DNA of 55,817 nucleotides from a virus. Below are positions 1 to 55,817 of this stretch, piece after piece. Location of the stretch: positions 1 to 55,817 of the IMG/VR virus record IMGVR_UViG_3300025732_000050; one strand, written 5' to 3'. The translations under genes were made by a program, and so were the position numbers. The notes beneath the pieces are model-generated. The model did not search any database. It saw only the letters and a list, made by a program, of their open reading frames with translations, and had not been told where the DNA came from. The stretch's first letter is position 1. Every line of letters starts with the position of its first letter.

Positions 1-446
1 GCAGTTCCCTGTACATAATATGTTAGTGTTGTTCCGCCATTTGTGATAGCAACTGTACCAATTGCTGTTGTCTTTGTATAGACATAAAATGTTGCGGTTG
101 TTCCTGTTCCAGTTGCAATCGTCAAAGATGATGATCCTGAAGATGCAGATACTGGTGCAGCAGATGTGTGTAGTGCTGATACGATTGTTGCATTTGTTGC
201 TACAACAGAAACGTTTGTTCCTGTATCAACTGTTGCAACAAACTTTAGTGCATCAGCAGCATCAACTGTGTTATCTGCTGGGACTGGCAATGATGCAGGC
301 GTAGCAAGTGCGGATGCTGTTGTATTAGCAGTTCCGTCAAGTGATACAGCGACTGTCATTACGGCAGCACTTGCAGGCGTTGCCACGATTGTTGCGGTAG
401 TCATGGCTGCAACCACGGCTAGGGCGATTTTCTTAAATGAATTCAT
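1..446 (-). CDS. Secreted protein with Sec-type signal peptide, 3' end outside window
   Basis: The frame opens at an ATG at 446 preceded by AAGGAG with about 7 bases spacing and stays open to the window edge (148 codons), so the C-terminus is missing. The N-terminus is a textbook signal peptide: a short basic start (MNSFKK), a hydrophobic Ala/Val stretch to about residue 22, and an A-S-A type cleavage site near residue 27. The mature part is rich in Ala, Thr, Val and Ser and low in charge, with a beta-rich look like Ig-like or adhesin repeats. No family is recognised. It follows the large terminase by 22 bases and shares its direction. An exported protein encoded by a phage could act on the host surface or be a virion protein routed through the envelope; both are inference. 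The signal peptide is seen, the function is unknown. Confidence 0.8.
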   Translation of the reverse strand, partial: MNSFKKIALAVVAAMTTATIVATPASAAVMTVAVSLDGTANTTASALATPASLPVPADNTVDAADALKFVATVDTGTNVSVVATNATIVSALHTSAAPVSASSGSSSLTIATGTGTTATFYVYTKTTAIGTVAITNGGTTLTYYVQGT

Positions 447-468
447 TCATTTCTCCTTATATTTATAT

Positions 469-2256
469 TTATATTGTTTTTAATCTATCCATAAAATCAT
501 CATCATTATCGATGTCTGAATCTTTACGAGTAGGTTTAAATTGTATCACACCATCTGGCTGCTTGTCAACTTTGGGTCTATCTTTGAAGGTGTGAATCTC
601 TACAACCACATCTTGATATTTTGGGGTATAGGAGATTGCTCCAAAAATAGCACCACAGACAGCATCTGCCAAATCCTTAGATTTTTTACGGGGGTGATCA
701 ACTTTATCATTTTTCATGATTTTGAGTTCTGTTAACTCATTGAACAATAGTTCAATTGCTGGCATAACTAGTCGCTCTTCGTAAACTAGCATGGCCATAT
801 CCTCATAATGTTTCTTAGCAACAGAAACAGTATCAGTTCTCATTCCTACGGATTGGAGTTCATTTTGAATATCGAACGATTGCCAACGGTCAAACGATAC
901 CAATCCAATATTAAAACCAAGTCTTCGAAGGTTTTGTATCCATTGTTTTACCTCTGAAAGATTCACTGGACCTTCTACCTTTGGTTCCCACCATGCTACG
1001 GCATCTACAATTACTATTGGAGATACCTGCTGGTAATCTTTTAATACCTGCACATTTACCCACTTTTCCACGTGTGCAATAGCAACCGCACACTTGTCAT
1101 GCTTTTGTGCAAGGTCAGCATGTACATAATAAATTTTATTTGGATCTGGAACAAATGTTTCTTCAAATCTTCTAAATTGATCTAATGGATTTCGTGCTGT
1201 CATACATGCTCTAACTTTGTCTGCCTGTTTGAAGAATGCGTCAGAAGCAAAAGTTGGTACGCAAGCAAAACGTTGCATTGCATCACCCATGTCAGTTAAG
1301 AATGCGATTTTAAAATCATCAACTTTTCTTGTGGGGTTGACTTCCCATGTTGGTCTCTTAAGAGCAAACACACCAGGATATCTGTATGATTTGATGTGAT
1401 CTTCATCCCATGAAATTTCAAACCAATTCTCTGGATCATCTTCTGGCAAAAGTGGATTAATAATAAATCTATGTGTCTTAGTTATCGTTTCTTTATCAGC
1501 AATTACAGCATCATATCTTTCAGAAATAAAGTCTCCCTGATATCTTGGAAATGACAATAGGGCTACCTTTCCCAAATCTGGAAAACGAGAATCCACAGAA
1601 GCACGGAATGCTTTATAGATATTATCTGCAGTCTTACCTTGATCGTTACCCGTTCCAATCTCCTGAGCAAAACCAGAAATCTCATCAAGCACTGCCATAA
1701 TAAGGTTCAAACCCTCATGTGATTCACGTTCTGAGTGACCTGAGTAAACTGTAATAGATTTGTCAAATTCAATAGAGTCTGCCTTTGCATTAAACTTACC
1801 AGCAAACCATGGAGATTTTTCAATCTTTGTTTTAAAGCCTTTAAAGAAAACGTTCTTAGCCTGTTGAGCGTTAATAGCAACGTTAATAATATCGATGGCA
1901 TCTCCAGAAGGTTTTCCATAGTACCGTGCTGGATCTTTAAGGCAGAGCAACTTATAAACAGTATAAGCACAACCAACTGTAGAAGTAAAATCCTTACCAG
2001 AGCCTTTTCCTAGTTGTAGAATAATTTCATTTTTTGTATACTTATCATAATAACGTGCACCTTCTTCTTCACCAAGCAAGGACATCAAATCTTCTTTTTT
2101 ATAAACCTGGCTCATTGCTTGCACGATATCATACTGAATATCTGATAATCCAGGTTGTGCAAGATAGTCTGGTGACTCTACAAATGTTTTTACATCTACT
2201 GGTACTTCTTCAAAATGATCGTCTTGAAGTGCCAATAAAAAATCATTGAACTCCAT
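469..2256 (-). CDS. terL: Terminase large subunit
   Basis: This is the DNA-packaging motor ATPase and headful or end-cutting nuclease (595 residues, normal for the family). Walker A GKGSGKD lies at residues 83-89 and Walker B with VLDE at 189-192. The RNase H-like nuclease domain shows the expected acidic residues: D381 in HADLA, D456 in SFDRW, and D528/D531 in KDLADAV. It acts at the portal vertex, cutting concatemeric DNA and pumping it into the prohead. The gene overlaps the small terminase by 14 bases. The portal lies about 38 kb away on the linear window, an uncommon separation. Family assignment is from motifs; the packaging strategy cannot be told from this sequence. Confidence 0.95.
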   Translation of the reverse strand: MEFNDFLLALQDDHFEEVPVDVKTFVESPDYLAQPGLSDIQYDIVQAMSQVYKKEDLMSLLGEEEGARYYDKYTKNEIILQLGKGSGKDFTSTVGCAYTVYKLLCLKDPARYYGKPSGDAIDIINVAINAQQAKNVFFKGFKTKIEKSPWFAGKFNAKADSIEFDKSITVYSGHSERESHEGLNLIMAVLDEISGFAQEIGTGNDQGKTADNIYKAFRASVDSRFPDLGKVALLSFPRYQGDFISERYDAVIADKETITKTHRFIINPLLPEDDPENWFEISWDEDHIKSYRYPGVFALKRPTWEVNPTRKVDDFKIAFLTDMGDAMQRFACVPTFASDAFFKQADKVRACMTARNPLDQFRRFEETFVPDPNKIYYVHADLAQKHDKCAVAIAHVEKWVNVQVLKDYQQVSPIVIVDAVAWWEPKVEGPVNLSEVKQWIQNLRRLGFNIGLVSFDRWQSFDIQNELQSVGMRTDTVSVAKKHYEDMAMLVYEERLVMPAIELLFNELTELKIMKNDKVDHPRKKSKDLADAVCGAIFGAISYTPKYQDVVVEIHTFKDRPKVDKQPDGVIQFKPTRKDSDIDNDDDFMDRLKTI

Positions 2257-2779
2257 TAACCACCGTAATCACTTCATTTTCTTTTGCAATAGCAGATAAC
2301 CTACGCATAATATCATCACGAACCTCTGGATACTCAGATGCAATATCTTTTAGAATTCCAACAAGGATTTCCTGTCGTCTTTCAATCTCAACCATTTCTT
2401 CTGCAAGTTCCTTATTTTCAAGTAGTCCTGCTTTTTGTAGCATATCAATACGCTTAGATTCGATATCCATAACAAGTTTAATGGCTGCGGTTTTTGCTCC
2501 AAGATTATTAGTCATAGACGCTTCATCAATAACTTCATATGATTTTGTTATCAATTTACTATAATGTGCATCAGCACCTACCAATGCTTCTTTTGCTCTT
2601 GCTCTGATGACAGCATTATCAGAAGCCATTTGCTTCCATTCATCAATGTACGCAACTACCCGTGTGCGTGGAATAGCCAAGTCTTTAGAAATTTGTGTTG
2701 GATCATTTCCCTTTAGGTACTCAGAAACTACATCATTGACTTGATCTAAATGCTTGACCAGATCTTCTTCTGCTGTCAC
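2243..2779 (-). CDS. terS: Probable terminase small subunit
   Basis: The protein has 178 residues, with a helix-turn-helix at about residues 26-49 (DPTQISKDLAIPRTRVVAYI) followed by a long, charged, helical C-terminal part that could form the oligomerisation coiled coil. It begins with GTG at 2779, where the GTGA overlap couples it to the upstream SGNH gene's stop. It overlaps the large terminase by 14 bases, the standard position for the DNA-recognition subunit of the packaging complex. Small terminases diverge strongly, so the call rests on HTH plus helical architecture plus context. It could instead be another HTH DNA-binding protein, but the position makes that less likely. Confidence 0.75.
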   Translation of the reverse strand: MTAEEDLVKHLDQVNDVVSEYLKGNDPTQISKDLAIPRTRVVAYIDEWKQMASDNAVIRARAKEALVGADAHYSKLITKSYEVIDEASMTNNLGAKTAAIKLVMDIESKRIDMLQKAGLLENKELAEEMVEIERRQEILVGILKDIASEYPEVRDDIMRRLSAIAKENEVITVVNGVQ

Positions 2780-3555
2780 TTTGAACTCTTTTCCATATAT
2801 CTATTATACATTATTTCGGCCCATACCGTGTGGTATCCATTTCCATAATGATGGCCATCTCTAGCATTCATTGCATATTCATCATCTGGATTTTCTATTA
2901 CATATTTGGCAACCATGTCATCGTCTAGAATATTGACATAACAGTTTAAATCTTGATAATGATTAAAATTAGAACGAGGTGCCCATGTGCCATAAATTAA
3001 ATTAATATTATTTGACTTACAATATCTTTCTAGCATAAAAATATATTGATATTCTATTAATGGAATCGTATGCCAGAGTTCTTCTGAGATTTCTTCTGGC
3101 TCATGAATATTAACATAAATATGTTTTTGTATTGTTGTATCAAATGAAAGGAATCTTCTTGATACTGGGAAATTAATAAAGATTACATTTGGTTTGCCAA
3201 ATGATTCAATATATTTATAAATATTAAAAACAATAGCAAGAATGCCTAATCCAGGTGCACCTATATTAAAAAATCCAGAAGTATTTTCTTTGTGATGAAT
3301 TTTGTCATAAAGTCTTTTTGCCCAAATCTCATGCTCTTCTAAACCATCCCCAAAAGTATTAGAGCATCCAGCAAACAAAATATGAAGTCCAGCATGCTCT
3401 GTAGTAAAATCATCTGACCTATATTTATGTTTATTTAATCTAATTTTGGGATCATGTAGATATGGGTGTGCCTGTATTTTGGGAAAGTCTTTCTTGAAGG
3501 GGAAGGCTATTACTCTGTAGACAGAACCACTATCGGTATCAAAAATATCAGGCAT
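2776..3555 (-). CDS. SGNH/GDSL-type hydrolase-like protein
   Basis: The protein has 259 residues and SGNH-hydrolase blocks in the correct order. The nucleophile block is LFAGCSNTFGDG with Ser65, the glycine block is NIGAPGLG at 97-104, an asparagine is in INFP near 128, and a C-terminal D-G-x-H motif (D233, H236) supplies the Asp and His. The family contains esterases, lipases and carbohydrate acetyl-esterases. The substrate cannot be predicted; a role in removing or altering O-acyl groups on surface glycans is an inference. There is no signal peptide or membrane segment, so it acts in the cytoplasm or is carried on the virion. It overlaps both neighbours by 4-8 bases. An accessory enzyme between terminase and replication genes is unusual. 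Confidence 0.7.
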   Translation of the reverse strand: MPDIFDTDSGSVYRVIAFPFKKDFPKIQAHPYLHDPKIRLNKHKYRSDDFTTEHAGLHILFAGCSNTFGDGLEEHEIWAKRLYDKIHHKENTSGFFNIGAPGLGILAIVFNIYKYIESFGKPNVIFINFPVSRRFLSFDTTIQKHIYVNIHEPEEISEELWHTIPLIEYQYIFMLERYCKSNNINLIYGTWAPRSNFNHYQDLNCYVNILDDDMVAKYVIENPDDEYAMNARDGHHYGNGYHTVWAEIMYNRYMEKSSK

Positions 3556-3781
3556 TCTGTAATCTTTCTATCTCATCCTTAATATAGAAGATTGCTTTCT
3601 GTAAATCTTCAATTTGTTTCTTATCATCTTTGAGTCCTGCTCTCCAAAGATATTTAAAAGCATTACCAATATTAAAATTGCGATGTCTAGTAATTTGAAT
3701 ACACTCAACTCCAGATGGATCGCTAGTATAATGTAATGGGTGGTTAACCTGATCTACCGTAATGTTAAATTTATCTGTCAT
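3548..3781 (-). CDS. DUF3310-type small phage protein
   Basis: The protein has 77 residues and the pattern of the phage DUF3310 family, often labelled nucleotide kinase-like. An N-terminal VNHPLHY is followed by an ECIQ stretch, then GNAFKYLWRAGLKDD and a terminal helix with DLQKAIFYI. Members are common in tailed phages near nucleotide-metabolism or replication genes; no activity is firmly established to my knowledge. It starts at ATG 3781 with a 4-base ATGA overlap to a small HTH gene upstream, and it overlaps the SGNH gene downstream. Confidence 0.75.
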   Translation of the reverse strand: MTDKFNITVDQVNHPLHYTSDPSGVECIQITRHRNFNIGNAFKYLWRAGLKDDKKQIEDLQKAIFYIKDEIERLQNA

Positions 3782-3933
3782 CGTCTGCTCTTTCTTAATT
3801 TGAATTTAGCCAAATATGCGTAGATAGTTTCTACACTTGCTCCACACTCTTTGGCAATTTCTTGTGGAGTTTTTTTATCCACAATAAAACGTTTTTTAAG
3901 CCATGCTTCGTTTGTATATAGTCTAGCACTCAT
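3778..3933 (-). CDS. Small helix-turn-helix protein (51 residues)
   Basis: This short gene reads ATG at 3933 to TGA at 3780-3778. It starts inside the end of the upstream gene (11-base overlap) and ends in an ATGA overlap with the DUF3310 gene. The protein is basic, with a helix-turn-helix at about residues 21-41 (KTPQEIAKECGASVETIYAYL) of the type in sigma-like or resolvase-like DNA-binding domains. It could be a small transcriptional regulator or a fragment of a homing-type protein. The tight coupling at both ends and the clear HTH argue that it is a real gene despite its size. Confidence 0.75.
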   Translation of the reverse strand: MSARLYTNEAWLKKRFIVDKKTPQEIAKECGASVETIYAYLAKFKLRKSRR

Positions 3934-4114
3934 CTTCTTTTTTGTCAACTCGTTCCATCTGTTTTAATTTATCCCAATATCCATTTTTGTTTCCCTCGTA
4001 TACCTGGCCAGTTTCCCTGTCAATTAAAATCCATTTTGTGGGTGCTTTTGTTTTTACAACTAAGAATACTGGCTCGTCTTCTTCTGGAAAACTAAATGGT
4101 TGTCTATTAGTCAT
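3923..4114 (-). CDS. Small hypothetical protein (63 residues)
   Basis: The start is placed at ATG 4114 because this gives an ATGA overlap with the stop of the RuvC-like gene; an in-frame start at 4162 would overlap that gene by 52 bases without benefit. The product has no recognised family. It shows a beta-like stretch (EPVFLVVKTKAPTKWILID) followed by RETGQVYEG and a charged C-terminus ending in Cys, resembling a small single-sheet domain. It sits among nuclease and DNA-binding genes, and no function can be assigned. Confidence 0.7.
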   Translation of the reverse strand: MTNRQPFSFPEEDEPVFLVVKTKAPTKWILIDRETGQVYEGNKNGYWDKLKQMERVDKKEDEC

Positions 4115-4677
4115 GCAAGAGCCTTTTCCCAATTGTTCAATGCCCAATGACCTATGCCACACGCATCCGCTACATCATAATCATCTATGGTTTTATCATA
4201 AATAACATCTATCAATTTAATAGTTCTTTTTTTTCTATAATCTCTTTCAAAACTTTTATACCAAGAATCTGATTTTCCAGGGTTCTGTTGTCTTAGTACC
4301 AACTGTTCCTCTTTGGTTAATCTTTTATTTCCTAAGTAGTTTTGCCATGTGATTGGGGATACCTTACCGATACCCTTGATTCCAACAACTCCAGCAGAAC
4401 CAATAATTGCACCTTGAACCAAAGCAAGATCAGCAGCGGTTTTAGGGCTATTCATAAAAACCGTATGCTCAATAATCAAATGCTCAGTATTATCAAATAA
4501 TGGATTTTTAAAAAAGGCCTGAACCTTTTGTGATGCATCAATACATTTTTGATAGATATCTTTGCCATCAAAATTTATTTTTCCAACTAATTCTATTTTG
4601 CCAAAAACAAAAAGACAAAAAGCAAGACTATTAGTACTTGCATCAATAGATACAAATTTGGATGGCATTTGTTTCAT
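4111..4677 (-). CDS. RuvC-like Holliday junction resolvase (RNase H fold)
   Basis: The protein has 188 residues and the acidic constellation of RuvC-family nucleases: D12 in SIDASTNS after the first strand, E70 in LIIEH, and D168/D171 in DYDVADACGIG on the last helix. These residues bind two metals and cut branched DNA. In phages such enzymes resolve recombination and replication junctions before packaging. It is flanked by a double zinc-ribbon gene upstream (ATGA overlap) and small genes downstream, all in the recombination block. An in-frame ATG three codons on is an alternative start. The motifs are seen; substrate specificity is inferred from the family. Confidence 0.8.
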   Translation of the reverse strand: MKQMPSKFVSIDASTNSLAFCLFVFGKIELVGKINFDGKDIYQKCIDASQKVQAFFKNPLFDNTEHLIIEHTVFMNSPKTAADLALVQGAIIGSAGVVGIKGIGKVSPITWQNYLGNKRLTKEEQLVLRQQNPGKSDSWYKSFERDYRKKRTIKLIDVIYDKTIDDYDVADACGIGHWALNNWEKALA

Positions 4678-4949
4678 TTGCTATTTCCCTTAATCTGTTT
4701 TAAAGCCTTTAGTACTTCATTTGGATTAACGCTACACTTAATGCATAGTGGGTCATCATTATATATAGATAGCGGTGACCCACATGACTTGCATTTACGA
4801 TCCTTGCCTTTTCTTTTTTGTCTTCTTGTAATGAGGTAACGCTGCGCTATTTTTTGTTTTGTAGCAGCAGCCCTACACTCATCTGAGCAATATACCTGAT
4901 AGGTTATTGCTGTAAAGAATTCAGTATCACACCAGTTACAATGCTTCAT
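4674..4949 (-). CDS. Double zinc-ribbon protein
   Basis: The protein has 91 residues and two four-cysteine clusters: C4, C7, C21, C25 and C53, C56, C69, C72, joined by a strongly basic linker (ITRRQKRKGKDRK). Each cluster fits one structural zinc, and the basic linker suggests nucleic acid binding. It overlaps the upstream Cas4-like nuclease by 14 bases and the RuvC-like gene downstream by 4, so it is likely co-translated with both. No catalytic HNH histidines are evident. It may be an accessory DNA-binding protein for the neighbouring nucleases, but that is inference. Confidence 0.7.
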   Translation of the reverse strand: MKHCNWCDTEFFTAITYQVYCSDECRAAATKQKIAQRYLITRRQKRKGKDRKCKSCGSPLSIYNDDPLCIKCSVNPNEVLKALKQIKGNSK

Positions 4950-5787
4950 TCCCTAACAACTCCAGAGGTTTAATTTTAACTACCCCTGTTTCGGCCTCAG
5001 CGCATGCCTTCTGAATCGGACATACCTTGCAAATTTTTGAGTTTGCACGATATGTTTTTTGTGGAAGTTCTTTGTTCTCCCAAGACTTCCGAACCGTTCT
5101 CATCCAATCAAACGCTTGGTCTACCCACCTGCGGTAATGATCACTTACTTGAACAGGAATAACCATTAGTTCATGATTATTTTTATTCTCGTAAATCAAA
5201 GCACCCAAATCCTTTTTAAGTATCTTCATATACATAATAAGTTGCATTAGGTGTCCATCTTTTGGTTTTCTACTTGCTTTCTTGTATTCAAAGCCTTCGT
5301 TTGGCATTGTTTTAATTTCACCAAGAATAGTATTGCCATTATAGTTCAACATCGCATCCCCGTAACCAGAAATAGGTGGATCTTGATATTTAATTCTAAA
5401 CTCAAGAGCAGGGTGCTTCTGTGTCTTGTATTTGCTTGGCTCTGGATCAAACTCCATCGTTTCATCTAAAAGACCAGCATCCATAATAGCATCTTGAATT
5501 CTGTCATGACTGAGTGTTCCGCTTGTTCTATTGGCTACACCATATGCATCTGCATTATCATGAAAGATTGCTCCCTCAAATGCTAAATACCAATACCTTG
5601 CACATTCGCCAGCACCATAAGTTAGTGTTGACGGAGCAAAGGTTGTCTTCTTTTGAAAACGTGGCTTAATTTTTGCAGTATAGCCAGAATTGATTGCATC
5701 AACTAGCCCTTCTGTAAAGTCTGTATCGGAACTTGTTTTCTTAGGTTCTGATTTAATCATTACTTGTTTTAATAGATTTTTTGTCAT
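4936..5787 (-). CDS. Cas4/RecB-type PD-(D/E)XK nuclease with probable 4Fe-4S cluster
   Basis: The protein has 283 residues. The nuclease core shows H94, D144 in SGYGDAML, E157-x-K159 in LGEIK and Q182 in HLMQLIMYM, the order of RecB-family nucleases. Cys62 (GECARYW) and three C-terminal cysteines (C253, C256, C262 in KICKVCPIQKAC) match the four-cysteine iron-sulfur latch of Cas4 and AddB-type enzymes. The family degrades or trims DNA ends in recombination. It lies in the same run as RecA, a junction resolvase and ssDNA-handling genes, fitting a phage recombination exonuclease. No Cas1, Cas2 or CRISPR repeats are present, so an adaptation role is not supported. Confidence 0.85.
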   Translation of the reverse strand: MTKNLLKQVMIKSEPKKTSSDTDFTEGLVDAINSGYTAKIKPRFQKKTTFAPSTLTYGAGECARYWYLAFEGAIFHDNADAYGVANRTSGTLSHDRIQDAIMDAGLLDETMEFDPEPSKYKTQKHPALEFRIKYQDPPISGYGDAMLNYNGNTILGEIKTMPNEGFEYKKASRKPKDGHLMQLIMYMKILKKDLGALIYENKNNHELMVIPVQVSDHYRRWVDQAFDWMRTVRKSWENKELPQKTYRANSKICKVCPIQKACAEAETGVVKIKPLELLGNEAL

Positions 5788-5792
5788 TTTTA

Positions 5793-6107
5793 TTATCGAG
5801 TAATATATTTAAGAGCAGAAACCAAATCATTAATTGATTCGGCTGCTGTATAATAAATATTCTTTTTTGCTCTATCTCCTTTATCTACATTAGTCATCCA
5901 TGTTGCTTTAAAAGCCATTTTTGCTGCGATAGCCTGTAACCTTACTATCTCAATTGTAGCAGTATTGATTGGGATATCTGGTTTAATAATTAACTTAGCA
6001 ATAAAGGTTAGGGCTGTAGTTAATTCTTCGTCTTCCATAAACTCTGCAACTTCTGCAAGTCCATTCACCATCTCAAGGGTGGTCTTACTTGGTGCTTCAA
6101 TTGTCAT
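5793..6107 (-). CDS. Hypothetical helical protein (104 residues)
   Basis: This is a small, largely helical protein without Cys pairs or catalytic motifs. The C-terminal half contains a basic, aromatic helix pair (AKMAFKATWMTNV, then KKNIYYTAAESINDLVSALKY). It sits 5 bases upstream of the Cas4-like nuclease and starts in the stop codon of the 2OG oxygenase at 6107. The arrangement suggests a partner of the nuclease, but I recognise no family. It is a real gene by its open frame and coupling. Confidence 0.65.
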   Translation of the reverse strand: MTIEAPSKTTLEMVNGLAEVAEFMEDEELTTALTFIAKLIIKPDIPINTATIEIVRLQAIAAKMAFKATWMTNVDKGDRAKKNIYYTAAESINDLVSALKYITR

Positions 6108-6892
6108 TACATTGACCTCATATCTATTCCATCTAACATGCCTTCGTCATTCCATAACTTAAATGCTGCCATCATATCTGGCCGTGATTGTAGTTCATCT
6201 AAATACTTTTTGCGTTCTTGTGGTGATTTCTCTGGATCAATAGGATTATCTTCACCAGTAAATCTATAATTATCTGTAGGGCAATAATCCATACTAATAA
6301 TTTCACAAAATTCATCATTTTTAAATTTACGTTTTGGTCTCCAATGTATTTGATTAACTGCACTGAAGACAATCGTTTGTCCAGGAGTCAACGTATACTT
6401 GGTAAAGTTGCTCGTATCATTCCAATTGCCAACATAAAGATCCCATTCAATATTTGAATCTAGGCAATAATTCACTGTAATTAAATTTTCATCTGCATCT
6501 AGATGTGGTGGTAGGGATGGATTATTATCTCCGTAACCCCACTTGCGATTATAATCAATATAGTTGTAGTGGCATAATGCAACGTCTCCGTTATAAAGAG
6601 GCTTTGCAATACTGTCCAAGGTATCTTCACAGTCTTTAGGCATATCAAATTCAATTAGCATTCTAGACATGTTTCTTGCAATCTTTGGCTGATACCGACT
6701 TCTGAAATCAGATGTTCGAATGTAGCCATCTTCAATTCTATCCCCAATAACAAATGGCTCAATCTTTCGATTTTCTTCAATTAGATTTCTTAAACTATTT
6801 ACCTGCTCAACAGAAAAAAGATTATCTACATAGAATGGCAAGGGCTTATTGTATTTGTCAAATCCAGTAAGGTAATCATGCAGTTTTCTCAT
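6107..6892 (-). CDS. 2-oxoglutarate/Fe(II) oxygenase-like protein A1
   Basis: The protein has 261 residues when started at ATG 6892, which has GGAGGG about 7 bases upstream. An upstream in-frame ATG (6946) lies deeper in the previous gene and lacks that site. The double-stranded beta-helix signature is H130-x-D132 (PPHLDAD) and a distal H183 in NQIHWRPKRKF, which would bind Fe(II). Enzymes of this fold hydroxylate proteins, nucleic acids or small molecules using 2-oxoglutarate and oxygen. It shares the IHWR motif and general layout with the gene just upstream, so they look like diverged tandem copies. The substrate is unknown. Confidence 0.8.
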   Translation of the reverse strand: MRKLHDYLTGFDKYNKPLPFYVDNLFSVEQVNSLRNLIEENRKIEPFVIGDRIEDGYIRTSDFRSRYQPKIARNMSRMLIEFDMPKDCEDTLDSIAKPLYNGDVALCHYNYIDYNRKWGYGDNNPSLPPHLDADENLITVNYCLDSNIEWDLYVGNWNDTSNFTKYTLTPGQTIVFSAVNQIHWRPKRKFKNDEFCEIISMDYCPTDNYRFTGEDNPIDPEKSPQERKKYLDELQSRPDMMAAFKLWNDEGMLDGIDMRSM

Positions 6893-7484
6893 TCGAGAAC
6901 CCTCCGTTTGCAAAATACCAATCCTTGTACAATTTTGCTTTTGCATCTACAAACTTCTTTGTAGCCTCATCTTTTGGTGGCAATGTTGGATCTGTGAAAT
7001 GACAGAATATCATTTCTACATATTGGTCATCGGAGAATTCTTTTGGTTCTCTCCAATGAATTTGATGTGTACCAGAAAATGTTGCTGCCTGATTATTTAA
7101 TAGAGGTAGTGCTCTATGCTCAACGACAATGTTCCAGTCAACGTTTCCATCTAGTTGATAGTCAAACGTGAATTTGGATTCTTTGAAAGTTTCATCATAA
7201 TGTGGGAATAATGATGGACGGAACTTTACCCCATCCTTTTCAGTATTCTTGTATATTGCATGACAGTATTCAGTCAAAACAATATTTTCATTGCCACTGA
7301 TAACTATTGCATAATGTGTTAATTTATCTACAATATTCTGTGGGAGTTGTATAAAATTATTTAATTGACAGTGTGGAGCCACAAATGCGGAGCCAGTGCT
7401 TGCAACAACGGACTCCTTTATCTGACCAATCTCTTCTTCTGTAAAAACATTATCTACTACTACATTTGGTATATCGTATCTCAT
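6876..7484 (-). CDS. 2-oxoglutarate/Fe(II) oxygenase-like protein A2
   Basis: The protein has 202 residues. H95-x-D97 (FPHYDET) and H143 (HQIHWREPKEF) form the expected iron-binding triad, and a strand pattern FTFDYQLDGNVDWNIVVE lies between them, as in its neighbour A1. It starts at ATG 7484 with AGGAG about 6 bases upstream, after a 23-base gap that contains a TATAAT-like hexamer at 7507-7512, so it may have its own weak promoter. It overlaps A1 by 17 bases. The close pairing suggests they arose by duplication and may act on related targets. The reaction is inferred from the fold, the target is unknown. Confidence 0.8.
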   Translation of the reverse strand: MRYDIPNVVVDNVFTEEEIGQIKESVVASTGSAFVAPHCQLNNFIQLPQNIVDKLTHYAIVISGNENIVLTEYCHAIYKNTEKDGVKFRPSLFPHYDETFKESKFTFDYQLDGNVDWNIVVEHRALPLLNNQAATFSGTHQIHWREPKEFSDDQYVEMIFCHFTDPTLPPKDEATKKFVDAKAKLYKDWYFANGGFSNEKTA

Positions 7485-7507
7485 TTTTTCTCCTAGTTAC
7501 TACTCTA

Positions 7508-7792
7508 TTATACAGCATCAATCAGTTGTTCTAACATCTCTAATTCTATAATTGCTAGTCTTACCTTTGCATTACCCTCGCCCAGCACCACAAAAATTGC
7601 TGGATCATTACCATTCCGAATCGCATCAGTAACGGCCTTGGCCCAATTATCTTTATTTACTGTAAATCCTTTTGGGTATTCTTTAAAATCTACAGTAAAG
7701 TTATGCCATGTGGCATCACCTTTTTTAGTATTTCTGCCAGAGTTTTTATGTGGCTTGGCACCAATTCTTTTACTCTCCGTCTGTTCGCTCAT
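7508..7792 (-). CDS. Small PD-(D/E)XK nuclease, Holliday-junction-resolvase-like
   Basis: The protein has 94 residues from ATG 7792; a TTG further upstream (7816) lacks a ribosome site and is less likely. The pattern is that of small archaeal/phage junction-resolvase-like nucleases: a basic N-terminus with NSGR, KGD with D26, then a strand with D35-x-K37 (TVDFKEY), and later AIFVVLGEG. It could cut recombination or repair intermediates, overlapping in role with the RuvC-like gene downstream. It overlaps the small zinc gene upstream by 23 bases. The active-site glutamate is not certain. Confidence 0.7.
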   Translation of the reverse strand: MSEQTESKRIGAKPHKNSGRNTKKGDATWHNFTVDFKEYPKGFTVNKDNWAKAVTDAIRNGNDPAIFVVLGEGNAKVRLAIIELEMLEQLIDAV

Positions 7793-7952
7793 AATCCTTT
7801 TTCTTTCTTTTTGCAAAAGAAACTTTGCTCAAATGCTTTTCTTTGCACATCCAAGTTGCCTCTTTTGTATCAGCATAGAGTCTTAATGTTGGTACTTCCA
7901 TCTTGCATGTGTGGCATACAAACTTGCCAGAATAAACTGTATAGGATGCCAC
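7770..7952 (-). CDS. Small zinc-binding protein (60 residues)
   Basis: It begins with GTG at 7952 in a TAGTG overlap with the stop of the 2OG oxygenase upstream. C13, C16, C36 and H40 form a likely zinc site, and the C-terminus is strongly basic (KRKKKD). Such tiny zinc ribbons are frequent in phage replication regions and may bind nucleic acid, but I cannot assign a function. Confidence 0.7.
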   Translation of the reverse strand: MASYTVYSGKFVCHTCKMEVPTLRLYADTKEATWMCKEKHLSKVSFAKRKKKDYERTDGE

Positions 7953-8488
7953 TAAGCACCTGAACCAAATCTAAAAAATACCATCTTAAGAAATTCACCC
8001 TCTGCAAAAGTTTTGTCTACCCTAGAGTGCAACTGTCTTACTGGATCCATTACTAGCGCATCATTATCTCCTAAAGTATAAATTTCATCATCTATACATA
8101 AATCCCAACTGGTATTTGATTCTAGTTGATAATTAATCATCAAGGATGAATCTCCGCCATCCTTGTGTGATCTTAAAACTGGCCTACCATATTTTCCAGA
8201 ATACTCTACCGCCATAATTCCATGAGCCTTTATGGAATGATGATTAGTGCCATCTAAGTCATCTGCTATTTTTTGAATAGAAGGCATAATAGATTTTGGT
8301 ATATTTAATTGCTCAACATCTAAACGACCCATAAATTTATGCACTACAGTTTTAGTATTTTGTCCTTCTAGGTATCCTGGATCATCTAGGTATACTGTCT
8401 CACGAGAATTCTGCTCTCTTTCAATAAATGATTTTAATAGAGCAACTTGTTCTTCTGATAAAACATTTCTTACAATATATGGTTTCAT
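7952..8488 (-). CDS. 2-oxoglutarate/Fe(II) oxygenase-like protein A3
   Basis: The protein has 178 residues. H108-x-D110 (RSHKDGG) and H154 (RQLHSRV) supply the iron ligands, with the intervening strands SLMINYQLESNTSWDLCID resembling the corresponding region of A1 and A2. It starts in a TAATG overlap with the RecA-like gene's stop, so expression is tied to the replication operon. A role in DNA-base or nucleotide oxidation, or in protein hydroxylation, would fit the fold; nothing in the sequence chooses between them. The fold is fairly sure, the activity untested. Confidence 0.75.
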   Translation of the reverse strand: MKPYIVRNVLSEEQVALLKSFIEREQNSRETVYLDDPGYLEGQNTKTVVHKFMGRLDVEQLNIPKSIMPSIQKIADDLDGTNHHSIKAHGIMAVEYSGKYGRPVLRSHKDGGDSSLMINYQLESNTSWDLCIDDEIYTLGDNDALVMDPVRQLHSRVDKTFAEGEFLKMVFFRFGSGA

Positions 8489-9498
8489 TATGAGATCTTT
8501 CCTTTAATCTGTTCCTGAAGATCTAAATCTTCTTTGACACGATTAATAAATCCTTCTCTACCCTGAACTTTTGTTCCATCATCAAACTGGTACCATGCTC
8601 CAGTTCTATTGATTATGCCAAGTGATTCAGCAGTATCACAAAGATCGCCGATAGTGTCAATCCCAATAGAATCACCTCTAAAATAGAAATCATATTCACC
8701 AGACTGAAAAGCAGGAGAAGTTTTCGAAAACTGTAATTCCCATCTAACTTTGCGACCAATCTTTTCTTCAATAAGTTTGTCACCAACATGTATTTTTCCC
8801 TTCAATGCTTGGTTTTCTGATTCTGACGAAAATAATTTAATAACCGTAGAAGAATAAAACTTAGTAGCCTGACCACCAGTAGGCTGCTGGCTAGTATACA
8901 TAGCATTAATATTATTGCGAGACTGGCTAATAAGGACAAGCAAAGTAGGCTTAACTTTATTGTTAGCATAGTTAAGCATTTTCCATGCATTGCTAAAGTC
9001 TCTAGATTCCGCTCCAATTTGCTTGGTATTCTCCAGTTGCTTGAGTTCATCAGAATCCTTTTCAAAATAGATTGCTGGAAGTAGAGATGTAATTGAGTCA
9101 ACGACAATCATATCAACCCCAGCCTCCATCAATTGTACACCCACATCTACCATCTCATTAATTGTTCTTGCTTGAGAATAAATCAGTTTAGTAGTATCTA
9201 CGCCTAATCTTTCAGCCCAAGTCTTATCATAAGACATCTCTGCATCGATCCATGCACAAATCTTATCCTCCTGTTGGGCCTGTGCAATCATTTGTAGACA
9301 GAGTGAGGACTTGGCAGATGATTTAGATCCCCAGATAAGTACCTGCCTTCCATACGGTAAGCCACCACCCAAAGCACGATTTAGTCCAAAACTTGGTGTG
9401 GCAGCAAACTCTGTCTTAGGCACAGCATCGCCTACAAGAATATTTTTACGTAACTTAGGATTTAAGTTTGCTAGTACTTCTTCTACTGTTACTGACAT
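8488..9498 (-). CDS. recA: RecA/UvsX-like recombinase
   Basis: The protein has 336 residues. The nucleotide-binding loop is GSKSSAKSS at 57-65, Walker B is MIVVDSITSLLP, and DAEMSYD aligns with the catalytic-glutamate segment DAE of RecA. It would coat single-stranded DNA and drive strand exchange for recombination-dependent replication and repair. Compared with the usual GxxxxGK(T/S) loop, the glycine before the lysine is alanine (A62), a notable change. It is coupled to MazG upstream (TAATG) and to a 2OG oxygenase downstream (TAATG). Slightly shorter than cellular RecA (about 350), it lacks an obvious long acidic tail. Confidence 0.9.
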   Translation of the reverse strand: MSVTVEEVLANLNPKLRKNILVGDAVPKTEFAATPSFGLNRALGGGLPYGRQVLIWGSKSSAKSSLCLQMIAQAQQEDKICAWIDAEMSYDKTWAERLGVDTTKLIYSQARTINEMVDVGVQLMEAGVDMIVVDSITSLLPAIYFEKDSDELKQLENTKQIGAESRDFSNAWKMLNYANNKVKPTLLVLISQSRNNINAMYTSQQPTGGQATKFYSSTVIKLFSSESENQALKGKIHVGDKLIEEKIGRKVRWELQFSKTSPAFQSGEYDFYFRGDSIGIDTIGDLCDTAESLGIINRTGAWYQFDDGTKVQGREGFINRVKEDLDLQEQIKGKIS

Positions 9499-9815
9499 TA
9501 GAATCTTACCCCATGCTTCTGTGGACGATCTTTATTAATGTTAGCCTTTTCCTGTAAAGCATAGTCAAGGGAGACTGTGGTATACCCTGCCTGTACAAGA
9601 CCAGCATATAGATCTAGTGTACGAATAAAGATATCTGCAGTTTCCATTGCAATCTCTTCTTCTCCCTTGTCCTTACGAATTGCTTCCATAAGTTCTGTGA
9701 CCTCTGATACAATCATCATACATTGTTTTGCAATAAAAATATCATCAGTTTCATTAGGCCAAAAACCTTTTGCTACTGCCGTTTCGTGTAATTGTTCTGC
9801 TAAATCATCAAGCAT
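9498..9815 (-). CDS. mazG: MazG-like nucleotide pyrophosphohydrolase
   Basis: The protein has 105 residues and the all-alpha MazG/dUTPase-like metal motif: E38 and E41 in SEVTELMEA, followed by E58 and D61 in METADIFIR. The family hydrolyses (d)NTPs or alarmones to monophosphates plus pyrophosphate. Phages use it to adjust nucleotide pools or host stress signalling. The C-terminal KDRPQKHG resembles the conserved end of short phage MazG-like proteins. It overlaps the polymerase by 8 bases and the recombinase by TAATG, so it is part of the replication operon. Confidence 0.85.
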   Translation of the reverse strand: MLDDLAEQLHETAVAKGFWPNETDDIFIAKQCMMIVSEVTELMEAIRKDKGEEEIAMETADIFIRTLDLYAGLVQAGYTTVSLDYALQEKANINKDRPQKHGVRF

Positions 9816-12800
9816 TTATATCCTCCAATATAACCGTTCCATCTTTTGTCTTGCCAAAATCAAACTTATAAACATTTCCTTCTTGTATTTTCATATATGC
9901 TTTAGCAAATGCGGTAGGAAATACAGTAACAGAATGTAAGTCTCTAGATGCATCCGCAACTGTGAGGGATGCCATCTTCTTGCCAGTTTTTGTAACACGT
10001 GGTTTAAATGATACCACGAACATCTCTTCATCTTTATATGGCAACATTCTATAATTTAAAAACTTAATTAATGCATTGTCAGATGTTTTAATTTCTTCAA
10101 TTGGTACTGCAGAAACAACCCTGTTGTCATTAGCAAGTAAGATATACGTCTTGCCTGCCTCAATAGTTGTCTGCTCATCATCAAAAATACCAGTGCTACC
10201 AGTTTTATCTAGCAGTTCAACTCTTGACCATCCCTTTGCTCTCTTAATTCCTTTTATCATGCCCATCATAATAAAAGATCCCTTTTCTTCATAATCTTCT
10301 ACAGGTGTAATAAATGCATGATAGTGAGATGGAACTGTCAAATTAAATTCTGGTAAGTTTAAATATTCGTAGAGGTTTTCTTTAATCTCTTCGTCATTTC
10401 TTGGGTTGTCACTAAATGTTGCTGCACCGACAACACGTAATGCTTGAAGAGCACGGCTGTTAACTCCGTTTCCCTTAGTAAAAGTAAACTCCTCAAGTTC
10501 AGAATACGAATTGAAAGGCCTAGCAGAGATATACCTCTCAGCAATTTTATCTGATATGTACTTAATACCAGAAAGACCAAATCGTATACCCTTACCCTCA
10601 ATTTTAAAATCAATATCTGAATCATTAATATGAGGTAGTTTAATGCTGATCCCCATTCTCTTTGCTTCAATAAGATATTCAGTCCTCGCATCTTTATCCT
10701 TTTCGTTCTTTAGTATTGAGTACATAAACTCAAGTGGATAGTAATATTTCAACCATGCTGTCCAATAGGAGAGGGTTGAGTAGGCCACTGCATGTGACTT
10801 GTTAAAAGAATATCCTGCGTGGGCTTCGAAATCATGCCATAGGTCAAGAGCGTTATTAGGACTAATATACTTACTAGCACCAGTAACGAAACGATCTTGG
10901 AAGGCGTTAAATTCTTTTGCATCTTTCTTCTTTCCAATAATTTTTCTAACTTTATCTGCTTCTGACATTGACATACCACCAAGTTCAACGCATGCCTGCA
11001 TAACCTGTTCTTGATATAAAATACAACCATAGGTATCTTCTGTAAACTCTTTTAATACCTGATGTTTATAGTCAATGTTTTGACGACCATGCTTGCGTTC
11101 AATATAATCTTTTCCAATTGTATTCATTGCACCTGGACGTACCAGAGCATTTGATGCAGCAAGTTCTGCCAAATTCTTTACACCCATTTTAATGAGTAGG
11201 TTGGTGTATGGTGTTGCTTCACACTGGAATACGCCTTTGGTATATCCATCTGAAAGCATTTGATAAACATTTTTATCATCCATATCAATAGAAAGAAGGT
11301 CTATCTTTTTACCTTCTCTTTCTTCAATAATATTTAATGTATCTTTTAATACACTTAAAGTTTTAAGTCCAAGTGCATCGATTTTGATGAGACCAATCTT
11401 TTCAGCCTCTTCCATATCCACAGCAACGACAGGAATACGGTCATCGCTACCAGGAGAATTACGTGTCTCCATTGGTGCGTATTTAAAAATAGGATCTTTG
11501 CTAGTGACAACGCCAGCAGCGTGAATGCCAGTACCTCTAATACGACCACGTAATTGTTCACCATATACCTCCACCTCTGGATATTTATCTCTAAACCATT
11601 CCGTTGTTTTTGAACTACAGAAATCATCCCAACTATCTACTAACTTTAAAACTTTGTTTACATCTGGTAGTGGAATATTCAATACACGTGCAACATCTCG
11701 AACAACACCCTTATCTTTAAAAGAAAGAAATGTTGCAATAGAAGCAACGTGTCGATACTGTCTAACTAAATAATCTTTAACTTCTTCACGACGAGAATCC
11801 TGAATATCTGTATCAATATCTGGAAAGTCATTACGCTCTGGGTTAATAAAACGGAAGAACAAAAGTCCATGCTCAATAGGATCTATGTCCGTAATACCAA
11901 GTGTGTAGCAGAGCAACGAACCAGCAGCAGATCCACGACCTGGACCTACCATGATTCCTTCTTTCTTTGCCCAGTTAATCATGTTTCTTACAACAAGAAA
12001 GTATGGAGCAAATTTTTTATCACGAATAACTGATAACTCTTCTTCTAGTCTTTGTTCGTATATATCGTTACCAAGCCAGTTTGAGTTTAATCTTTTTTCT
12101 TCAAGCCCAGCAAAAGCAAGTTCTGCAAGTTCTCTGTCTGGATTCTTATACTGAACTGGTAAAAGATTTAAGCCTTCTTGTATATCGTAATCCTCTACCT
12201 TATTAGCAATCTCTAATGTGTTAGCATAAATATCTGGTCTATCGATACCCTGCTTTTCCATTGCAGCCTTTATTTCTTCGTATGATAGTAAATGAATATC
12301 AAACTTATTAAAAGTTATGTCTCTGTCAGCACCATACAAATAATCCAAACGCTTCATCATGTTGGTATGCTTTTTGGACTTTTCAAAAGTGTGTTCTTTG
12401 TCAATCTTGACATGTGTATTTAAGAGTAATTTAAACTCTTGAATTTCTTTTTGATCTGTTGTGCTGTGGTGGCAGTCTGGAGTAACAACAACCTTAATCT
12501 TATACTCATCTGCCAGAGCAATCAGTTGCTTGTTGATTTCTGACTCATTATGTGGCATGACCTCAATATAATAGTCATCCTTAAATACTTTTTTAAACCA
12601 TTCAATATATTTTTTGGTTATAGCAAATTCACTATTTTCCAAAGCCTTAACCAAAACACTGCTTGGGCAAGCAGATGTAACAATAATGCCTTCTGAATAT
12701 TTTTCTAAAGTTTCAAAATCAAATCGTGGCTTTTTGAAATATCCTTCTGTCCACGCAATCTCATTAATCTTGTTTAGGTTTTCCAAACCAATTTTATTTT

Positions 12801-13092
12801 TGGCGAGAAGGACTATATGGTTATAGACTAGATCTAGATCTCCATCTCTTTCAGACTTATCTCTAGTGTCAAATCTATCAGAACACATATAGCCTTCTAC
12901 GCCGAGAATAGGCTTAATACCCTTTGCTTTTGCAATACGGTGCAGTTCCCTATGCCCAGATAAAGTACCGTGGTCAGTGATTGCCAATGCTGGCATCCCT
13001 AACTCAACTGCACGGTTCACGTATTCTTCTGGAGTAGCAATCCCGTCAAATAACGAGTAATGGGTGTGTACGTGTAAGCCTACGTAAGACAT
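9808..13092 (-). CDS. dnaE: DNA polymerase III alpha subunit (DnaE type)
   Basis: The protein has 1094 residues, a little shorter than E. coli DnaE (1160). The N-terminal PHP domain has H7-x-H9-x-H11 and ITDHG near 38-42. The palm shows GPGRGSAAGS at 383-392 and the catalytic Asp pair D425/D427 in FPDIDTDI, with the third Asp D572 in IKIDALGLKTL. The C-terminal region (from about 975) resembles an OB-fold. It would be the phage replicase, using host or phage accessory subunits; no clamp or clamp loader gene is seen here. It follows the ssDNA-binding protein gene by 3 bases. Confidence 0.97.
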   Translation of the reverse strand: MSYVGLHVHTHYSLFDGIATPEEYVNRAVELGMPALAITDHGTLSGHRELHRIAKAKGIKPILGVEGYMCSDRFDTRDKSERDGDLDLVYNHIVLLAKNKIGLENLNKINEIAWTEGYFKKPRFDFETLEKYSEGIIVTSACPSSVLVKALENSEFAITKKYIEWFKKVFKDDYYIEVMPHNESEINKQLIALADEYKIKVVVTPDCHHSTTDQKEIQEFKLLLNTHVKIDKEHTFEKSKKHTNMMKRLDYLYGADRDITFNKFDIHLLSYEEIKAAMEKQGIDRPDIYANTLEIANKVEDYDIQEGLNLLPVQYKNPDRELAELAFAGLEEKRLNSNWLGNDIYEQRLEEELSVIRDKKFAPYFLVVRNMINWAKKEGIMVGPGRGSAAGSLLCYTLGITDIDPIEHGLLFFRFINPERNDFPDIDTDIQDSRREEVKDYLVRQYRHVASIATFLSFKDKGVVRDVARVLNIPLPDVNKVLKLVDSWDDFCSSKTTEWFRDKYPEVEVYGEQLRGRIRGTGIHAAGVVTSKDPIFKYAPMETRNSPGSDDRIPVVAVDMEEAEKIGLIKIDALGLKTLSVLKDTLNIIEEREGKKIDLLSIDMDDKNVYQMLSDGYTKGVFQCEATPYTNLLIKMGVKNLAELAASNALVRPGAMNTIGKDYIERKHGRQNIDYKHQVLKEFTEDTYGCILYQEQVMQACVELGGMSMSEADKVRKIIGKKKDAKEFNAFQDRFVTGASKYISPNNALDLWHDFEAHAGYSFNKSHAVAYSTLSYWTAWLKYYYPLEFMYSILKNEKDKDARTEYLIEAKRMGISIKLPHINDSDIDFKIEGKGIRFGLSGIKYISDKIAERYISARPFNSYSELEEFTFTKGNGVNSRALQALRVVGAATFSDNPRNDEEIKENLYEYLNLPEFNLTVPSHYHAFITPVEDYEEKGSFIMMGMIKGIKRAKGWSRVELLDKTGSTGIFDDEQTTIEAGKTYILLANDNRVVSAVPIEEIKTSDNALIKFLNYRMLPYKDEEMFVVSFKPRVTKTGKKMASLTVADASRDLHSVTVFPTAFAKAYMKIQEGNVYKFDFGKTKDGTVILEDINA

Positions 13093-13095
13093 CTA

Positions 13096-13749
13096 TTACC
13101 AGTCGATATTTGTACTAGTAACAGAAGGTGTGTCAAATCCAAAATAGAATGATTCTTGTTCTGGATATGGAACCTCACGAACAACCTTTTCTAGGTTGAA
13201 GAATTCAAGACCATCCCACTTAAATGGTTCTGAATCTGGCTTGGTAGGAAGAAGTGTGTAATTGGTTTCAGTACCCTGACCATTACGCTTTAACTTCCAT
13301 TCAAGGTTTGATACGCTACCTGTGTCAAGTGCGTATTCACGAATATTATTAAATGCTGATTGCTTGCTAATGCCTTGAGACCATACAGCAATATATGGAT
13401 CTTCAAGACCATCATTAATCAAAACATTGCAGTAGAAACGAAGACGTGCTCTCCAGCCAGACTTCGGTTCCTTCTTGGCCATTTCACAACCGAAACAACG
13501 ACCTTCTGTTTCCATTGTGCATGCAGCCTTACGCTTATAATCTTTTGGATTAGTGTGTTCTGCAACTACTACAGATAAACCACGGCTCTCTGCATAGTTT
13601 GCTGAGTCCGAATCTAGTTCTTCTACGAATCGGATTTTTGCTGATTGTCCATCAGCCAACTTTACCCAACGAACCTTTTGTCCAGTACCTTCATACTTTG
13701 GCTTGTCGAGCAAGGCATTGATATCTTTGAGTCCTTTAATTACGCTCAT
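13096..13749 (-). CDS. Probable single-stranded DNA-binding protein with zinc site
   Basis: The protein has 217 residues. A cluster of H65, C77, C85 and C88 (CTMETEGRCFGCE) fits a zinc module, followed by an OB-like strand stretch with aromatics (RARLRFYCNVL, then PYIAVWSQG). The arrangement recalls the zinc-containing gp32-type ssDNA-binding proteins. Its site immediately upstream of the replicase and downstream of primase supports the role. It has a strong AAGGAG site before ATG 13749. The C-terminus is mildly acidic, as is often seen in SSBs. The assignment rests on pattern and context rather than a certain family match. Confidence 0.65.
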   Translation of the reverse strand: MSVIKGLKDINALLDKPKYEGTGQKVRWVKLADGQSAKIRFVEELDSDSANYAESRGLSVVVAEHTNPKDYKRKAACTMETEGRCFGCEMAKKEPKSGWRARLRFYCNVLINDGLEDPYIAVWSQGISKQSAFNNIREYALDTGSVSNLEWKLKRNGQGTETNYTLLPTKPDSEPFKWDGLEFFNLEKVVREVPYPEQESFYFGFDTPSVTSTNIDW

Positions 13750-13770
13750 TTTTTCTCCTTGTTTGTTATC

Positions 13771-14715
13771 TTAGTTTAGCATAGACAGTATTGACTTGTC
13801 AAACTGATATTCTAATTGTTTAATTGACGTGTCGTCCATATCGCCTATATCTTTATATTGTTTATCTAACTGAATTACGCTAACACGAGAACCTAATCTT
13901 TCAATTAATCGATCTTTCATGTTACCGCCTGCCTCATCATTATCTGCAATAACAATAATATTATTGAAGTATTTTTGAAGCAATTCTATTTGTGCATTTG
14001 AAACATTTGCACCCAAAGTAGCCACTGCTGGGAAACCAACCTGATCTAATCTAATAGCATCAAATGAGGATTCAACCACATAAACCTTGTCTGCAATTTT
14101 TACTCTATGCAAATTAAATAAAGTTTTTGATTTTGGTAATCCTGGGGTATTCTTAAATTCTTTACCTTCGATGGTTCGTGCAACAAAACCAATAATCATT
14201 CCATCTGGGCTATGTACTGGAACAGTGACCATATCTTGCTTTTCAGAAAATCCAAGCCAAAAGTTTTTCATTGACTGTTCGGTAATTAGTCTGCCTGAAA
14301 AATATCTTTTTGCTCTTGGAGATTCCATTGCCTGAGAATTTAATCTTTTAATCAATATCTCATCAAACTGGATAAAATCTGGTTTAACATAAAGTGCTTG
14401 GTTAATATCTTTTTCTAAATTAGATTCAGATTCTTTACCTTTGATAAAACGAATAGATTCAAAATAAGTGCGACCAGACGTGTGCATAACAAGTTCTACT
14501 AAATCTGCGACTTTCTGACAAGAAAAACAAAAAAATGTTCCATCGCTTTTATGCACTTCGCCAGCAGGAGTTCTTGTATTAGAATGAAATGGACAAAAGA
14601 TAATATAATCAGAATCTACTTCTGATTCGATTGTGATTCCCGAACCTGTGAGAACTCTTTTAATTTGTTCTTTGGTGTAGGTATTGCTTTGTGTTCGTCT
14701 AGTCCTATTATCCAT
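13771..14715 (-). CDS. dnaG: DnaG-type primase (CHC2 zinc finger plus Toprim)
   Basis: The protein has 314 residues, a compact phage primase. The N-terminal zinc finger is C41, H44, C63, C66 (CPFHSNT, then FFCFSCQ), used to read the template start site. The Toprim core has E216 in VVESSFDA and D259/D261 in IADNDEAGG. It would make RNA primers for the DnaE polymerase with the DnaB helicase encoded upstream. The start at ATG 14715 overlaps the upstream gene by 100 bases and has only a distant AGGAAG. No better downstream start precedes the zinc finger, so this start is retained. Confidence 0.9.
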   Translation of the reverse strand: MDNRTRRTQSNTYTKEQIKRVLTGSGITIESEVDSDYIIFCPFHSNTRTPAGEVHKSDGTFFCFSCQKVADLVELVMHTSGRTYFESIRFIKGKESESNLEKDINQALYVKPDFIQFDEILIKRLNSQAMESPRAKRYFSGRLITEQSMKNFWLGFSEKQDMVTVPVHSPDGMIIGFVARTIEGKEFKNTPGLPKSKTLFNLHRVKIADKVYVVESSFDAIRLDQVGFPAVATLGANVSNAQIELLQKYFNNIIVIADNDEAGGNMKDRLIERLGSRVSVIQLDKQYKDIGDMDDTSIKQLEYQFDKSILSMLN

Positions 14716-14960
14716 TCGCTCTGTCTTCTTCCTATGTATACTCCGTATAATGTTAATTCAAATTCAAAAAATTTTTTCTTTTCGTTATAGTCTACCGTAA
14801 AATCTGGCACTATGTCAAGTCTTGGTACATAACCTGCCAATCGCATTTCTGTAACCAGAAGGCGGATATACTCCTCCTTCAATCTCCAGATTACAGCCTC
14901 GTCGCTGATCATTCCGTTGAGATTGAACTTCTTCAATGGTTTGTGATGAAAAGTTGCCAT
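14616..14960 (-). CDS. Hypothetical protein between helicase and primase (114 residues)
   Basis: The protein has no recognised family. It mixes helical (AVIWRLKEEYIRLLVTEMRLAGY) and beta (FFEFELTLYGVYIG) segments and a basic C-terminus. Its last third overlaps the primase start by 100 bases in another frame. The ATG at 14960 lacks a ribosome site, but a perfect TATAAT ends 7 bases before it, so it may be read from a leaderless transcript. The location between helicase and primase suggests a replisome accessory protein, which is inference. Confidence 0.65.
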   Translation of the reverse strand: MATFHHKPLKKFNLNGMISDEAVIWRLKEEYIRLLVTEMRLAGYVPRLDIVPDFTVDYNEKKKFFEFELTLYGVYIGRRQSEWIIGLDEHKAIPTPKNKLKEFSQVRESQSNQK

Positions 14961-14967
14961 GTATCAT

Positions 14968-14973
14968 ATTATA
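14968..14973 (-). promoter_or_regulatory. -10 hexamer of putative leaderless promoter
   Basis: On the minus strand TATAAT is followed by exactly 7 bases and then the ATG of the gene at 14960, with no Shine-Dalgarno sequence in between. A transcription start 6-7 bases after the hexamer would place the ATG at or next to the 5' end of the mRNA. Confidence 0.45.
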
Positions 14974-14982
14974 TCTGCTATC

Positions 14983-16200
14983 TCAATTCTCAAAGTCTTT
15001 ATATCTATAATGTCCTCTGTCAAAGTCTACTTCAACCAAGAATTCACCCATAAAACCATTTCTATTCTTTCTAAATACACATTCAATAATGTCGCTATTG
15101 GCTCCACGACCAAGTGCCATAACCCAGTCAGCATCATATGCGATCTGTCTAGACCAAGCAGTTTGACCCAATGTTGGAACGGTATCGAGTTTAGTAACGT
15201 CATCTGGAGTAGCAGATGAGATTGCAATAATTGGTACTTCTTCTGCAATTGCCATTAACTTTAATTCACGAGAGAGGTTCTTCATACGTACCGTCTCATT
15301 GTCAGACTTTTGATTTGGACTCATGAGTTGTAGGTAGTCAACAATAATAAAGTCTGGTTTGTACTGATCAATCTTTCCACGCAGGACAGATGGAGTTACA
15401 TCTCCACCAGAGTCATTAGAGATAATATGAAATTCGGGTTTTCCAACAAGACGATCTCCATGCCACTTCTTAAGCATGTCAATCTCAACCTGTCCAGAAC
15501 TGAGTTTTCTATGTGACCAAAGACCTTCGCCCATAATTGTAAATACACGGTTACGAACTTCTGTCTCACTCATTTCCAATGAAATGACTAATGGGGATTT
15601 GCCTTGCTTCCATGCTTGTACAGCAAAGTACAAAGAAAGCCAAGACTTACCAATACCAGGATATGCTAGGAAGACACCCAACTGTCCTGGCATGATTCCT
15701 GCTGGAAGATAATTATCAAATCCTGGTAAACCAGTTTTAATTCCAACAGAACCTAATTCTTGTTGCTTCTTTACTTGTTCATAATATGCAACTGCTGAAT
15801 CTAAATCCGTAACATCGATATCACGAATTGCAGCAGTGTTCTTTTTTAATTCTGAAGTTTTCTGAATCAGTGTTTCAAGTGCTGCAGGACCTTGGCCACT
15901 CTGTACCTCTGTTGCAGTAGCCCTAAGAATATCTTTAAGACTATCTGTTAAATACTCTGCCTGCAATTCATCTAGGTGATGCTTTGTTGCTCCTACTCCA
16001 GTAGAAGGTGTAAAGTCTCTAAACTTTTCAACAACAAGGGATAGTGGTGGAACGGATCCATTGTGTTCAGAATAGTTTCGTATAAAGTTCCAAATGTCTC
16101 CATGAGTTCTTAGGATGTTGTCAACATTTGCTTGTAAGAGTACATGAACCTGTCTATCTTCAAGGACAGCGGTAATAAGTTTATTCTCAGTATTATTCAC
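14983..16200 (-). CDS. dnaB: DnaB-like replicative helicase
   Basis: The protein has 405 residues. A helical N-terminal domain (about 1-120) is followed by a RecA-fold motor with Walker A PGIGKSW at 181-187, LEMSE at 208-212 (the DnaB H1a region) and Walker B FIIVDYLQLMSP at 284-295. It would unwind DNA at the phage fork and recruit the primase encoded just downstream. It overlaps the small gene upstream by 8 bases, the classic position for a helicase loader. It is somewhat shorter than cellular DnaB (about 470), mostly in the N-terminal part. Confidence 0.93.
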   Translation of the reverse strand: MNNTENKLITAVLEDRQVHVLLQANVDNILRTHGDIWNFIRNYSEHNGSVPPLSLVVEKFRDFTPSTGVGATKHHLDELQAEYLTDSLKDILRATATEVQSGQGPAALETLIQKTSELKKNTAAIRDIDVTDLDSAVAYYEQVKKQQELGSVGIKTGLPGFDNYLPAGIMPGQLGVFLAYPGIGKSWLSLYFAVQAWKQGKSPLVISLEMSETEVRNRVFTIMGEGLWSHRKLSSGQVEIDMLKKWHGDRLVGKPEFHIISNDSGGDVTPSVLRGKIDQYKPDFIIVDYLQLMSPNQKSDNETVRMKNLSRELKLMAIAEEVPIIAISSATPDDVTKLDTVPTLGQTAWSRQIAYDADWVMALGRGANSDIIECVFRKNRNGFMGEFLVEVDFDRGHYRYKDFEN

Positions 16201-16501
16201 TTAACCACTTCCTAGCCATTGCTCGTCTCTCTTCTCGTTCTCTTTTGTCTTGTTCTATTTGATTTCGTTTTTCAATTATAGCATCTGCATAATTGACGTA
16301 ATACTTCCAATTTGGTTCATTTGCAATTTCAAAATAATAGGATAACAAATCATAACATGCTGGCAATCCATATGATTCAATCAATGCATCTGCAGCCCAT
16401 TGCTCTACGTTTAAATTGAGAGATGGCTTCTGCTCATATCGCTGAGTATATAATTTGCTATAACGACTAAGCAAAGCCATGCGGTCTTTGCGCTCAGCCA
16501 T
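16193..16501 (-). CDS. Small helical protein, candidate helicase loader
   Basis: The protein has 102 residues, all-helical in appearance, with a very charged C-terminal helix (QIEQDKREREERRAMARKW) and an aromatic middle (CYDLLSYYFEIANEPNWKYYVNYAD). It lies directly upstream of and overlapping the DnaB gene. Small helical proteins at this position in many phages load the helicase onto SSB-coated DNA. No P-loop is present, so it would be a non-ATPase loader. The role is inferred from context and shape only. Confidence 0.55.
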   Translation of the reverse strand: MAERKDRMALLSRYSKLYTQRYEQKPSLNLNVEQWAADALIESYGLPACYDLLSYYFEIANEPNWKYYVNYADAIIEKRNQIEQDKREREERRAMARKWLSE

Positions 16502-16503
16502 TA

Positions 16504-16710
16504 CTACTCTTCTAACTCAGACTTTGCTTCAGCAATTTTTTCAGTTAGTTTATCTTCTACAAACTTGTAGACTCTTTCAAAAGCATCGTTAGTATTCTCT
16601 CCATCACGCTTTGAATCTACAACCCCAAGATCCAGTCTCAAGGATTGAAAATTTCCAAGGTTTAGGGTATAACCCAATGTTACAGAAACTTTAGTATTCT
16701 CATTTTCCAT
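16504..16710 (-). CDS. Small hypothetical protein, first gene of the replication operon
   Basis: The protein has 68 residues. An N-terminal beta hairpin-like stretch (KVSVTLGYTLNLGNFQSLRLDLGVV) is followed by a charged helix with a coiled-coil pattern to the acidic C-terminus. It has a good AGGAG site before ATG 16710 and is the first gene after the strong promoter at 16739-16767. Early position and small size are typical of phage regulatory or host-takeover proteins, but no family is recognised. Confidence 0.65.
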   Translation of the reverse strand: MENENTKVSVTLGYTLNLGNFQSLRLDLGVVDSKRDGENTNDAFERVYKFVEDKLTEKIAEAKSELEE

Positions 16711-16738
16711 TTATATTTTCTCCTATGTGTTTTAAACA

Positions 16739-16767
16739 ATCATATCACAGAAGTCTGTGAAAGTCAA
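16739..16767 (-). promoter_or_regulatory. Strong sigma-70-type promoter with palindromic operator in its spacer
   Basis: On the minus strand: TTGACT (-35, 16767-16762), a 17-base spacer, then TATGAT (-10, 16744-16739) with an extended TGA before it. The spacer holds a perfect inverted repeat, TCACAGA-2 bases-TCTGTGA (16745-16760), where a repressor or activator dimer could sit. It is the best promoter in the window and points into the replication operon. Confidence 0.75.
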
Positions 16768-16816
16768 GCATTGTCTTTCTATGGAAGGTGCCAAATCATC
16801 CATTAAAGCCACTTTA

Positions 16817-16835
16817 TAGGGGTTTTTAGCCCCTA
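16817..16835. other. Perfect 6-bp hairpin in the intergenic region
   Basis: TAGGGG and CCCCTA flank a 7-base loop, downstream of the regulator gene that ends at 16884. It is not followed by a T-run in the transcribed (minus) direction, so it is not a clear terminator. The 173-base gap 16711-16883 also carries two copies of CATTAAAGC (16801-16809 and 16882-16890) and the promoter described separately. I see no gene in it. Confidence 0.4.
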
Positions 16836-16883
16836 CCATAAGTTGCTGGTCATTCTGCCCCATAAAGGCTGGTTTATGACCCA

Positions 16884-17426
16884 TTAAAGCGTTTCACTCC
16901 AAACTGGTATATATCTACCATCTTCAGTCTTTACATATGTAAGTATACCGTCCCCCATTCGCCTTGTCAACTCTTGGCGTGAGGGTGTTATATCATTTGT
17001 AATTAATTTATCTTTTCTTGGCCTGCCAATATGGTATGTAGCCAATATATCACGAATTTCCTTTACCTGCGATTCAGAATAATATGATCTAACTTGCCAA
17101 CCCCTAGCCCCACCCTTTTGAGATCCCATTGGAAATGGAATAACCCCACGCTTCATAAGTGATGGCATATACTTTTTGTGTCTATTTACAAGTTCTGCAG
17201 TTTCTCCAACTGTATAGGCACGTTCTCTATTATTTTTAAAATCACTAATAAGACAACTTTCAATTCTATCTTTTGTAATATTATAAACAGACATTATTCC
17301 ATTAGAACGATTTAAATGATGAACTCGAACAAGATCACCATTTAGAAACCAAACCTTTTTGTTTCCAGGAATTACAGAGGCGTTATTGTAACCTTCGCTC
17401 TCAATGCTTCCTTTTTTAATAGCCAT
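16884..17426 (-). CDS. Putative DNA-binding regulator (MerR-like wHTH plus AT-hook)
   Basis: The protein has 180 residues. Residues about 70-130 fit a MerR/excisionase-like winged helix (AYTVGETAELVNRHKKYMPSL and a wing region ending SQVKEIRDIL). GRPRK at 134-138 is a minimal AT-hook for minor-groove binding. It is followed directly by the intergenic region with the palindromic promoter, so it is a natural candidate for the protein that binds there, although that is inference. The start at 17426 has GAGGGAC just upstream and overlaps the zinc gene by 55 bases. The N-terminal 60 residues are of unknown type. Confidence 0.65.
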   Translation of the reverse strand: MAIKKGSIESEGYNNASVIPGNKKVWFLNGDLVRVHHLNRSNGIMSVYNITKDRIESCLISDFKNNRERAYTVGETAELVNRHKKYMPSLMKRGVIPFPMGSQKGGARGWQVRSYYSESQVKEIRDILATYHIGRPRKDKLITNDITPSRQELTRRMGDGILTYVKTEDGRYIPVWSETL

Positions 17427-17563
17427 TGTCCCTCATTTGAATCAGTTGGTGGGTGAAAAAATTTGCGTGATCCACATGTCAAACAAAAAGTTTCTAAGTG
17501 ATCGGCTTTAGTATATTGTCTATCTAGAAACATTCTTTTGTGACACTTATCACATTTTAACAT
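17372..17563 (-). CDS. Small zinc-ribbon protein (63 residues)
   Basis: C4, C7, C27 and C30 (KCDKCHK and FCLTCGS) form a four-cysteine zinc ribbon in the first half; the second half is basic. It starts in a TAATG overlap with the last minor tail gene and overlaps the regulator downstream. The job is unknown; a nucleic-acid-binding role is plausible. Confidence 0.65.
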   Translation of the reverse strand: MLKCDKCHKRMFLDRQYTKADHLETFCLTCGSRKFFHPPTDSNEGQWLLKKEALRAKVTITPL

Positions 17564-18006
17564 TAGTTCGGAATACCAATAACTATTAGATTGACCCCAA
17601 CAGTTAAGTTTCCGCTAGTGTTAAAACGAACTACACCCTCTACCCTAGAAGTATTAACTGTTTTTAATACCACAGATACATTTCCACCTGCTGGTGTACC
17701 GCCAACATTTATTGGTGTTGCTGTACAAATTGGTGCATACTTGAAGTCTGCTGGAAAGTCATATGAAAATGATTTTTCGTTTCCGCTGTTTACAGTAGTA
17801 TCTGAATAAATATTTACATATCCACCGATGATTCTGGCTTCAGATGCTTTGACACTTTGCTTGCCTGCATTAACAGTATCAACGGTTACATACTTATAAG
17901 TAGATGGTGAAATTTGGCTGGCAAGATCATTGACTGCATTAGCAATCTGATAGATGTAGGTCACATCCATTGGCTGACCTCGTTCTGGTAGTGGTATTTT
18001 TGACAT
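17563..18006 (-). CDS. Minor tail or fibre-tip protein (147 residues)
   Basis: The protein starts with a short helical region (YIYQIANAVNDLASQI) and continues into a beta-rich C-terminal domain (ADFKYAPICTATPINVGG, then VRFNTSGNLTVGVNLIVIG). This is the pattern of small phage tail-tip or collar proteins that trimerise by the N-terminal helix. It closes the tail gene cluster and has a good AAGGAG site. The structural assignment is by position and composition; the exact role is unknown. Confidence 0.6.
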   Translation of the reverse strand: MSKIPLPERGQPMDVTYIYQIANAVNDLASQISPSTYKYVTVDTVNAGKQSVKASEARIIGGYVNIYSDTTVNSGNEKSFSYDFPADFKYAPICTATPINVGGTPAGGNVSVVLKTVNTSRVEGVVRFNTSGNLTVGVNLIVIGIPN

Positions 18007-18023
18007 AGTATCTCCTTATCTAA

Positions 18024-18452
18024 TTATACCAAAGGTTCGGTACCTTCGTATATTGTTAATTTTGTATTTCTTTCTTTTATAATTCCTTCGAATTGAATTG
18101 CTACACTTACGCTATTTGCTGTTTCTTTTAAAAATGAGAAACTATGTACGTATGATGTACCAGCATATTTATACTGACCATTATCAAACTTAACAAAAAC
18201 ATCATAGGTATCTTTATTTACATTGTTATCTGAATCACTCCATACAACATTTATAGTTTTAGATCCAACCTCAATAACACCAGTAACAGTAGTTGGAGTT
18301 TTTTCAACTAGGTTATATTGTGGAGACCAATGTGACATTCTGTTTCTATCTTCAGAAATAATCCTGTATCTTAAAATAACATTATTATCTTTACCAAGTG
18401 GTGGTAAATCAGAAGACTTTATAACAACCTTCTTTATTCCTGCATCTGACAT
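18024..18452 (-). CDS. Minor tail protein with fibronectin-III-like fold
   Basis: The protein has 142 residues and is nearly all beta. VILRYRIISEDRNRMSHWSP followed by KTINVVWSD and YDVFVKFDN has the strand and tryptophan spacing of fibronectin type III-like domains, common on phage tail tips where they may bind carbohydrate. It starts 1 base inside the end of the previous tail gene. The domain call is by pattern; function is inferred from the tail cluster. Confidence 0.55.
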   Translation of the reverse strand: MSDAGIKKVVIKSSDLPPLGKDNNVILRYRIISEDRNRMSHWSPQYNLVEKTPTTVTGVIEVGSKTINVVWSDSDNNVNKDTYDVFVKFDNGQYKYAGTSYVHSFSFLKETANSVSVAIQFEGIIKERNTKLTIYEGTEPLV

Positions 18453-19609
18453 TATTGCACATCCAGGGCAAATCTAAATTCTAGGTAATTAGTTGTATTT
18501 TGTAATTTTACAATTGTTTCTGCATTTGTATTTTTAATAACAGAATATCCAGTTAATCCGTACAAAGCATTTTCTGTTGAAACATTTTCAAGTCTCATTG
18601 CATCAATACACACAAAGAAATTTTCTGATGGCTCACCATTTTTAATAACACATGAATAAATCTTTACAACATTAATAGCACTCCAGGCAAATGGGTTTGT
18701 TTTAAATAGTTCTTGTAATTGCTTTTTGACAACAACATATCGGTTAGTGCTAAAGTCATACTGTCCTGATCCTGTGCCATTTGGTACATCGATTTCTAAT
18801 TTTGCTGTTTGGCTAGATGATAAATTAGATCCACCATCATCTGAAGAAAATTCAACAATAATACGAACAGCATCTGGAACTTCATTTGAATCTGCAATAG
18901 TATTTGCTACACTGAAAGCAAATCGTAACTCATCTGTTGGTGCATTCTTGCTAAAGTCTGCTACTAATCCAGATTGATGAATATGGTTCTCATCTCCAAC
19001 AACGGAAAGTCTAGAAATACCATTAACTGTTTGTTTTTGAATATTGCAATGATTACCTCTAACAGCAACAATATTATTTAAAAATCGGCAACGCTCATAT
19101 CTTGCAACTCTGTTTGCATCATTAAATACTCTATTGTTAGCGTTTGTTTGTAAAACATTGAGATCTGTAACAATATTATTACTATCTTCTGAACCATTTA
19201 GTGGTGTGTATATTGATGGAATTGACGTTGCCTGCTCTTCTCCAGAAAGGTGCTCTTCCCAGTTTTCCTCTGGAGAATAAGCAAACAAAGTTTTACTGTC
19301 ATAAGCACCTGCTGTATTATTGGATCCTGCAGAATAAATTCCTACTTCAGATAACTCATATCTTTCTTCACTAGGTAGTTCAGCAGTAAATACAATCTTA
19401 GAAATACCGTTCTCAGTTACAAAACCACGAGAAGCAATTGGAACACGAAACATCTCAAAATCTAGGTTTGTCTTATTTGAATAATCTGCAAAGTTGTCCC
19501 CAGTATCTAGAGGGGTTGGTCCACATCCAACAGCAATGTAAGAGGCGTAGGCTGGAGCCTGGCCAATAAGGTATTTGGCTAAAATTCTTTTCCCAGTATT
19601 AGTAATCAT
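18452..19609 (-). CDS. Tail-tip/baseplate-type minor tail protein (385 residues)
   Basis: The N-terminal 130 residues resemble the docking part of phage tail fibres (GKRILAKYLIGQAPAYASYIAVGCG, with F..EL..EERYELSEVGIYSAG). The C-terminal half is beta-rich and may be a ligand-binding or jelly-roll domain (RIIVEFSSDDGGSN to the end). It sits between two other minor tail genes with one-base overlaps. It is likely part of the tail tip complex; I cannot name the family exactly. Confidence 0.6.
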   Translation of the reverse strand: MITNTGKRILAKYLIGQAPAYASYIAVGCGPTPLDTGDNFADYSNKTNLDFEMFRVPIASRGFVTENGISKIVFTAELPSEERYELSEVGIYSAGSNNTAGAYDSKTLFAYSPEENWEEHLSGEEQATSIPSIYTPLNGSEDSNNIVTDLNVLQTNANNRVFNDANRVARYERCRFLNNIVAVRGNHCNIQKQTVNGISRLSVVGDENHIHQSGLVADFSKNAPTDELRFAFSVANTIADSNEVPDAVRIIVEFSSDDGGSNLSSSQTAKLEIDVPNGTGSGQYDFSTNRYVVVKKQLQELFKTNPFAWSAINVVKIYSCVIKNGEPSENFFVCIDAMRLENVSTENALYGLTGYSVIKNTNAETIVKLQNTTNYLEFRFALDVQ

Positions 19610-20100
19610 TAATTATTCACCTCATATATTGTATCATTAAGTAGGTCCCCAGCGTTTAGCATTTGAACCTCTACCTGCTCGTCTTCTTCTAGGTTAATAA
19701 CATTAATAATGATGTCCCCAGTTTCTGAATCGATATAGACAATTTCCCCATTGGGTCCAGTACCAACATCTGGCACCTTGTTTTCAAACTTGATTGGGAA
19801 ATTCTTAAAAAATGTATTTGCAGTATTTTGTAATGATAAAACATTTTGTGGATTATATTGCAAATAAATGCTTGTTAGGTTTTTGATTGGTTGGTAGGAT
19901 ACTAGTTGACCTGCAACAATATCGTTTCTTGCTATATTAATAATTTCCTCAGCACCTATATCCTCAAATAGAAGGTCTGTCATTACCTCTACTGGTACGA
20001 CCTCTTCTGTTGTAATAATTAGATCAGGTGTCGCTACTTTGATTCCTGACGTTGATGTTGATGGAACAATTGTTGGTAAGTTGGGTGTTGCCTCTACCAT
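19609..20100 (-). CDS. Tail-associated hypothetical protein (163 residues)
   Basis: The protein has a Thr/Pro/Ser-rich N-terminus (residues 1-25), then a mixed domain containing QLVSYQPIKNLTSIYLQYNP and a C-terminal acidic beta segment (GEIVYIDSETGDIIINVINLEED). It shares one base with each neighbour in the minor tail cluster. It is probably a virion component; no family is recognised. Confidence 0.55.
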   Translation of the reverse strand: MVEATPNLPTIVPSTSTSGIKVATPDLIITTEEVVPVEVMTDLLFEDIGAEEIINIARNDIVAGQLVSYQPIKNLTSIYLQYNPQNVLSLQNTANTFFKNFPIKFENKVPDVGTGPNGEIVYIDSETGDIIINVINLEEDEQVEVQMLNAGDLLNDTIYEVNN

Positions 20101-23100
20101 TATTTTACCTCACTTAAAAATACCGTCATGTTAGGGCCATGACCATCTTTGCTATATTCAATATTATATACTACAAAACGGTCTGTATCTGAAACCAAAA
20201 CATCTACATCTTCTTGTTTAAATTTAATATTAACAATATCTCCAAGTTGTAATGTTGGCATTGCAAATATTTTAAGACCAATAGATTTTCTTGGCTTAGA
20301 GATTTTTGAAATAATCCATTCCATCATATTTTGTGCATCGTCATATGATTGTATGTATGGTGCATTTAATGAAAAATCTTTTTTACCATGAGTTAATCTA
20401 CTTATTTTAATATCCTCATACAGTTTATTAACCTTAAATGGAGAAGATATTAAATTGGTTCCCTTAAATTGTGGATTAGAAAAATTAGAATTTTTAGTAA
20501 AATACTCATCCACAGTATAATCATTCTGAGACTGCTGCGTAAATGTTACGCCTTGAATTCTTAAATAATTTCCACTACCGCTGTCCAAACTTAATGCTTT
20601 GTCTGTTGCATTAAATACCATAAATTCTGCTGCATACGATCCTGCCCTAAAGCCAGAGACAGTATATCCCTTAATGTTATTAAATGTTGGTGACAATTTT
20701 GCATAAAGTGCAGGAAAGGCTTTATCATATTTTACATTAAAGTAATGTGCCTCTCTCATGATTGTGCCAAATTCGTCAAAGTATATCTTATATGCAGGTG
20801 GTTCTGCTGGATTGATTCCAGATAGGTATGTGCCCTGAATTACACCACTCATTGCATACTTTCTAAAAGCCTCATTGGTATTAATTTCACTATCAGAATA
20901 TATATTGTTTATAGGTAGGTCTAGGGCATATGCGGTATTCTGACTATAGTTATTTGTTAATGCATAAACATTTTCAAACATTACCCTGGAAGATCCACGC
21001 AAAAATAATGCCATATTATTATATTTTGGTAGAGGATCTGTATCGTCTACTGTAGCAACAAGTCTGTTATTAATATACAAGAAAAACCTTCTTGTATTTC
21101 CTATGTCCAAATATTCTACTCCAAGGTCATATACCGTTTGCTTATCTTGTCCAGAAATTCTATATTGGCCAACAAGCGTTCCAGAGTCTACTAAAACCTC
21201 AGCAAGTCCAGACCATAGTTTAATTGGAACTGCTAATTCACCAGATGCGTCTTTTTTAATTTTATAAAAAATAACATTACGTACTCCAGAATCCTGATCA
21301 CTATACGCCTCTATATTGTTTGCTGTAAGTGCTGCCAACTCAAAGTAATATCCATTGTTTGTATTTGGATTAACCATAACTGCTAAACCACCAGAAGATC
21401 CACCAATCTGTAAACTATTTTGTGGGGTGGTTCCTGTAACAGTATAATATATACCAGTTCCAATTGGTGTTTGACCACGACTCTCACTATTTTCAATTTT
21501 ACCAATAATACGCATACGTGTACCAAAATGCTTAAATCTATCATTCAATGGTTTATAAACATAAGAAATATAATCTAATGGTCTATCTGCTGTTGCAAAA
21601 GAAGGGCCATTCATTACCAGAGCAGATGACTGAACGGTACCAGTATCTGTACTCTTTTTGCTATTAACTTCTGTTTCTGTTAAATATCTACTTGACAAAA
21701 AGTTTCTAATAATTCCATTTCTTGTAGTGTTATTAGCAAGTGTTTGTCTCATACCTGCGACACCTTCAACTGTTGCAGGCAATACCTTATCTGTAAATAA
21801 ATAGTCTGCATTCATTTGACATGCACGAACATACGCATTGTCTGACCAGTTAGATGCTAGTCCTGCGTTATGTGAAACTATAGGTGTTCCAAATTGTCCT
21901 CTACCGTGTTTTGCAACTGCACCATTTTTGAGCATAAGGACTCCGCCAACCTCTTCATAGTTTGGTTCGCTATAAATTCTGATCAATCCAGTTGGATAGA
22001 TTTTTCCATTAAAAGGTAGTTTAGAAAAATAGTTCTGATACTCTTGTGTGCTTGTAATCCAAACATTTCCAAATCCAGAAATGTTAAATTGTGCAGCATC
22101 AAATTTGATAATTTCACCATTGGCATAGAAGTATCCATTGTATCTGGTTAACCAGGAAATGCCTTCACCAAAGTCCATGGTATTGTTTACAACCATTCTA
22201 TTTACTACTGTCGGTACAGCACTTGAAAGATCTGTATTTAATGGAATAGCAGCAAGGGCAAAGTTGGACATATTTGTAACGTTTTGATTAACAGACTTGA
22301 TTGCTTCTGTACCCGTGGCTTCCCACAATAGAGCAGGTTGATAAATCCAGGTCTTGTCTTGATCAACCATGCTTGCCTGCTTGATTGAGCCATACTGTCT
22401 TTGTATATGCTTTGTATTATATGTAATTCTTCCATCATTGATAATTGCATTGTCTTGAGAGGCAACTTCAATAATGTTAGCCAATTTTGTTGATGTTGGT
22501 TTATTTTTGTAGACACCAGTTTTTTCAAAATCTTGTGTACCATATAGTGTCATGTCAATGCCTCTTTGTGTTTCAGAAGGCATAATATAATTTTTTGACA
22601 TCATTACAAAATTATTATATTCATCAAAAAACATTGCTGTCTGTGTTGATACTGCTAAATCGTTTAAAATTTCTGCCACAGTTTTATCTGGTGGAATATA
22701 GAAAAATGGAATAATAGCATTTGCTTCATTATTAATAAACTTAAAGACATAGTTAGAAAATCCAACTGAGTCCAACAACAAAGAAACAGCATATGTTAGT
22801 GACGCATCTTGGATCAACATCTGAGGGGCAGTAATTGATTCAAAATAAAAATATAAATCTCTTAATGTTATGTCAACCTGTCTTGTATTTGCATTGATGG
22901 CAGGAAAACCTTCGGAGTACATTGTCTTGATTGGAATATAATAATCATATCCATCAACATTTACAATAATCTCATAAAACTTAATTTGAAGATGTCTTGA
23001 TGTATACTTTGCAATAATGCTATTTGGATTATTAATATTAAAAGAATTGTTATAGTCAAATAGTTGTAGCATACCAGTTGATGCTAATAGTTGACCAACA

Positions 23101-24380
23101 GGTAGTGCTGAGCCAGATAGATCAGATGCCGACTTTGTTATTGAATAGTTTGTTGTCAAATCAGAAATATTGGCTGATAGTCTTGGCGAAAGTTCAATAA
23201 GGTCAAATGTAGAGTTGGCCTTGTTCATAGTTTCTACCACTATTCTGATACCCTGAATATATTCAAACTGTCTATACTTATTAGATGCTGTCATAGGATC
23301 ATTAAAATAATCTGGATTTGATAAGTCTGTTACAAAGTTGGTGAGTCTATCTACCGTTTCTTCTTGTAGATACCATCCATATGTTGGTACAAAGGTTTCA
23401 TAGGCTTCTCCAGTCCAAATATGAAATGTTCCAATATCATGCTGGCTATTTTTAATTAAGTAAGCATATCCAACAATAGACTTTTCTGGTAAAAAGGTGA
23501 TTGTATTATAGTCTTCTGCATAAATAAAGATGTCCCTATATTTATCTGGAACAATTAATCCATATGCAAGTTCAACATAGCCGTCAGACTTAATAATCTT
23601 AGTTCCATCTTTTCTAACAGATGCTTTATTAAAAGATATTGCATCGACCCAATTATTATTTTTTAAAAACTGTACCTTCCATTTTTGTGGAGTTGTTTGG
23701 TTAGCATCTCCATATAGTGGATCTGAGAATGTTCCTGCATTTGTTGAGAAAGGTCCAAGATCTGTTGAGCCAACATTTGTTTGCATTTTGATTACTACTC
23801 TATTTGATGGTACCTGATCTTTATAAACTACATATGGAGCAGTATCATCAATATAGAAATTTCCATTAATATTGTTATTAGCAATACCACGCTCTACGTT
23901 ATTCTCTGTACGAAAAGATGTCCAGTATTTAAAAGTATCGTTTTTGTCTGCCATGTAATATCTTGGTCTTGTTGACATATTCAAATTAGAATGATGGACA
24001 TATTTGCCATTTAAATAAACTGCCTTATTAATACCAGATCTAGGTCTAATCACACCGAAGCAATCTTCTAGAGAGTATAACAGTTTCATCTTATCTTTTA
24101 CTGATTTAAATACTTGTGGCTGATCATCCTCATCAATTCCACCATCAACTGTAATATCTGAATCAGTTGCATCTGTATAATGTCCGTTAATATCATTTTC
24201 ATCAAATGACGGATTGATATTTTTATACAGAGATTCAGGGTCTGTTGGTCTATATCTATAATTTCCAATTTGTAAAATATTTGTTGGAATATTCATGTTC
24301 CACTCAGCCACAATTGCTGACTGTGTTTTAATTGTAGAAGAAGTCTCTAGATGATTTTGTAGATCTGTATCTTGAAACAT
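20100..24380 (-). CDS. Large minor tail protein, tail-tip hub and host-contact type
   Basis: The protein has 1426 residues. The start is placed at ATG 24380, which forms a TAATG overlap and has GAAGAGG upstream; a start at 24413 would overlap the distal tail gene needlessly. The N-terminal half is a long mixed domain. Residues near 990-1150 look like a concanavalin/LamG-type sandwich (YFELAALT, then FFLYINNRLVATVDD and MALFLRGSSRVMFENV). The C-terminal 80 residues (LGDIVNIKFKQEDVDV, then YNIEYSKDGHGPNMTVFL) resemble phage tail-hub proteins. Its place directly after the distal tail protein fits a tail-associated hub with a carbohydrate-binding part. Confidence 0.7.
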   Translation of the reverse strand: MFQDTDLQNHLETSSTIKTQSAIVAEWNMNIPTNILQIGNYRYRPTDPESLYKNINPSFDENDINGHYTDATDSDITVDGGIDEDDQPQVFKSVKDKMKLLYSLEDCFGVIRPRSGINKAVYLNGKYVHHSNLNMSTRPRYYMADKNDTFKYWTSFRTENNVERGIANNNINGNFYIDDTAPYVVYKDQVPSNRVVIKMQTNVGSTDLGPFSTNAGTFSDPLYGDANQTTPQKWKVQFLKNNNWVDAISFNKASVRKDGTKIIKSDGYVELAYGLIVPDKYRDIFIYAEDYNTITFLPEKSIVGYAYLIKNSQHDIGTFHIWTGEAYETFVPTYGWYLQEETVDRLTNFVTDLSNPDYFNDPMTASNKYRQFEYIQGIRIVVETMNKANSTFDLIELSPRLSANISDLTTNYSITKSASDLSGSALPVGQLLASTGMLQLFDYNNSFNINNPNSIIAKYTSRHLQIKFYEIIVNVDGYDYYIPIKTMYSEGFPAINANTRQVDITLRDLYFYFESITAPQMLIQDASLTYAVSLLLDSVGFSNYVFKFINNEANAIIPFFYIPPDKTVAEILNDLAVSTQTAMFFDEYNNFVMMSKNYIMPSETQRGIDMTLYGTQDFEKTGVYKNKPTSTKLANIIEVASQDNAIINDGRITYNTKHIQRQYGSIKQASMVDQDKTWIYQPALLWEATGTEAIKSVNQNVTNMSNFALAAIPLNTDLSSAVPTVVNRMVVNNTMDFGEGISWLTRYNGYFYANGEIIKFDAAQFNISGFGNVWITSTQEYQNYFSKLPFNGKIYPTGLIRIYSEPNYEEVGGVLMLKNGAVAKHGRGQFGTPIVSHNAGLASNWSDNAYVRACQMNADYLFTDKVLPATVEGVAGMRQTLANNTTRNGIIRNFLSSRYLTETEVNSKKSTDTGTVQSSALVMNGPSFATADRPLDYISYVYKPLNDRFKHFGTRMRIIGKIENSESRGQTPIGTGIYYTVTGTTPQNSLQIGGSSGGLAVMVNPNTNNGYYFELAALTANNIEAYSDQDSGVRNVIFYKIKKDASGELAVPIKLWSGLAEVLVDSGTLVGQYRISGQDKQTVYDLGVEYLDIGNTRRFFLYINNRLVATVDDTDPLPKYNNMALFLRGSSRVMFENVYALTNNYSQNTAYALDLPINNIYSDSEINTNEAFRKYAMSGVIQGTYLSGINPAEPPAYKIYFDEFGTIMREAHYFNVKYDKAFPALYAKLSPTFNNIKGYTVSGFRAGSYAAEFMVFNATDKALSLDSGSGNYLRIQGVTFTQQSQNDYTVDEYFTKNSNFSNPQFKGTNLISSPFKVNKLYEDIKISRLTHGKKDFSLNAPYIQSYDDAQNMMEWIISKISKPRKSIGLKIFAMPTLQLGDIVNIKFKQEDVDVLVSDTDRFVVYNIEYSKDGHGPNMTVFLSEVK

Positions 24381-25039
24381 TATACCTCTTCCAGGGTTAC
24401 ATTGATATTCCACATGTCATGACCAACAATGCCACCTTCTGACGATGTTCCAGTACCCCTCTTAGCAACATTATATGAAAAGTTTGATATATAAACTTCA
24501 ATCAATTCGTTATATTGGTTAATGTGTCCAAATGGTTCTTCAGCATTTTTAAAGTTCTTATAGTTATCATATGCAAGAAACATCCAGAATGGACCAGTAT
24601 GATTATTGTACCAATCTAATAACTCTACTCCACCTGCTCCACCATCAGCAGTATATTCGTATTCGCTCTTATGGTATGGAGACTTTCCTTGAGAATTAAA
24701 TTCAGCATTCATGTTATATGCTCTAGATGGAAGCATATCCCAAGACATTGAAACTGTCATCTTGTCTGCTGTATGGTAAGACCTCATCCTACCATTAATC
24801 ATTCTCTCACGTGTTTCTATTCTGGTTGGTGAAAAATCTAATGGAGATCTATTGTGATCTGATAAAATAAGGAATTGGTTATATAGTGTTGTATCTGATG
24901 TACCGCCAGTATACTGACCAACCTCTAGCCCATTTGGAACATACAGTCCATTAACAAGCGTTCCAGAATTCTCTGACCATAAGACTGCCTGTGGTCTTTG
25001 ATATCTTTGTCTACCATTCATATAGGCCGTGGTACTCAT
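24380..25039 (-). CDS. Distal tail protein-like
   Basis: The protein has 219 residues and directly follows the tape measure gene, the usual place of the Dit protein that forms the ring at the tube end. It is beta-rich, with a conserved-looking core (KMTVSMSWDMLPSRAYNMN, then GPFWMFLAYDN) and an EVYISNFSYNVAKRG strand pair near the C-terminus. These read like the Dit split-barrel pattern of siphoviruses of Gram-positive bacteria. Assignment is mainly by position. Confidence 0.65.
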   Translation of the reverse strand: MSTTAYMNGRQRYQRPQAVLWSENSGTLVNGLYVPNGLEVGQYTGGTSDTTLYNQFLILSDHNRSPLDFSPTRIETRERMINGRMRSYHTADKMTVSMSWDMLPSRAYNMNAEFNSQGKSPYHKSEYEYTADGGAGGVELLDWYNNHTGPFWMFLAYDNYKNFKNAEEPFGHINQYNELIEVYISNFSYNVAKRGTGTSSEGGIVGHDMWNINVTLEEV

Positions 25040-28000
25040 TATACTCTTTGCCCCCTAAGTTTTTGAGAATCAATTCTTCGCAATTGTGCCATTACAGTTT
25101 GTGCAATCTCTTCTGGTGAAGCATCGGATTGAGCATTTACTGTCAAGTTATAATTATACATGCTATCACCAATAGATTTTCCGCTATTAATTGCTTTCAT
25201 TCTATCCAAACCAAAATTACTTACGGCATAACGACTCATAACAAATTCTCCAGGTGTTAGCATTGCTGGAACAGTATCTGTTCCCTTTGCATAGCCACCA
25301 GCAACAAAATATTTTGGAATAATTCCACCAGCAGATCTATAATATGAATCTTCATACATCATGATTTTTGTTGCTTTTGTTGCAGCCTCTGCTTCTTTAA
25401 GTTTTTGTAATGCTGCTGCTTGTTTTTCTGCTGCTGCTTGCTGTGCTGCATATGCAATTGCTTGTCCAGTATAACGTGCTGAGGACATTACTCCTGATAC
25501 GCCACCTAATGCAGCAGTAGCCGCTTTATCAGATAATAGGCTTGCTGCCATATCATTAGCAATCTTGCTTGCAGAAGTATCTGTGGTTGTTCCATTCTTT
25601 ATTGATGTAAGTAGTTTATCTGTTTCGGTTTTTACCGTTGCATTTGTCTTATCAATATTTCCTGGGTTTGTGGTTGTACCATTGCCTCCGCCTCCGCCAC
25701 CACCGCCACCGCCAGTGGCACCAGTTCCTGCCTTAAATGCTGCTTGTGCTGCGATGGCACCATTGATGGCTGCTATAACGGCATTCCATGCCTGCTCAAC
25801 AGATATAACACCTGATGCAACAGCGTCCAGATCAATAGCCATTGTGTCTAGATAATCATTTGTTGCATTAACTGCTTCTTTAATTAACTCCCACTCAGCC
25901 TTAGATCTTCCTTGTTTATCAATAATAGCATCGATTGCCTTTTGCATATCAGTGTTATATTTATTAATAACTTCATTCATCTTATCAAGTTTATCTTGCT
26001 CAGCCTTAACCAAATCTTGTGCTTTTTTCAAAGTGGTTTGTTGAATGGTATAAATCTCATCTTCTTTAGTTCTAACCATTTCTTGCAACTGTGTTCTTGT
26101 ATAGAGAACGCCATTAATATCAACCTGAATCTTTTCAATTTCTTTTTGTTGTTGAATCTCTAGTTGCTTCTTGCGTTCTTGCAAAGCGTCAATAGATGCC
26201 TGTGTGGAGTTTTCTGCAGCCTTGGCCTGCATATCTTGTGCAATTTGTGCAGCAGCAGAAATGTCACCTTGAGACAAAGCATCGGCAAGGCTTGTTTTTT
26301 GTTTTTCCTGCTCAGCAAGTTTAGAATTAATATCCTTAACTTTATTTAATGCTTCAATTTGTGAATCAATAGCATCGGTTCTCTTCTTGTAGGCATCATT
26401 GATTTTATCTTCTTCTCTACCAATTAAATCAAGGCCTCTATTCCAAAGAGCAATTTCTTCTTGCTTTTTATCAATTGCTTCATTAATTGCATCAACTTCT
26501 TTTTGTTTTGCTTTAACGACTTCTTCTTGTGCTGAAATTGCCTGTTGATATTTTTCTGGGGACATGCCCTGTTGTTCAATAAAGTTCTTTCTCTGTTGCT
26601 GTTTAATAACAACTTCCTGATATTTGAAATATTGATCAACCTTGTCTGCTTCAGTTTCCTGTTCTTGTTGTGCAGCAAACTTAGCAGCCTTTAATTCTTT
26701 AGCAAGTTGTTTTGTTGCTTCTGCTCCAGCCTTGGCACCAGCAATAAAATTCTTAAAATCATTAGAGTTAATATCTTCTGCTGCTATGTTAGCAGTCAAT
26801 GCAGCATTTTCCAATACTGCTAAAATCTGACTTGCAGATAGGCCAGCCTTTTGTAATTTACCAAATGCAGTAACTTGCTCTTGTGTATTTATAACAATTT
26901 GTTGTTGTTGATCAACAAATGTCATTAAAGAATTTTCTTTAGTAAATTGAAGAATTGCCTTACCCAAATCTCCAAAAATAACCTTTCCATCTTTAAGTCT
27001 ATAAATTCTATCGCCAAGTTTTTTCAATGTTTCAGAATCAATATTATTAATAATGTCAATTGCTTCTTGTGTTGCACCAGCACTACGCATTAGGTTGTCC
27101 ATGCCCTTGAAGCCAGACATGTCCTTGCTTAATGCTTTAACAAAATCATTATATGAACCAAGGGCGTTGATTGATTCTAATTTAAACATCTTTAATTTTT
27201 TCATTAACTCATCTGTAAATAATGTCTTACGAGTGTTGCCAGTAGTATCTGTAATAGTTTTTGTGCCTGGAGTTTCTTTTGGATTTTGTAATACCTTTGC
27301 AGCCTCTTCTTGTGCTTTTTTAGCATCAGCAATAGTTTTCTTAAGTCTTGCTTCTTCTAAAATTAAAGCACTATTTGCTCTATCTCCTGCCAATGCCTTT
27401 TGAACTTTGTCAAGTGCTTTTTGTGCTTCCTGTATTGTCATTTGAGCAATAGCACCCTTACTCAAATCTGATGTTTGAATAATCTTAATAGCAACTGAAT
27501 ATTCTTTGCCAGAAATCTGTTCTAATATTTTTGGAATAAGAACAAGATCCATCATTGTCAAACTTCCATTAGCAAATCCCATCATCAGGGAAATTTGTGT
27601 ATTTTTTGGTAACTTGGCCAAATCATCTTTAATTCTTTTTGCAAATTTTGGATTTGATTTTTCTAATGTAGAAAATACCTGTGTAGCAAGATCTGCCAAA
27701 GAATCCTTGGCTAATTCACCACTACTATCAATTTTATCTAATGCCTTAACTAATTCGACTGTAGATGATCCAATACCTGCAAAATTATTCCAAATAGCAT
27801 CAAATTGTTTATTATAATCTTCTTGTTTAATTGCGCCATCTGCATACTGCTGATTTAATACAGCCAAACTTTGTGTTTGTTGTTGAAATGCTAAATCTAA
27901 TTGCATTGATGCTAATTGCACCTTAGATTGTAAATCTTTATATATTTTAAGTGAATCAATTTCAAGTGGAATATTGAAATTTAGACCACGCATTAACTGT

Positions 28001-31000
28001 TTTCCAGCACCTAAAACTTCACTCCAGAAACCACCAGAATATGACTTATTAATAGATTCTTGTGCACCAGCAGCGTTTTTTAATTGTTGATAATTAACAT
28101 CAATGCCAGAAGACTTAGGAATTTTAATCTTTGATACATCTTGAATTGCAGTTCCGACTCTCTTAATACTTTGCATACTTGCTGCATTAAGGAAGTCAAT
28201 TCTTGCTTGAATTGTTAATGGTTCCTTTAGAATATCCTTGCCATTTGGAGCAAGAAGTTGTTGTACAGCAGCCTTAACTTTAATTTCATCTGCACCAATA
28301 AGGTCTGCTGCTGCCTTAATGTTTGCTGCAATATCTTTAGGTCCCAACCCAAATATGGCTGCTCTATTTGCAACGTCAAATGCAATAGCATTGATACCAC
28401 CCGTTTGTCCTTGTTCAGCACCAGCATTAATTGCAGCAGTTGCAGCAGAATTCTTTTGACTATAGAAGTCAGTAAATGTTCTTACCTTTGCTTCATCTGC
28501 TGTAATAAGTCTCTTATTATCTCTACTAAACTGTGCAGATGATGGAAGAGCCTTATCTCCAATAAATTTACCATACTCAAGAATTGCTCTAGCACTTCCA
28601 ACTCTTGCTTCTGCTTCTTTTTTAGCAGCATCTGCTAATTCTTTTGCTGCCTTTTGCGCTGATCTATTAAATGCCCAGAAACCCACACCTAATGCAACAA
28701 CTGCTGCACCAAGTGCAACAAATGGATTAGATAGCATAGGAAGAATCATGGATAGGGTTTGGAATCCAGCAACTACTGGAGCAACCTTTTGTGCCATATC
28801 ACCTATAGGTCCTGGAGCAAATGATGCTGCAAATGTTGCTGCAGAAAGACCCATTGCAACACCAGATGTTCTTTGTGAGAATGCTCTAAATCTTTCTTGT
28901 CTTGCTGCATTACGTTCTTGGAAAGCAGCATATCGTGCTGAAACATTATCACGGAAAGCACCAAATCTTGATTGTCTTGCAACCATTCCTGGCATGCCTA
29001 AAAATACTGGTTCTGGTTTTGTTGTTCCACCAAGTGATGCACCCTTTGGAACAAGCAATCCAGATGGTGTTTGAACCATATCGCCCATTGCTGTAGCAGT
29101 TACTCTTTGTGCTGCTGCTTTCACTGCTGGAAGTCTTTCTTCCATTCCAATAATCAAACCTTCAGAAATATCTCTACCAATTTGCTTTGATTTTTCAGAT
29201 GGTGAGTTTGTAGCAGCACCTACTGCTGTACCGTGAATTGCAGCCTCGCCAAGTGCTTGACCATTTCTATCAAGAATAACTTGGCCTTCTTTAAATGTTT
29301 GTCCCTCATTCATCATCTGCATTACACGTTGTTCTGCAGCAGATCCTGCACCTGCTTTCTTACGTAAGAATGGTGGAACAAAACGACTTACAGCCCTTGA
29401 AAAAGGAATGTGTGCAAATTGATAATCTTGTGGATATCCAGTTGGGGCATCCATTCCACGAGATGCTAGTTCTCTTAAGAAGTTGGCACGTACTCTTGGC
29501 TTAAGTGTTTGGCCAGATCTTTCTGTACTTGCTCTCTTAACAACTGTTTGTCCTGCCTCATTTATAGCAAGTTCAACTCTCTGAATATTTTGTTGTGTTA
29601 AATCACTTTCCAATGGTGCAACTAACTTACGTAATGCATTGGTAAGTCTTTCTGCTTCTTGTGCAGAAAGTTTTCCTTGTTGTGCCATAGAAGTAATGTG
29701 GTCTGCCATTATTGGGAATTGACGCTCTCCAACTTGAGAGATGTTCGTAATATCGTCTGTTATGCCACCCTTGAATAAATCAAATAGTTGATCATTAATT
29801 CCTCTAAATTGTGTTGAGAACTTATGATAGTTAGATTGTGTTGCTTTTACATCGCTTTCAAACATCATCATTGTATTTAGTGAGGCAGCAAAAGAAGCCT
29901 TGGCTTGCTCTGATGTTTGTAACCATTCTCTATCCATACCAAAGCCACCAGGAGTATTACCTGGTGCCATCATTGCTACTGGTGAATATCTACGTGATGC
30001 AAATGTTCCACCAAGAACTGTACCGATTGTTTGTAATGATGTTCCAAGTCCTGTGGCAAATCCTGGAATACTATTTGAAACCAGAGCATTTACAAGATCT
30101 GGATTTCTTGCAACAGATGCAGCAGGAATGATTGCTTCTCCATTTGAAACCCTTGCAATAATTGAATCTGATGTTCCAGTACCAGGACCAGAAATAACAC
30201 CACCACTAGCATATCCCTTTGGTCCACGTCTTGATTGAGGAAGCATCATACCTGGATTGTTTATAGCAAATCGCTCTGATGCTGCTATCGCTTGCAAATA
30301 TGCATTCTTTAAATTAAGTACGGCATCTGCTTCTACAACAAATCTTTGTGTTAATTTGGCATGTACTTGATCCAACGAGTGGGCTACGGCTTCTGCCTGT
30401 AATTGTTCATCCGTTAAATATTGAGTTTGCTCACCTAATATCTTTGATCCACCAGTAAGTCTAAGATATCCGTTACGAATCATTCCTAACATCTTCATAA
30501 ACTGACCAGCAAAGTTGGCAAACAAACCTATAAGCATCAAAACGACAGGTCCGATTCCTGCAAAGATTGTAACAATTACAGCAATAACCTTCTTAGTATG
30601 ATCAGATAGTCCATTAAACTTATCTGCTAAATTTGTAATGAAAGTAAGAATAGGAGTAACAACTTTAACAAATATTTCACCAACAGGCGCAATAGAATTT
30701 TTCATGGCTTCTGCTGCAGCCTTAAATTTGGTCATGCTATTTTCTTCAATTGACGCTAATTCTTGTTGTGAAATACGTGAAAGGTCTTGTGCAGACATAC
30801 CAACAAGTTCCATTACTCTTTGTGCCTGAGATCCAGACTTGGCGATATTATCAAACAAAGCACCAACACGTGCATACTGGAATTTACCAAATAATTGTTC
30901 TAAAACTCTTTGACGTGCTAGTGGAGTTAATTCCTTTAATGCATTACCAAGTTCAAGAACTGTACGCATTATATTGCCTTGATTTCTTTCAGTCATTTCT

Positions 31001-32214
31001 TTAAGATTTATTCCAACACCAGCAAGCATTTCTTTTGCTGCTTTTGTTGGGTTAATTAAAGAACCAAGTGCTGACTTTAAACCGTTTGCTGCTGAAGCAG
31101 CGTCAACGCCACCCTCTTGCATTGCAGCCATAAATACTGAAAGGTCCTTTATGTCTCCACCAAGACCACGAATAATAGGTGCGGTACGTGGAATTGCCTG
31201 TGTAATATCATCTAGCGAAACAACTGTTTGGTTTTCTACTGCGTTAAGAAAGTCAACAGACTCAGCAAGTTGATTATTGCTCATCTTAAATGCATTTTGA
31301 AGTGTGATGGTTGCTTGAAATGCTTGTTGTTTATCTATTTCACCAAGAACACTAAGTTTAGTGGCTTGTCGAACTGTTTCTTGTAATTTTTCACCTTGAA
31401 AACCTGCTGCTGCTGCATCCGCAGCAATTGCCATTGTGTCTTGAATAGCAACCCCATACTTAGTAAATTCAGAAGCAAGATCTCTAATCATTTGAAGATT
31501 TGTATCTGTTTCTGTTTTACTTGTCATTAAGTCACCATACACACGCTTAAATCTTAATGCCTGTTGTTCAATATCCATAAATACCTTAGATGCCGTTGAT
31601 CCAAAAATAGATAGTGGTACTGTAAAACCAACCATCAACTGACGACCAGCCCACTGAGTGTTCTTACCAAAGTTAATTAGATTGGTTGTACCCTGAGCAA
31701 GCAACTGATTGAAGAGTTGCTGTCTTTGCGCTGCCATCATTGTCTTTACTGAATAATCGTTCATATTCATAGACAAAGGCGTAATAGAAATTGCCTTCAT
31801 TGCGCCAGAGGCATCTCGGCCAAGTTTTATATATTGTGTTTGTAATTTGCGAACACGCTCTTCTGCGACTCTATTGATGGTATCAAATTCAGTTCTAAAA
31901 AGTTTACCGAATGACTTAGATGATGCTATACCATATCTAAAATATTCTCGCATTGAGAATTTGTTTTTTTCAAGGGAGGTGCTAAAAGATTCTGCAGCAG
32001 TTTTGATTGTTCTTATTTGTGCAGCAAATTGCCCAGTCGCATTTACAGAATTAAGAAAATCTTGTTGTAATTGACGCTGGGCAATAGAAGCAGAAGCACT
32101 AGACTTTGCAATTGAAGAGTGGAAAAGAGATATCTGACGCTGTAAACTCTTTAGTTCAGCAAGAGCAGCAGACGTGTCGATATTAACGCTAATATTAGCA
32201 TTAACATCACTCAT
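25039..32214 (-). CDS. Tape measure protein
   Basis: The protein has 2391 residues, among the largest of its kind. Residues about 205-520 form the phage minor-tail core (DIEQQALRFKRVYGDL, then MAAMQEGGVDAASAANGL). A hydrophobic stretch at 543-569 and another at about 1140-1200 could cross membranes during DNA injection. Glycine-rich segments with the pattern AGGxIxGPGTxTSD and TPGEFVMSRYAV occur near 675-730 and near the C-terminus. Much of the middle is coiled coil. A run of about ten glycines (2168-2177) links two domains. At the usual 1.5 angstroms per residue it would set a tail near 360 nm, which is inference. No lytic domain was recognised. Confidence 0.95.
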   Translation of the reverse strand: MSDVNANISVNIDTSAALAELKSLQRQISLFHSSIAKSSASASIAQRQLQQDFLNSVNATGQFAAQIRTIKTAAESFSTSLEKNKFSMREYFRYGIASSKSFGKLFRTEFDTINRVAEERVRKLQTQYIKLGRDASGAMKAISITPLSMNMNDYSVKTMMAAQRQQLFNQLLAQGTTNLINFGKNTQWAGRQLMVGFTVPLSIFGSTASKVFMDIEQQALRFKRVYGDLMTSKTETDTNLQMIRDLASEFTKYGVAIQDTMAIAADAAAAGFQGEKLQETVRQATKLSVLGEIDKQQAFQATITLQNAFKMSNNQLAESVDFLNAVENQTVVSLDDITQAIPRTAPIIRGLGGDIKDLSVFMAAMQEGGVDAASAANGLKSALGSLINPTKAAKEMLAGVGINLKEMTERNQGNIMRTVLELGNALKELTPLARQRVLEQLFGKFQYARVGALFDNIAKSGSQAQRVMELVGMSAQDLSRISQQELASIEENSMTKFKAAAEAMKNSIAPVGEIFVKVVTPILTFITNLADKFNGLSDHTKKVIAVIVTIFAGIGPVVLMLIGLFANFAGQFMKMLGMIRNGYLRLTGGSKILGEQTQYLTDEQLQAEAVAHSLDQVHAKLTQRFVVEADAVLNLKNAYLQAIAASERFAINNPGMMLPQSRRGPKGYASGGVISGPGTGTSDSIIARVSNGEAIIPAASVARNPDLVNALVSNSIPGFATGLGTSLQTIGTVLGGTFASRRYSPVAMMAPGNTPGGFGMDREWLQTSEQAKASFAASLNTMMMFESDVKATQSNYHKFSTQFRGINDQLFDLFKGGITDDITNISQVGERQFPIMADHITSMAQQGKLSAQEAERLTNALRKLVAPLESDLTQQNIQRVELAINEAGQTVVKRASTERSGQTLKPRVRANFLRELASRGMDAPTGYPQDYQFAHIPFSRAVSRFVPPFLRKKAGAGSAAEQRVMQMMNEGQTFKEGQVILDRNGQALGEAAIHGTAVGAATNSPSEKSKQIGRDISEGLIIGMEERLPAVKAAAQRVTATAMGDMVQTPSGLLVPKGASLGGTTKPEPVFLGMPGMVARQSRFGAFRDNVSARYAAFQERNAARQERFRAFSQRTSGVAMGLSAATFAASFAPGPIGDMAQKVAPVVAGFQTLSMILPMLSNPFVALGAAVVALGVGFWAFNRSAQKAAKELADAAKKEAEARVGSARAILEYGKFIGDKALPSSAQFSRDNKRLITADEAKVRTFTDFYSQKNSAATAAINAGAEQGQTGGINAIAFDVANRAAIFGLGPKDIAANIKAAADLIGADEIKVKAAVQQLLAPNGKDILKEPLTIQARIDFLNAASMQSIKRVGTAIQDVSKIKIPKSSGIDVNYQQLKNAAGAQESINKSYSGGFWSEVLGAGKQLMRGLNFNIPLEIDSLKIYKDLQSKVQLASMQLDLAFQQQTQSLAVLNQQYADGAIKQEDYNKQFDAIWNNFAGIGSSTVELVKALDKIDSSGELAKDSLADLATQVFSTLEKSNPKFAKRIKDDLAKLPKNTQISLMMGFANGSLTMMDLVLIPKILEQISGKEYSVAIKIIQTSDLSKGAIAQMTIQEAQKALDKVQKALAGDRANSALILEEARLKKTIADAKKAQEEAAKVLQNPKETPGTKTITDTTGNTRKTLFTDELMKKLKMFKLESINALGSYNDFVKALSKDMSGFKGMDNLMRSAGATQEAIDIINNIDSETLKKLGDRIYRLKDGKVIFGDLGKAILQFTKENSLMTFVDQQQQIVINTQEQVTAFGKLQKAGLSASQILAVLENAALTANIAAEDINSNDFKNFIAGAKAGAEATKQLAKELKAAKFAAQQEQETEADKVDQYFKYQEVVIKQQQRKNFIEQQGMSPEKYQQAISAQEEVVKAKQKEVDAINEAIDKKQEEIALWNRGLDLIGREEDKINDAYKKRTDAIDSQIEALNKVKDINSKLAEQEKQKTSLADALSQGDISAAAQIAQDMQAKAAENSTQASIDALQERKKQLEIQQQKEIEKIQVDINGVLYTRTQLQEMVRTKEDEIYTIQQTTLKKAQDLVKAEQDKLDKMNEVINKYNTDMQKAIDAIIDKQGRSKAEWELIKEAVNATNDYLDTMAIDLDAVASGVISVEQAWNAVIAAINGAIAAQAAFKAGTGATGGGGGGGGGGNGTTTNPGNIDKTNATVKTETDKLLTSIKNGTTTDTSASKIANDMAASLLSDKAATAALGGVSGVMSSARYTGQAIAYAAQQAAAEKQAAALQKLKEAEAATKATKIMMYEDSYYRSAGGIIPKYFVAGGYAKGTDTVPAMLTPGEFVMSRYAVSNFGLDRMKAINSGKSIGDSMYNYNLTVNAQSDASPEEIAQTVMAQLRRIDSQKLRGQRV
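25684..25713 (-). repeat. Polyglycine-coding triplet run in the tape measure gene
   Basis: About ten consecutive Gly codons, written with mixed third bases, encode a flexible linker in the tape measure protein near residue 2170. The mixed codons suggest selection for glycine rather than simple slippage. The tract would still be prone to length change. Confidence 0.8.
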
Positions 32215-32240
32215 TCATTTCCACCTCTTTATTTTATAAA

Positions 32241-32570
32241 TTAGACATCTGCATTAATTGAAATACCCAATGGGCTTTCATTTAACTTGATACCTGAAGC
32301 AACATCTACAATCTTATAGACCGTTGGAAGGTCGATGTTAGATTCTAGTTTTGCCAGATCTTCCGCCAATTCTGGCTTGTATTGCTGAAGTGCAATTTGT
32401 ACACATTCCATTAAAACGCTCATTGACTTATCATTATCATCCGCAACCTTGGCGATTTTATCAAATGTTTTCATAAATTTACGAAGTAGTGCGATGCTTA
32501 ATGGACGCAATTCAATTTCTGTCCCATCAACTAATGTCACTATTTCTTTTTCATGTACTGTAGTTGTCAT
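32241..32570 (-). CDS. Tail assembly chaperone, short paralogue
   Basis: The protein has 109 residues and lies directly upstream of the tape measure gene. It is clearly related to the first 110 residues of the gene before it: both share the run (L/I)-(R/T)PL-I then FM-(K/E)-F, LLEC-like motifs and YKI(V/I)-(D/E)-A..IK. Tail assembly chaperones bind the tape measure protein before tube polymerisation. In most siphoviruses short and long forms come from one gene by ribosomal frameshift; here two separate genes serve. It has a CGGAGG ribosome site and its own -10-like element at 32597. Confidence 0.8.
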   Translation of the reverse strand: MTTTVHEKEIVTLVDGTEIELRPLSIALLRKFMKTFDKIAKVADDNDKSMSVLMECVQIALQQYKPELAEDLAKLESNIDLPTVYKIVDVASGIKLNESPLGISINADV

Positions 32571-32596
32571 TTATTCCTCCGTTATTGACTTAACTA

Positions 32597-32605
32597 ATTA
32601 TATCA
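32597..32605 (-). promoter_or_regulatory. Extended -10 promoter element before the short tail chaperone
   Basis: The minus strand reads TGATATAAT in the 47-base gap between the two chaperone genes. There is no good -35 box. Extra expression of the short chaperone from here would give the excess of short form that frameshifting normally ensures. Confidence 0.45.
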
Positions 32606-32617
32606 CAAAGAGCCAAA

Positions 32618-33301
32618 TTACGAATCTATCTTTTCGTAATCTAAGCCCAACCCTATTCCAAATCCTGCTGTTTGTGCATTTTGACCTTGCAAAGATAAAA
32701 TATCATTAGAATCCTTAGTTTGTCCTTTACTAAATACTCTGGCCTTAAGATCTTCCCAAGCATTACTCTTGCCAGTCTGCTCATCTAAATCTACACCCTG
32801 TAGGGCTGCATTAAACTTCTTTGCTTCATAGTCCAATTCCCTTTTTGTAGAAAGGATTGCTAAAAGTTCTGGCATAGATATAGAGTTTTCTAGTTCCTCA
32901 AAGTTTTTCCATATACCCGTCAAAAATACCTCTGATTCTAGTCTAGCAATATCCATGGTTGCCCAAGTACTACCTTCAGCACTTTTTATGGAACTCTGTT
33001 TTTCATCATTTTTGGCAACTTTAATGTCTGCCGAATATTCAATTATTTTATAAAGTGTTTTAATGTCAAATGCCAAAGATAATTCTTCTATATCATTGAA
33101 TACCCCTGGTGCAAACTGTGACATAGAAATAAGTGCACATTCTAATAGGATATCTATTGATGCCTCATTATTTTTTGCTGTATGCACCGTTTCAAACTTT
33201 TCCATGAAATCATGCATGTATCGTATTTTTAATGGGGTAATTAAATATTCATTACCCTGAATATCATGTACACTATTAATGTCATAGATTTTGATTGCCA
33301 T
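32618..33301 (-). CDS. Tail assembly chaperone, long paralogue
   Basis: The protein has 227 residues. The N-terminal 110 match the short chaperone downstream. The C-terminal part (IWKNFEELENSISMPELLAIL, then REL-DYEAKKFNAALQGVDLD) has the look of the T extension of long-form chaperones, which contacts the tube protein. It therefore appears to be a permanent G-T fusion. The ATG at 33301 has no ribosome site, but TACAAT ends 6 bases upstream, so it is probably leaderless. The gene follows the terminator of the tail tube gene. Confidence 0.8.
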   Translation of the reverse strand: MAIKIYDINSVHDIQGNEYLITPLKIRYMHDFMEKFETVHTAKNNEASIDILLECALISMSQFAPGVFNDIEELSLAFDIKTLYKIIEYSADIKVAKNDEKQSSIKSAEGSTWATMDIARLESEVFLTGIWKNFEELENSISMPELLAILSTKRELDYEAKKFNAALQGVDLDEQTGKSNAWEDLKARVFSKGQTKDSNDILSLQGQNAQTAGFGIGLGLDYEKIDS

Positions 33302-33307
33302 CTATAT

Positions 33308-33316
33308 ATTGTACCA
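33308..33316 (-). promoter_or_regulatory. Putative leaderless promoter of the long tail chaperone
   Basis: The minus strand reads TGGTACAAT (extended -10), then 6 bases, then ATG 33301. It lies immediately after the terminator hairpin, so it would restart transcription for the tail chaperone and tape measure genes. Confidence 0.5.
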
Positions 33317-33325
33317 AATGACAAA

Positions 33326-33345
33326 ACCCACCATTGCTGGTGGGT
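33326..33345 (-). terminator. Rho-independent terminator after the tail tube gene
   Basis: On the minus strand ACCCACC, a 6-base loop and GGTGGGT form a perfect 7-bp stem followed by TTTGT. It begins 23 bases past the stop of the major tail protein gene and would lower transcription into the chaperones. Confidence 0.8.
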
Positions 33346-33368
33346 CTGTCTATTAAATTGTATTTCTG

Positions 33369-33998
33369 TTATGCGAAAGTACGATCCACAATCTTTCCAT
33401 AAGATCCTGATGTATCTTCTGGAAGTAGACGGAATGTAACTTCGAATTCAGTTGCTGTATCACGCTTTGCAGATACTGTAACATTTTCAATTGAAAGTGC
33501 ACGATATGCTGCATAAACACGTTCTACGCTAGTTGTGTCGCAATCTCCAGTTCCTGGACCCACTGCAACCAATCCACGCTCAACTGGGCATTCGCCTAGT
33601 CGACCTGCTGAAAGTGTCAAAGTTTGTCCTGCGCTTGTAGACTTGCCTGCTTCAGAACCGAGATCGGCTGAAGCACCTGCTGTTGCAAGAAGTAGGTTTT
33701 CAAGTGTTGCTTCTGCAAAAGATGTCTTTAGGGACACCTGCATTCCTTGCTTGTAAAGTTTAGCAACGTCAAGAACCTGATCTACTTTTACTTCACCGAA
33801 ATCTGGTTGGAACTGAAGTTCCAAACCATTGTTTGTATAACCAACATTTCTCCAGTCAGCATCTGCGGACAAGGTTTCCTTGTACGAAGTACCGCTTGCG
33901 AATGCTGGAAGATCGTCGCTAGTCAAAGTTGTATCTGCAACGAATAACGCAGCAGCACCAACGATGATTTGTTTCGAATCACCTGCTTGATAAGCCAT
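33369..33998 (-). CDS. Major tail (tube) protein
   Basis: The protein has 209 residues with the shape of siphovirus tube proteins: a start region (GDSKQIIVGAAALFVADT), a strand NVGYTNNGLELQFQPDFGEV with VDQVLDVAK, and VSLKTSFAEATLENLLLA, the pattern seen in long-tailed actinophage tube proteins. It has a strong ribosome site, its own putative extended -10 promoter and a terminator just after it, consistent with very high expression. It self-assembles into hexamer rings around the tape measure protein. Confidence 0.88.
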   Translation of the reverse strand: MAYQAGDSKQIIVGAAALFVADTTLTSDDLPAFASGTSYKETLSADADWRNVGYTNNGLELQFQPDFGEVKVDQVLDVAKLYKQGMQVSLKTSFAEATLENLLLATAGASADLGSEAGKSTSAGQTLTLSAGRLGECPVERGLVAVGPGTGDCDTTSVERVYAAYRALSIENVTVSAKRDTATEFEVTFRLLPEDTSGSYGKIVDRTFA

Positions 33999-34048
33999 AT
34001 TTTCACCTCTTCTGTTTTAATGAAAGTAGGCGTGTTTCCTCATTCATA

Positions 34049-34057
34049 AGTATAACA
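34049..34057 (-). promoter_or_regulatory. Extended -10 promoter element before the tail tube gene
   Basis: The minus strand reads TGTTATACT in the 65-base gap upstream of the tube gene, which also holds a GAAGAGG ribosome site. A convincing -35 box is missing. Confidence 0.5.
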
Positions 34058-34063
34058 GCCTTT

Positions 34064-34699
34064 TTAAGATTTATGCCAGTCATATTCTACTATCATTTTG
34101 TTACCAGCGTAAGTTCTGGCGGTTCCAAAGTCAATAATATCCCTGGTTTCCTGTAGTTGGTAGACCCTGAGCCTATGGAAAAATGGCACCAAAAAGTCTT
34201 GCCCTTTAAATTTTGCTGTTTTAAGCATTATAGGTTTGGTAAGATCATCCTTTAAAATACCACCATCATTATATTTTTCATACATCAATTGTCCATCATC
34301 AGTAGTTTTTTGAATCGGTGTTCCAGGATTATCCTCTACATACTGCGAGACCCACTTGTTAACTCTTTGTGCAGATTCATCTTCGCTATCTAGTAGGTCT
34401 TGCATATGTTGGGCAGTTTCAATAACACGATCTACAGCCTCTTCTCCAACTGCATAAAAATAATACATAAGTTGTTCTGATTTAATATGAGGAAATGGAC
34501 TTCTTCTCATTCTTAACATACGATCATATACTGCAAAAATTCCACTAGTTGAATTACCATTTTGTATAAATGTTTGTGTTAAATCATCAATAGTTGTAGG
34601 GCTTGTTGGAAAAAATGGAATTGTTTCATTTTCTGCATATGCAGGAGTATTATCTTTTAGGTATGCATTAATAAATGTTGGTGGATGATAAATAGCCAT
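34064..34699 (-). CDS. Probable tail terminator/head-tail joining protein
   Basis: The protein has 211 residues directly upstream of the tube gene, the standard place for the tail terminator protein that caps the tube. The middle is helical (QLMYYFYAVGEEAVDRVIETAQHMQDLL) and the end has strands (FLVPFFHRLRVYQLQETRDI). It shares a base with the gene before it. I recognise the general style of this gene from actinophage neck modules but not a named family; the role is positional. Confidence 0.55.
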   Translation of the reverse strand: MAIYHPPTFINAYLKDNTPAYAENETIPFFPTSPTTIDDLTQTFIQNGNSTSGIFAVYDRMLRMRRSPFPHIKSEQLMYYFYAVGEEAVDRVIETAQHMQDLLDSEDESAQRVNKWVSQYVEDNPGTPIQKTTDDGQLMYEKYNDGGILKDDLTKPIMLKTAKFKGQDFLVPFFHRLRVYQLQETRDIIDFGTARTYAGNKMIVEYDWHKS

Positions 34700-35373
34700 T
34701 ATGCACCAACCTTTATATTAGCAATCCAACGATATCCAGTTTCTAGTCCCTTGTTACGACCCATCTTAGAACCTGATCTAATGTTGTTCTTATATGCAGT
34801 TGGTGTACCTAGTTCTGACAAGATACCGCTTGATCTTAAAAATGCTTGTGTAAAATATCTAGAGAAAAAAGAGTCAAATGTTTTTTCAAATTGTCCTTCA
34901 GTATTTCCACCAGGATTATTTACAGTTACTGGACTTTTAGTAAATACTTCATCTTTGCCAACTTTAAACCTAAGTGCCTGTGCATTTTTAGGTGCAATAG
35001 TTACAGACATTCCAGTTTCCATAATATTTGCTTTATTATAAAATGGTTCTCTAGATCCATTTTGAATGCTTCGTGATTGACTAAATGTAGATTTAAAAGA
35101 CAGACCGAGATTACTTACAGTATATTGAATATCAAATAGTCTAGCCTGTGGACTTCCAGTTTCATACCACTCATATACGTGGTGCAAAGATGCTGGGTTA
35201 ACTCTTGCGCTAGAGTCAACATACTCTTTTAATAGTGAAACTACTTCATTACCTAGTTTATTTAAAAATATATTTTTGCCCTTTTTTACGCCATCCAGAA
35301 ATCCAATAGAGTACTCAACTATATTTTTCATTTCAGACATAAATAACTTATCATCAAGTTTTACATTTATCAT
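34699..35373 (-). CDS. Neck/tail-completion protein (HK97 gp10-like position)
   Basis: The protein has 224 residues. Helical N-terminus (SEMKNIVEYSIGFLDGVKKG), then a beta domain with HHVYEWYETGSPQARLFDI, consistent with tail-completion proteins of the gp10 kind that sit between head and tail. It overlaps the next neck gene by 4 bases. The call is based on order in the head-tail module and general shape. Confidence 0.6.
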   Translation of the reverse strand: MINVKLDDKLFMSEMKNIVEYSIGFLDGVKKGKNIFLNKLGNEVVSLLKEYVDSSARVNPASLHHVYEWYETGSPQARLFDIQYTVSNLGLSFKSTFSQSRSIQNGSREPFYNKANIMETGMSVTIAPKNAQALRFKVGKDEVFTKSPVTVNNPGGNTEGQFEKTFDSFFSRYFTQAFLRSSGILSELGTPTAYKNNIRSGSKMGRNKGLETGYRWIANIKVGA

Positions 35374-35816
35374 AAATCTACTCCTTGATTTTCTGACCTA
35401 CGTAATACAACCTTATAATACTCTACGCCACCAAAAGGACCTACGATTGGTTCTTGTGATGCTATTTCAAAAATTGTAGATTTGCCTGCTCTCACACCTG
35501 CTGTTTCTAAATAGATGTTTTCACAATTTCTATCACGAATATTACTAATTACAATATTTGTCAGCGATGTCTTAGCATCTCTGGTTGATATTCTGATATC
35601 ACTTTTAACTCGTCCAGACAAAATAAGTGTCTGTGTGATATTTACATTTGGCTTAATATCTTCTTGTGCTGCACCACCTGGTGAAGCAAAACTACAAGCA
35701 ATTGTCTTATCGTGCATCCATTGTTTCTTTACGTTTCCATATGCACCTTGCTCTACTGTTGGATAGAACACATCTGCTTGTAATGGAAATACAAAATCTG
35801 GCTCTTCGCAGATCAT
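35370..35816 (-). CDS. Head closure (stopper)-like protein
   Basis: The protein has 148 residues and is beta-rich. The phrase KTIACSFASPGGAAQED and a long strand set suit the small barrel of head-closure proteins that follow the adaptor. It lies between the putative adaptor and tail-completion genes, in the usual neck order. No catalytic motif is present. Confidence 0.55.
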   Translation of the reverse strand: MICEEPDFVFPLQADVFYPTVEQGAYGNVKKQWMHDKTIACSFASPGGAAQEDIKPNVNITQTLILSGRVKSDIRISTRDAKTSLTNIVISNIRDRNCENIYLETAGVRAGKSTIFEIASQEPIVGPFGGVEYYKVVLRRSENQGVDL

Positions 35817-36736
35817 TACAATACCCCAATTTTTTGAATAGACTTATCATACTTTTCAAGTATCTTGTCTACAACAGTATTTCCCGTTCCCTCGAACATT
35901 TTTTTATCAAACTGTATTCTATATTGATCAGTTATATAAGACTGAACATATCTCTTATAGTAATCTAGTTTACCGCACTTGATATCTTCAATTAACATTT
36001 TGGTTGCTGCAACAACATCTGGTGGAACAACCTTATATCCAACATCCATAACAACAGTATAATCAAATCCTTTAGGAAAATCGCCTATTCTATATCCAAC
36101 AAATCCCAAATCTCCAGATGATCCAATAATCTTAGTTGGATTATATTCCATTCTATTTCTTTCATCTGTTGAAGTTGCGTTTTCTGTTCTATAAATTCCA
36201 GAATTATCTAATAAGATATCATAGGAGTAAGCATAATTGCTTGCATCTTCTACATCATAAACTAAAATATTATTTTCATAAACTTTCAATACACGATTAC
36301 TATCGTGCCATAGTGGTAGGTAGTCTGTACCCTGACCAACAACATTTAAAACTAATTTATGGTTATAAAAACCATCTCCGACACATGTATCAATAATAGA
36401 TCTTGCTACTAATTCCAAATTCTTGTATTCTTGAATATCTGAAGCGGTATCTCCAAATTCACTTGGATTTACATATGGCCTAATAATAGATAAATTATCT
36501 TCATGCAAAACATGTTCATGCTCTGTATCATAAAATCTAATTAAAAAGTTTCTATCGAACTGCACCTTTGTAAGTGGTAATTCATATACCAACTTGCCAT
36601 TTTCATCTGACATAATGTTGGTTTCTTCAATTGAGTGATCCACCAAATCCTCAACATACACAATGTACTCATAGTTTGCTATGGGTAGTATCCATGTGGT
36701 TGTTAAAGGATAAGGCGGAACTCTCAATACTTCCAT
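35816..36736 (-). CDS. Head-tail adaptor-like protein with N-terminal beta domain
   Basis: The protein has 306 residues. The first 110 look like an Ig-like beta domain (TTTWILPIANYEYIVYVED), and the C-terminal 200 contain a helical segment (PPDVVAATKMLIEDIKCGKL, then YVQSYITDQYRI) like the adaptor or gp6-type connectors that dock under the portal. It starts 3 bases after the stop of the gene before it. Its size exceeds usual adaptors (100-150 residues), so it is likely a fusion. Role by position. Confidence 0.55.
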   Translation of the reverse strand: MEVLRVPPYPLTTTWILPIANYEYIVYVEDLVDHSIEETNIMSDENGKLVYELPLTKVQFDRNFLIRFYDTEHEHVLHEDNLSIIRPYVNPSEFGDTASDIQEYKNLELVARSIIDTCVGDGFYNHKLVLNVVGQGTDYLPLWHDSNRVLKVYENNILVYDVEDASNYAYSYDILLDNSGIYRTENATSTDERNRMEYNPTKIIGSSGDLGFVGYRIGDFPKGFDYTVVMDVGYKVVPPDVVAATKMLIEDIKCGKLDYYKRYVQSYITDQYRIQFDKKMFEGTGNTVVDKILEKYDKSIQKIGVL

Positions 36737-36738
36737 CT

Positions 36739-37188
36739 TTAGTTACCGTGCTCTTTATCAATTTCGTCTTGTGTGGCTTTGCGAACGCCATCTCTAGATA
36801 ACCACTTATCCTCGTGCTCTTTTGAAATAACGTTGAATCCTTTATTTAGATTTCCAACACCGCTCCAAAATACGCTGCGTTCTGCAACTACATAAGAAAC
36901 TTCCTTTTTGGCTGCTGGAGCCTTCTTCTTTGCAGGTGCCTTTGGTTCTGCTTTTGCAACACCAATTACACCATTTGCAACATACCCTAAAGCATCTTTT
37001 CCTTCTGCATCTGGTGCAGGAGTGGATACAGCAGATATGAAAGAAGGTTCTGGCTTTGGTTCTTCTGCCTTTGTCTCTTCTACAACTGGTTCCTCAACCT
37101 TTGGCTCTTCTTGTGCCTCTGGTTCATCTTTAACTAGTTGATCTAAAATCGCATCGAGTTCAGCATCATCATTAAAATTTTCTGACAT
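36739..37188 (-). CDS. Acidic-linker structural protein (possible decoration protein)
   Basis: The protein has 149 residues. The first half is strongly acidic with Pro/Glu/Val repeats (EEPKVEEPVVEE and related), the middle is an Ala/Lys/Pro linker (APAKKKAPAAKKE), and the last 50 residues form a small domain (YVVAERSVFWSGVGNLNKGF). It directly follows the major capsid gene, from which it is separated by a terminator and a -10 element. A capsid decoration or head fibre role is possible; no family is certain. Confidence 0.6.
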   Translation of the reverse strand: MSENFNDDAELDAILDQLVKDEPEAQEEPKVEEPVVEETKAEEPKPEPSFISAVSTPAPDAEGKDALGYVANGVIGVAKAEPKAPAKKKAPAAKKEVSYVVAERSVFWSGVGNLNKGFNVISKEHEDKWLSRDGVRKATQDEIDKEHGN

Positions 37189-37208
37189 ATTATTACCTCC
37201 AATGTTAT

Positions 37209-37217
37209 ATTATAACA
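37209..37217 (-). promoter_or_regulatory. Consensus extended -10 promoter downstream of the capsid gene
   Basis: The minus strand reads TGTTATAAT, a perfect extended -10, 21 bases upstream of ATG 37188 with a GGAGG ribosome site between. No clear -35. It follows the capsid terminator and would drive the neck genes. Confidence 0.55.
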
Positions 37218-37233
37218 GATTACTAAAAAATTA

Positions 37234-37266
37234 AGAGGGGGAGGAGATTCAACCCCTACCCCCTCT
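37234..37266 (-). terminator. Rho-independent terminator after the major capsid gene
   Basis: On the minus strand AGAGGGGG pairs with CCCCCTCT (perfect 8-bp stem, 17-base loop), followed by TAATTTTTT. It begins 20 bases after the capsid stop and is the strongest terminator in the window. Confidence 0.85.
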
Positions 37267-37286
37267 CAAAGGTTACTGTTTACAGA

Positions 37287-38429
37287 TTATGCATCTGCAG
37301 CAGCGTCTGCCCATGCAATAGCGTCTTCTTCTTCCCATTGAATACCGAAGCGGACGAATACTGTGTATTCAATTGTGTCCTTCTTCGCCTTGTATTCACG
37401 GTTAACGACGATATCACGTTGGAAGCCCCAAACACGGTTCTGAGGGAATGTCAAATCGACATAACCTGCAGGATAGTAAGGAACTTCTTGAACATCGATA
37501 CCTAGAACACGAGTTGTACGTGCTCCACCGAATGTCTGTGCAGAACCATCAAGGTATGCTTGACGATTTGCAGATGTACCAGCAACACGGTTACCCATTG
37601 CTTCAGCAATTGCATCAGCGAGAGTTCCGTTATGCTTGACGATACCTGCGAACACGTCTGTACCTGCATAGAACTTAAGATTATTCTTAAGTGCACGATA
37701 CTTACGTGGCATAGCAAGGATAATGTTTTGCATTACCTCTGGTGTCCAAGCGTTGTCAGCAACTGTAACAACTGATTCGTGTGAATCTCCGTTGTCTTGA
37801 TGCTTCTTAACAAAGCCCTTCATAATAGAAAGGAAGTTACCTGTTGAACCATCACCATTGATAGCGAGATCTTCGATATCGTTAGCAAATGCGTTTGTCA
37901 TAAGACGAACGAGATGGTCTTCAAGTGCAGCCCCCTCAATATTATCTTCGAGTGCTTCAGCAGAAACTTCCCAATCGAGACGAATCTTCTTTGTAGTAAG
38001 TTCTACCTTGCTGAATGTTGCACCAGTATTTGTGTAATCGCCAACACCTTGAGCAGCAGCACGAATAACACGCTCACCAACGTTAACTTTTTCAAGTTCC
38101 ATGGTGTTTGCTCTCATTGTGACACGACGACCGTCTTGGGCGAGAACAGTAGCATCCCATACATAATCGATGAAACGCTGTGCTTGTTCAGGGCGGAGAA
38201 TTCCGCTTCCAGCCTCACCCGAAGGATTTACTGCGTTAGGACCTGTGGTCAAACCCAAATTTGCATTTGGAATATTACCAAGGACACCGCCTGTAGCATA
38301 GTTACCAGGAATATTGGAACCTGCTTCAGATCCTGAAGCAAATCCACCTTGTGACTGGTAAAGACCTGGTGTTGTCCCACCTAGTTCTCCAGACTCTCCT
38401 GGTTGATTTTTAATTAACTCTTCCGACAT
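37287..38429 (-). CDS. Major capsid protein (HK97 fold)
   Basis: The protein has 380 residues. A Gly/Ser/Asn-rich N-terminus (1-80) could be a flexible arm or cleaved delta-like domain. The rest fits an HK97-type capsid: EQAQRFIDYVWDATVL, then VGERVIRAAAQGVGD, the A-domain-like LDWEVSAEALEDNIEGA and the end segment NREYKAKKDTIEYTVFVRFGI. It is the expected product between the protease-scaffold gene and neck genes, with a terminator right after it and strong codon and ribosome-site features, so it is probably the most abundant virion protein. Confidence 0.9.
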   Translation of the reverse strand: MSEELIKNQPGESGELGGTTPGLYQSQGGFASGSEAGSNIPGNYATGGVLGNIPNANLGLTTGPNAVNPSGEAGSGILRPEQAQRFIDYVWDATVLAQDGRRVTMRANTMELEKVNVGERVIRAAAQGVGDYTNTGATFSKVELTTKKIRLDWEVSAEALEDNIEGAALEDHLVRLMTNAFANDIEDLAINGDGSTGNFLSIMKGFVKKHQDNGDSHESVVTVADNAWTPEVMQNIILAMPRKYRALKNNLKFYAGTDVFAGIVKHNGTLADAIAEAMGNRVAGTSANRQAYLDGSAQTFGGARTTRVLGIDVQEVPYYPAGYVDLTFPQNRVWGFQRDIVVNREYKAKKDTIEYTVFVRFGIQWEEEDAIAWADAAADA

Positions 38430-38456
38430 ATTGTCACCTCCAAGTTTTCTTTTTAC

Positions 38457-39809
38457 CTATTTAAATAAGTCGGCTGTTTTGAGGAAACGTCCGCCCCATA
38501 AGGATTTTTCAACCATTTCTGGTTGATCCTGCACGATCTCGCCTAGATCGCCAGACTTTCGGAATGCCGTATCTGCTTCTACTGCGTCCACACGCTTTCC
38601 AAATCTATTAATTACTTCAGATGTTGCAGCGATGTCTTTGGCGACTGCTTCAAGTGAAGATTTTACTGCATCTGTATCGACCTTTGTAGACTTAAGCATT
38701 TCTACTTCTGCCTGCAAAGCCTTTACAGTTGTAACAAGATCGCTAAAGGCTGATGTAAGTGTATTTTTAACATCCGCAATTGCATCAACAATTGCCTCGT
38801 CTGACTTCTTTGCCTTATTCTCCTCGTCCATTTCAGCATTAGGACCTTCCTTAGAATCTTCTTCTTCGGTTTCCTTATCTGGATGTGCAGCCTTTTCAGT
38901 TTCTTCATCATCTTTTGGCTTTTCAGTATTTTCTGATTCCATTGATGCTGCTTTTTCTGTTTCGACCACAGGAGTTTCTTCGGCAACAGCCTCTGGAGCA
39001 ATCTCTTCTGACTTTGTAACTTCGACTGTTTCTTCAACAGCCTTTGCTTTTTTGGTCATAGGATTTACCTCCTCTATGGTCTTAGTATCAATGCCTTTAG
39101 CACTATCTACTAAGAATTTAACTATATTCATTTTTTCGTTGTCTTCTTTTTCAACGAAACCTATATTTTCCATCTGATCGCCACTAACTGGACTTACAAC
39201 AGATTCTTGATCTGAAATCATAACTAATCCAGATTCTTTATCATAAAAAACATTTTCTAATTCAACGTCTGCACCCTTTACAACATCTACTCCATCTACC
39301 TTTTCAACAGATACAATGTTTGCAAATTGATTTGCTGGGGAATCTACAAGACTCAACTCAACAAGATCATAATCCTTAATAATTCTAATTGTAGAATCTG
39401 ATTTCTCATCATAACCATCATCCCATTTATTCATACGTCCACCAATTGAAAATCCTGTTAGTGTACCGTCCAAAACTTTTTCCCATGTATCTTGTGCACC
39501 TTTAGAAACATATGCAGATACAAAAACACCAGAATAAAACTTTTTTGTATTTGGATCAAAATATTTATCTGCTTTAAAATTAACCATCTTACCTACTGCA
39601 AGAGGTTGATGCATTTCACGAATGTTTCCACGGAAATTACTAAATGCTTTCATTGATGCTTCTGATGTAACAATATCGCCTTGCTTATCTAAATTATCTA
39701 GTGAAGCAAAGCCAGAAACAATGCGTCTTTCCTTGTCCACCTTAGAAAGTGGTAAGGAAAGCCTTAACGAGTCGCCATCAGTATTCCAATGGGCTTTGGA
39801 TATAGTCAT
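38457..39809 (-). CDS. Prohead protease fused to scaffold-like domain
   Basis: The protein has 450 residues. Residues 1-175 resemble S78/XkdF-type prohead proteases: IVSGFASLDNLDKQGDIVT, a His in REMHQPLAVGK (H67) and a Ser in TGFSIGG (S121). Residues about 240-340 are very acidic and Lys-rich (repeated E/K with TEKAA), and about 330-420 read as a coiled coil. This resembles a scaffold fused to the protease that would be removed during maturation. The ATG at 39809 lacks a ribosome site and has TATAAT 9 bases upstream, so it may be nearly leaderless. Confidence 0.85.
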   Translation of the reverse strand: MTISKAHWNTDGDSLRLSLPLSKVDKERRIVSGFASLDNLDKQGDIVTSEASMKAFSNFRGNIREMHQPLAVGKMVNFKADKYFDPNTKKFYSGVFVSAYVSKGAQDTWEKVLDGTLTGFSIGGRMNKWDDGYDEKSDSTIRIIKDYDLVELSLVDSPANQFANIVSVEKVDGVDVVKGADVELENVFYDKESGLVMISDQESVVSPVSGDQMENIGFVEKEDNEKMNIVKFLVDSAKGIDTKTIEEVNPMTKKAKAVEETVEVTKSEEIAPEAVAEETPVVETEKAASMESENTEKPKDDEETEKAAHPDKETEEEDSKEGPNAEMDEENKAKKSDEAIVDAIADVKNTLTSAFSDLVTTVKALQAEVEMLKSTKVDTDAVKSSLEAVAKDIAATSEVINRFGKRVDAVEADTAFRKSGDLGEIVQDQPEMVEKSLWGGRFLKTADLFK

Positions 39810-39818
39810 GTTAAATAT

Positions 39819-39864
39819 ATTATAGAGCCTTTTTTCACATACTTGTGAATAAACCTGTGGATAA
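39819..39864 (-). promoter_or_regulatory. Promoter region with two DnaA-box-like 9-mers upstream of the protease gene
   Basis: On the minus strand TTATCCACA (39864-39856, exact DnaA-box consensus) and TTATTCACA (39852-39844, one mismatch) lie in the same orientation 12 bases apart. TATAAT follows at 39824-39819. TTCACA inside the second box is 19 bases from the -10 and may serve as a weak -35. The region could be DnaA-regulated, or the match may be chance. Confidence 0.45.
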
Positions 39865-39865
39865 C

Positions 39866-41455
39866 CTATTGAGAAGATCTACCCTCGCCTTTTGGATTCC
39901 GTCCACTAATTGTGGCTGGACCATCAGATTGGTTGTTTAGTCGCTCCCCATCCCTTGCTCTTTGCACATTATCTGCTGGCTTTGGCTGGAAAGGCTCATC
40001 TCCTCCTTCCCGTTGAGGAAGTCCAAGTGTCTGTCTTGCCTCATTTGGAAGCATAACTTGAGTCTTTATATATCTTTCAATGATCTGTGACTGAGCAATT
40101 TCATCAGTCAGAGTTAATTCCTTAAACTTCAGCAATAGGATATCTGTCTTTTCTTTGATAATCTTATTTAGAGTTTTTTCTAATTCCTTTTGTGCTGGTC
40201 TTGAAACCTGTTCTTTAAAGGTTCTATCTTGTGCAAGTGCTGCAGCAAGTCCACCTGCTTCTCCTCCACCAATTTTAGAAAGTGGAACTTGGTGAGCAAT
40301 TAAAATATCATCACGATTTTGTTTACGATATCTTTCAAATGAACCTTCTTGTACACCGTTTTCAATTGGCTCCATCTTAAACTCAACTTTATTTTGATCC
40401 GTATCTCCTGGAAGTGGAATATAAAGTGTTCTATGTGATTGTCCTTTAAGATTGGTTTGTAAAAATCTAAACATTTTATCTTCAGCATCAGATGATAGTC
40501 TTGCACCCTTAAGTGTAATAACATAACGTGGTACAGCCTTGTTACTGAAATAATCAATATTATATTGTGAGGCTAATTGATCACCATAAAGTGAATTAAT
40601 TGCTGACATAATATCTGGAACACCATAAAATGTATTTAGTGGTGAATACTGTTTAAAATGAATAATCTCATTTGGTCTTGGATCATCTGTAATTGGATTT
40701 GGATTGTTTGCGCCAAAGTTTCTAAAGTAAACAACCTTCTGTCCAATAATTTGAACATAACCATCACGTAGTCTGCGAACACGCATTGTGGTTGCTGGAA
40801 TGTGGCCTACATAACCAATTTGTCCAGATGTTGTTCTACCTACTTCAAGATAACCATTTCCGATTGCCTGCATATCTGTATATACCTTGGTCATTGTAGT
40901 TGTAAAAGAATCATCATCATTTAATGATTCAATCCAAGCATGCATTTCAATCTTTGCTCTTTCAATTCTATTTCTTGCCCTATCAACCTGTCCAGAGTCT
41001 GAGTTTGATTCTAGTTTAAGCATTGTGCTTGGAGATAGTTCAAAATCATATCCAAGACCAACAACATTTTCTACCTTTGCATCAATAGCAGCATGGTTGG
41101 CAAATGAAGTATCGTAGAAATTTGCTAATTCATAAACATTCCATGGTGGAGTAATAACATCAAAAAGTCCATATGCATTTCTGTATACTGTTCCAGGATT
41201 AATTTCTTTTGAACGTGCACCATCAATACCGCTTTGATTTGCTCTTGCACTATCCATGTAGCCTTGCATATTATCTGGTGCTAAAGACTTTTCTGCAATT
41301 CTGTTTGTGCGACGCTTAAAATTATTTCCCAAACCAGAATATGTTTTTAGTTCAGACCAAACCTTGTTGAATGGATCTTCTTGTTTAAACTGATCCAAGA
41401 AACTAGATGGTGTGTCTATATTCGCATTAATAAAAATCTGATCTTCGTTTGACAT
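39866..41455 (-). CDS. Portal protein
   Basis: The protein has 529 residues, in the usual portal range. It shows the portal body pattern: NHAAIDAKVENVVGLGYDFEL, then IPATTMRVRRLRDG, EIIHFKQYSPLNTFYGVPDIM and a long wing with KAVPRYVITLKGA. The C-terminal 60 residues are Pro/Gly/Asn-rich and disordered. The dodecamer forms the DNA gate and terminase docking site. It starts one base inside the small gene before it and precedes the protease gene by 56 bases. Confidence 0.92.
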   Translation of the reverse strand: MSNEDQIFINANIDTPSSFLDQFKQEDPFNKVWSELKTYSGLGNNFKRRTNRIAEKSLAPDNMQGYMDSARANQSGIDGARSKEINPGTVYRNAYGLFDVITPPWNVYELANFYDTSFANHAAIDAKVENVVGLGYDFELSPSTMLKLESNSDSGQVDRARNRIERAKIEMHAWIESLNDDDSFTTTMTKVYTDMQAIGNGYLEVGRTTSGQIGYVGHIPATTMRVRRLRDGYVQIIGQKVVYFRNFGANNPNPITDDPRPNEIIHFKQYSPLNTFYGVPDIMSAINSLYGDQLASQYNIDYFSNKAVPRYVITLKGARLSSDAEDKMFRFLQTNLKGQSHRTLYIPLPGDTDQNKVEFKMEPIENGVQEGSFERYRKQNRDDILIAHQVPLSKIGGGEAGGLAAALAQDRTFKEQVSRPAQKELEKTLNKIIKEKTDILLLKFKELTLTDEIAQSQIIERYIKTQVMLPNEARQTLGLPQREGGDEPFQPKPADNVQRARDGERLNNQSDGPATISGRNPKGEGRSSQ

Positions 41456-41859
41456 TAGTCTGTTGCTCCATATTTTGCAATTGTGTCTTTTGCTGCTTGA
41501 ACAGCACCTAAATCGTTAAGGTTAGGAATTAGTCCTTCTGCCATTCTTTGTTTTTGTTCAGAGTATTCTTCATCGGTTACCCTTCCCAATCCAGCAAAGA
41601 AGTATGGTTCTCCATCTGGCTCACCGTAGTATGCTGCTGCCTGCTTTAATTTAGCGATCTGAGCAATATCACCCTTCATAGATGGAATGTTTAGGATGTT
41701 ACCCTCTCCATCAGTAAACCATTTGCCGTTTGCCCTCTTCCAAACATAAAGACCCCAGTCATAGTTCTTTTCAATTAAAGTAACCTTGGTATCACCAATT
41801 TGACCAGGCATTCTTGGTTTTCCGTCTTTACCAAAAGGGGCATTGTTTTTGTTTTTCAT
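41455..41859 (-). CDS. Hypothetical protein upstream of the portal (134 residues)
   Basis: The start at ATG 41859 is chosen because TATACT with an extended TGG ends 7 bases upstream and no ribosome site is present; a GTG at 41865 is the alternative. The protein has a basic N-terminus, then YDWGLYVWKRANGKWFTDGEG and a helix-rich C-terminus (YSEQKQRMAEGL). It appears to be a small WW-like or SH3-like beta unit plus helices. No family is recognised. It is the first gene of the portal-capsid operon. Confidence 0.6.
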   Translation of the reverse strand: MKNKNNAPFGKDGKPRMPGQIGDTKVTLIEKNYDWGLYVWKRANGKWFTDGEGNILNIPSMKGDIAQIAKLKQAAAYYGEPDGEPYFFAGLGRVTDEEYSEQKQRMAEGLIPNLNDLGAVQAAKDTIAKYGATD

Positions 41860-41866
41860 AACCACC

Positions 41867-41875
41867 AGTATACCA
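41867..41875 (-). promoter_or_regulatory. Putative leaderless promoter of the portal operon
   Basis: The minus strand reads TGGTATACT (extended -10), 7 bases before ATG 41859. The whole gap to the preceding gene is 18 bases. No Shine-Dalgarno sequence of normal spacing is seen. Confidence 0.5.
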
Positions 41876-41877
41876 TA

Positions 41878-44800
41878 CTATACTGCGTTGATGACTTTAG
41901 ACTGCCATGTTACATCTGTATTGAAGTTATATTCATAGTTGTCAAACATTAAAAGCCTTTCATCATCAATAATTATCTTATTAGTACCAGCAAAGGCATC
42001 GTAAATATTTTTTGGATTTACGCCATAATAACTTGTGGTAGATAGGATTAGTACGTTATTCCAGTTACCAGCGTCAACCCAATACTCCCAATCCTGAACT
42101 GAGGATCCACTGTTGAGAACCTGGAACCATTGACGCTTGACGACAGTCTTTACTTCCTGAAGGGTTGTAGACTGATAATACGATATATTACTAAATACAA
42201 GTGGTCCAACTAGGTTTAACTCACCAGTGTAGTTTGTATAATCAATGATGTTGGCAAACGATATTCCCAAAACAGACCATTCTTTTACAGTTATAACGGG
42301 GTTCTTAACCAATTTTCCATTTATATAAAATGCTATACCGTTTTCCAGTCTTCCAGTGTCTGAGTTAATTGCATAAATTTTTGCACGTCTACCGTCTGGA
42401 CTATCTGCAACCATATAAAAATTCAAAGAACTATTGCGTCCATATATATTAAATATTGGAGTTGGGGCATATGGGAAAAAGTCTTTATCATATTTAAGGA
42501 ATACCTGCATAGCCATAACCTGATAGTCAGATGCCTTACTTGAATTAATCTTAATAGAAAGACCTCTATCAATTTGTGGATTATATGTGCCCTTAATCTC
42601 AAAGCCACTATTTCTACTTAGATATAAGTATGGCATGCTCTTTTTATAAATGGTGTATGGATTTGTATGCTTATAATTATAATAAAATCCATCTTTGGTA
42701 TATGGATAAACATCAGTACCGAACCTTGTACCAATTGGAGTCAACTGGTTTGCGTTTAGTGCTTGTGATGCCAACTGCAATGATCTCACCTTAACTGGAT
42801 TAAATCTAACTCCATTAACTACAAACTCTAAGTGTAAGACAATAGATAGGTCATTAAAGTCTACTAGTGTTGGTGGATAGATAACCATATTATCTACCAC
42901 TTCATATTTAGTGTGTTGCCAATCAGAGCCAGGAATTACTACTCCATTCTTTGTGGCATTTTCAATACGAGTAAAATAACCAGGCTGAGCATTTGCACCA
43001 GTTTTAGTATATTGGAAAGTGATATAGGATCTTACCAAAGAATTAGAGGTATCGTATAGGTAATTCTTTATAGATCTTTGTGCTAAATCATCATAATTAT
43101 CATAATTAGTATATAGGTGATTATCTAATAAAGCATATGTCTTTTGAGTTGGTTTTTCATACTCAGATTTTAGTTCTGCATAGTTCCAAGTGCCCGTGGT
43201 TTCTGATTCTGTATATTTAGATGGTGCAGGATAGTCAATATTAAATTGAATAAAATCCAGACCGTATACCGTCGACCCATCATCTGCTACTATATTTTTA
43301 CCAAAATATGTAAGCGGAAGATTATCTTCCCAATATCCAGTTGTAGCAATGTCTGGAATTAGTTTGTCAAATATCTTTTCAAAAATTAGTGTGTGGCTTG
43401 CTATATGATCAACTAGACGCTGTACTGAAAAATCTGATGGCGTACCGCCACTTAATAAATATTGCCAAAATGTTACATTGTCTCCAAAATATGAATCACC
43501 AGAATCTATTGGTGTTACGCCATCAAAGTATTCAAAGACATCTTCATAGTCATAAGGAACACCCTTAAAGTTAAGTCCTAAATCAACATTGCTAATATTT
43601 CTAGCAGTTGTAAAACCAACTTTGTAGATATTACCAGTAAAAGTATTTGATAGTTCTTTTGTACCACCAATATAAACGTTTAATTGATTTTTGTTTCCAA
43701 AAAACGATAATAGATTTTTTCCATAGTAGTTAGCAAAATCATCAATGTTTATACCTGCTGCAAATATTGTTCCAACTTCAACCCCTGGAGATGAATAGAT
43801 AACTTTTGTGGTTCCAGAATATTTTAATATATAATCAATTCTATGATCTTGTGCCTCAATGGAAAAATAGTTATTATTGGTCGAATCTTCTACCCTAATC
43901 AATACCTGCGGTATACCAGTGATTGCCTCTTTAATTTTAAAAATACCATAAAATGCTTTTGTCTCTTCAGAGATCATATTTAGTTTATTATAATAAATAT
44001 ATGCATTAGTATTATCCCAAGAAGAATTTGGTCTAAATGTAATAAACTTATATTCTTCTGATTGTATACTATCGCAATCTGTAAATAGATTTGATTGTGT
44101 TTTATTTGAAAATATAAAATCTGGCAAATTAAAGGATGGAGTAGATAGTATGCCGTTGTTCGTTTCAAGATTATCTACCGCTGCTTGATTCCATTCTCCA
44201 GTATCTGGATACATATAATTGTTTGCATACTTGGAAAATGGGTAATCTATATATACTGATGTTCCACCATATGCATGATTAATTACTTCTGGAAACTCTA
44301 CTCCCTGCCCATAAACAAATCTACGCTTAGCCACTATTGTCGAAACCTGATATGGATAAATAGCAACACAGTCAATCATATATGGCGATACATTATCATA
44401 TGCGTAGAAGCCTAGCCAGTCTTGATGCTTGCCAGTCTCGGCATTATATTCAAGTGGCAGATTGAGTGTGAGTGGTGAAATAGCAAAAGAAATAACCTGT
44501 TCTCCATTAATTAAGAGCGATGCGTTATTATTGGAAACACGGACATGAAGCAACATTGGCTTTGACCATTCACCAATATAATGAGATCCAAAGTCATTTC
44601 CGACCTTGAATGTGATAAAGGGACCATGAACGTATAAACCATCAGTCGAAGCAATTGGTCCAAAAATTCTGGTTTTATTTACTGCATCCGTTGTAATGTT
44701 TACCCACATTTCTATTGTGTATTCTTTAAATCTTCCAAGGTCATTCAAAAATCCTTGACCTGGAATGATTACAGATGGGTCGTTTGAATTTGAATATAGT

Positions 44801-45573
44801 ACTGTGGTATTTTGTGATCCAAATACAAGTGGAATACCAGAATTTTTTGCAACTAAGGAGTTATTTTTTGCTAGATAATATCCTGCCTTATCGAATAATC
44901 CATATGCATTTGCTACAATTCCATTTGTTGAATTAACTGCAATATTTGATGGAATTGATGAAATCTGTACGCCTAACGATGTAGAATTAAATTCTTCACA
45001 CCATTGACCAATTGAAACACCATTAATTAAAAATTGATAATCATTTGGTGTCTGTCCACCAGCAAGATAATGAATTTTAATAACAATTCTAAATACTGCA
45101 TCCTCAGATGGAATATTGAATGTGTCTGAAACAAAAAACCACTTATTAACAACTGCAACGTCGAGAGATGTTAATTGCTGAACCATAGACCCAGTAGTAT
45201 GATCAAAATATTCATAACCAATCTCAACGTTTGTCATAAAGGCACTAAGAGATTTGATGTATGAACCAGTAGCAAATGTAGCAAGTGATTGGTTTAATTC
45301 AGTAAAATTGTTAATGTCTTTGCTGATTATAGTTATTGCTGAACTAGATCCAGTTGGTATATTTCCTTTGATAAGTAGTAGTTCACTAGATGGAAATGGG
45401 GCATCCCCTTTATTTGTTAGAAGTTCCTCTGATGAGGTACCGCCGAAAGTCCAGTCTGTATAAGTTCTATCATTTAATAAAGAAATGTAATCAGCCTGAT
45501 CATCGAGTGCCCAAAACACGCTTGGGTGCTCTGCAAATATTTTTTCAGCATACAGGTTAGAAGGACTTGCCAT
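41878..45573 (-). CDS. Giant LamG/concanavalin-like virion surface protein
   Basis: The protein has 1231 residues, mostly beta. At least one LamG/concanavalin-type sandwich can be traced at about 260-405: EYTIEMWVNITT, then FITFKVG, PMLLHVRVSNNNASLLINGEQV and DWLGFYAYDN, the classic strand series. A second similar unit is suggested near 540-640 (FYGIFKIKEA, then KNLLSFFGNKNQLNVYIGG). Such domains bind glycans. It lies between the 2OG oxygenase pair and the portal operon, an odd place for a tail fibre, so a head-decorating or fibre role is open. No signal peptide. The ATG at 45573 lacks a ribosome site. Confidence 0.75.
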   Translation of the reverse strand: MASPSNLYAEKIFAEHPSVFWALDDQADYISLLNDRTYTDWTFGGTSSEELLTNKGDAPFPSSELLLIKGNIPTGSSSAITIISKDINNFTELNQSLATFATGSYIKSLSAFMTNVEIGYEYFDHTTGSMVQQLTSLDVAVVNKWFFVSDTFNIPSEDAVFRIVIKIHYLAGGQTPNDYQFLINGVSIGQWCEEFNSTSLGVQISSIPSNIAVNSTNGIVANAYGLFDKAGYYLAKNNSLVAKNSGIPLVFGSQNTTVLYSNSNDPSVIIPGQGFLNDLGRFKEYTIEMWVNITTDAVNKTRIFGPIASTDGLYVHGPFITFKVGNDFGSHYIGEWSKPMLLHVRVSNNNASLLINGEQVISFAISPLTLNLPLEYNAETGKHQDWLGFYAYDNVSPYMIDCVAIYPYQVSTIVAKRRFVYGQGVEFPEVINHAYGGTSVYIDYPFSKYANNYMYPDTGEWNQAAVDNLETNNGILSTPSFNLPDFIFSNKTQSNLFTDCDSIQSEEYKFITFRPNSSWDNTNAYIYYNKLNMISEETKAFYGIFKIKEAITGIPQVLIRVEDSTNNNYFSIEAQDHRIDYILKYSGTTKVIYSSPGVEVGTIFAAGINIDDFANYYGKNLLSFFGNKNQLNVYIGGTKELSNTFTGNIYKVGFTTARNISNVDLGLNFKGVPYDYEDVFEYFDGVTPIDSGDSYFGDNVTFWQYLLSGGTPSDFSVQRLVDHIASHTLIFEKIFDKLIPDIATTGYWEDNLPLTYFGKNIVADDGSTVYGLDFIQFNIDYPAPSKYTESETTGTWNYAELKSEYEKPTQKTYALLDNHLYTNYDNYDDLAQRSIKNYLYDTSNSLVRSYITFQYTKTGANAQPGYFTRIENATKNGVVIPGSDWQHTKYEVVDNMVIYPPTLVDFNDLSIVLHLEFVVNGVRFNPVKVRSLQLASQALNANQLTPIGTRFGTDVYPYTKDGFYYNYKHTNPYTIYKKSMPYLYLSRNSGFEIKGTYNPQIDRGLSIKINSSKASDYQVMAMQVFLKYDKDFFPYAPTPIFNIYGRNSSLNFYMVADSPDGRRAKIYAINSDTGRLENGIAFYINGKLVKNPVITVKEWSVLGISFANIIDYTNYTGELNLVGPLVFSNISYYQSTTLQEVKTVVKRQWFQVLNSGSSVQDWEYWVDAGNWNNVLILSTTSYYGVNPKNIYDAFAGTNKIIIDDERLLMFDNYEYNFNTDVTWQSKVINAV

Positions 45574-45581
45574 AATAGTCT

Positions 45582-45590
45582 ATTTTATCA
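45582..45590 (-). promoter_or_regulatory. Putative leaderless promoter of the LamG-like gene
   Basis: The minus strand reads TGATAAAAT (extended -10), 8 bases before ATG 45573; its TGA is the stop codon of the upstream oxygenase. No ribosome site lies between. Confidence 0.4.
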
Positions 45591-46097
45591 TACAATGCGT
45601 GTGAACCATCTTGGAGAGGTATATCTAGTACCACTTAAGATTGGTTTAACGCCATGGACAAATTTTTCATTGTCTGGAAAACAAACTAAATCTCCTGCTT
45701 GAGGCTTTATGCACACATCGTATGCTGGAAAATAGATCTCTCCACCCTCATAGTTGTCATTAAGATAAATAAGAGTTGCAATATCGTTTGGTCTATTTAC
45801 ATCATAATGTTCATGCATACCAAACCCTTCTATAAACCTAGCAACGTGTGTTTTTGATTCATCATACGGTTCAAAAGGACCTTCATAATTATTTTTAACA
45901 AATGACATTGCTAAATTTCCATAAAAGTTTAAAAGCCTCAGTACCTCTGGATTGTTAAATGAAGCAAAAAAGGTAAACTCTTTTTCCCCATTGCCATACT
46001 CTGTAAAGTTAGCATCAATGGCTGCTGCATATTCAGCAATTAGCCTTGCATCTTCTGGATCCATAAATCTAGAATTGTGTTTAATTTGATCAATCAT
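45588..46097 (-). CDS. Prolyl-4-hydroxylase-like 2OG/Fe(II) oxygenase B1
   Basis: The protein has 169 residues and the full active-site set of P4H-type oxygenases: H97-x-D99 (HEHYDVN), distal H148 (KFVHGVKPI) and R158 (SGTRYTSPRW) for 2-oxoglutarate, with the usual TLIYLNDNYEGGEIYFP strand pair and IKPQAGDLVCF. It probably hydroxylates a protein side chain (proline or similar). It overlaps its degenerate relative B2 by 8 bases and precedes the LamG-like gene. The target is unknown; a virion protein is a reasonable guess. Confidence 0.87.
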   Translation of the reverse strand: MIDQIKHNSRFMDPEDARLIAEYAAAIDANFTEYGNGEKEFTFFASFNNPEVLRLLNFYGNLAMSFVKNNYEGPFEPYDESKTHVARFIEGFGMHEHYDVNRPNDIATLIYLNDNYEGGEIYFPAYDVCIKPQAGDLVCFPDNEKFVHGVKPILSGTRYTSPRWFTRIV

Positions 46098-46695
46098 GAA
46101 AGCCTTTTATTTCCCAGTCGTCCCATTGAACCTGTTCGTATGGAGTTCTGTTAGGCATCCACAACTGACCTTTTGTTCCCATCCATGCTTCAGATACAAA
46201 CATCTCTCCTTCGAGAATTGGGCTAATGCCATGTTTATCCTGTTCAGACTCTTCAAAAATAAATAAGTCGCCTGGGGTGGCAGCAATTTCAAGATTGCGA
46301 TTTGGAAACATAATATGTCCACCAGACTTTGCATTTTGCCAAACAATATAAGAACCAAATGTGTGTGCTGGTTTTTCCATATTAAAATGTGGCTCTGATT
46401 CTCCACCATTTCTATAACGTGCAATATAGTGTTTTGAAAACATTGGTGGGTGATAGTCTAGTTCTGATTCTGATTGAACTGCCTCATAAAAACCTCTTGA
46501 ATACTTTGAAAATATTTGTAGAATATGATCTGGCATCTCTCCACGTGTATGAATGTCAAACTTTGTACCCTCGTTATCAAATAGCGCATCGTGTAGCGGA
46601 TCGTGATCTTCTCTTGTGTTGAATTTGATTGTAGCAATATATTCTTGTACTGTTTTTAAATCTTCTTGGTTTATAAAGTTTCCAATAAGTTTCAT
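46090..46695 (-). CDS. Degenerate P4H-like oxygenase-fold protein B2
   Basis: The protein has 201 residues and the P4H scaffold (YIVWQNAKSGGHIMFPN, AATPGDLFIFEESEQDKHG). However, the metal motif reads H103-x-N105 instead of H-x-D, and the Arg that holds 2-oxoglutarate in B1 is Met here (GEMFVS in place of GTRYTS). Distal H155 is kept. It may bind iron weakly, use another reaction or act as a pseudo-enzyme partner of B1. It starts right after the ribonucleotide reductase stop with an AGGA site. Confidence 0.75.
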   Translation of the reverse strand: MKLIGNFINQEDLKTVQEYIATIKFNTREDHDPLHDALFDNEGTKFDIHTRGEMPDHILQIFSKYSRGFYEAVQSESELDYHPPMFSKHYIARYRNGGESEPHFNMEKPAHTFGSYIVWQNAKSGGHIMFPNRNLEIAATPGDLFIFEESEQDKHGISPILEGEMFVSEAWMGTKGQLWMPNRTPYEQVQWDDWEIKGFHD

Positions 46696-46697
46696 GG

Positions 46698-48728
46698 TTA
46701 TCCTATCTTAATCTCGCATGCATCGGTTGTGCAGTATGCCTCACCCATTGCTTCCAAGTTATCCACACCTTCATAAATAGCAGAAAAATCAATCTTTTTG
46801 ATCTGTCCAATATAACTGTTATACTCTTCTTCAGAAATCTGAGTATATGGTTGTTGTGGATATACTGTATTTCCCATTGGAAGGAATGATACAGCCTTTA
46901 ATTGTCCCTCATACATATGTAGTGCTGGGGCAACATGCTTTGCTTCCGTTTCCTTATCAAAGGAAAGAGTTACAGAAACACCATTGTCTGACCAATACTT
47001 TTGTGCAGTTGCTGCAAGTGCAATCTTTTCAAATAGCGTCACGTCTTTTTCGGAACGTGGGTGTCCAGATTTAACTGGGAAATATACTACAGATGTATTT
47101 GCTGAAACAACATCTTTTTCAATTTTATATCCTGCTGCGCTGAACAAGTGAATCATTGGATCTGTATTTCCAAATCTAATTGCACGAAGGAAGTGGTTAC
47201 CTCCAGGACCCCAGTGAACTCCAGGTGTTGCACCAGAAAGAATAGATACAGAACCAGATGGCTTAACAGTTGTTACACGAATCGATTCACGAACACATAG
47301 CCACTCTGAATATTGACGGTCATATTTACGAATTGTTTGATATCCCTCATCCATCCATTCACGAACTGCTGGCAAACCTTTCTGATCTGCAAATGATGCA
47401 ATACCAGTTAGGGATGTTCCAATACGGCGGTTGCGTTGCATAATTCCATTTGTCTGTTGCCAGTGTGTTGGAAGAAGCGTTACTGTCTTGCCATAAAGAT
47501 AAGCAAATTTTAATGTTCTCAAGAAATCTTCTTTAGATTCATGTCTATTTAAATGAACCTCTACTAATGTACAAAGTTCATATGATTCTAGCGGTTGCTC
47601 AGCACATGGATTAAAGCCCATAACACGATAATCTTTTCCATCTGCTGGATCTGCCAAACGACCATAATTACGAGCAACATCTAACCAGATAAAACCTGGC
47701 TCTCCATTATTAACAATTAAATCTGTGTATTTATCATAATCCATTCCAACTGTTGCTGAAATTGAATTATTAGACATCCAGGCCCAACCTGGATTTTCTG
47801 AATCAAATGAATTGCGTTCTGGGAAAACTTCAGCATTCTTAAGATTAATAAAATCTTCATCTCCAGATGCACCCAAAGCAAGGGTTGCCGATCTACGAAC
47901 ATTTCCTGCAACTACGCATGTTCCAATTAGATTAACAATATCAACAATTGCTCTTGAATCTAGTATCTGTCCAGCCCTAGAGCCAATTACATTGCGGATA
48001 GAGTTATGTAGACGAATCAATGGTTCTGGACCGCTGGCAACCCCTCCAAAGCCCTTAATTGGTGTTCCTAGCGGACGGATGAGGTCATAGTTAAATTCTT
48101 GTATATTTTGATTTGCTCTCAGGAATGAATTAAGAAGAAGTCTAATAGATTCTACCCATCCTTCACGAGTGTCTGGAATTTCATAAATCTGTACTGGCTC
48201 AGTTGGCTCATAGATTGTAAAATTCTTTTCCTGACCAACGGTATCAAACCCTACACCAATACCAAGCATGAGAGCATCCATAACCCAAGCAAATAGTGCT
48301 CCTGGATCATTCTTATCTAAATCTTTTGTTGAGACCATTGCACAATTTTGAAGAGCAGCAGAGTTGCGCTTTTCCATTGTCATGGCTGTACCAAATGTCC
48401 ACATACCACGTCCTGGGGGTGTCCACTTAAGATTAAACATTCTATCAAATGCTTCCTTGGCAGATGACTGAGCCTTATAGTCATTCCATGGTAGACGATT
48501 TTCTTTGGCATGGTTCTTTTGAACTGAGTACATACCCTCAATCACACGACGGCAAACCTCATGCCATCTTTCCTTAGTTCCATCATCCTTCATACGGGAG
48601 TAGGTACGAATAAACGTAATCTCTCCCAAAGAATTATTACCAGCGTCTACAAAACCAAAAGGCGACTCCTTGATTTTATACTCATTGATGAACTCATCTG
48701 GTAAACGAAAACTAAAAAAATCTGACAT
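46698..48728 (-). CDS. nrdJ: Class II (adenosylcobalamin-dependent) ribonucleotide reductase
   Basis: The protein has 676 residues and resembles the monomeric class II enzyme. Key residues are C129 in QNCAMVS, C375-A-E377 and C386 in FNPCAEQPLESYELCTLVE (radical cysteine, glutamate and redox partner), and a C-terminal pair C666/C671 in YCTTDACEIK for re-reduction. It makes deoxyribonucleotides using vitamin B12 coenzyme, independent of oxygen. A likely promoter and an AAGGAG site precede it. A host able to supply cobalamin is implied. It is a typical lytic-phage auxiliary gene. Confidence 0.95.
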   Translation of the reverse strand: MSDFFSFRLPDEFINEYKIKESPFGFVDAGNNSLGEITFIRTYSRMKDDGTKERWHEVCRRVIEGMYSVQKNHAKENRLPWNDYKAQSSAKEAFDRMFNLKWTPPGRGMWTFGTAMTMEKRNSAALQNCAMVSTKDLDKNDPGALFAWVMDALMLGIGVGFDTVGQEKNFTIYEPTEPVQIYEIPDTREGWVESIRLLLNSFLRANQNIQEFNYDLIRPLGTPIKGFGGVASGPEPLIRLHNSIRNVIGSRAGQILDSRAIVDIVNLIGTCVVAGNVRRSATLALGASGDEDFINLKNAEVFPERNSFDSENPGWAWMSNNSISATVGMDYDKYTDLIVNNGEPGFIWLDVARNYGRLADPADGKDYRVMGFNPCAEQPLESYELCTLVEVHLNRHESKEDFLRTLKFAYLYGKTVTLLPTHWQQTNGIMQRNRRIGTSLTGIASFADQKGLPAVREWMDEGYQTIRKYDRQYSEWLCVRESIRVTTVKPSGSVSILSGATPGVHWGPGGNHFLRAIRFGNTDPMIHLFSAAGYKIEKDVVSANTSVVYFPVKSGHPRSEKDVTLFEKIALAATAQKYWSDNGVSVTLSFDKETEAKHVAPALHMYEGQLKAVSFLPMGNTVYPQQPYTQISEEEYNSYIGQIKKIDFSAIYEGVDNLEAMGEAYCTTDACEIKIG

Positions 48729-48761
48729 GTGTTTCTCCTTTTAAAAAACTGTAATAAAGCA

Positions 48762-48794
48762 AGTATAGCAGAGTTTTCTAAAAAGTAAAACTCT
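48762..48794 (-). promoter_or_regulatory. Promoter with inverted repeat before ribonucleotide reductase
   Basis: On the minus strand TGCTATACT (extended -10, hexamer 48767-48762) follows a perfect 8-bp inverted repeat, AGAGTTTT at 48794-48787 and AAAACTCT at 48777-48770. The repeat straddles the spacer and the weak -35 position (TTTTAC). It may be an operator or an RNA hairpin. The gap 48729-48815 has no gene. Confidence 0.55.
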
Positions 48795-48815
48795 ACCTAA
48801 AGTGATAGTTGAGGG

Positions 48816-48944
48816 TTAACTAAAATTAAAACTTCTTGGATGTTTAGGCTCACACCTTTTGCATTGTGTGAGTTTAATTCCAGTTACTGGACATGTAGCA
48901 ACATCTAAATCATGACCAAATAAAAAACAGATTAACTTTTTCAC
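48816..48944 (-). CDS. Tiny DUF1660-like zinc protein (42 residues)
   Basis: It starts at GTG 48944 in a 4-base GTGA overlap with the oxygenase stop and ends at TAA 48818-48816. The protein begins KKLICFLFGHDLD and continues with C18 and C28-x2-C31, giving the spaced Cys/His pattern of the small phage protein family DUF1660 (start K-L-x-C-x-L-x-GH). Probably one zinc site; function unknown. The coupling to the upstream gene and family-like pattern support it as real. Confidence 0.75.
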   Translation of the reverse strand: MKKLICFLFGHDLDVATCPVTGIKLTQCKRCEPKHPRSFNFS

Positions 48945-49579
48945 AGTTCTATCCATCCATTACCAAGGCCATCGACTGCTGGTGCTATGTCATAGGCGAT
49001 TGTAATTCTTGGCTTGTCTTGATACCAGTCATCTCTACCGTGTGGATGTCCAGTTTCAGAAACGATTGCTCTATTGTTTTTATTAATGTTTTCAAATGCA
49101 TCAACGCCATTAATCTTATAAAAAGTAGATGATGGCTCAGCATTTACGCAGTAATATCCATGAAATACTGGAGCACCTTCTCCGCCCATGTGGTCATGAA
49201 AGAATCTTTCATTCTTTAATGGGTTAACTCCACTAGTTCCAATTGTTTTTGGATCATAATTGAACCAACCTTTAATTGCAAACTTATTTGCTTCAAAATC
49301 AAGACCATAATATTCTGATGCCTCAATCATAATATCCCTCAGTGCAGACTTCAGTGCTTGAACTGATGGGTGCGTAAAATTAAAGATATTATAATATTTA
49401 CCAAGTTGCGTAGCAGCACCATTATCTTTATTGTATTTTGATAACTCTTCTCTAGGAATTTCTGTAAGGGTTCCTGCAAGAAGTTCGTCCTGCTTCATTT
49501 CAAGGTAGGTGTACATTTCATCTAGGTTATTATCTAGAAATCTGTCAAAGAACTTATGTGGTGGTTTCATTGCTATCAT
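48941..49579 (-). CDS. 2OG/Fe(II) oxygenase-like protein C1 (HDH type)
   Basis: The protein has 212 residues and is a tandem relative of C2. Metal-site candidates are H128-D-H130 (FFHDHMGG), then HGYYCVNAEPSSTFYK, and H178/H180 with R191 in ETGHPHGRDDWYQDKPRIT. In this phage-associated group the H-x-D motif is written H-x-H or uses the Asp between. It probably binds iron and 2-oxoglutarate, but which residues do so is uncertain. It starts in an ATGA overlap with C2. The substrate is unknown. Confidence 0.7.
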   Translation of the reverse strand: MIAMKPPHKFFDRFLDNNLDEMYTYLEMKQDELLAGTLTEIPREELSKYNKDNGAATQLGKYYNIFNFTHPSVQALKSALRDIMIEASEYYGLDFEANKFAIKGWFNYDPKTIGTSGVNPLKNERFFHDHMGGEGAPVFHGYYCVNAEPSSTFYKINGVDAFENINKNNRAIVSETGHPHGRDDWYQDKPRITIAYDIAPAVDGLGNGWIEL

Positions 49580-50241
49580 GCCAAAGGAATCCAGTGTTGC
49601 TCTTGTGAAGACCCAAAACGCATAATATCTCTAAGTGGAATTACATCATATGCAACTGTAATTCTAGGACCATCCCAATCCCAATCAGCCATTGCATGTG
49701 GATGTCCCATTTCTGACAAAATTGCACGGTTATTAGTATTATAGTTTTCTACATACTTATCAAATGCCTTATAGTGTGTTATTGATGGTTCTGCATTTAC
49801 ACAGTAGTACCCGTGAAAGTTTGGTGCTCCAAGTGGACCATGATCGTGCCAATCCAACTTGCCTTTTTTAGTATGATTAATATTAAACCAACCCTGTAGC
49901 ATATATTTTTGTTCGTCAAAATCAATATCGTAATATTCACATGCTTCTTTAACCATGTCAGACACGGCAAGGTATAAATGATAAATTTCTTCGATATGAA
50001 ACTGGAATACGTTGTACTGTCTCCATTTCATGGTTGAAACGCTATTGGATGATTTCCAAATTTCATTATCTGTAACGGGTGTTACACCAGTTACCTGTGC
50101 TTGTTCAATTTTTTGGTATCTGTCTTGTAGTTCTCCTGCTAGACGAACTAAATCATTATTAAGATATCTTTCAAAAAATCTGTGTGGTTGTGTGGACTTA
50201 CTTACGCTTTGTAGTCCTTCTGTTGGAAAATCTTCCATCAT
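49576..50241 (-). CDS. 2OG/Fe(II) oxygenase-like protein C2 (HDH type)
   Basis: The start is placed at ATG 50241, which has GGAG six bases upstream; ATG 50253 lacks a site. The product has 221 residues: WHDHGPLGAPNFHGYYCVNA (H132, H134), then SEMGHPHAMADWDWDGPRIT (H180, H182, R193). These blocks match C1 closely while the rest has diverged, so this is an old tandem duplication. It follows the sulfotransferase by 24 bases. The presence of both copies suggests two targets or a heterodimer. Confidence 0.7.
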   Translation of the reverse strand: MMEDFPTEGLQSVSKSTQPHRFFERYLNNDLVRLAGELQDRYQKIEQAQVTGVTPVTDNEIWKSSNSVSTMKWRQYNVFQFHIEEIYHLYLAVSDMVKEACEYYDIDFDEQKYMLQGWFNINHTKKGKLDWHDHGPLGAPNFHGYYCVNAEPSITHYKAFDKYVENYNTNNRAILSEMGHPHAMADWDWDGPRITVAYDVIPLRDIMRFGSSQEQHWIPLA

Positions 50242-50265
50242 TTTTGTCTCCATTCGACTTTACTA

Positions 50266-50991
50266 TTATACACCATTTAAAGACTTGTGCTCATTGGTTT
50301 TGACATAATCATATAGATGATAATCAATACTATTTAACTCTTCAATTCGTGATTTAATGCTTTCAGGAATTTCAAAATCCAGTCCTGAAGACTCGTTTAT
50401 AGGATGTCTTTGATTAAATAGAGGAAACCCATAGTCCCTCCTACTAATATCTGAAAGCCAATCTAATAATGAATCAATATTTTCCAAAGATACGACTTTC
50501 ATCATGTCTATTTTGTCTGTTATTTTTTTGATATCAGACTCATAGTTTTCAATCATCCAGCCGTTAGCAACAATTTCTGGTCTTGTAGCAGCATTCCAGC
50601 GATCTTTATTAGATGAACCAGTCAAAAACTTAGACTGAATATTTCTATGGTTTTCTGAAAATACTGGATCATAAACCCATTTTTCAAGCAATTCCATTGT
50701 TGGCTTAGTATAAAATACATGCTCAGAGAAGAAGTTAAAAGTACTTATGAATCTTTGAAAAGGGTCACGTACCACCGAAAATGAACAAACATCTTCTAAA
50801 ATAGTTTCTGGATAACAACCAATATGCCCAAAAATATATTTTGATTTTTTTATTTTATCATCATCAATTTTATTTTTTTGAAATACAAGAGAATAATTAA
50901 TTCCCCTACTATTTAATAAGGAAGTAATAGGGGAATGAATAAATGTGCCTGCAGTTCGGGGGATATGATTATGATGATAAATCACTCTCAA
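50266..50991 (-). CDS. Sulfotransferase (PAPS-dependent, heparan 2-O-type fold)
   Basis: The protein has 241 residues. The PAPS-binding loop HIPRTAGTF lies at residues 9-17 (compare the family motif HIPKTAGT), and the second PAPS motif VVRDPFQRFISTF at 73-85 has R75 and S83. It would move sulfate from PAPS to a hydroxyl on glycan or protein. Two starts are possible: TTG 50991 and GTG 50985. The spacing to GGGGG favours the GTG. The start region lies in a large inverted repeat (see 50957-51000). Neighbours are the Hint-domain protein upstream and oxygenases downstream. Confidence 0.85.
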   Translation of the reverse strand: MRVIYHHNHIPRTAGTFIHSPITSLLNSRGINYSLVFQKNKIDDDKIKKSKYIFGHIGCYPETILEDVCSFSVVRDPFQRFISTFNFFSEHVFYTKPTMELLEKWVYDPVFSENHRNIQSKFLTGSSNKDRWNAATRPEIVANGWMIENYESDIKKITDKIDMMKVVSLENIDSLLDWLSDISRRDYGFPLFNQRHPINESSGLDFEIPESIKSRIEELNSIDYHLYDYVKTNEHKSLNGV

Positions 50992-51000
50992 TATCCCCCG
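50957..51000 (-). promoter_or_regulatory. Hairpin masking the sulfotransferase ribosome site
   Basis: CGGGGGATAT (51000-50991 on the minus strand) is repeated inverted and perfect as ATATCCCCCG (50966-50957), 24 bases apart. The first arm is the Shine-Dalgarno sequence, both possible start codons lie in or beside the loop, and the second arm encodes part of the PAPS loop. The folded RNA would block translation. No T-run follows, so it is not a normal terminator. Confidence 0.65.
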
Positions 51001-51015
51001 ACTATTTATTAAATT

Positions 51016-52395
51016 TTAATAGTACTTCAGATTGTGCATAACTAGATTTGCTGCAATGAATGTATCAGCATCTTCACAGTCAAATCTAAATGTATTTGCA
51101 TCTCCTTCAATCTGTTGTACTGTTTGAATTAGTACTTCAGAGAAGGCATCATGCTCATATGAATATTCAATTACGTGATCTCCTGGTTCTAATGAACCTG
51201 ATAGAACGTACATATAAGCACCATTGCGCTTTGTAAGAATTGGCTGATTAAGTGAGAACTTCTTAGAAGCCTCTCCATTAATTGTCATTGTTACAGTTTT
51301 TGGTTGTGGTGTCTTAGAAATAACCTTTGTTTTACGTAGTTCTAGATTTGTAATTGTTGGGGAAGACCATTCTAGTGAAGAATCAAATCCTTCATCTAGG
51401 TACTCAGCCCATACAACACCCCATACTTCATCTCCAGGCTGAACTTCACTTGCTGGCTTTGTTCCATATCCACCAGTTTCAGTAACAACTGAGATTAATG
51501 TATTTTCATCAACGCATCCTCCGAATGAGAATGGTGAGAAACCGAATACACCGAATGGTGAAAAACCAAATGGTGAGAAGCCGAATACACCGAACGGAGA
51601 GAATCCGAATGGTGAGAAACCGAACACGCCAAATGGTGAGAATCCAAACACGCCAAATGGTGAGAATCCAAATGGAGAGAATCCAAACACACCAAATGGT
51701 GAGAATCCGAATACACCGAATGGTGAGAATCCAAATACTGAGAAAGGTACGAATGAAAATGTTGTAGTGCTTGATGAATAGTCAGACCATTCTCCATAAC
51801 CATCAGAGTTCTGTGCACGTACACGATATGCTTGTGCTGTTCCACCTTCTTGGTTTACGTTTACAGATGTTGATGAGGTTGTTCCAGACTTACCGTCGTT
51901 AGATTCCCATTGATATCCTGTAATTGCAGATCCACCATTTTCAGGTGCAGACCATGAAACTGTATCGTATGATACGTTCGATGGAGAAGATGCTGATGGT
52001 GCTGCAGGCTTTCCTGGAAGACCAGTAACGTCTTGTGATCCACCAGAAACTTCTGTTGAAGTTACTGATGTATTTGATTGTCCAATTGTTGCATTGGCCT
52101 TAATCTTAAATGTCCAGGATGCTCCAGAACGTAGCCCTGTAACTCTATAAGGAGAAGTTGTTGCTGTAAAAGTTCTATCTCCATATGTTGCATTAGAAGC
52201 AGTGATTGTGTATGATGATGCTGTAGCACCGACACCGCCTCCTGGCATGAAATATACATCATAATCACCACTAAGGTAGGATACTCCAACACGTACTACT
52301 GATGTAATAACTGGGTCTGCTGGTTGAATACCCCAGTATCTAATAGTCTGCTTAGCAGCCTTAGATGCTTTACCGCCTCTTCTAATAATTCCCAT
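51016..52395 (-). CDS. Fibronectin-type protein with FSPFG repeats and C-terminal Hint domain
   Basis: The protein has 459 residues in four parts. A short basic start is followed by two fibronectin-type-III-like units (about 28-125 and 128-212, with WSAPENGGSAITGYQW typical of FN3). Residues 213-292 hold ten FSPF repeats. Residues 294-459 form a Hint domain: block A begins C294-VDENTLISV and continues PASEVQPGDEVW, block B is FSLNQPILTKRNG with LEPGDHVIEY, and the end is TFRFDC then DTFIAANLVMHN, followed only by LKYY. The usual T-x-x-H of block B is S-L-N-Q here. Splicing is impossible (nothing useful follows HN); cleavage before Cys294 is possible. Probably surface-exposed; function unknown. 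Confidence 0.85.
   Translation of the reverse strand: MGIIRRGGKASKAAKQTIRYWGIQPADPVITSVVRVGVSYLSGDYDVYFMPGGGVGATASSYTITASNATYGDRTFTATTSPYRVTGLRSGASWTFKIKANATIGQSNTSVTSTEVSGGSQDVTGLPGKPAAPSASSPSNVSYDTVSWSAPENGGSAITGYQWESNDGKSGTTSSTSVNVNQEGGTAQAYRVRAQNSDGYGEWSDYSSSTTTFSFVPFSVFGFSPFGVFGFSPFGVFGFSPFGFSPFGVFGFSPFGVFGFSPFGFSPFGVFGFSPFGFSPFGVFGFSPFSFGGCVDENTLISVVTETGGYGTKPASEVQPGDEVWGVVWAEYLDEGFDSSLEWSSPTITNLELRKTKVISKTPQPKTVTMTINGEASKKFSLNQPILTKRNGAYMYVLSGSLEPGDHVIEYSYEHDAFSEVLIQTVQQIEGDANTFRFDCEDADTFIAANLVMHNLKYY
51520..51759 (-). repeat. FSPFG/FSPFGVFG tandem repeat tract
   Basis: Ten FSPF motifs start at residues 223, 231, 239, 244, 252, 260, 265, 273, 278 and 286. Steps are 8,8,5,8,8,5,8,5,8, so 8-residue (FSPFGVFG) and 5-residue (FSPFG) units alternate. 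The DNA repeats are near-identical and likely vary in number by recombination. It joins the FN3 region to the Hint domain. Confidence 0.9.
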
Positions 52396-52422
52396 TTATA
52401 TCTTCCCCTTTTCGTATTTAAA

Positions 52423-53883
52423 TTATGCTGTTAAGTCGCCTGAAACGATCCAAGTGTTTGTATCACGCTTGATTGCTGTTGCTGCAGAGTACTGAGCACG
52501 TAATTTCAAACCTGGTGTGTAAAGAACTGTAACTCCTGCTGCTGCAGCAATTGTTGTCTGTCCTGTTCCACGTTGGAAAATATCGATAGCAGTTCCGACT
52601 GGGAATGCCACTGAGGCATTTGTAGGAATAGTTACTGTATTAGCACTTGATCCTGTCATTTCTACCATATTTGTTGCATCTGAAAGTGCAAGTGTATAAC
52701 TTGATGCTTGTGCATTGAATGATGATAATGTTGCTGCATCAAGTTCTGTCTTACTTGCCTTTGCTGCAAGTGCATTTGTAATTGTTGTTGCATAGTTTGC
52801 GTCATTACCAAGTGCTGCAGCCAACTCATTAAGTGTATTAAGGGTTGATGGAGCAGATGCTACTAAATCTGAAACTGCACCAGTTACGAATGCTGTTGTT
52901 GCAATTTGTGTAGTATTTGTTCCTGCTGTTGCAGTTGGTGCTGCTGGTGTACCAGTAAATGTTGGTGAAGCCAGTGCTGCTTTTGCTGCAAGATCTGATG
53001 TAAGACTTGTAATCTTATTTTGTGATAGTGTTCCACTGATCTTAGCATCTGTTACAGATTCATCAGATGGTGTACGTGTATCTGATAGACGTGAGTCATT
53101 TGTATAAACAAGGTCATCTGTATTAGAGATACCATGAACATTTGTCTTATCTGCATTATGATCTGAAATTGCTGCTGATGTTGCTACACCTGCTGCAGTA
53201 AGTGCTGCAGTTGCTTTTGATTGTGCATCTGCTGCTGCGGTTGCTGTTGCTTGACTAACTGCATCGTTTACTCCAATTGCTACTGCATCATCAATTGCAT
53301 CGTTCATAGCAGTTGTTGTAACAAGAACTGTTGTGTCTGCAATACCGTGAACATTGTGGCTTGCATTGTGTGCTGATAGTGAGTCTGCAGATAAATCTAC
53401 TGCAGATTGAATTGTTGTCTCAAGTGCAGTTGTAAGATTAGCATTTGTTACTAACTCTGCTGTATCTGCAATACCGTGAACACTTTCTGTAAGAGCATTG
53501 TGTACTGATAATGCTCCTTCAGTATTGGTAAGGGCTGTTTGTGCAGCCTGAACTGCATCTGCAATTTCCTTAAGAGTATCTAATGCTTCTGGTGCTGAAT
53601 CTACAAGGTCTGCTAATTGACCAAGTGGGATTCTTCCGACTGAGTTAAGTGTTGCCACACCATTTGGCACACCCTTTTCTGTAAGCGGAACATAATCATC
53701 GAGTGTTCCACCTAGGTCTTCTAAATTCTTGAAGTAGGAGAGGTCTGACCATGCGTTAACGCCGTCACCAATCTTAAATTGGCTGGTATCTGTTTCAAAT
53801 CCAATTTCTCCTGCTGCCAAAATTGGGTCTGCATCAGTCCATTGCTGAGCAGTACCTCTGCGTTGCTGCATTCTTGTTGCCAT
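52423..53883 (-). CDS. Tail fibre/receptor-binding protein with Mtd-N-like start
   Basis: The protein has 486 residues from ATG 53883, which has AAGGAG about 8 bases upstream; an ATG at 53913 lies in a hairpin and is disfavoured. The first 55 residues (MQQRRGTAQQWTDADPILAAG, then GFETDTSQFKIGDG) match the N-terminal module of Mtd-like and other phage fibre proteins. Next come repeats with HG-I-(A/S)-(D/N)-T spacing, a phage fibre unit (SPTFTGTPAAPTATAGTNT, with TTAFV) and a small C-terminal beta domain. It probably attaches the phage to its host. There is no reverse transcriptase nearby, so no sign of a diversity retroelement. Confidence 0.8.
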   Translation of the reverse strand: MATRMQQRRGTAQQWTDADPILAAGEIGFETDTSQFKIGDGVNAWSDLSYFKNLEDLGGTLDDYVPLTEKGVPNGVATLNSVGRIPLGQLADLVDSAPEALDTLKEIADAVQAAQTALTNTEGALSVHNALTESVHGIADTAELVTNANLTTALETTIQSAVDLSADSLSAHNASHNVHGIADTTVLVTTTAMNDAIDDAVAIGVNDAVSQATATAAADAQSKATAALTAAGVATSAAISDHNADKTNVHGISNTDDLVYTNDSRLSDTRTPSDESVTDAKISGTLSQNKITSLTSDLAAKAALASPTFTGTPAAPTATAGTNTTQIATTAFVTGAVSDLVASAPSTLNTLNELAAALGNDANYATTITNALAAKASKTELDAATLSSFNAQASSYTLALSDATNMVEMTGSSANTVTIPTNASVAFPVGTAIDIFQRGTGQTTIAAAAGVTVLYTPGLKLRAQYSAATAIKRDTNTWIVSGDLTA

Positions 53884-53898
53884 ATTCTTTATCTCCTT

Positions 53899-53936
53899 AT
53901 GGGTGCTACCCATCTTTTACTTTTCTTATTATAACA
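53899..53936 (-). promoter_or_regulatory. Extended -10 element and leader hairpin before the fibre gene
   Basis: The minus strand reads TGTTATAAT (53936-53928), a perfect extended -10. A perfect hairpin, ATGGGT-AGC-ACCCAT (53913-53899), follows just before the AAGGAG of the fibre gene. The hairpin may affect mRNA stability or translation. Confidence 0.5.
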
Positions 53937-53943
53937 TCAATTT

Positions 53944-54399
53944 TTAGTTGAAGTTATCAATTGGTGAGCCACCATCTGCGGTAACGTCCCAAGATTGTGT
54001 ATCTGGTCCACCACCATCAAATCCCTGACCCAGTGGGCTATTGAAACTTCCACCCTCACGGAAGGTAGTAACAATAAATCCTGTTCCATCGATTGCTGTA
54101 TCGTGAATGTGTTGTGGAAGATTTTGAGTATCATCAATAGTTGCTTGGGTATACCAAACACCATCATAATAAACATTAACTCTTTTTGTTAATGTATCTA
54201 GCCACATCTTTCCATTTGTTGGTTCTGATGGAGGGGTAGATCCTGCTACAACTGCACCTGAATTAGAATCTACGTATTCTTTAGTAGCAGCGTGTGTTGA
54301 AATAGTTGGCGTACCAACTACGACAGCACCTCCGAAACTACCAGTGCCATTGACCTGTAGGCCATTTTTTACTCTGAAGTCTTTATTTACTGTAGCCAT
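53944..54399 (-). CDS. Fibre-associated virion protein (151 residues)
   Basis: The N-terminus (VNKDFRVKNGLQVNGTGSFGG, then ATKEYVDSN) is the short attachment module seen at the start of many phage fibre proteins, followed by PPSEPTNGKMWLDTLTKRVNVYYDG, also common in fibres. The Gly-rich C-terminus may pair with a partner. It sits between the two larger fibre genes and is likely part of the same host-contact structure. Confidence 0.7.
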   Translation of the reverse strand: MATVNKDFRVKNGLQVNGTGSFGGAVVVGTPTISTHAATKEYVDSNSGAVVAGSTPPSEPTNGKMWLDTLTKRVNVYYDGVWYTQATIDDTQNLPQHIHDTAIDGTGFIVTTFREGGSFNSPLGQGFDGGGPDTQSWDVTADGGSPIDNFN

Positions 54400-54419
54400 T
54401 ATCTACCCCTTATCAAAAA

Positions 54420-55817
54420 TTAGTCGCCGTATGCAAGCAACATGCCTGATACGATAACCTCTGTTGAATTATTTACTGCATTTACTGTTAATGAGTATGT
54501 ACCGTTGGCAAATTCTGCAGAGATATCTCCAAGAATTCCATTTGTATGAACGATAGCATATTCTGTGATAGCAACATTTCCATTATCATCCTTAGTTACA
54601 AGAACTTCGGAAACCTGTGAATGCTGTCCTTCACGAACTCTTACTAGGAACTTCGCTGCTGGGAATGAGTTACCATTCCATTCATAAACTGTTGTAATAC
54701 CTGAGTTTGGAACCCATGTATATGTACCAATTTGCTTAGTTGCCCAAGTAAAGTTAATCTCTTGGTATGTAGGTGATGCGCTTGAGTTACCTGCAGCGAT
54801 TGCATTATTAATGTCTCCACCTACAGCATCAAGTGCTCTTTGGTTTGTGAAGTAAAGATTATTTAAACCTTCTTCAATAGCGTCAGTATTAATTGCATCA
54901 ACTGCGTCTGTTACTGCTGTTTGAATATTACCAGCAACTGCAGCCTGTGCACGAGATTCTGTGAAGTAAAGATTATTTAGACCTTCTTCAATAGCATCTG
55001 TGTCAATTGCATTTACTGCTGATTCAATTGCAGAGTTTCTATCTGAAACTTCTTGAGCAATTGCAGCATCTAAATCTCCACCAACTGATGTATTTAGATT
55101 ACTAATTGCAATGGTAATTGCAGAATCTCTATCTGTAACTTCTTGTTGAACTGCTGCAGAAATTGCAGAGTTTCTATTAGTTACCTCGCTAGAAATTGCT
55201 GATGAAATTGCAGAGTTTCTATCTGCAACTTCTTGTGTAATTTCTGTATTTGTATATGAGTTTGCTGCTGCTTCTGCTGCGTTAGCCTTTGAGGTTGCAT
55301 CCAATGCTGCGGTAGCCTCTGCTGCAGATTGAGCAGCGTTAGCCTTTGCTGTAGCGTCTAGTGCTGCTGCAGCGATTGCATTATCTTCTGCTGTGTCAGC
55401 ATATCCTTGTGCTGTTTCTTCTGCTTGGGACTTTGCTGTTGCAATGTCATCAGTTACTGTGATATAAAGTGCTGAATCTGCATTTGTAGCAAATGTTTCT
55501 GCTGCAGATTGTGCATCTGAAGCATAGCCCTGTGCTGCTGTATCAAGATCAGAGATTTCTGAATCTACATATGTTTTATCAGCCTTAGTTGCAACAAGAT
55601 TTGTTACGTCTGTAGCATAATTTGGATTATCAGCAATTGCTGCTGCTAATTCATTAAGTGTGTCTAGCATTGCAGGTGCTGAATCAACAAGTGCAGCGAC
55701 TGCTGCATCTGCATGAGCATTTGCATCAGAGATTGCTGCAGCCTTAGCAGTTGCAATATCTGTTGTTACTGTTGAATAAAGTGCTACATTTGCTGCATTT
55801 GCAGTCGCCTCTGCTGC
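54420..55817 (-). CDS. Coiled-coil tail fibre protein, 5' end outside window
   Basis: The frame is open to the right edge (about 465 residues visible), so the true start is missing. The visible part is a long Ala-rich coiled coil with repeated modules: (L/V)-x-TLNELAAAIAD-NPNYAT, five units of D/N-R-(N/D)-SAI, and two copies of AI(N/D)TDAIEEGLNNLYFT. The last 130 residues form a beta domain (TYTWVPNSGITTVYEW to the end). The rod probably trimerises as a tail or side fibre. It shares one module with the fibre gene downstream, a sign of recombination. Confidence 0.8.
   Translation of the reverse strand, partial: AAEATANAANVALYSTVTTDIATAKAAAISDANAHADAAVAALVDSAPAMLDTLNELAAAIADNPNYATDVTNLVATKADKTYVDSEISDLDTAAQGYASDAQSAAETFATNADSALYITVTDDIATAKSQAEETAQGYADTAEDNAIAAAALDATAKANAAQSAAEATAALDATSKANAAEAAANSYTNTEITQEVADRNSAISSAISSEVTNRNSAISAAVQQEVTDRDSAITIAISNLNTSVGGDLDAAIAQEVSDRNSAIESAVNAIDTDAIEEGLNNLYFTESRAQAAVAGNIQTAVTDAVDAINTDAIEEGLNNLYFTNQRALDAVGGDINNAIAAGNSSASPTYQEINFTWATKQIGTYTWVPNSGITTVYEWNGNSFPAAKFLVRVREGQHSQVSEVLVTKDDNGNVAITEYAIVHTNGILGDISAEFANGTYSLTVNAVNNSTEVIVSGMLLAYGD
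54847..54998 (-). repeat. Direct repeat of the NNLYFT module in the fibre gene
   Basis: A 38-base stretch at 54847-54884 recurs at 54961-54998 with two mismatches. It encodes the repeated TDAIEEGLNNLYFT unit, 114 bases apart and in frame, so recombination between copies would delete or add whole modules. Confidence 0.8.

Follow-up and report, generated by a model that had tools for sequence, protein, structure and literature searches.

A Hint-fold domain with a substituted block B at the end of an aromatic-repeat phage tail-module protein: a candidate self-processing cassette

What can a Hint domain do at the extreme end of a phage tail protein when it begins with Cys and closes with His-Asn, lacks the block-B His and is followed by no C-extein? 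The question is raised by a gene in a viral DNA of 55,817 nucleotides (IMG/VR record IMGVR_UViG_3300025732_000050; the whole stretch is here called the window), whose 459-residue product joins an FN3 region, an aromatic array and the domain in question (Table 1). A sequence-only reading of the gene had claimed a Cys at the start of block A, Ser-Leu-Asn-Gln as an altered block B, and a terminal His-Asn followed by Leu-Lys-Tyr-Tyr and the stop codon; all of these residues were correctly placed and are seen in the window protein. The FN3 match lies above the Pfam cutoff (1.3e-5). The array is a near-perfect series of FSPFG and FGV units encoded by tandem repeats in the DNA, with 31 Phe, 18 Gly and 11 Pro among its 82 residues and 11 FxPF units, and it runs directly into Cys294, so that Gly293 is the -1 residue. 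Leu456 occupies the +1 position, with no Cys, Ser or Thr there, and the protein ends four residues past Asn455. In the alignment, the block F4 position is Arg437, not Asp. The proposed tail or surface context agrees with the adjoining tail-fibre gene, which has an Mtd_N domain.

Table 1. Coordinates of the features discussed (window positions unless a locus is given)
Feature	Position	Strand	Basis
FN3/aromatic array/Hint protein, whole gene, 459 aa	51016..52395	minus	ORF with ATG start
Basic N-terminus and FN3 region, residues 1-211	51763..52395	minus	Pfam fn3, best stretch 140-208
FSPFG/FGV aromatic array, residues 212-293	51517..51762	minus	composition, DNA tandem repeats
Hint domain and 4-residue tail, residues 294-459	51019..51516	minus	AlphaFold2, Foldseek, profile
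Cys294, Hint residue 1 (block A)	51514..51516	minus	Cys or Ser in 117/117 homologous domains
S381-L-N-Q384, block B, Gln at B10	51244..51255	minus	alignment of homologues
H454-N455, block G (G6, G7)	51031..51036	minus	HN in 46/49 members without block-B His
L-K-Y-Y tail after N455	51019..51030	minus	followed by stop codon
Mtd_N-domain tail-fibre gene, upstream of Hint gene	52423..53913	minus	domain match
Sulfotransfer_2 gene, downstream, adjoins Hint gene	50266..50991	minus	domain match
Tandem paralogues, 212/225 aa	48941-49579, 49576-50253	minus	conserved downstream of FSPFG gene in many phages
Class II (B12-dependent) ribonucleotide reductase	46698-48728		
Portal	39866-41455	minus	identity to Streptomyces phages
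Stand-alone Hint-like gene	L070:8688-9338	minus	
Stand-alone Hint-like gene	L126:897-1514	plus	
Stand-alone Hint-like gene	L089:2113-2472	minus	
Stand-alone Hint-like gene	L037:2275-2772	plus	
Stand-alone Hint-like gene	L350:6944-7405	plus	
Stand-alone Hint-like genes	L032, L150, L311		
FSPFG and degenerate Hint end (LLSD)	L206:1281-2441	minus	3.2-kb contig binned as Chitinophagaceae

We examined whether the C-terminal part is a Hint domain by the profile search and structure prediction that the sequence-only reading had proposed. With the Hint part as a single sequence, searches of Pfam, PHROG and NCBIfam gave no credible match, and tblastn against named phages reached E values of about 3-8 at best. 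A profile of 16 homologues did match known structures in the PDB, among them the Clostridium thermocellum bacterial intein-like (BIL) domain 2lwy (1.7e-6) and the Pho RadA intein (1.2e-5), and 8 of its 16 members matched Pfam Intein_splicing. The AlphaFold2 model was confidently all-beta (pLDDT 94.2, pTM 0.89), and its Foldseek matches in the PDB, with E values from 1e-5 to 2e-7, were the Mtu RecA intein (the best), BIL2, the Ssp DnaB intein and hedgehog. Among viral models the best matches were BFVD A0A6J5MFV5 (‘Fibronectin type III’) and A0A6J7WKC1 (‘Hint domain containing protein’), both from uncultured Caudovirales phages, with TM scores of 0.90-0.91; these labels are automatic annotation. 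We conclude, with very little doubt, that residues 294-459 adopt the Hint fold, the match being well above chance.

Homologous loci were collected by scanning IMG/VR for the array, the block-F motif and close relatives of the Hint domain, and all their ORFs were then surveyed with an HMM. The scan patterns favour loci with the array and block F, and introduce no such bias at positions 1, B10 or G7. A first extraction of homologues had required Cys or Ser at position 1; the HMM survey made no selection there, although it shifted the start of block A to a Cys or Ser close by, and these starts were then checked by eye. The survey yielded 117 different Hint domains of full length, those of the jumbo phages among them. 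Each lies at the C-terminus of its own ORF and has Cys or Ser at position 1. The window Hint is thus no single-phage oddity but has relatives in many phages; its class II relative matched Erwinia jumbo phages by tblastn with E values down to 3e-7. A scan of genomic contigs for the array returned one real member, on the short contig of a Chitinophagaceae MAG (L206, Table 1). This contig is probably stray phage DNA, and we therefore draw no host claim from it.

The domains fall into three sets of active-site residues. Forty-eight, forming one clade, start with Ser and without exception combine it with a B10 His and a G7 Asp (48/48); the penultimate residue, usually His in Hint domains, varies here among H, F, Y and S. 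Loci of this Ser class (class II) include L017, L104, L031 and L107, and the model of the L017 domain is confident and mainly beta (pLDDT 91.4). The Cys1 domains comprise 20 with the B10 His (the canonical set, Cys1/His/HN) and 49 without it, nearly all of which have Gln there, the few E or R cases being alignment-dependent. The window carries this Cys1/Gln/HN set (CQ), in which the His-Asn pair is kept in 46/49 (exceptions HI, HT and AS). When the sequences were clustered at 80% identity and their columns ranked for conservation, the key positions were among the most conserved, both in the Gln class (Cys1 and Ser B7 in 14/14 clusters, His G6 in 13/14, Gln B10 in 13/14, Asn G7 in 11/14) and in the Ser class (Ser1, His B10 and Asp G7 each in 22/22). 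With these columns excluded, the tree gave a single Ser/Asp switch and three changes at B10; the association of Cys with Asn and of Ser with Asp is therefore one event that was kept, not repeated convergence. A search among CQ relatives for a residue compensating the lost block-B His gave nothing consistent or convincing. A bulky -1 residue was rejected as a general compensation, because Gly is the commonest -1 residue in the CQ class, the window included. Lys or Arg does occur within the first three tail residues after HN in 32/32 CQ representatives, and could be structural or serve as an internal amine.

The domain also comes and goes. Orthologues that share the genes downstream but lack the Hint stop a few residues past the array (FSPFSPYSRG, FAPWGGGRYPI, FTPFNFTPR). 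On a tree of the FN3 domain adjoining the array, Hint classes and the Hint-less state interchange with 18 changes, in a tree of few columns and with a Hint-less count that is slightly high since L325 is probably mislabelled; its well-supported branches force at least five changes for each of two big classes. Between L068 and L085-type genes the FN3 regions are close (dN about 0.12) and the Hints diverged (dN about 0.42). These comparisons show the Hint to be an exchangeable C-terminal cassette that is acquired, replaced and lost whole. Within the domain, dN/dS was 0.117 between the window and L004 and 0.08-0.17 among most L085-type genes; the value of 0.54 for L085-L158 comes from very few changes. 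The pattern points to purifying selection, and because, in addition, the Gln that replaces the His is a conserved residue (in 94% of CQ clusters), the inactive remnant that the sequence-only reading had allowed for is contradicted in so far as plain decay is meant.

Among known systems, the window Hint is closest to type A BIL domains. It shares with 2lwy, the best PDB sequence match of the family profile, the Hint fold, Cys1, the C-terminal His-Asn, and the lack of a +1 nucleophile and of an endonuclease; it differs in its position at the extreme C-terminus of a tail-module protein, its four-residue tail and its block B, where the T-x-x-H of type A BIL and hedgehog domains is replaced by an S-L-N-Q type common to a large group. 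Mini-inteins (Mtu RecA 2in9, Pho RadA) share the fold and block order, but the window Hint has Arg at F4 and no +1 nucleophile, does not reside in a housekeeping enzyme, and has LKYY alone where a canonical class 1 intein has a real C-extein. Assignment as a class 3 intein was rejected, since that class has Cys at F4, a WCT motif and no Cys1, whereas here F4 aligns with Arg437 and Cys294 is present; so was PT-HINT of polymorphic toxins, there being no match to Pfam PF07591 and no toxin domain after the Hint. The hedgehog autoprocessing domain (1at0) resembles it in fold, Cys1 and C-terminal position after a releasable body, but has a sterol-recognition extension and the block-B His, and the window domain ends in HN. 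Virion structural proteins of Erwinia, Dickeya and Yersinia jumbo phages (phrog_38766) and of phage NCTB are likewise tail-module proteins with a Hint end and a short basic tail; their large bodies are collagen-like or otherwise not FSPFG, and those read have the canonical Cys1, T-x-x-H and HN. The suggestion that such a protein had not been described stands for the papers searched, among which we found none on phage Hint tail proteins or their processing, but not for databases, which label relatives ‘Hint domain containing protein’ or, for NCTB, ‘phage tail protein, contains intein domain’.

The neighbourhood of the window gene (Table 1) offers several further observations. Within the window subgroup, 10 distinct Hint genes have a Sulfotransfer_2 gene directly after them, whereas orthologues without the Hint pass straight to the following gene; the Hint and the sulfotransferase may be inherited or transferred as a pair. 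The two downstream paralogues may be 2OG-Fe(II) oxygenases, as suggested by HxD...H patterns seen by eye and, for one of them, a weak match to phrog_2696. The portal is 48% identical to those of Streptomyces phages Coruscant and Mandalore, from which we infer that this freshwater-type phage is probably a siphovirus of actinobacteria. A gene pair recurs in FSPFG phages from fresh water and in phage NCTB (BN7874_136/135): immediately after a tail gene with a Hint end, and often overlapping it, comes a stand-alone Hint-like gene that mostly lacks Cys1 and/or the block-B His. L023, L104, L107 and L120 have long (FGA)n arrays or Pro-Val repeats replacing or beside FSPFG, and these aromatic-glycine arrays resemble FG-repeat cohesive sequences.

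Absence of a C-extein had been taken to mean that the domain cannot splice. This does not follow: type A BILs, which end in HN and likewise lack a +1 nucleophile, mainly cleave but also show some splicing (PMC4031507, PMC7664689), and there are four residues after N455. The reading we prefer, with the chances for and against it nearly balanced, is slow or conditional self-processing by a type A BIL-like cassette borne by a tail-fibre-module protein, at the end of its very hydrophobic array, rather than fast cis-splicing. Cys294 would attack the Gly293 carbonyl to form a thioester, which would be hydrolysed or captured by an amine (the freed tail included, as in BIL splicing); cyclisation of Asn455 would free LKYY; and the mature protein would end at or just past the array. 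The strongest point in favour of processing, albeit a circumstantial one, is that this predicted form resembles the orthologues that naturally lack the Hint. The Cys/Gln lineage would then have its C-terminal chemistry intact and its N-terminal half weakened, and the Ser/His/Asp lineage the reverse. Some inteins without the block-B His still splice through compensation (PMC7664689, PMC6333167), in the latter study by a bulky -1 residue. Gly-1, however, requires the His, and in Ssp DnaB/M86 loss of the His together with Gly-1 blocks the N-S shift (PMC6333167). Because the window has Gly-1, its N-terminal step is expected to be weak or triggered, and cyclisation of the C-terminal Asn to be chemically intact.

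Self-processing in some form, taken broadly, is on balance somewhat probable from the sequences: the strict Cys or Ser at position 1, the near-constant HN, the invariant Ser1-His-Asp, the low dN/dS and the ends of the Hint-less orthologues all speak for it. Speaking against it are the lost block-B His, the Gly at -1, Arg437 at F4 and the want of a consistent compensating residue in the window protein and, among relatives, the Asn lost from three CQ members (HI, HT and AS) and the stand-alone or degenerate Hint proteins that have nothing to cleave. An efficient N-terminal cut in particular is made less likely by the first two and by the degenerate partners. The lost His, Gly-1 and the missing F4 Asp would also suit a non-cutting structural Hint, acting as a C-terminal cap or as an oligomerization or docking module, its old active-site residues kept for folding or partner binding. 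Such a role is also suggested by the Asn being replaced in L037 and L039 and missing in L053, by the Lys or Arg right after HN, pointless in a tail that is merely cut off, and by degenerate stand-alone Hints beside Hint tail genes in L070, L081, L089, L032, L150, L037 and phage NCTB; with nothing to cleave, these show that the phages also use the fold for purposes other than self-excision. Strict Cys or Ser at position 1 and near-strict Asn or Asp at G7 across 117 diverged domains nevertheless exceed the needs of a scaffold, and Hint-less orthologues manage at the same place without one. We regard the structural role, the chief rival, as possible but less probable than self-processing.

Hedgehog-like or amine-directed anchoring, in which the Gly293-Cys294 thioester would be passed to a nucleophile (an amine of the host envelope, a tail Lys or a small molecule) and leave the FN3-FSPFG part covalently attached, seems improbable. 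It could draw on the retained thioester-forming Cys1, the basic residue after HN in every CQ representative and the sulfotransferase gene that directly follows in the window subgroup, but there is no sterol-recognition region, and the protein lacks the block-B His on which hedgehog and most inteins depend for the acyl shift. Chance resemblance or a functionless pseudogene remnant, for which the failure of single-sequence profile searches might be cited, is hardly credible given the AlphaFold2 and Foldseek results, the profile matches, the purifying selection and the wide spread. A wider proposal, which we consider unlikely though less so than anchoring, is of a phage tail-module Hint family with the canonical and two fixed non-canonical sets, Cys1/Gln-B10/His-Asn and Ser1/His-B10/Asp-G7, the latter like a Ser-His-Asp protease triad in a Hint fold; its members would serve tail proteins with aromatic repeats as interchangeable ends that release or link themselves, in some phages with a separate degenerate Hint partner.

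Whichever of these applies, orthologues offer a natural series of one domain at one place: canonical, Gln-substituted, Ser/His/Asp and no Hint at all. Active domains would add new, small tools of cleavage or ligation; inactive ones would be a clear case of a Hint made into a structural part.
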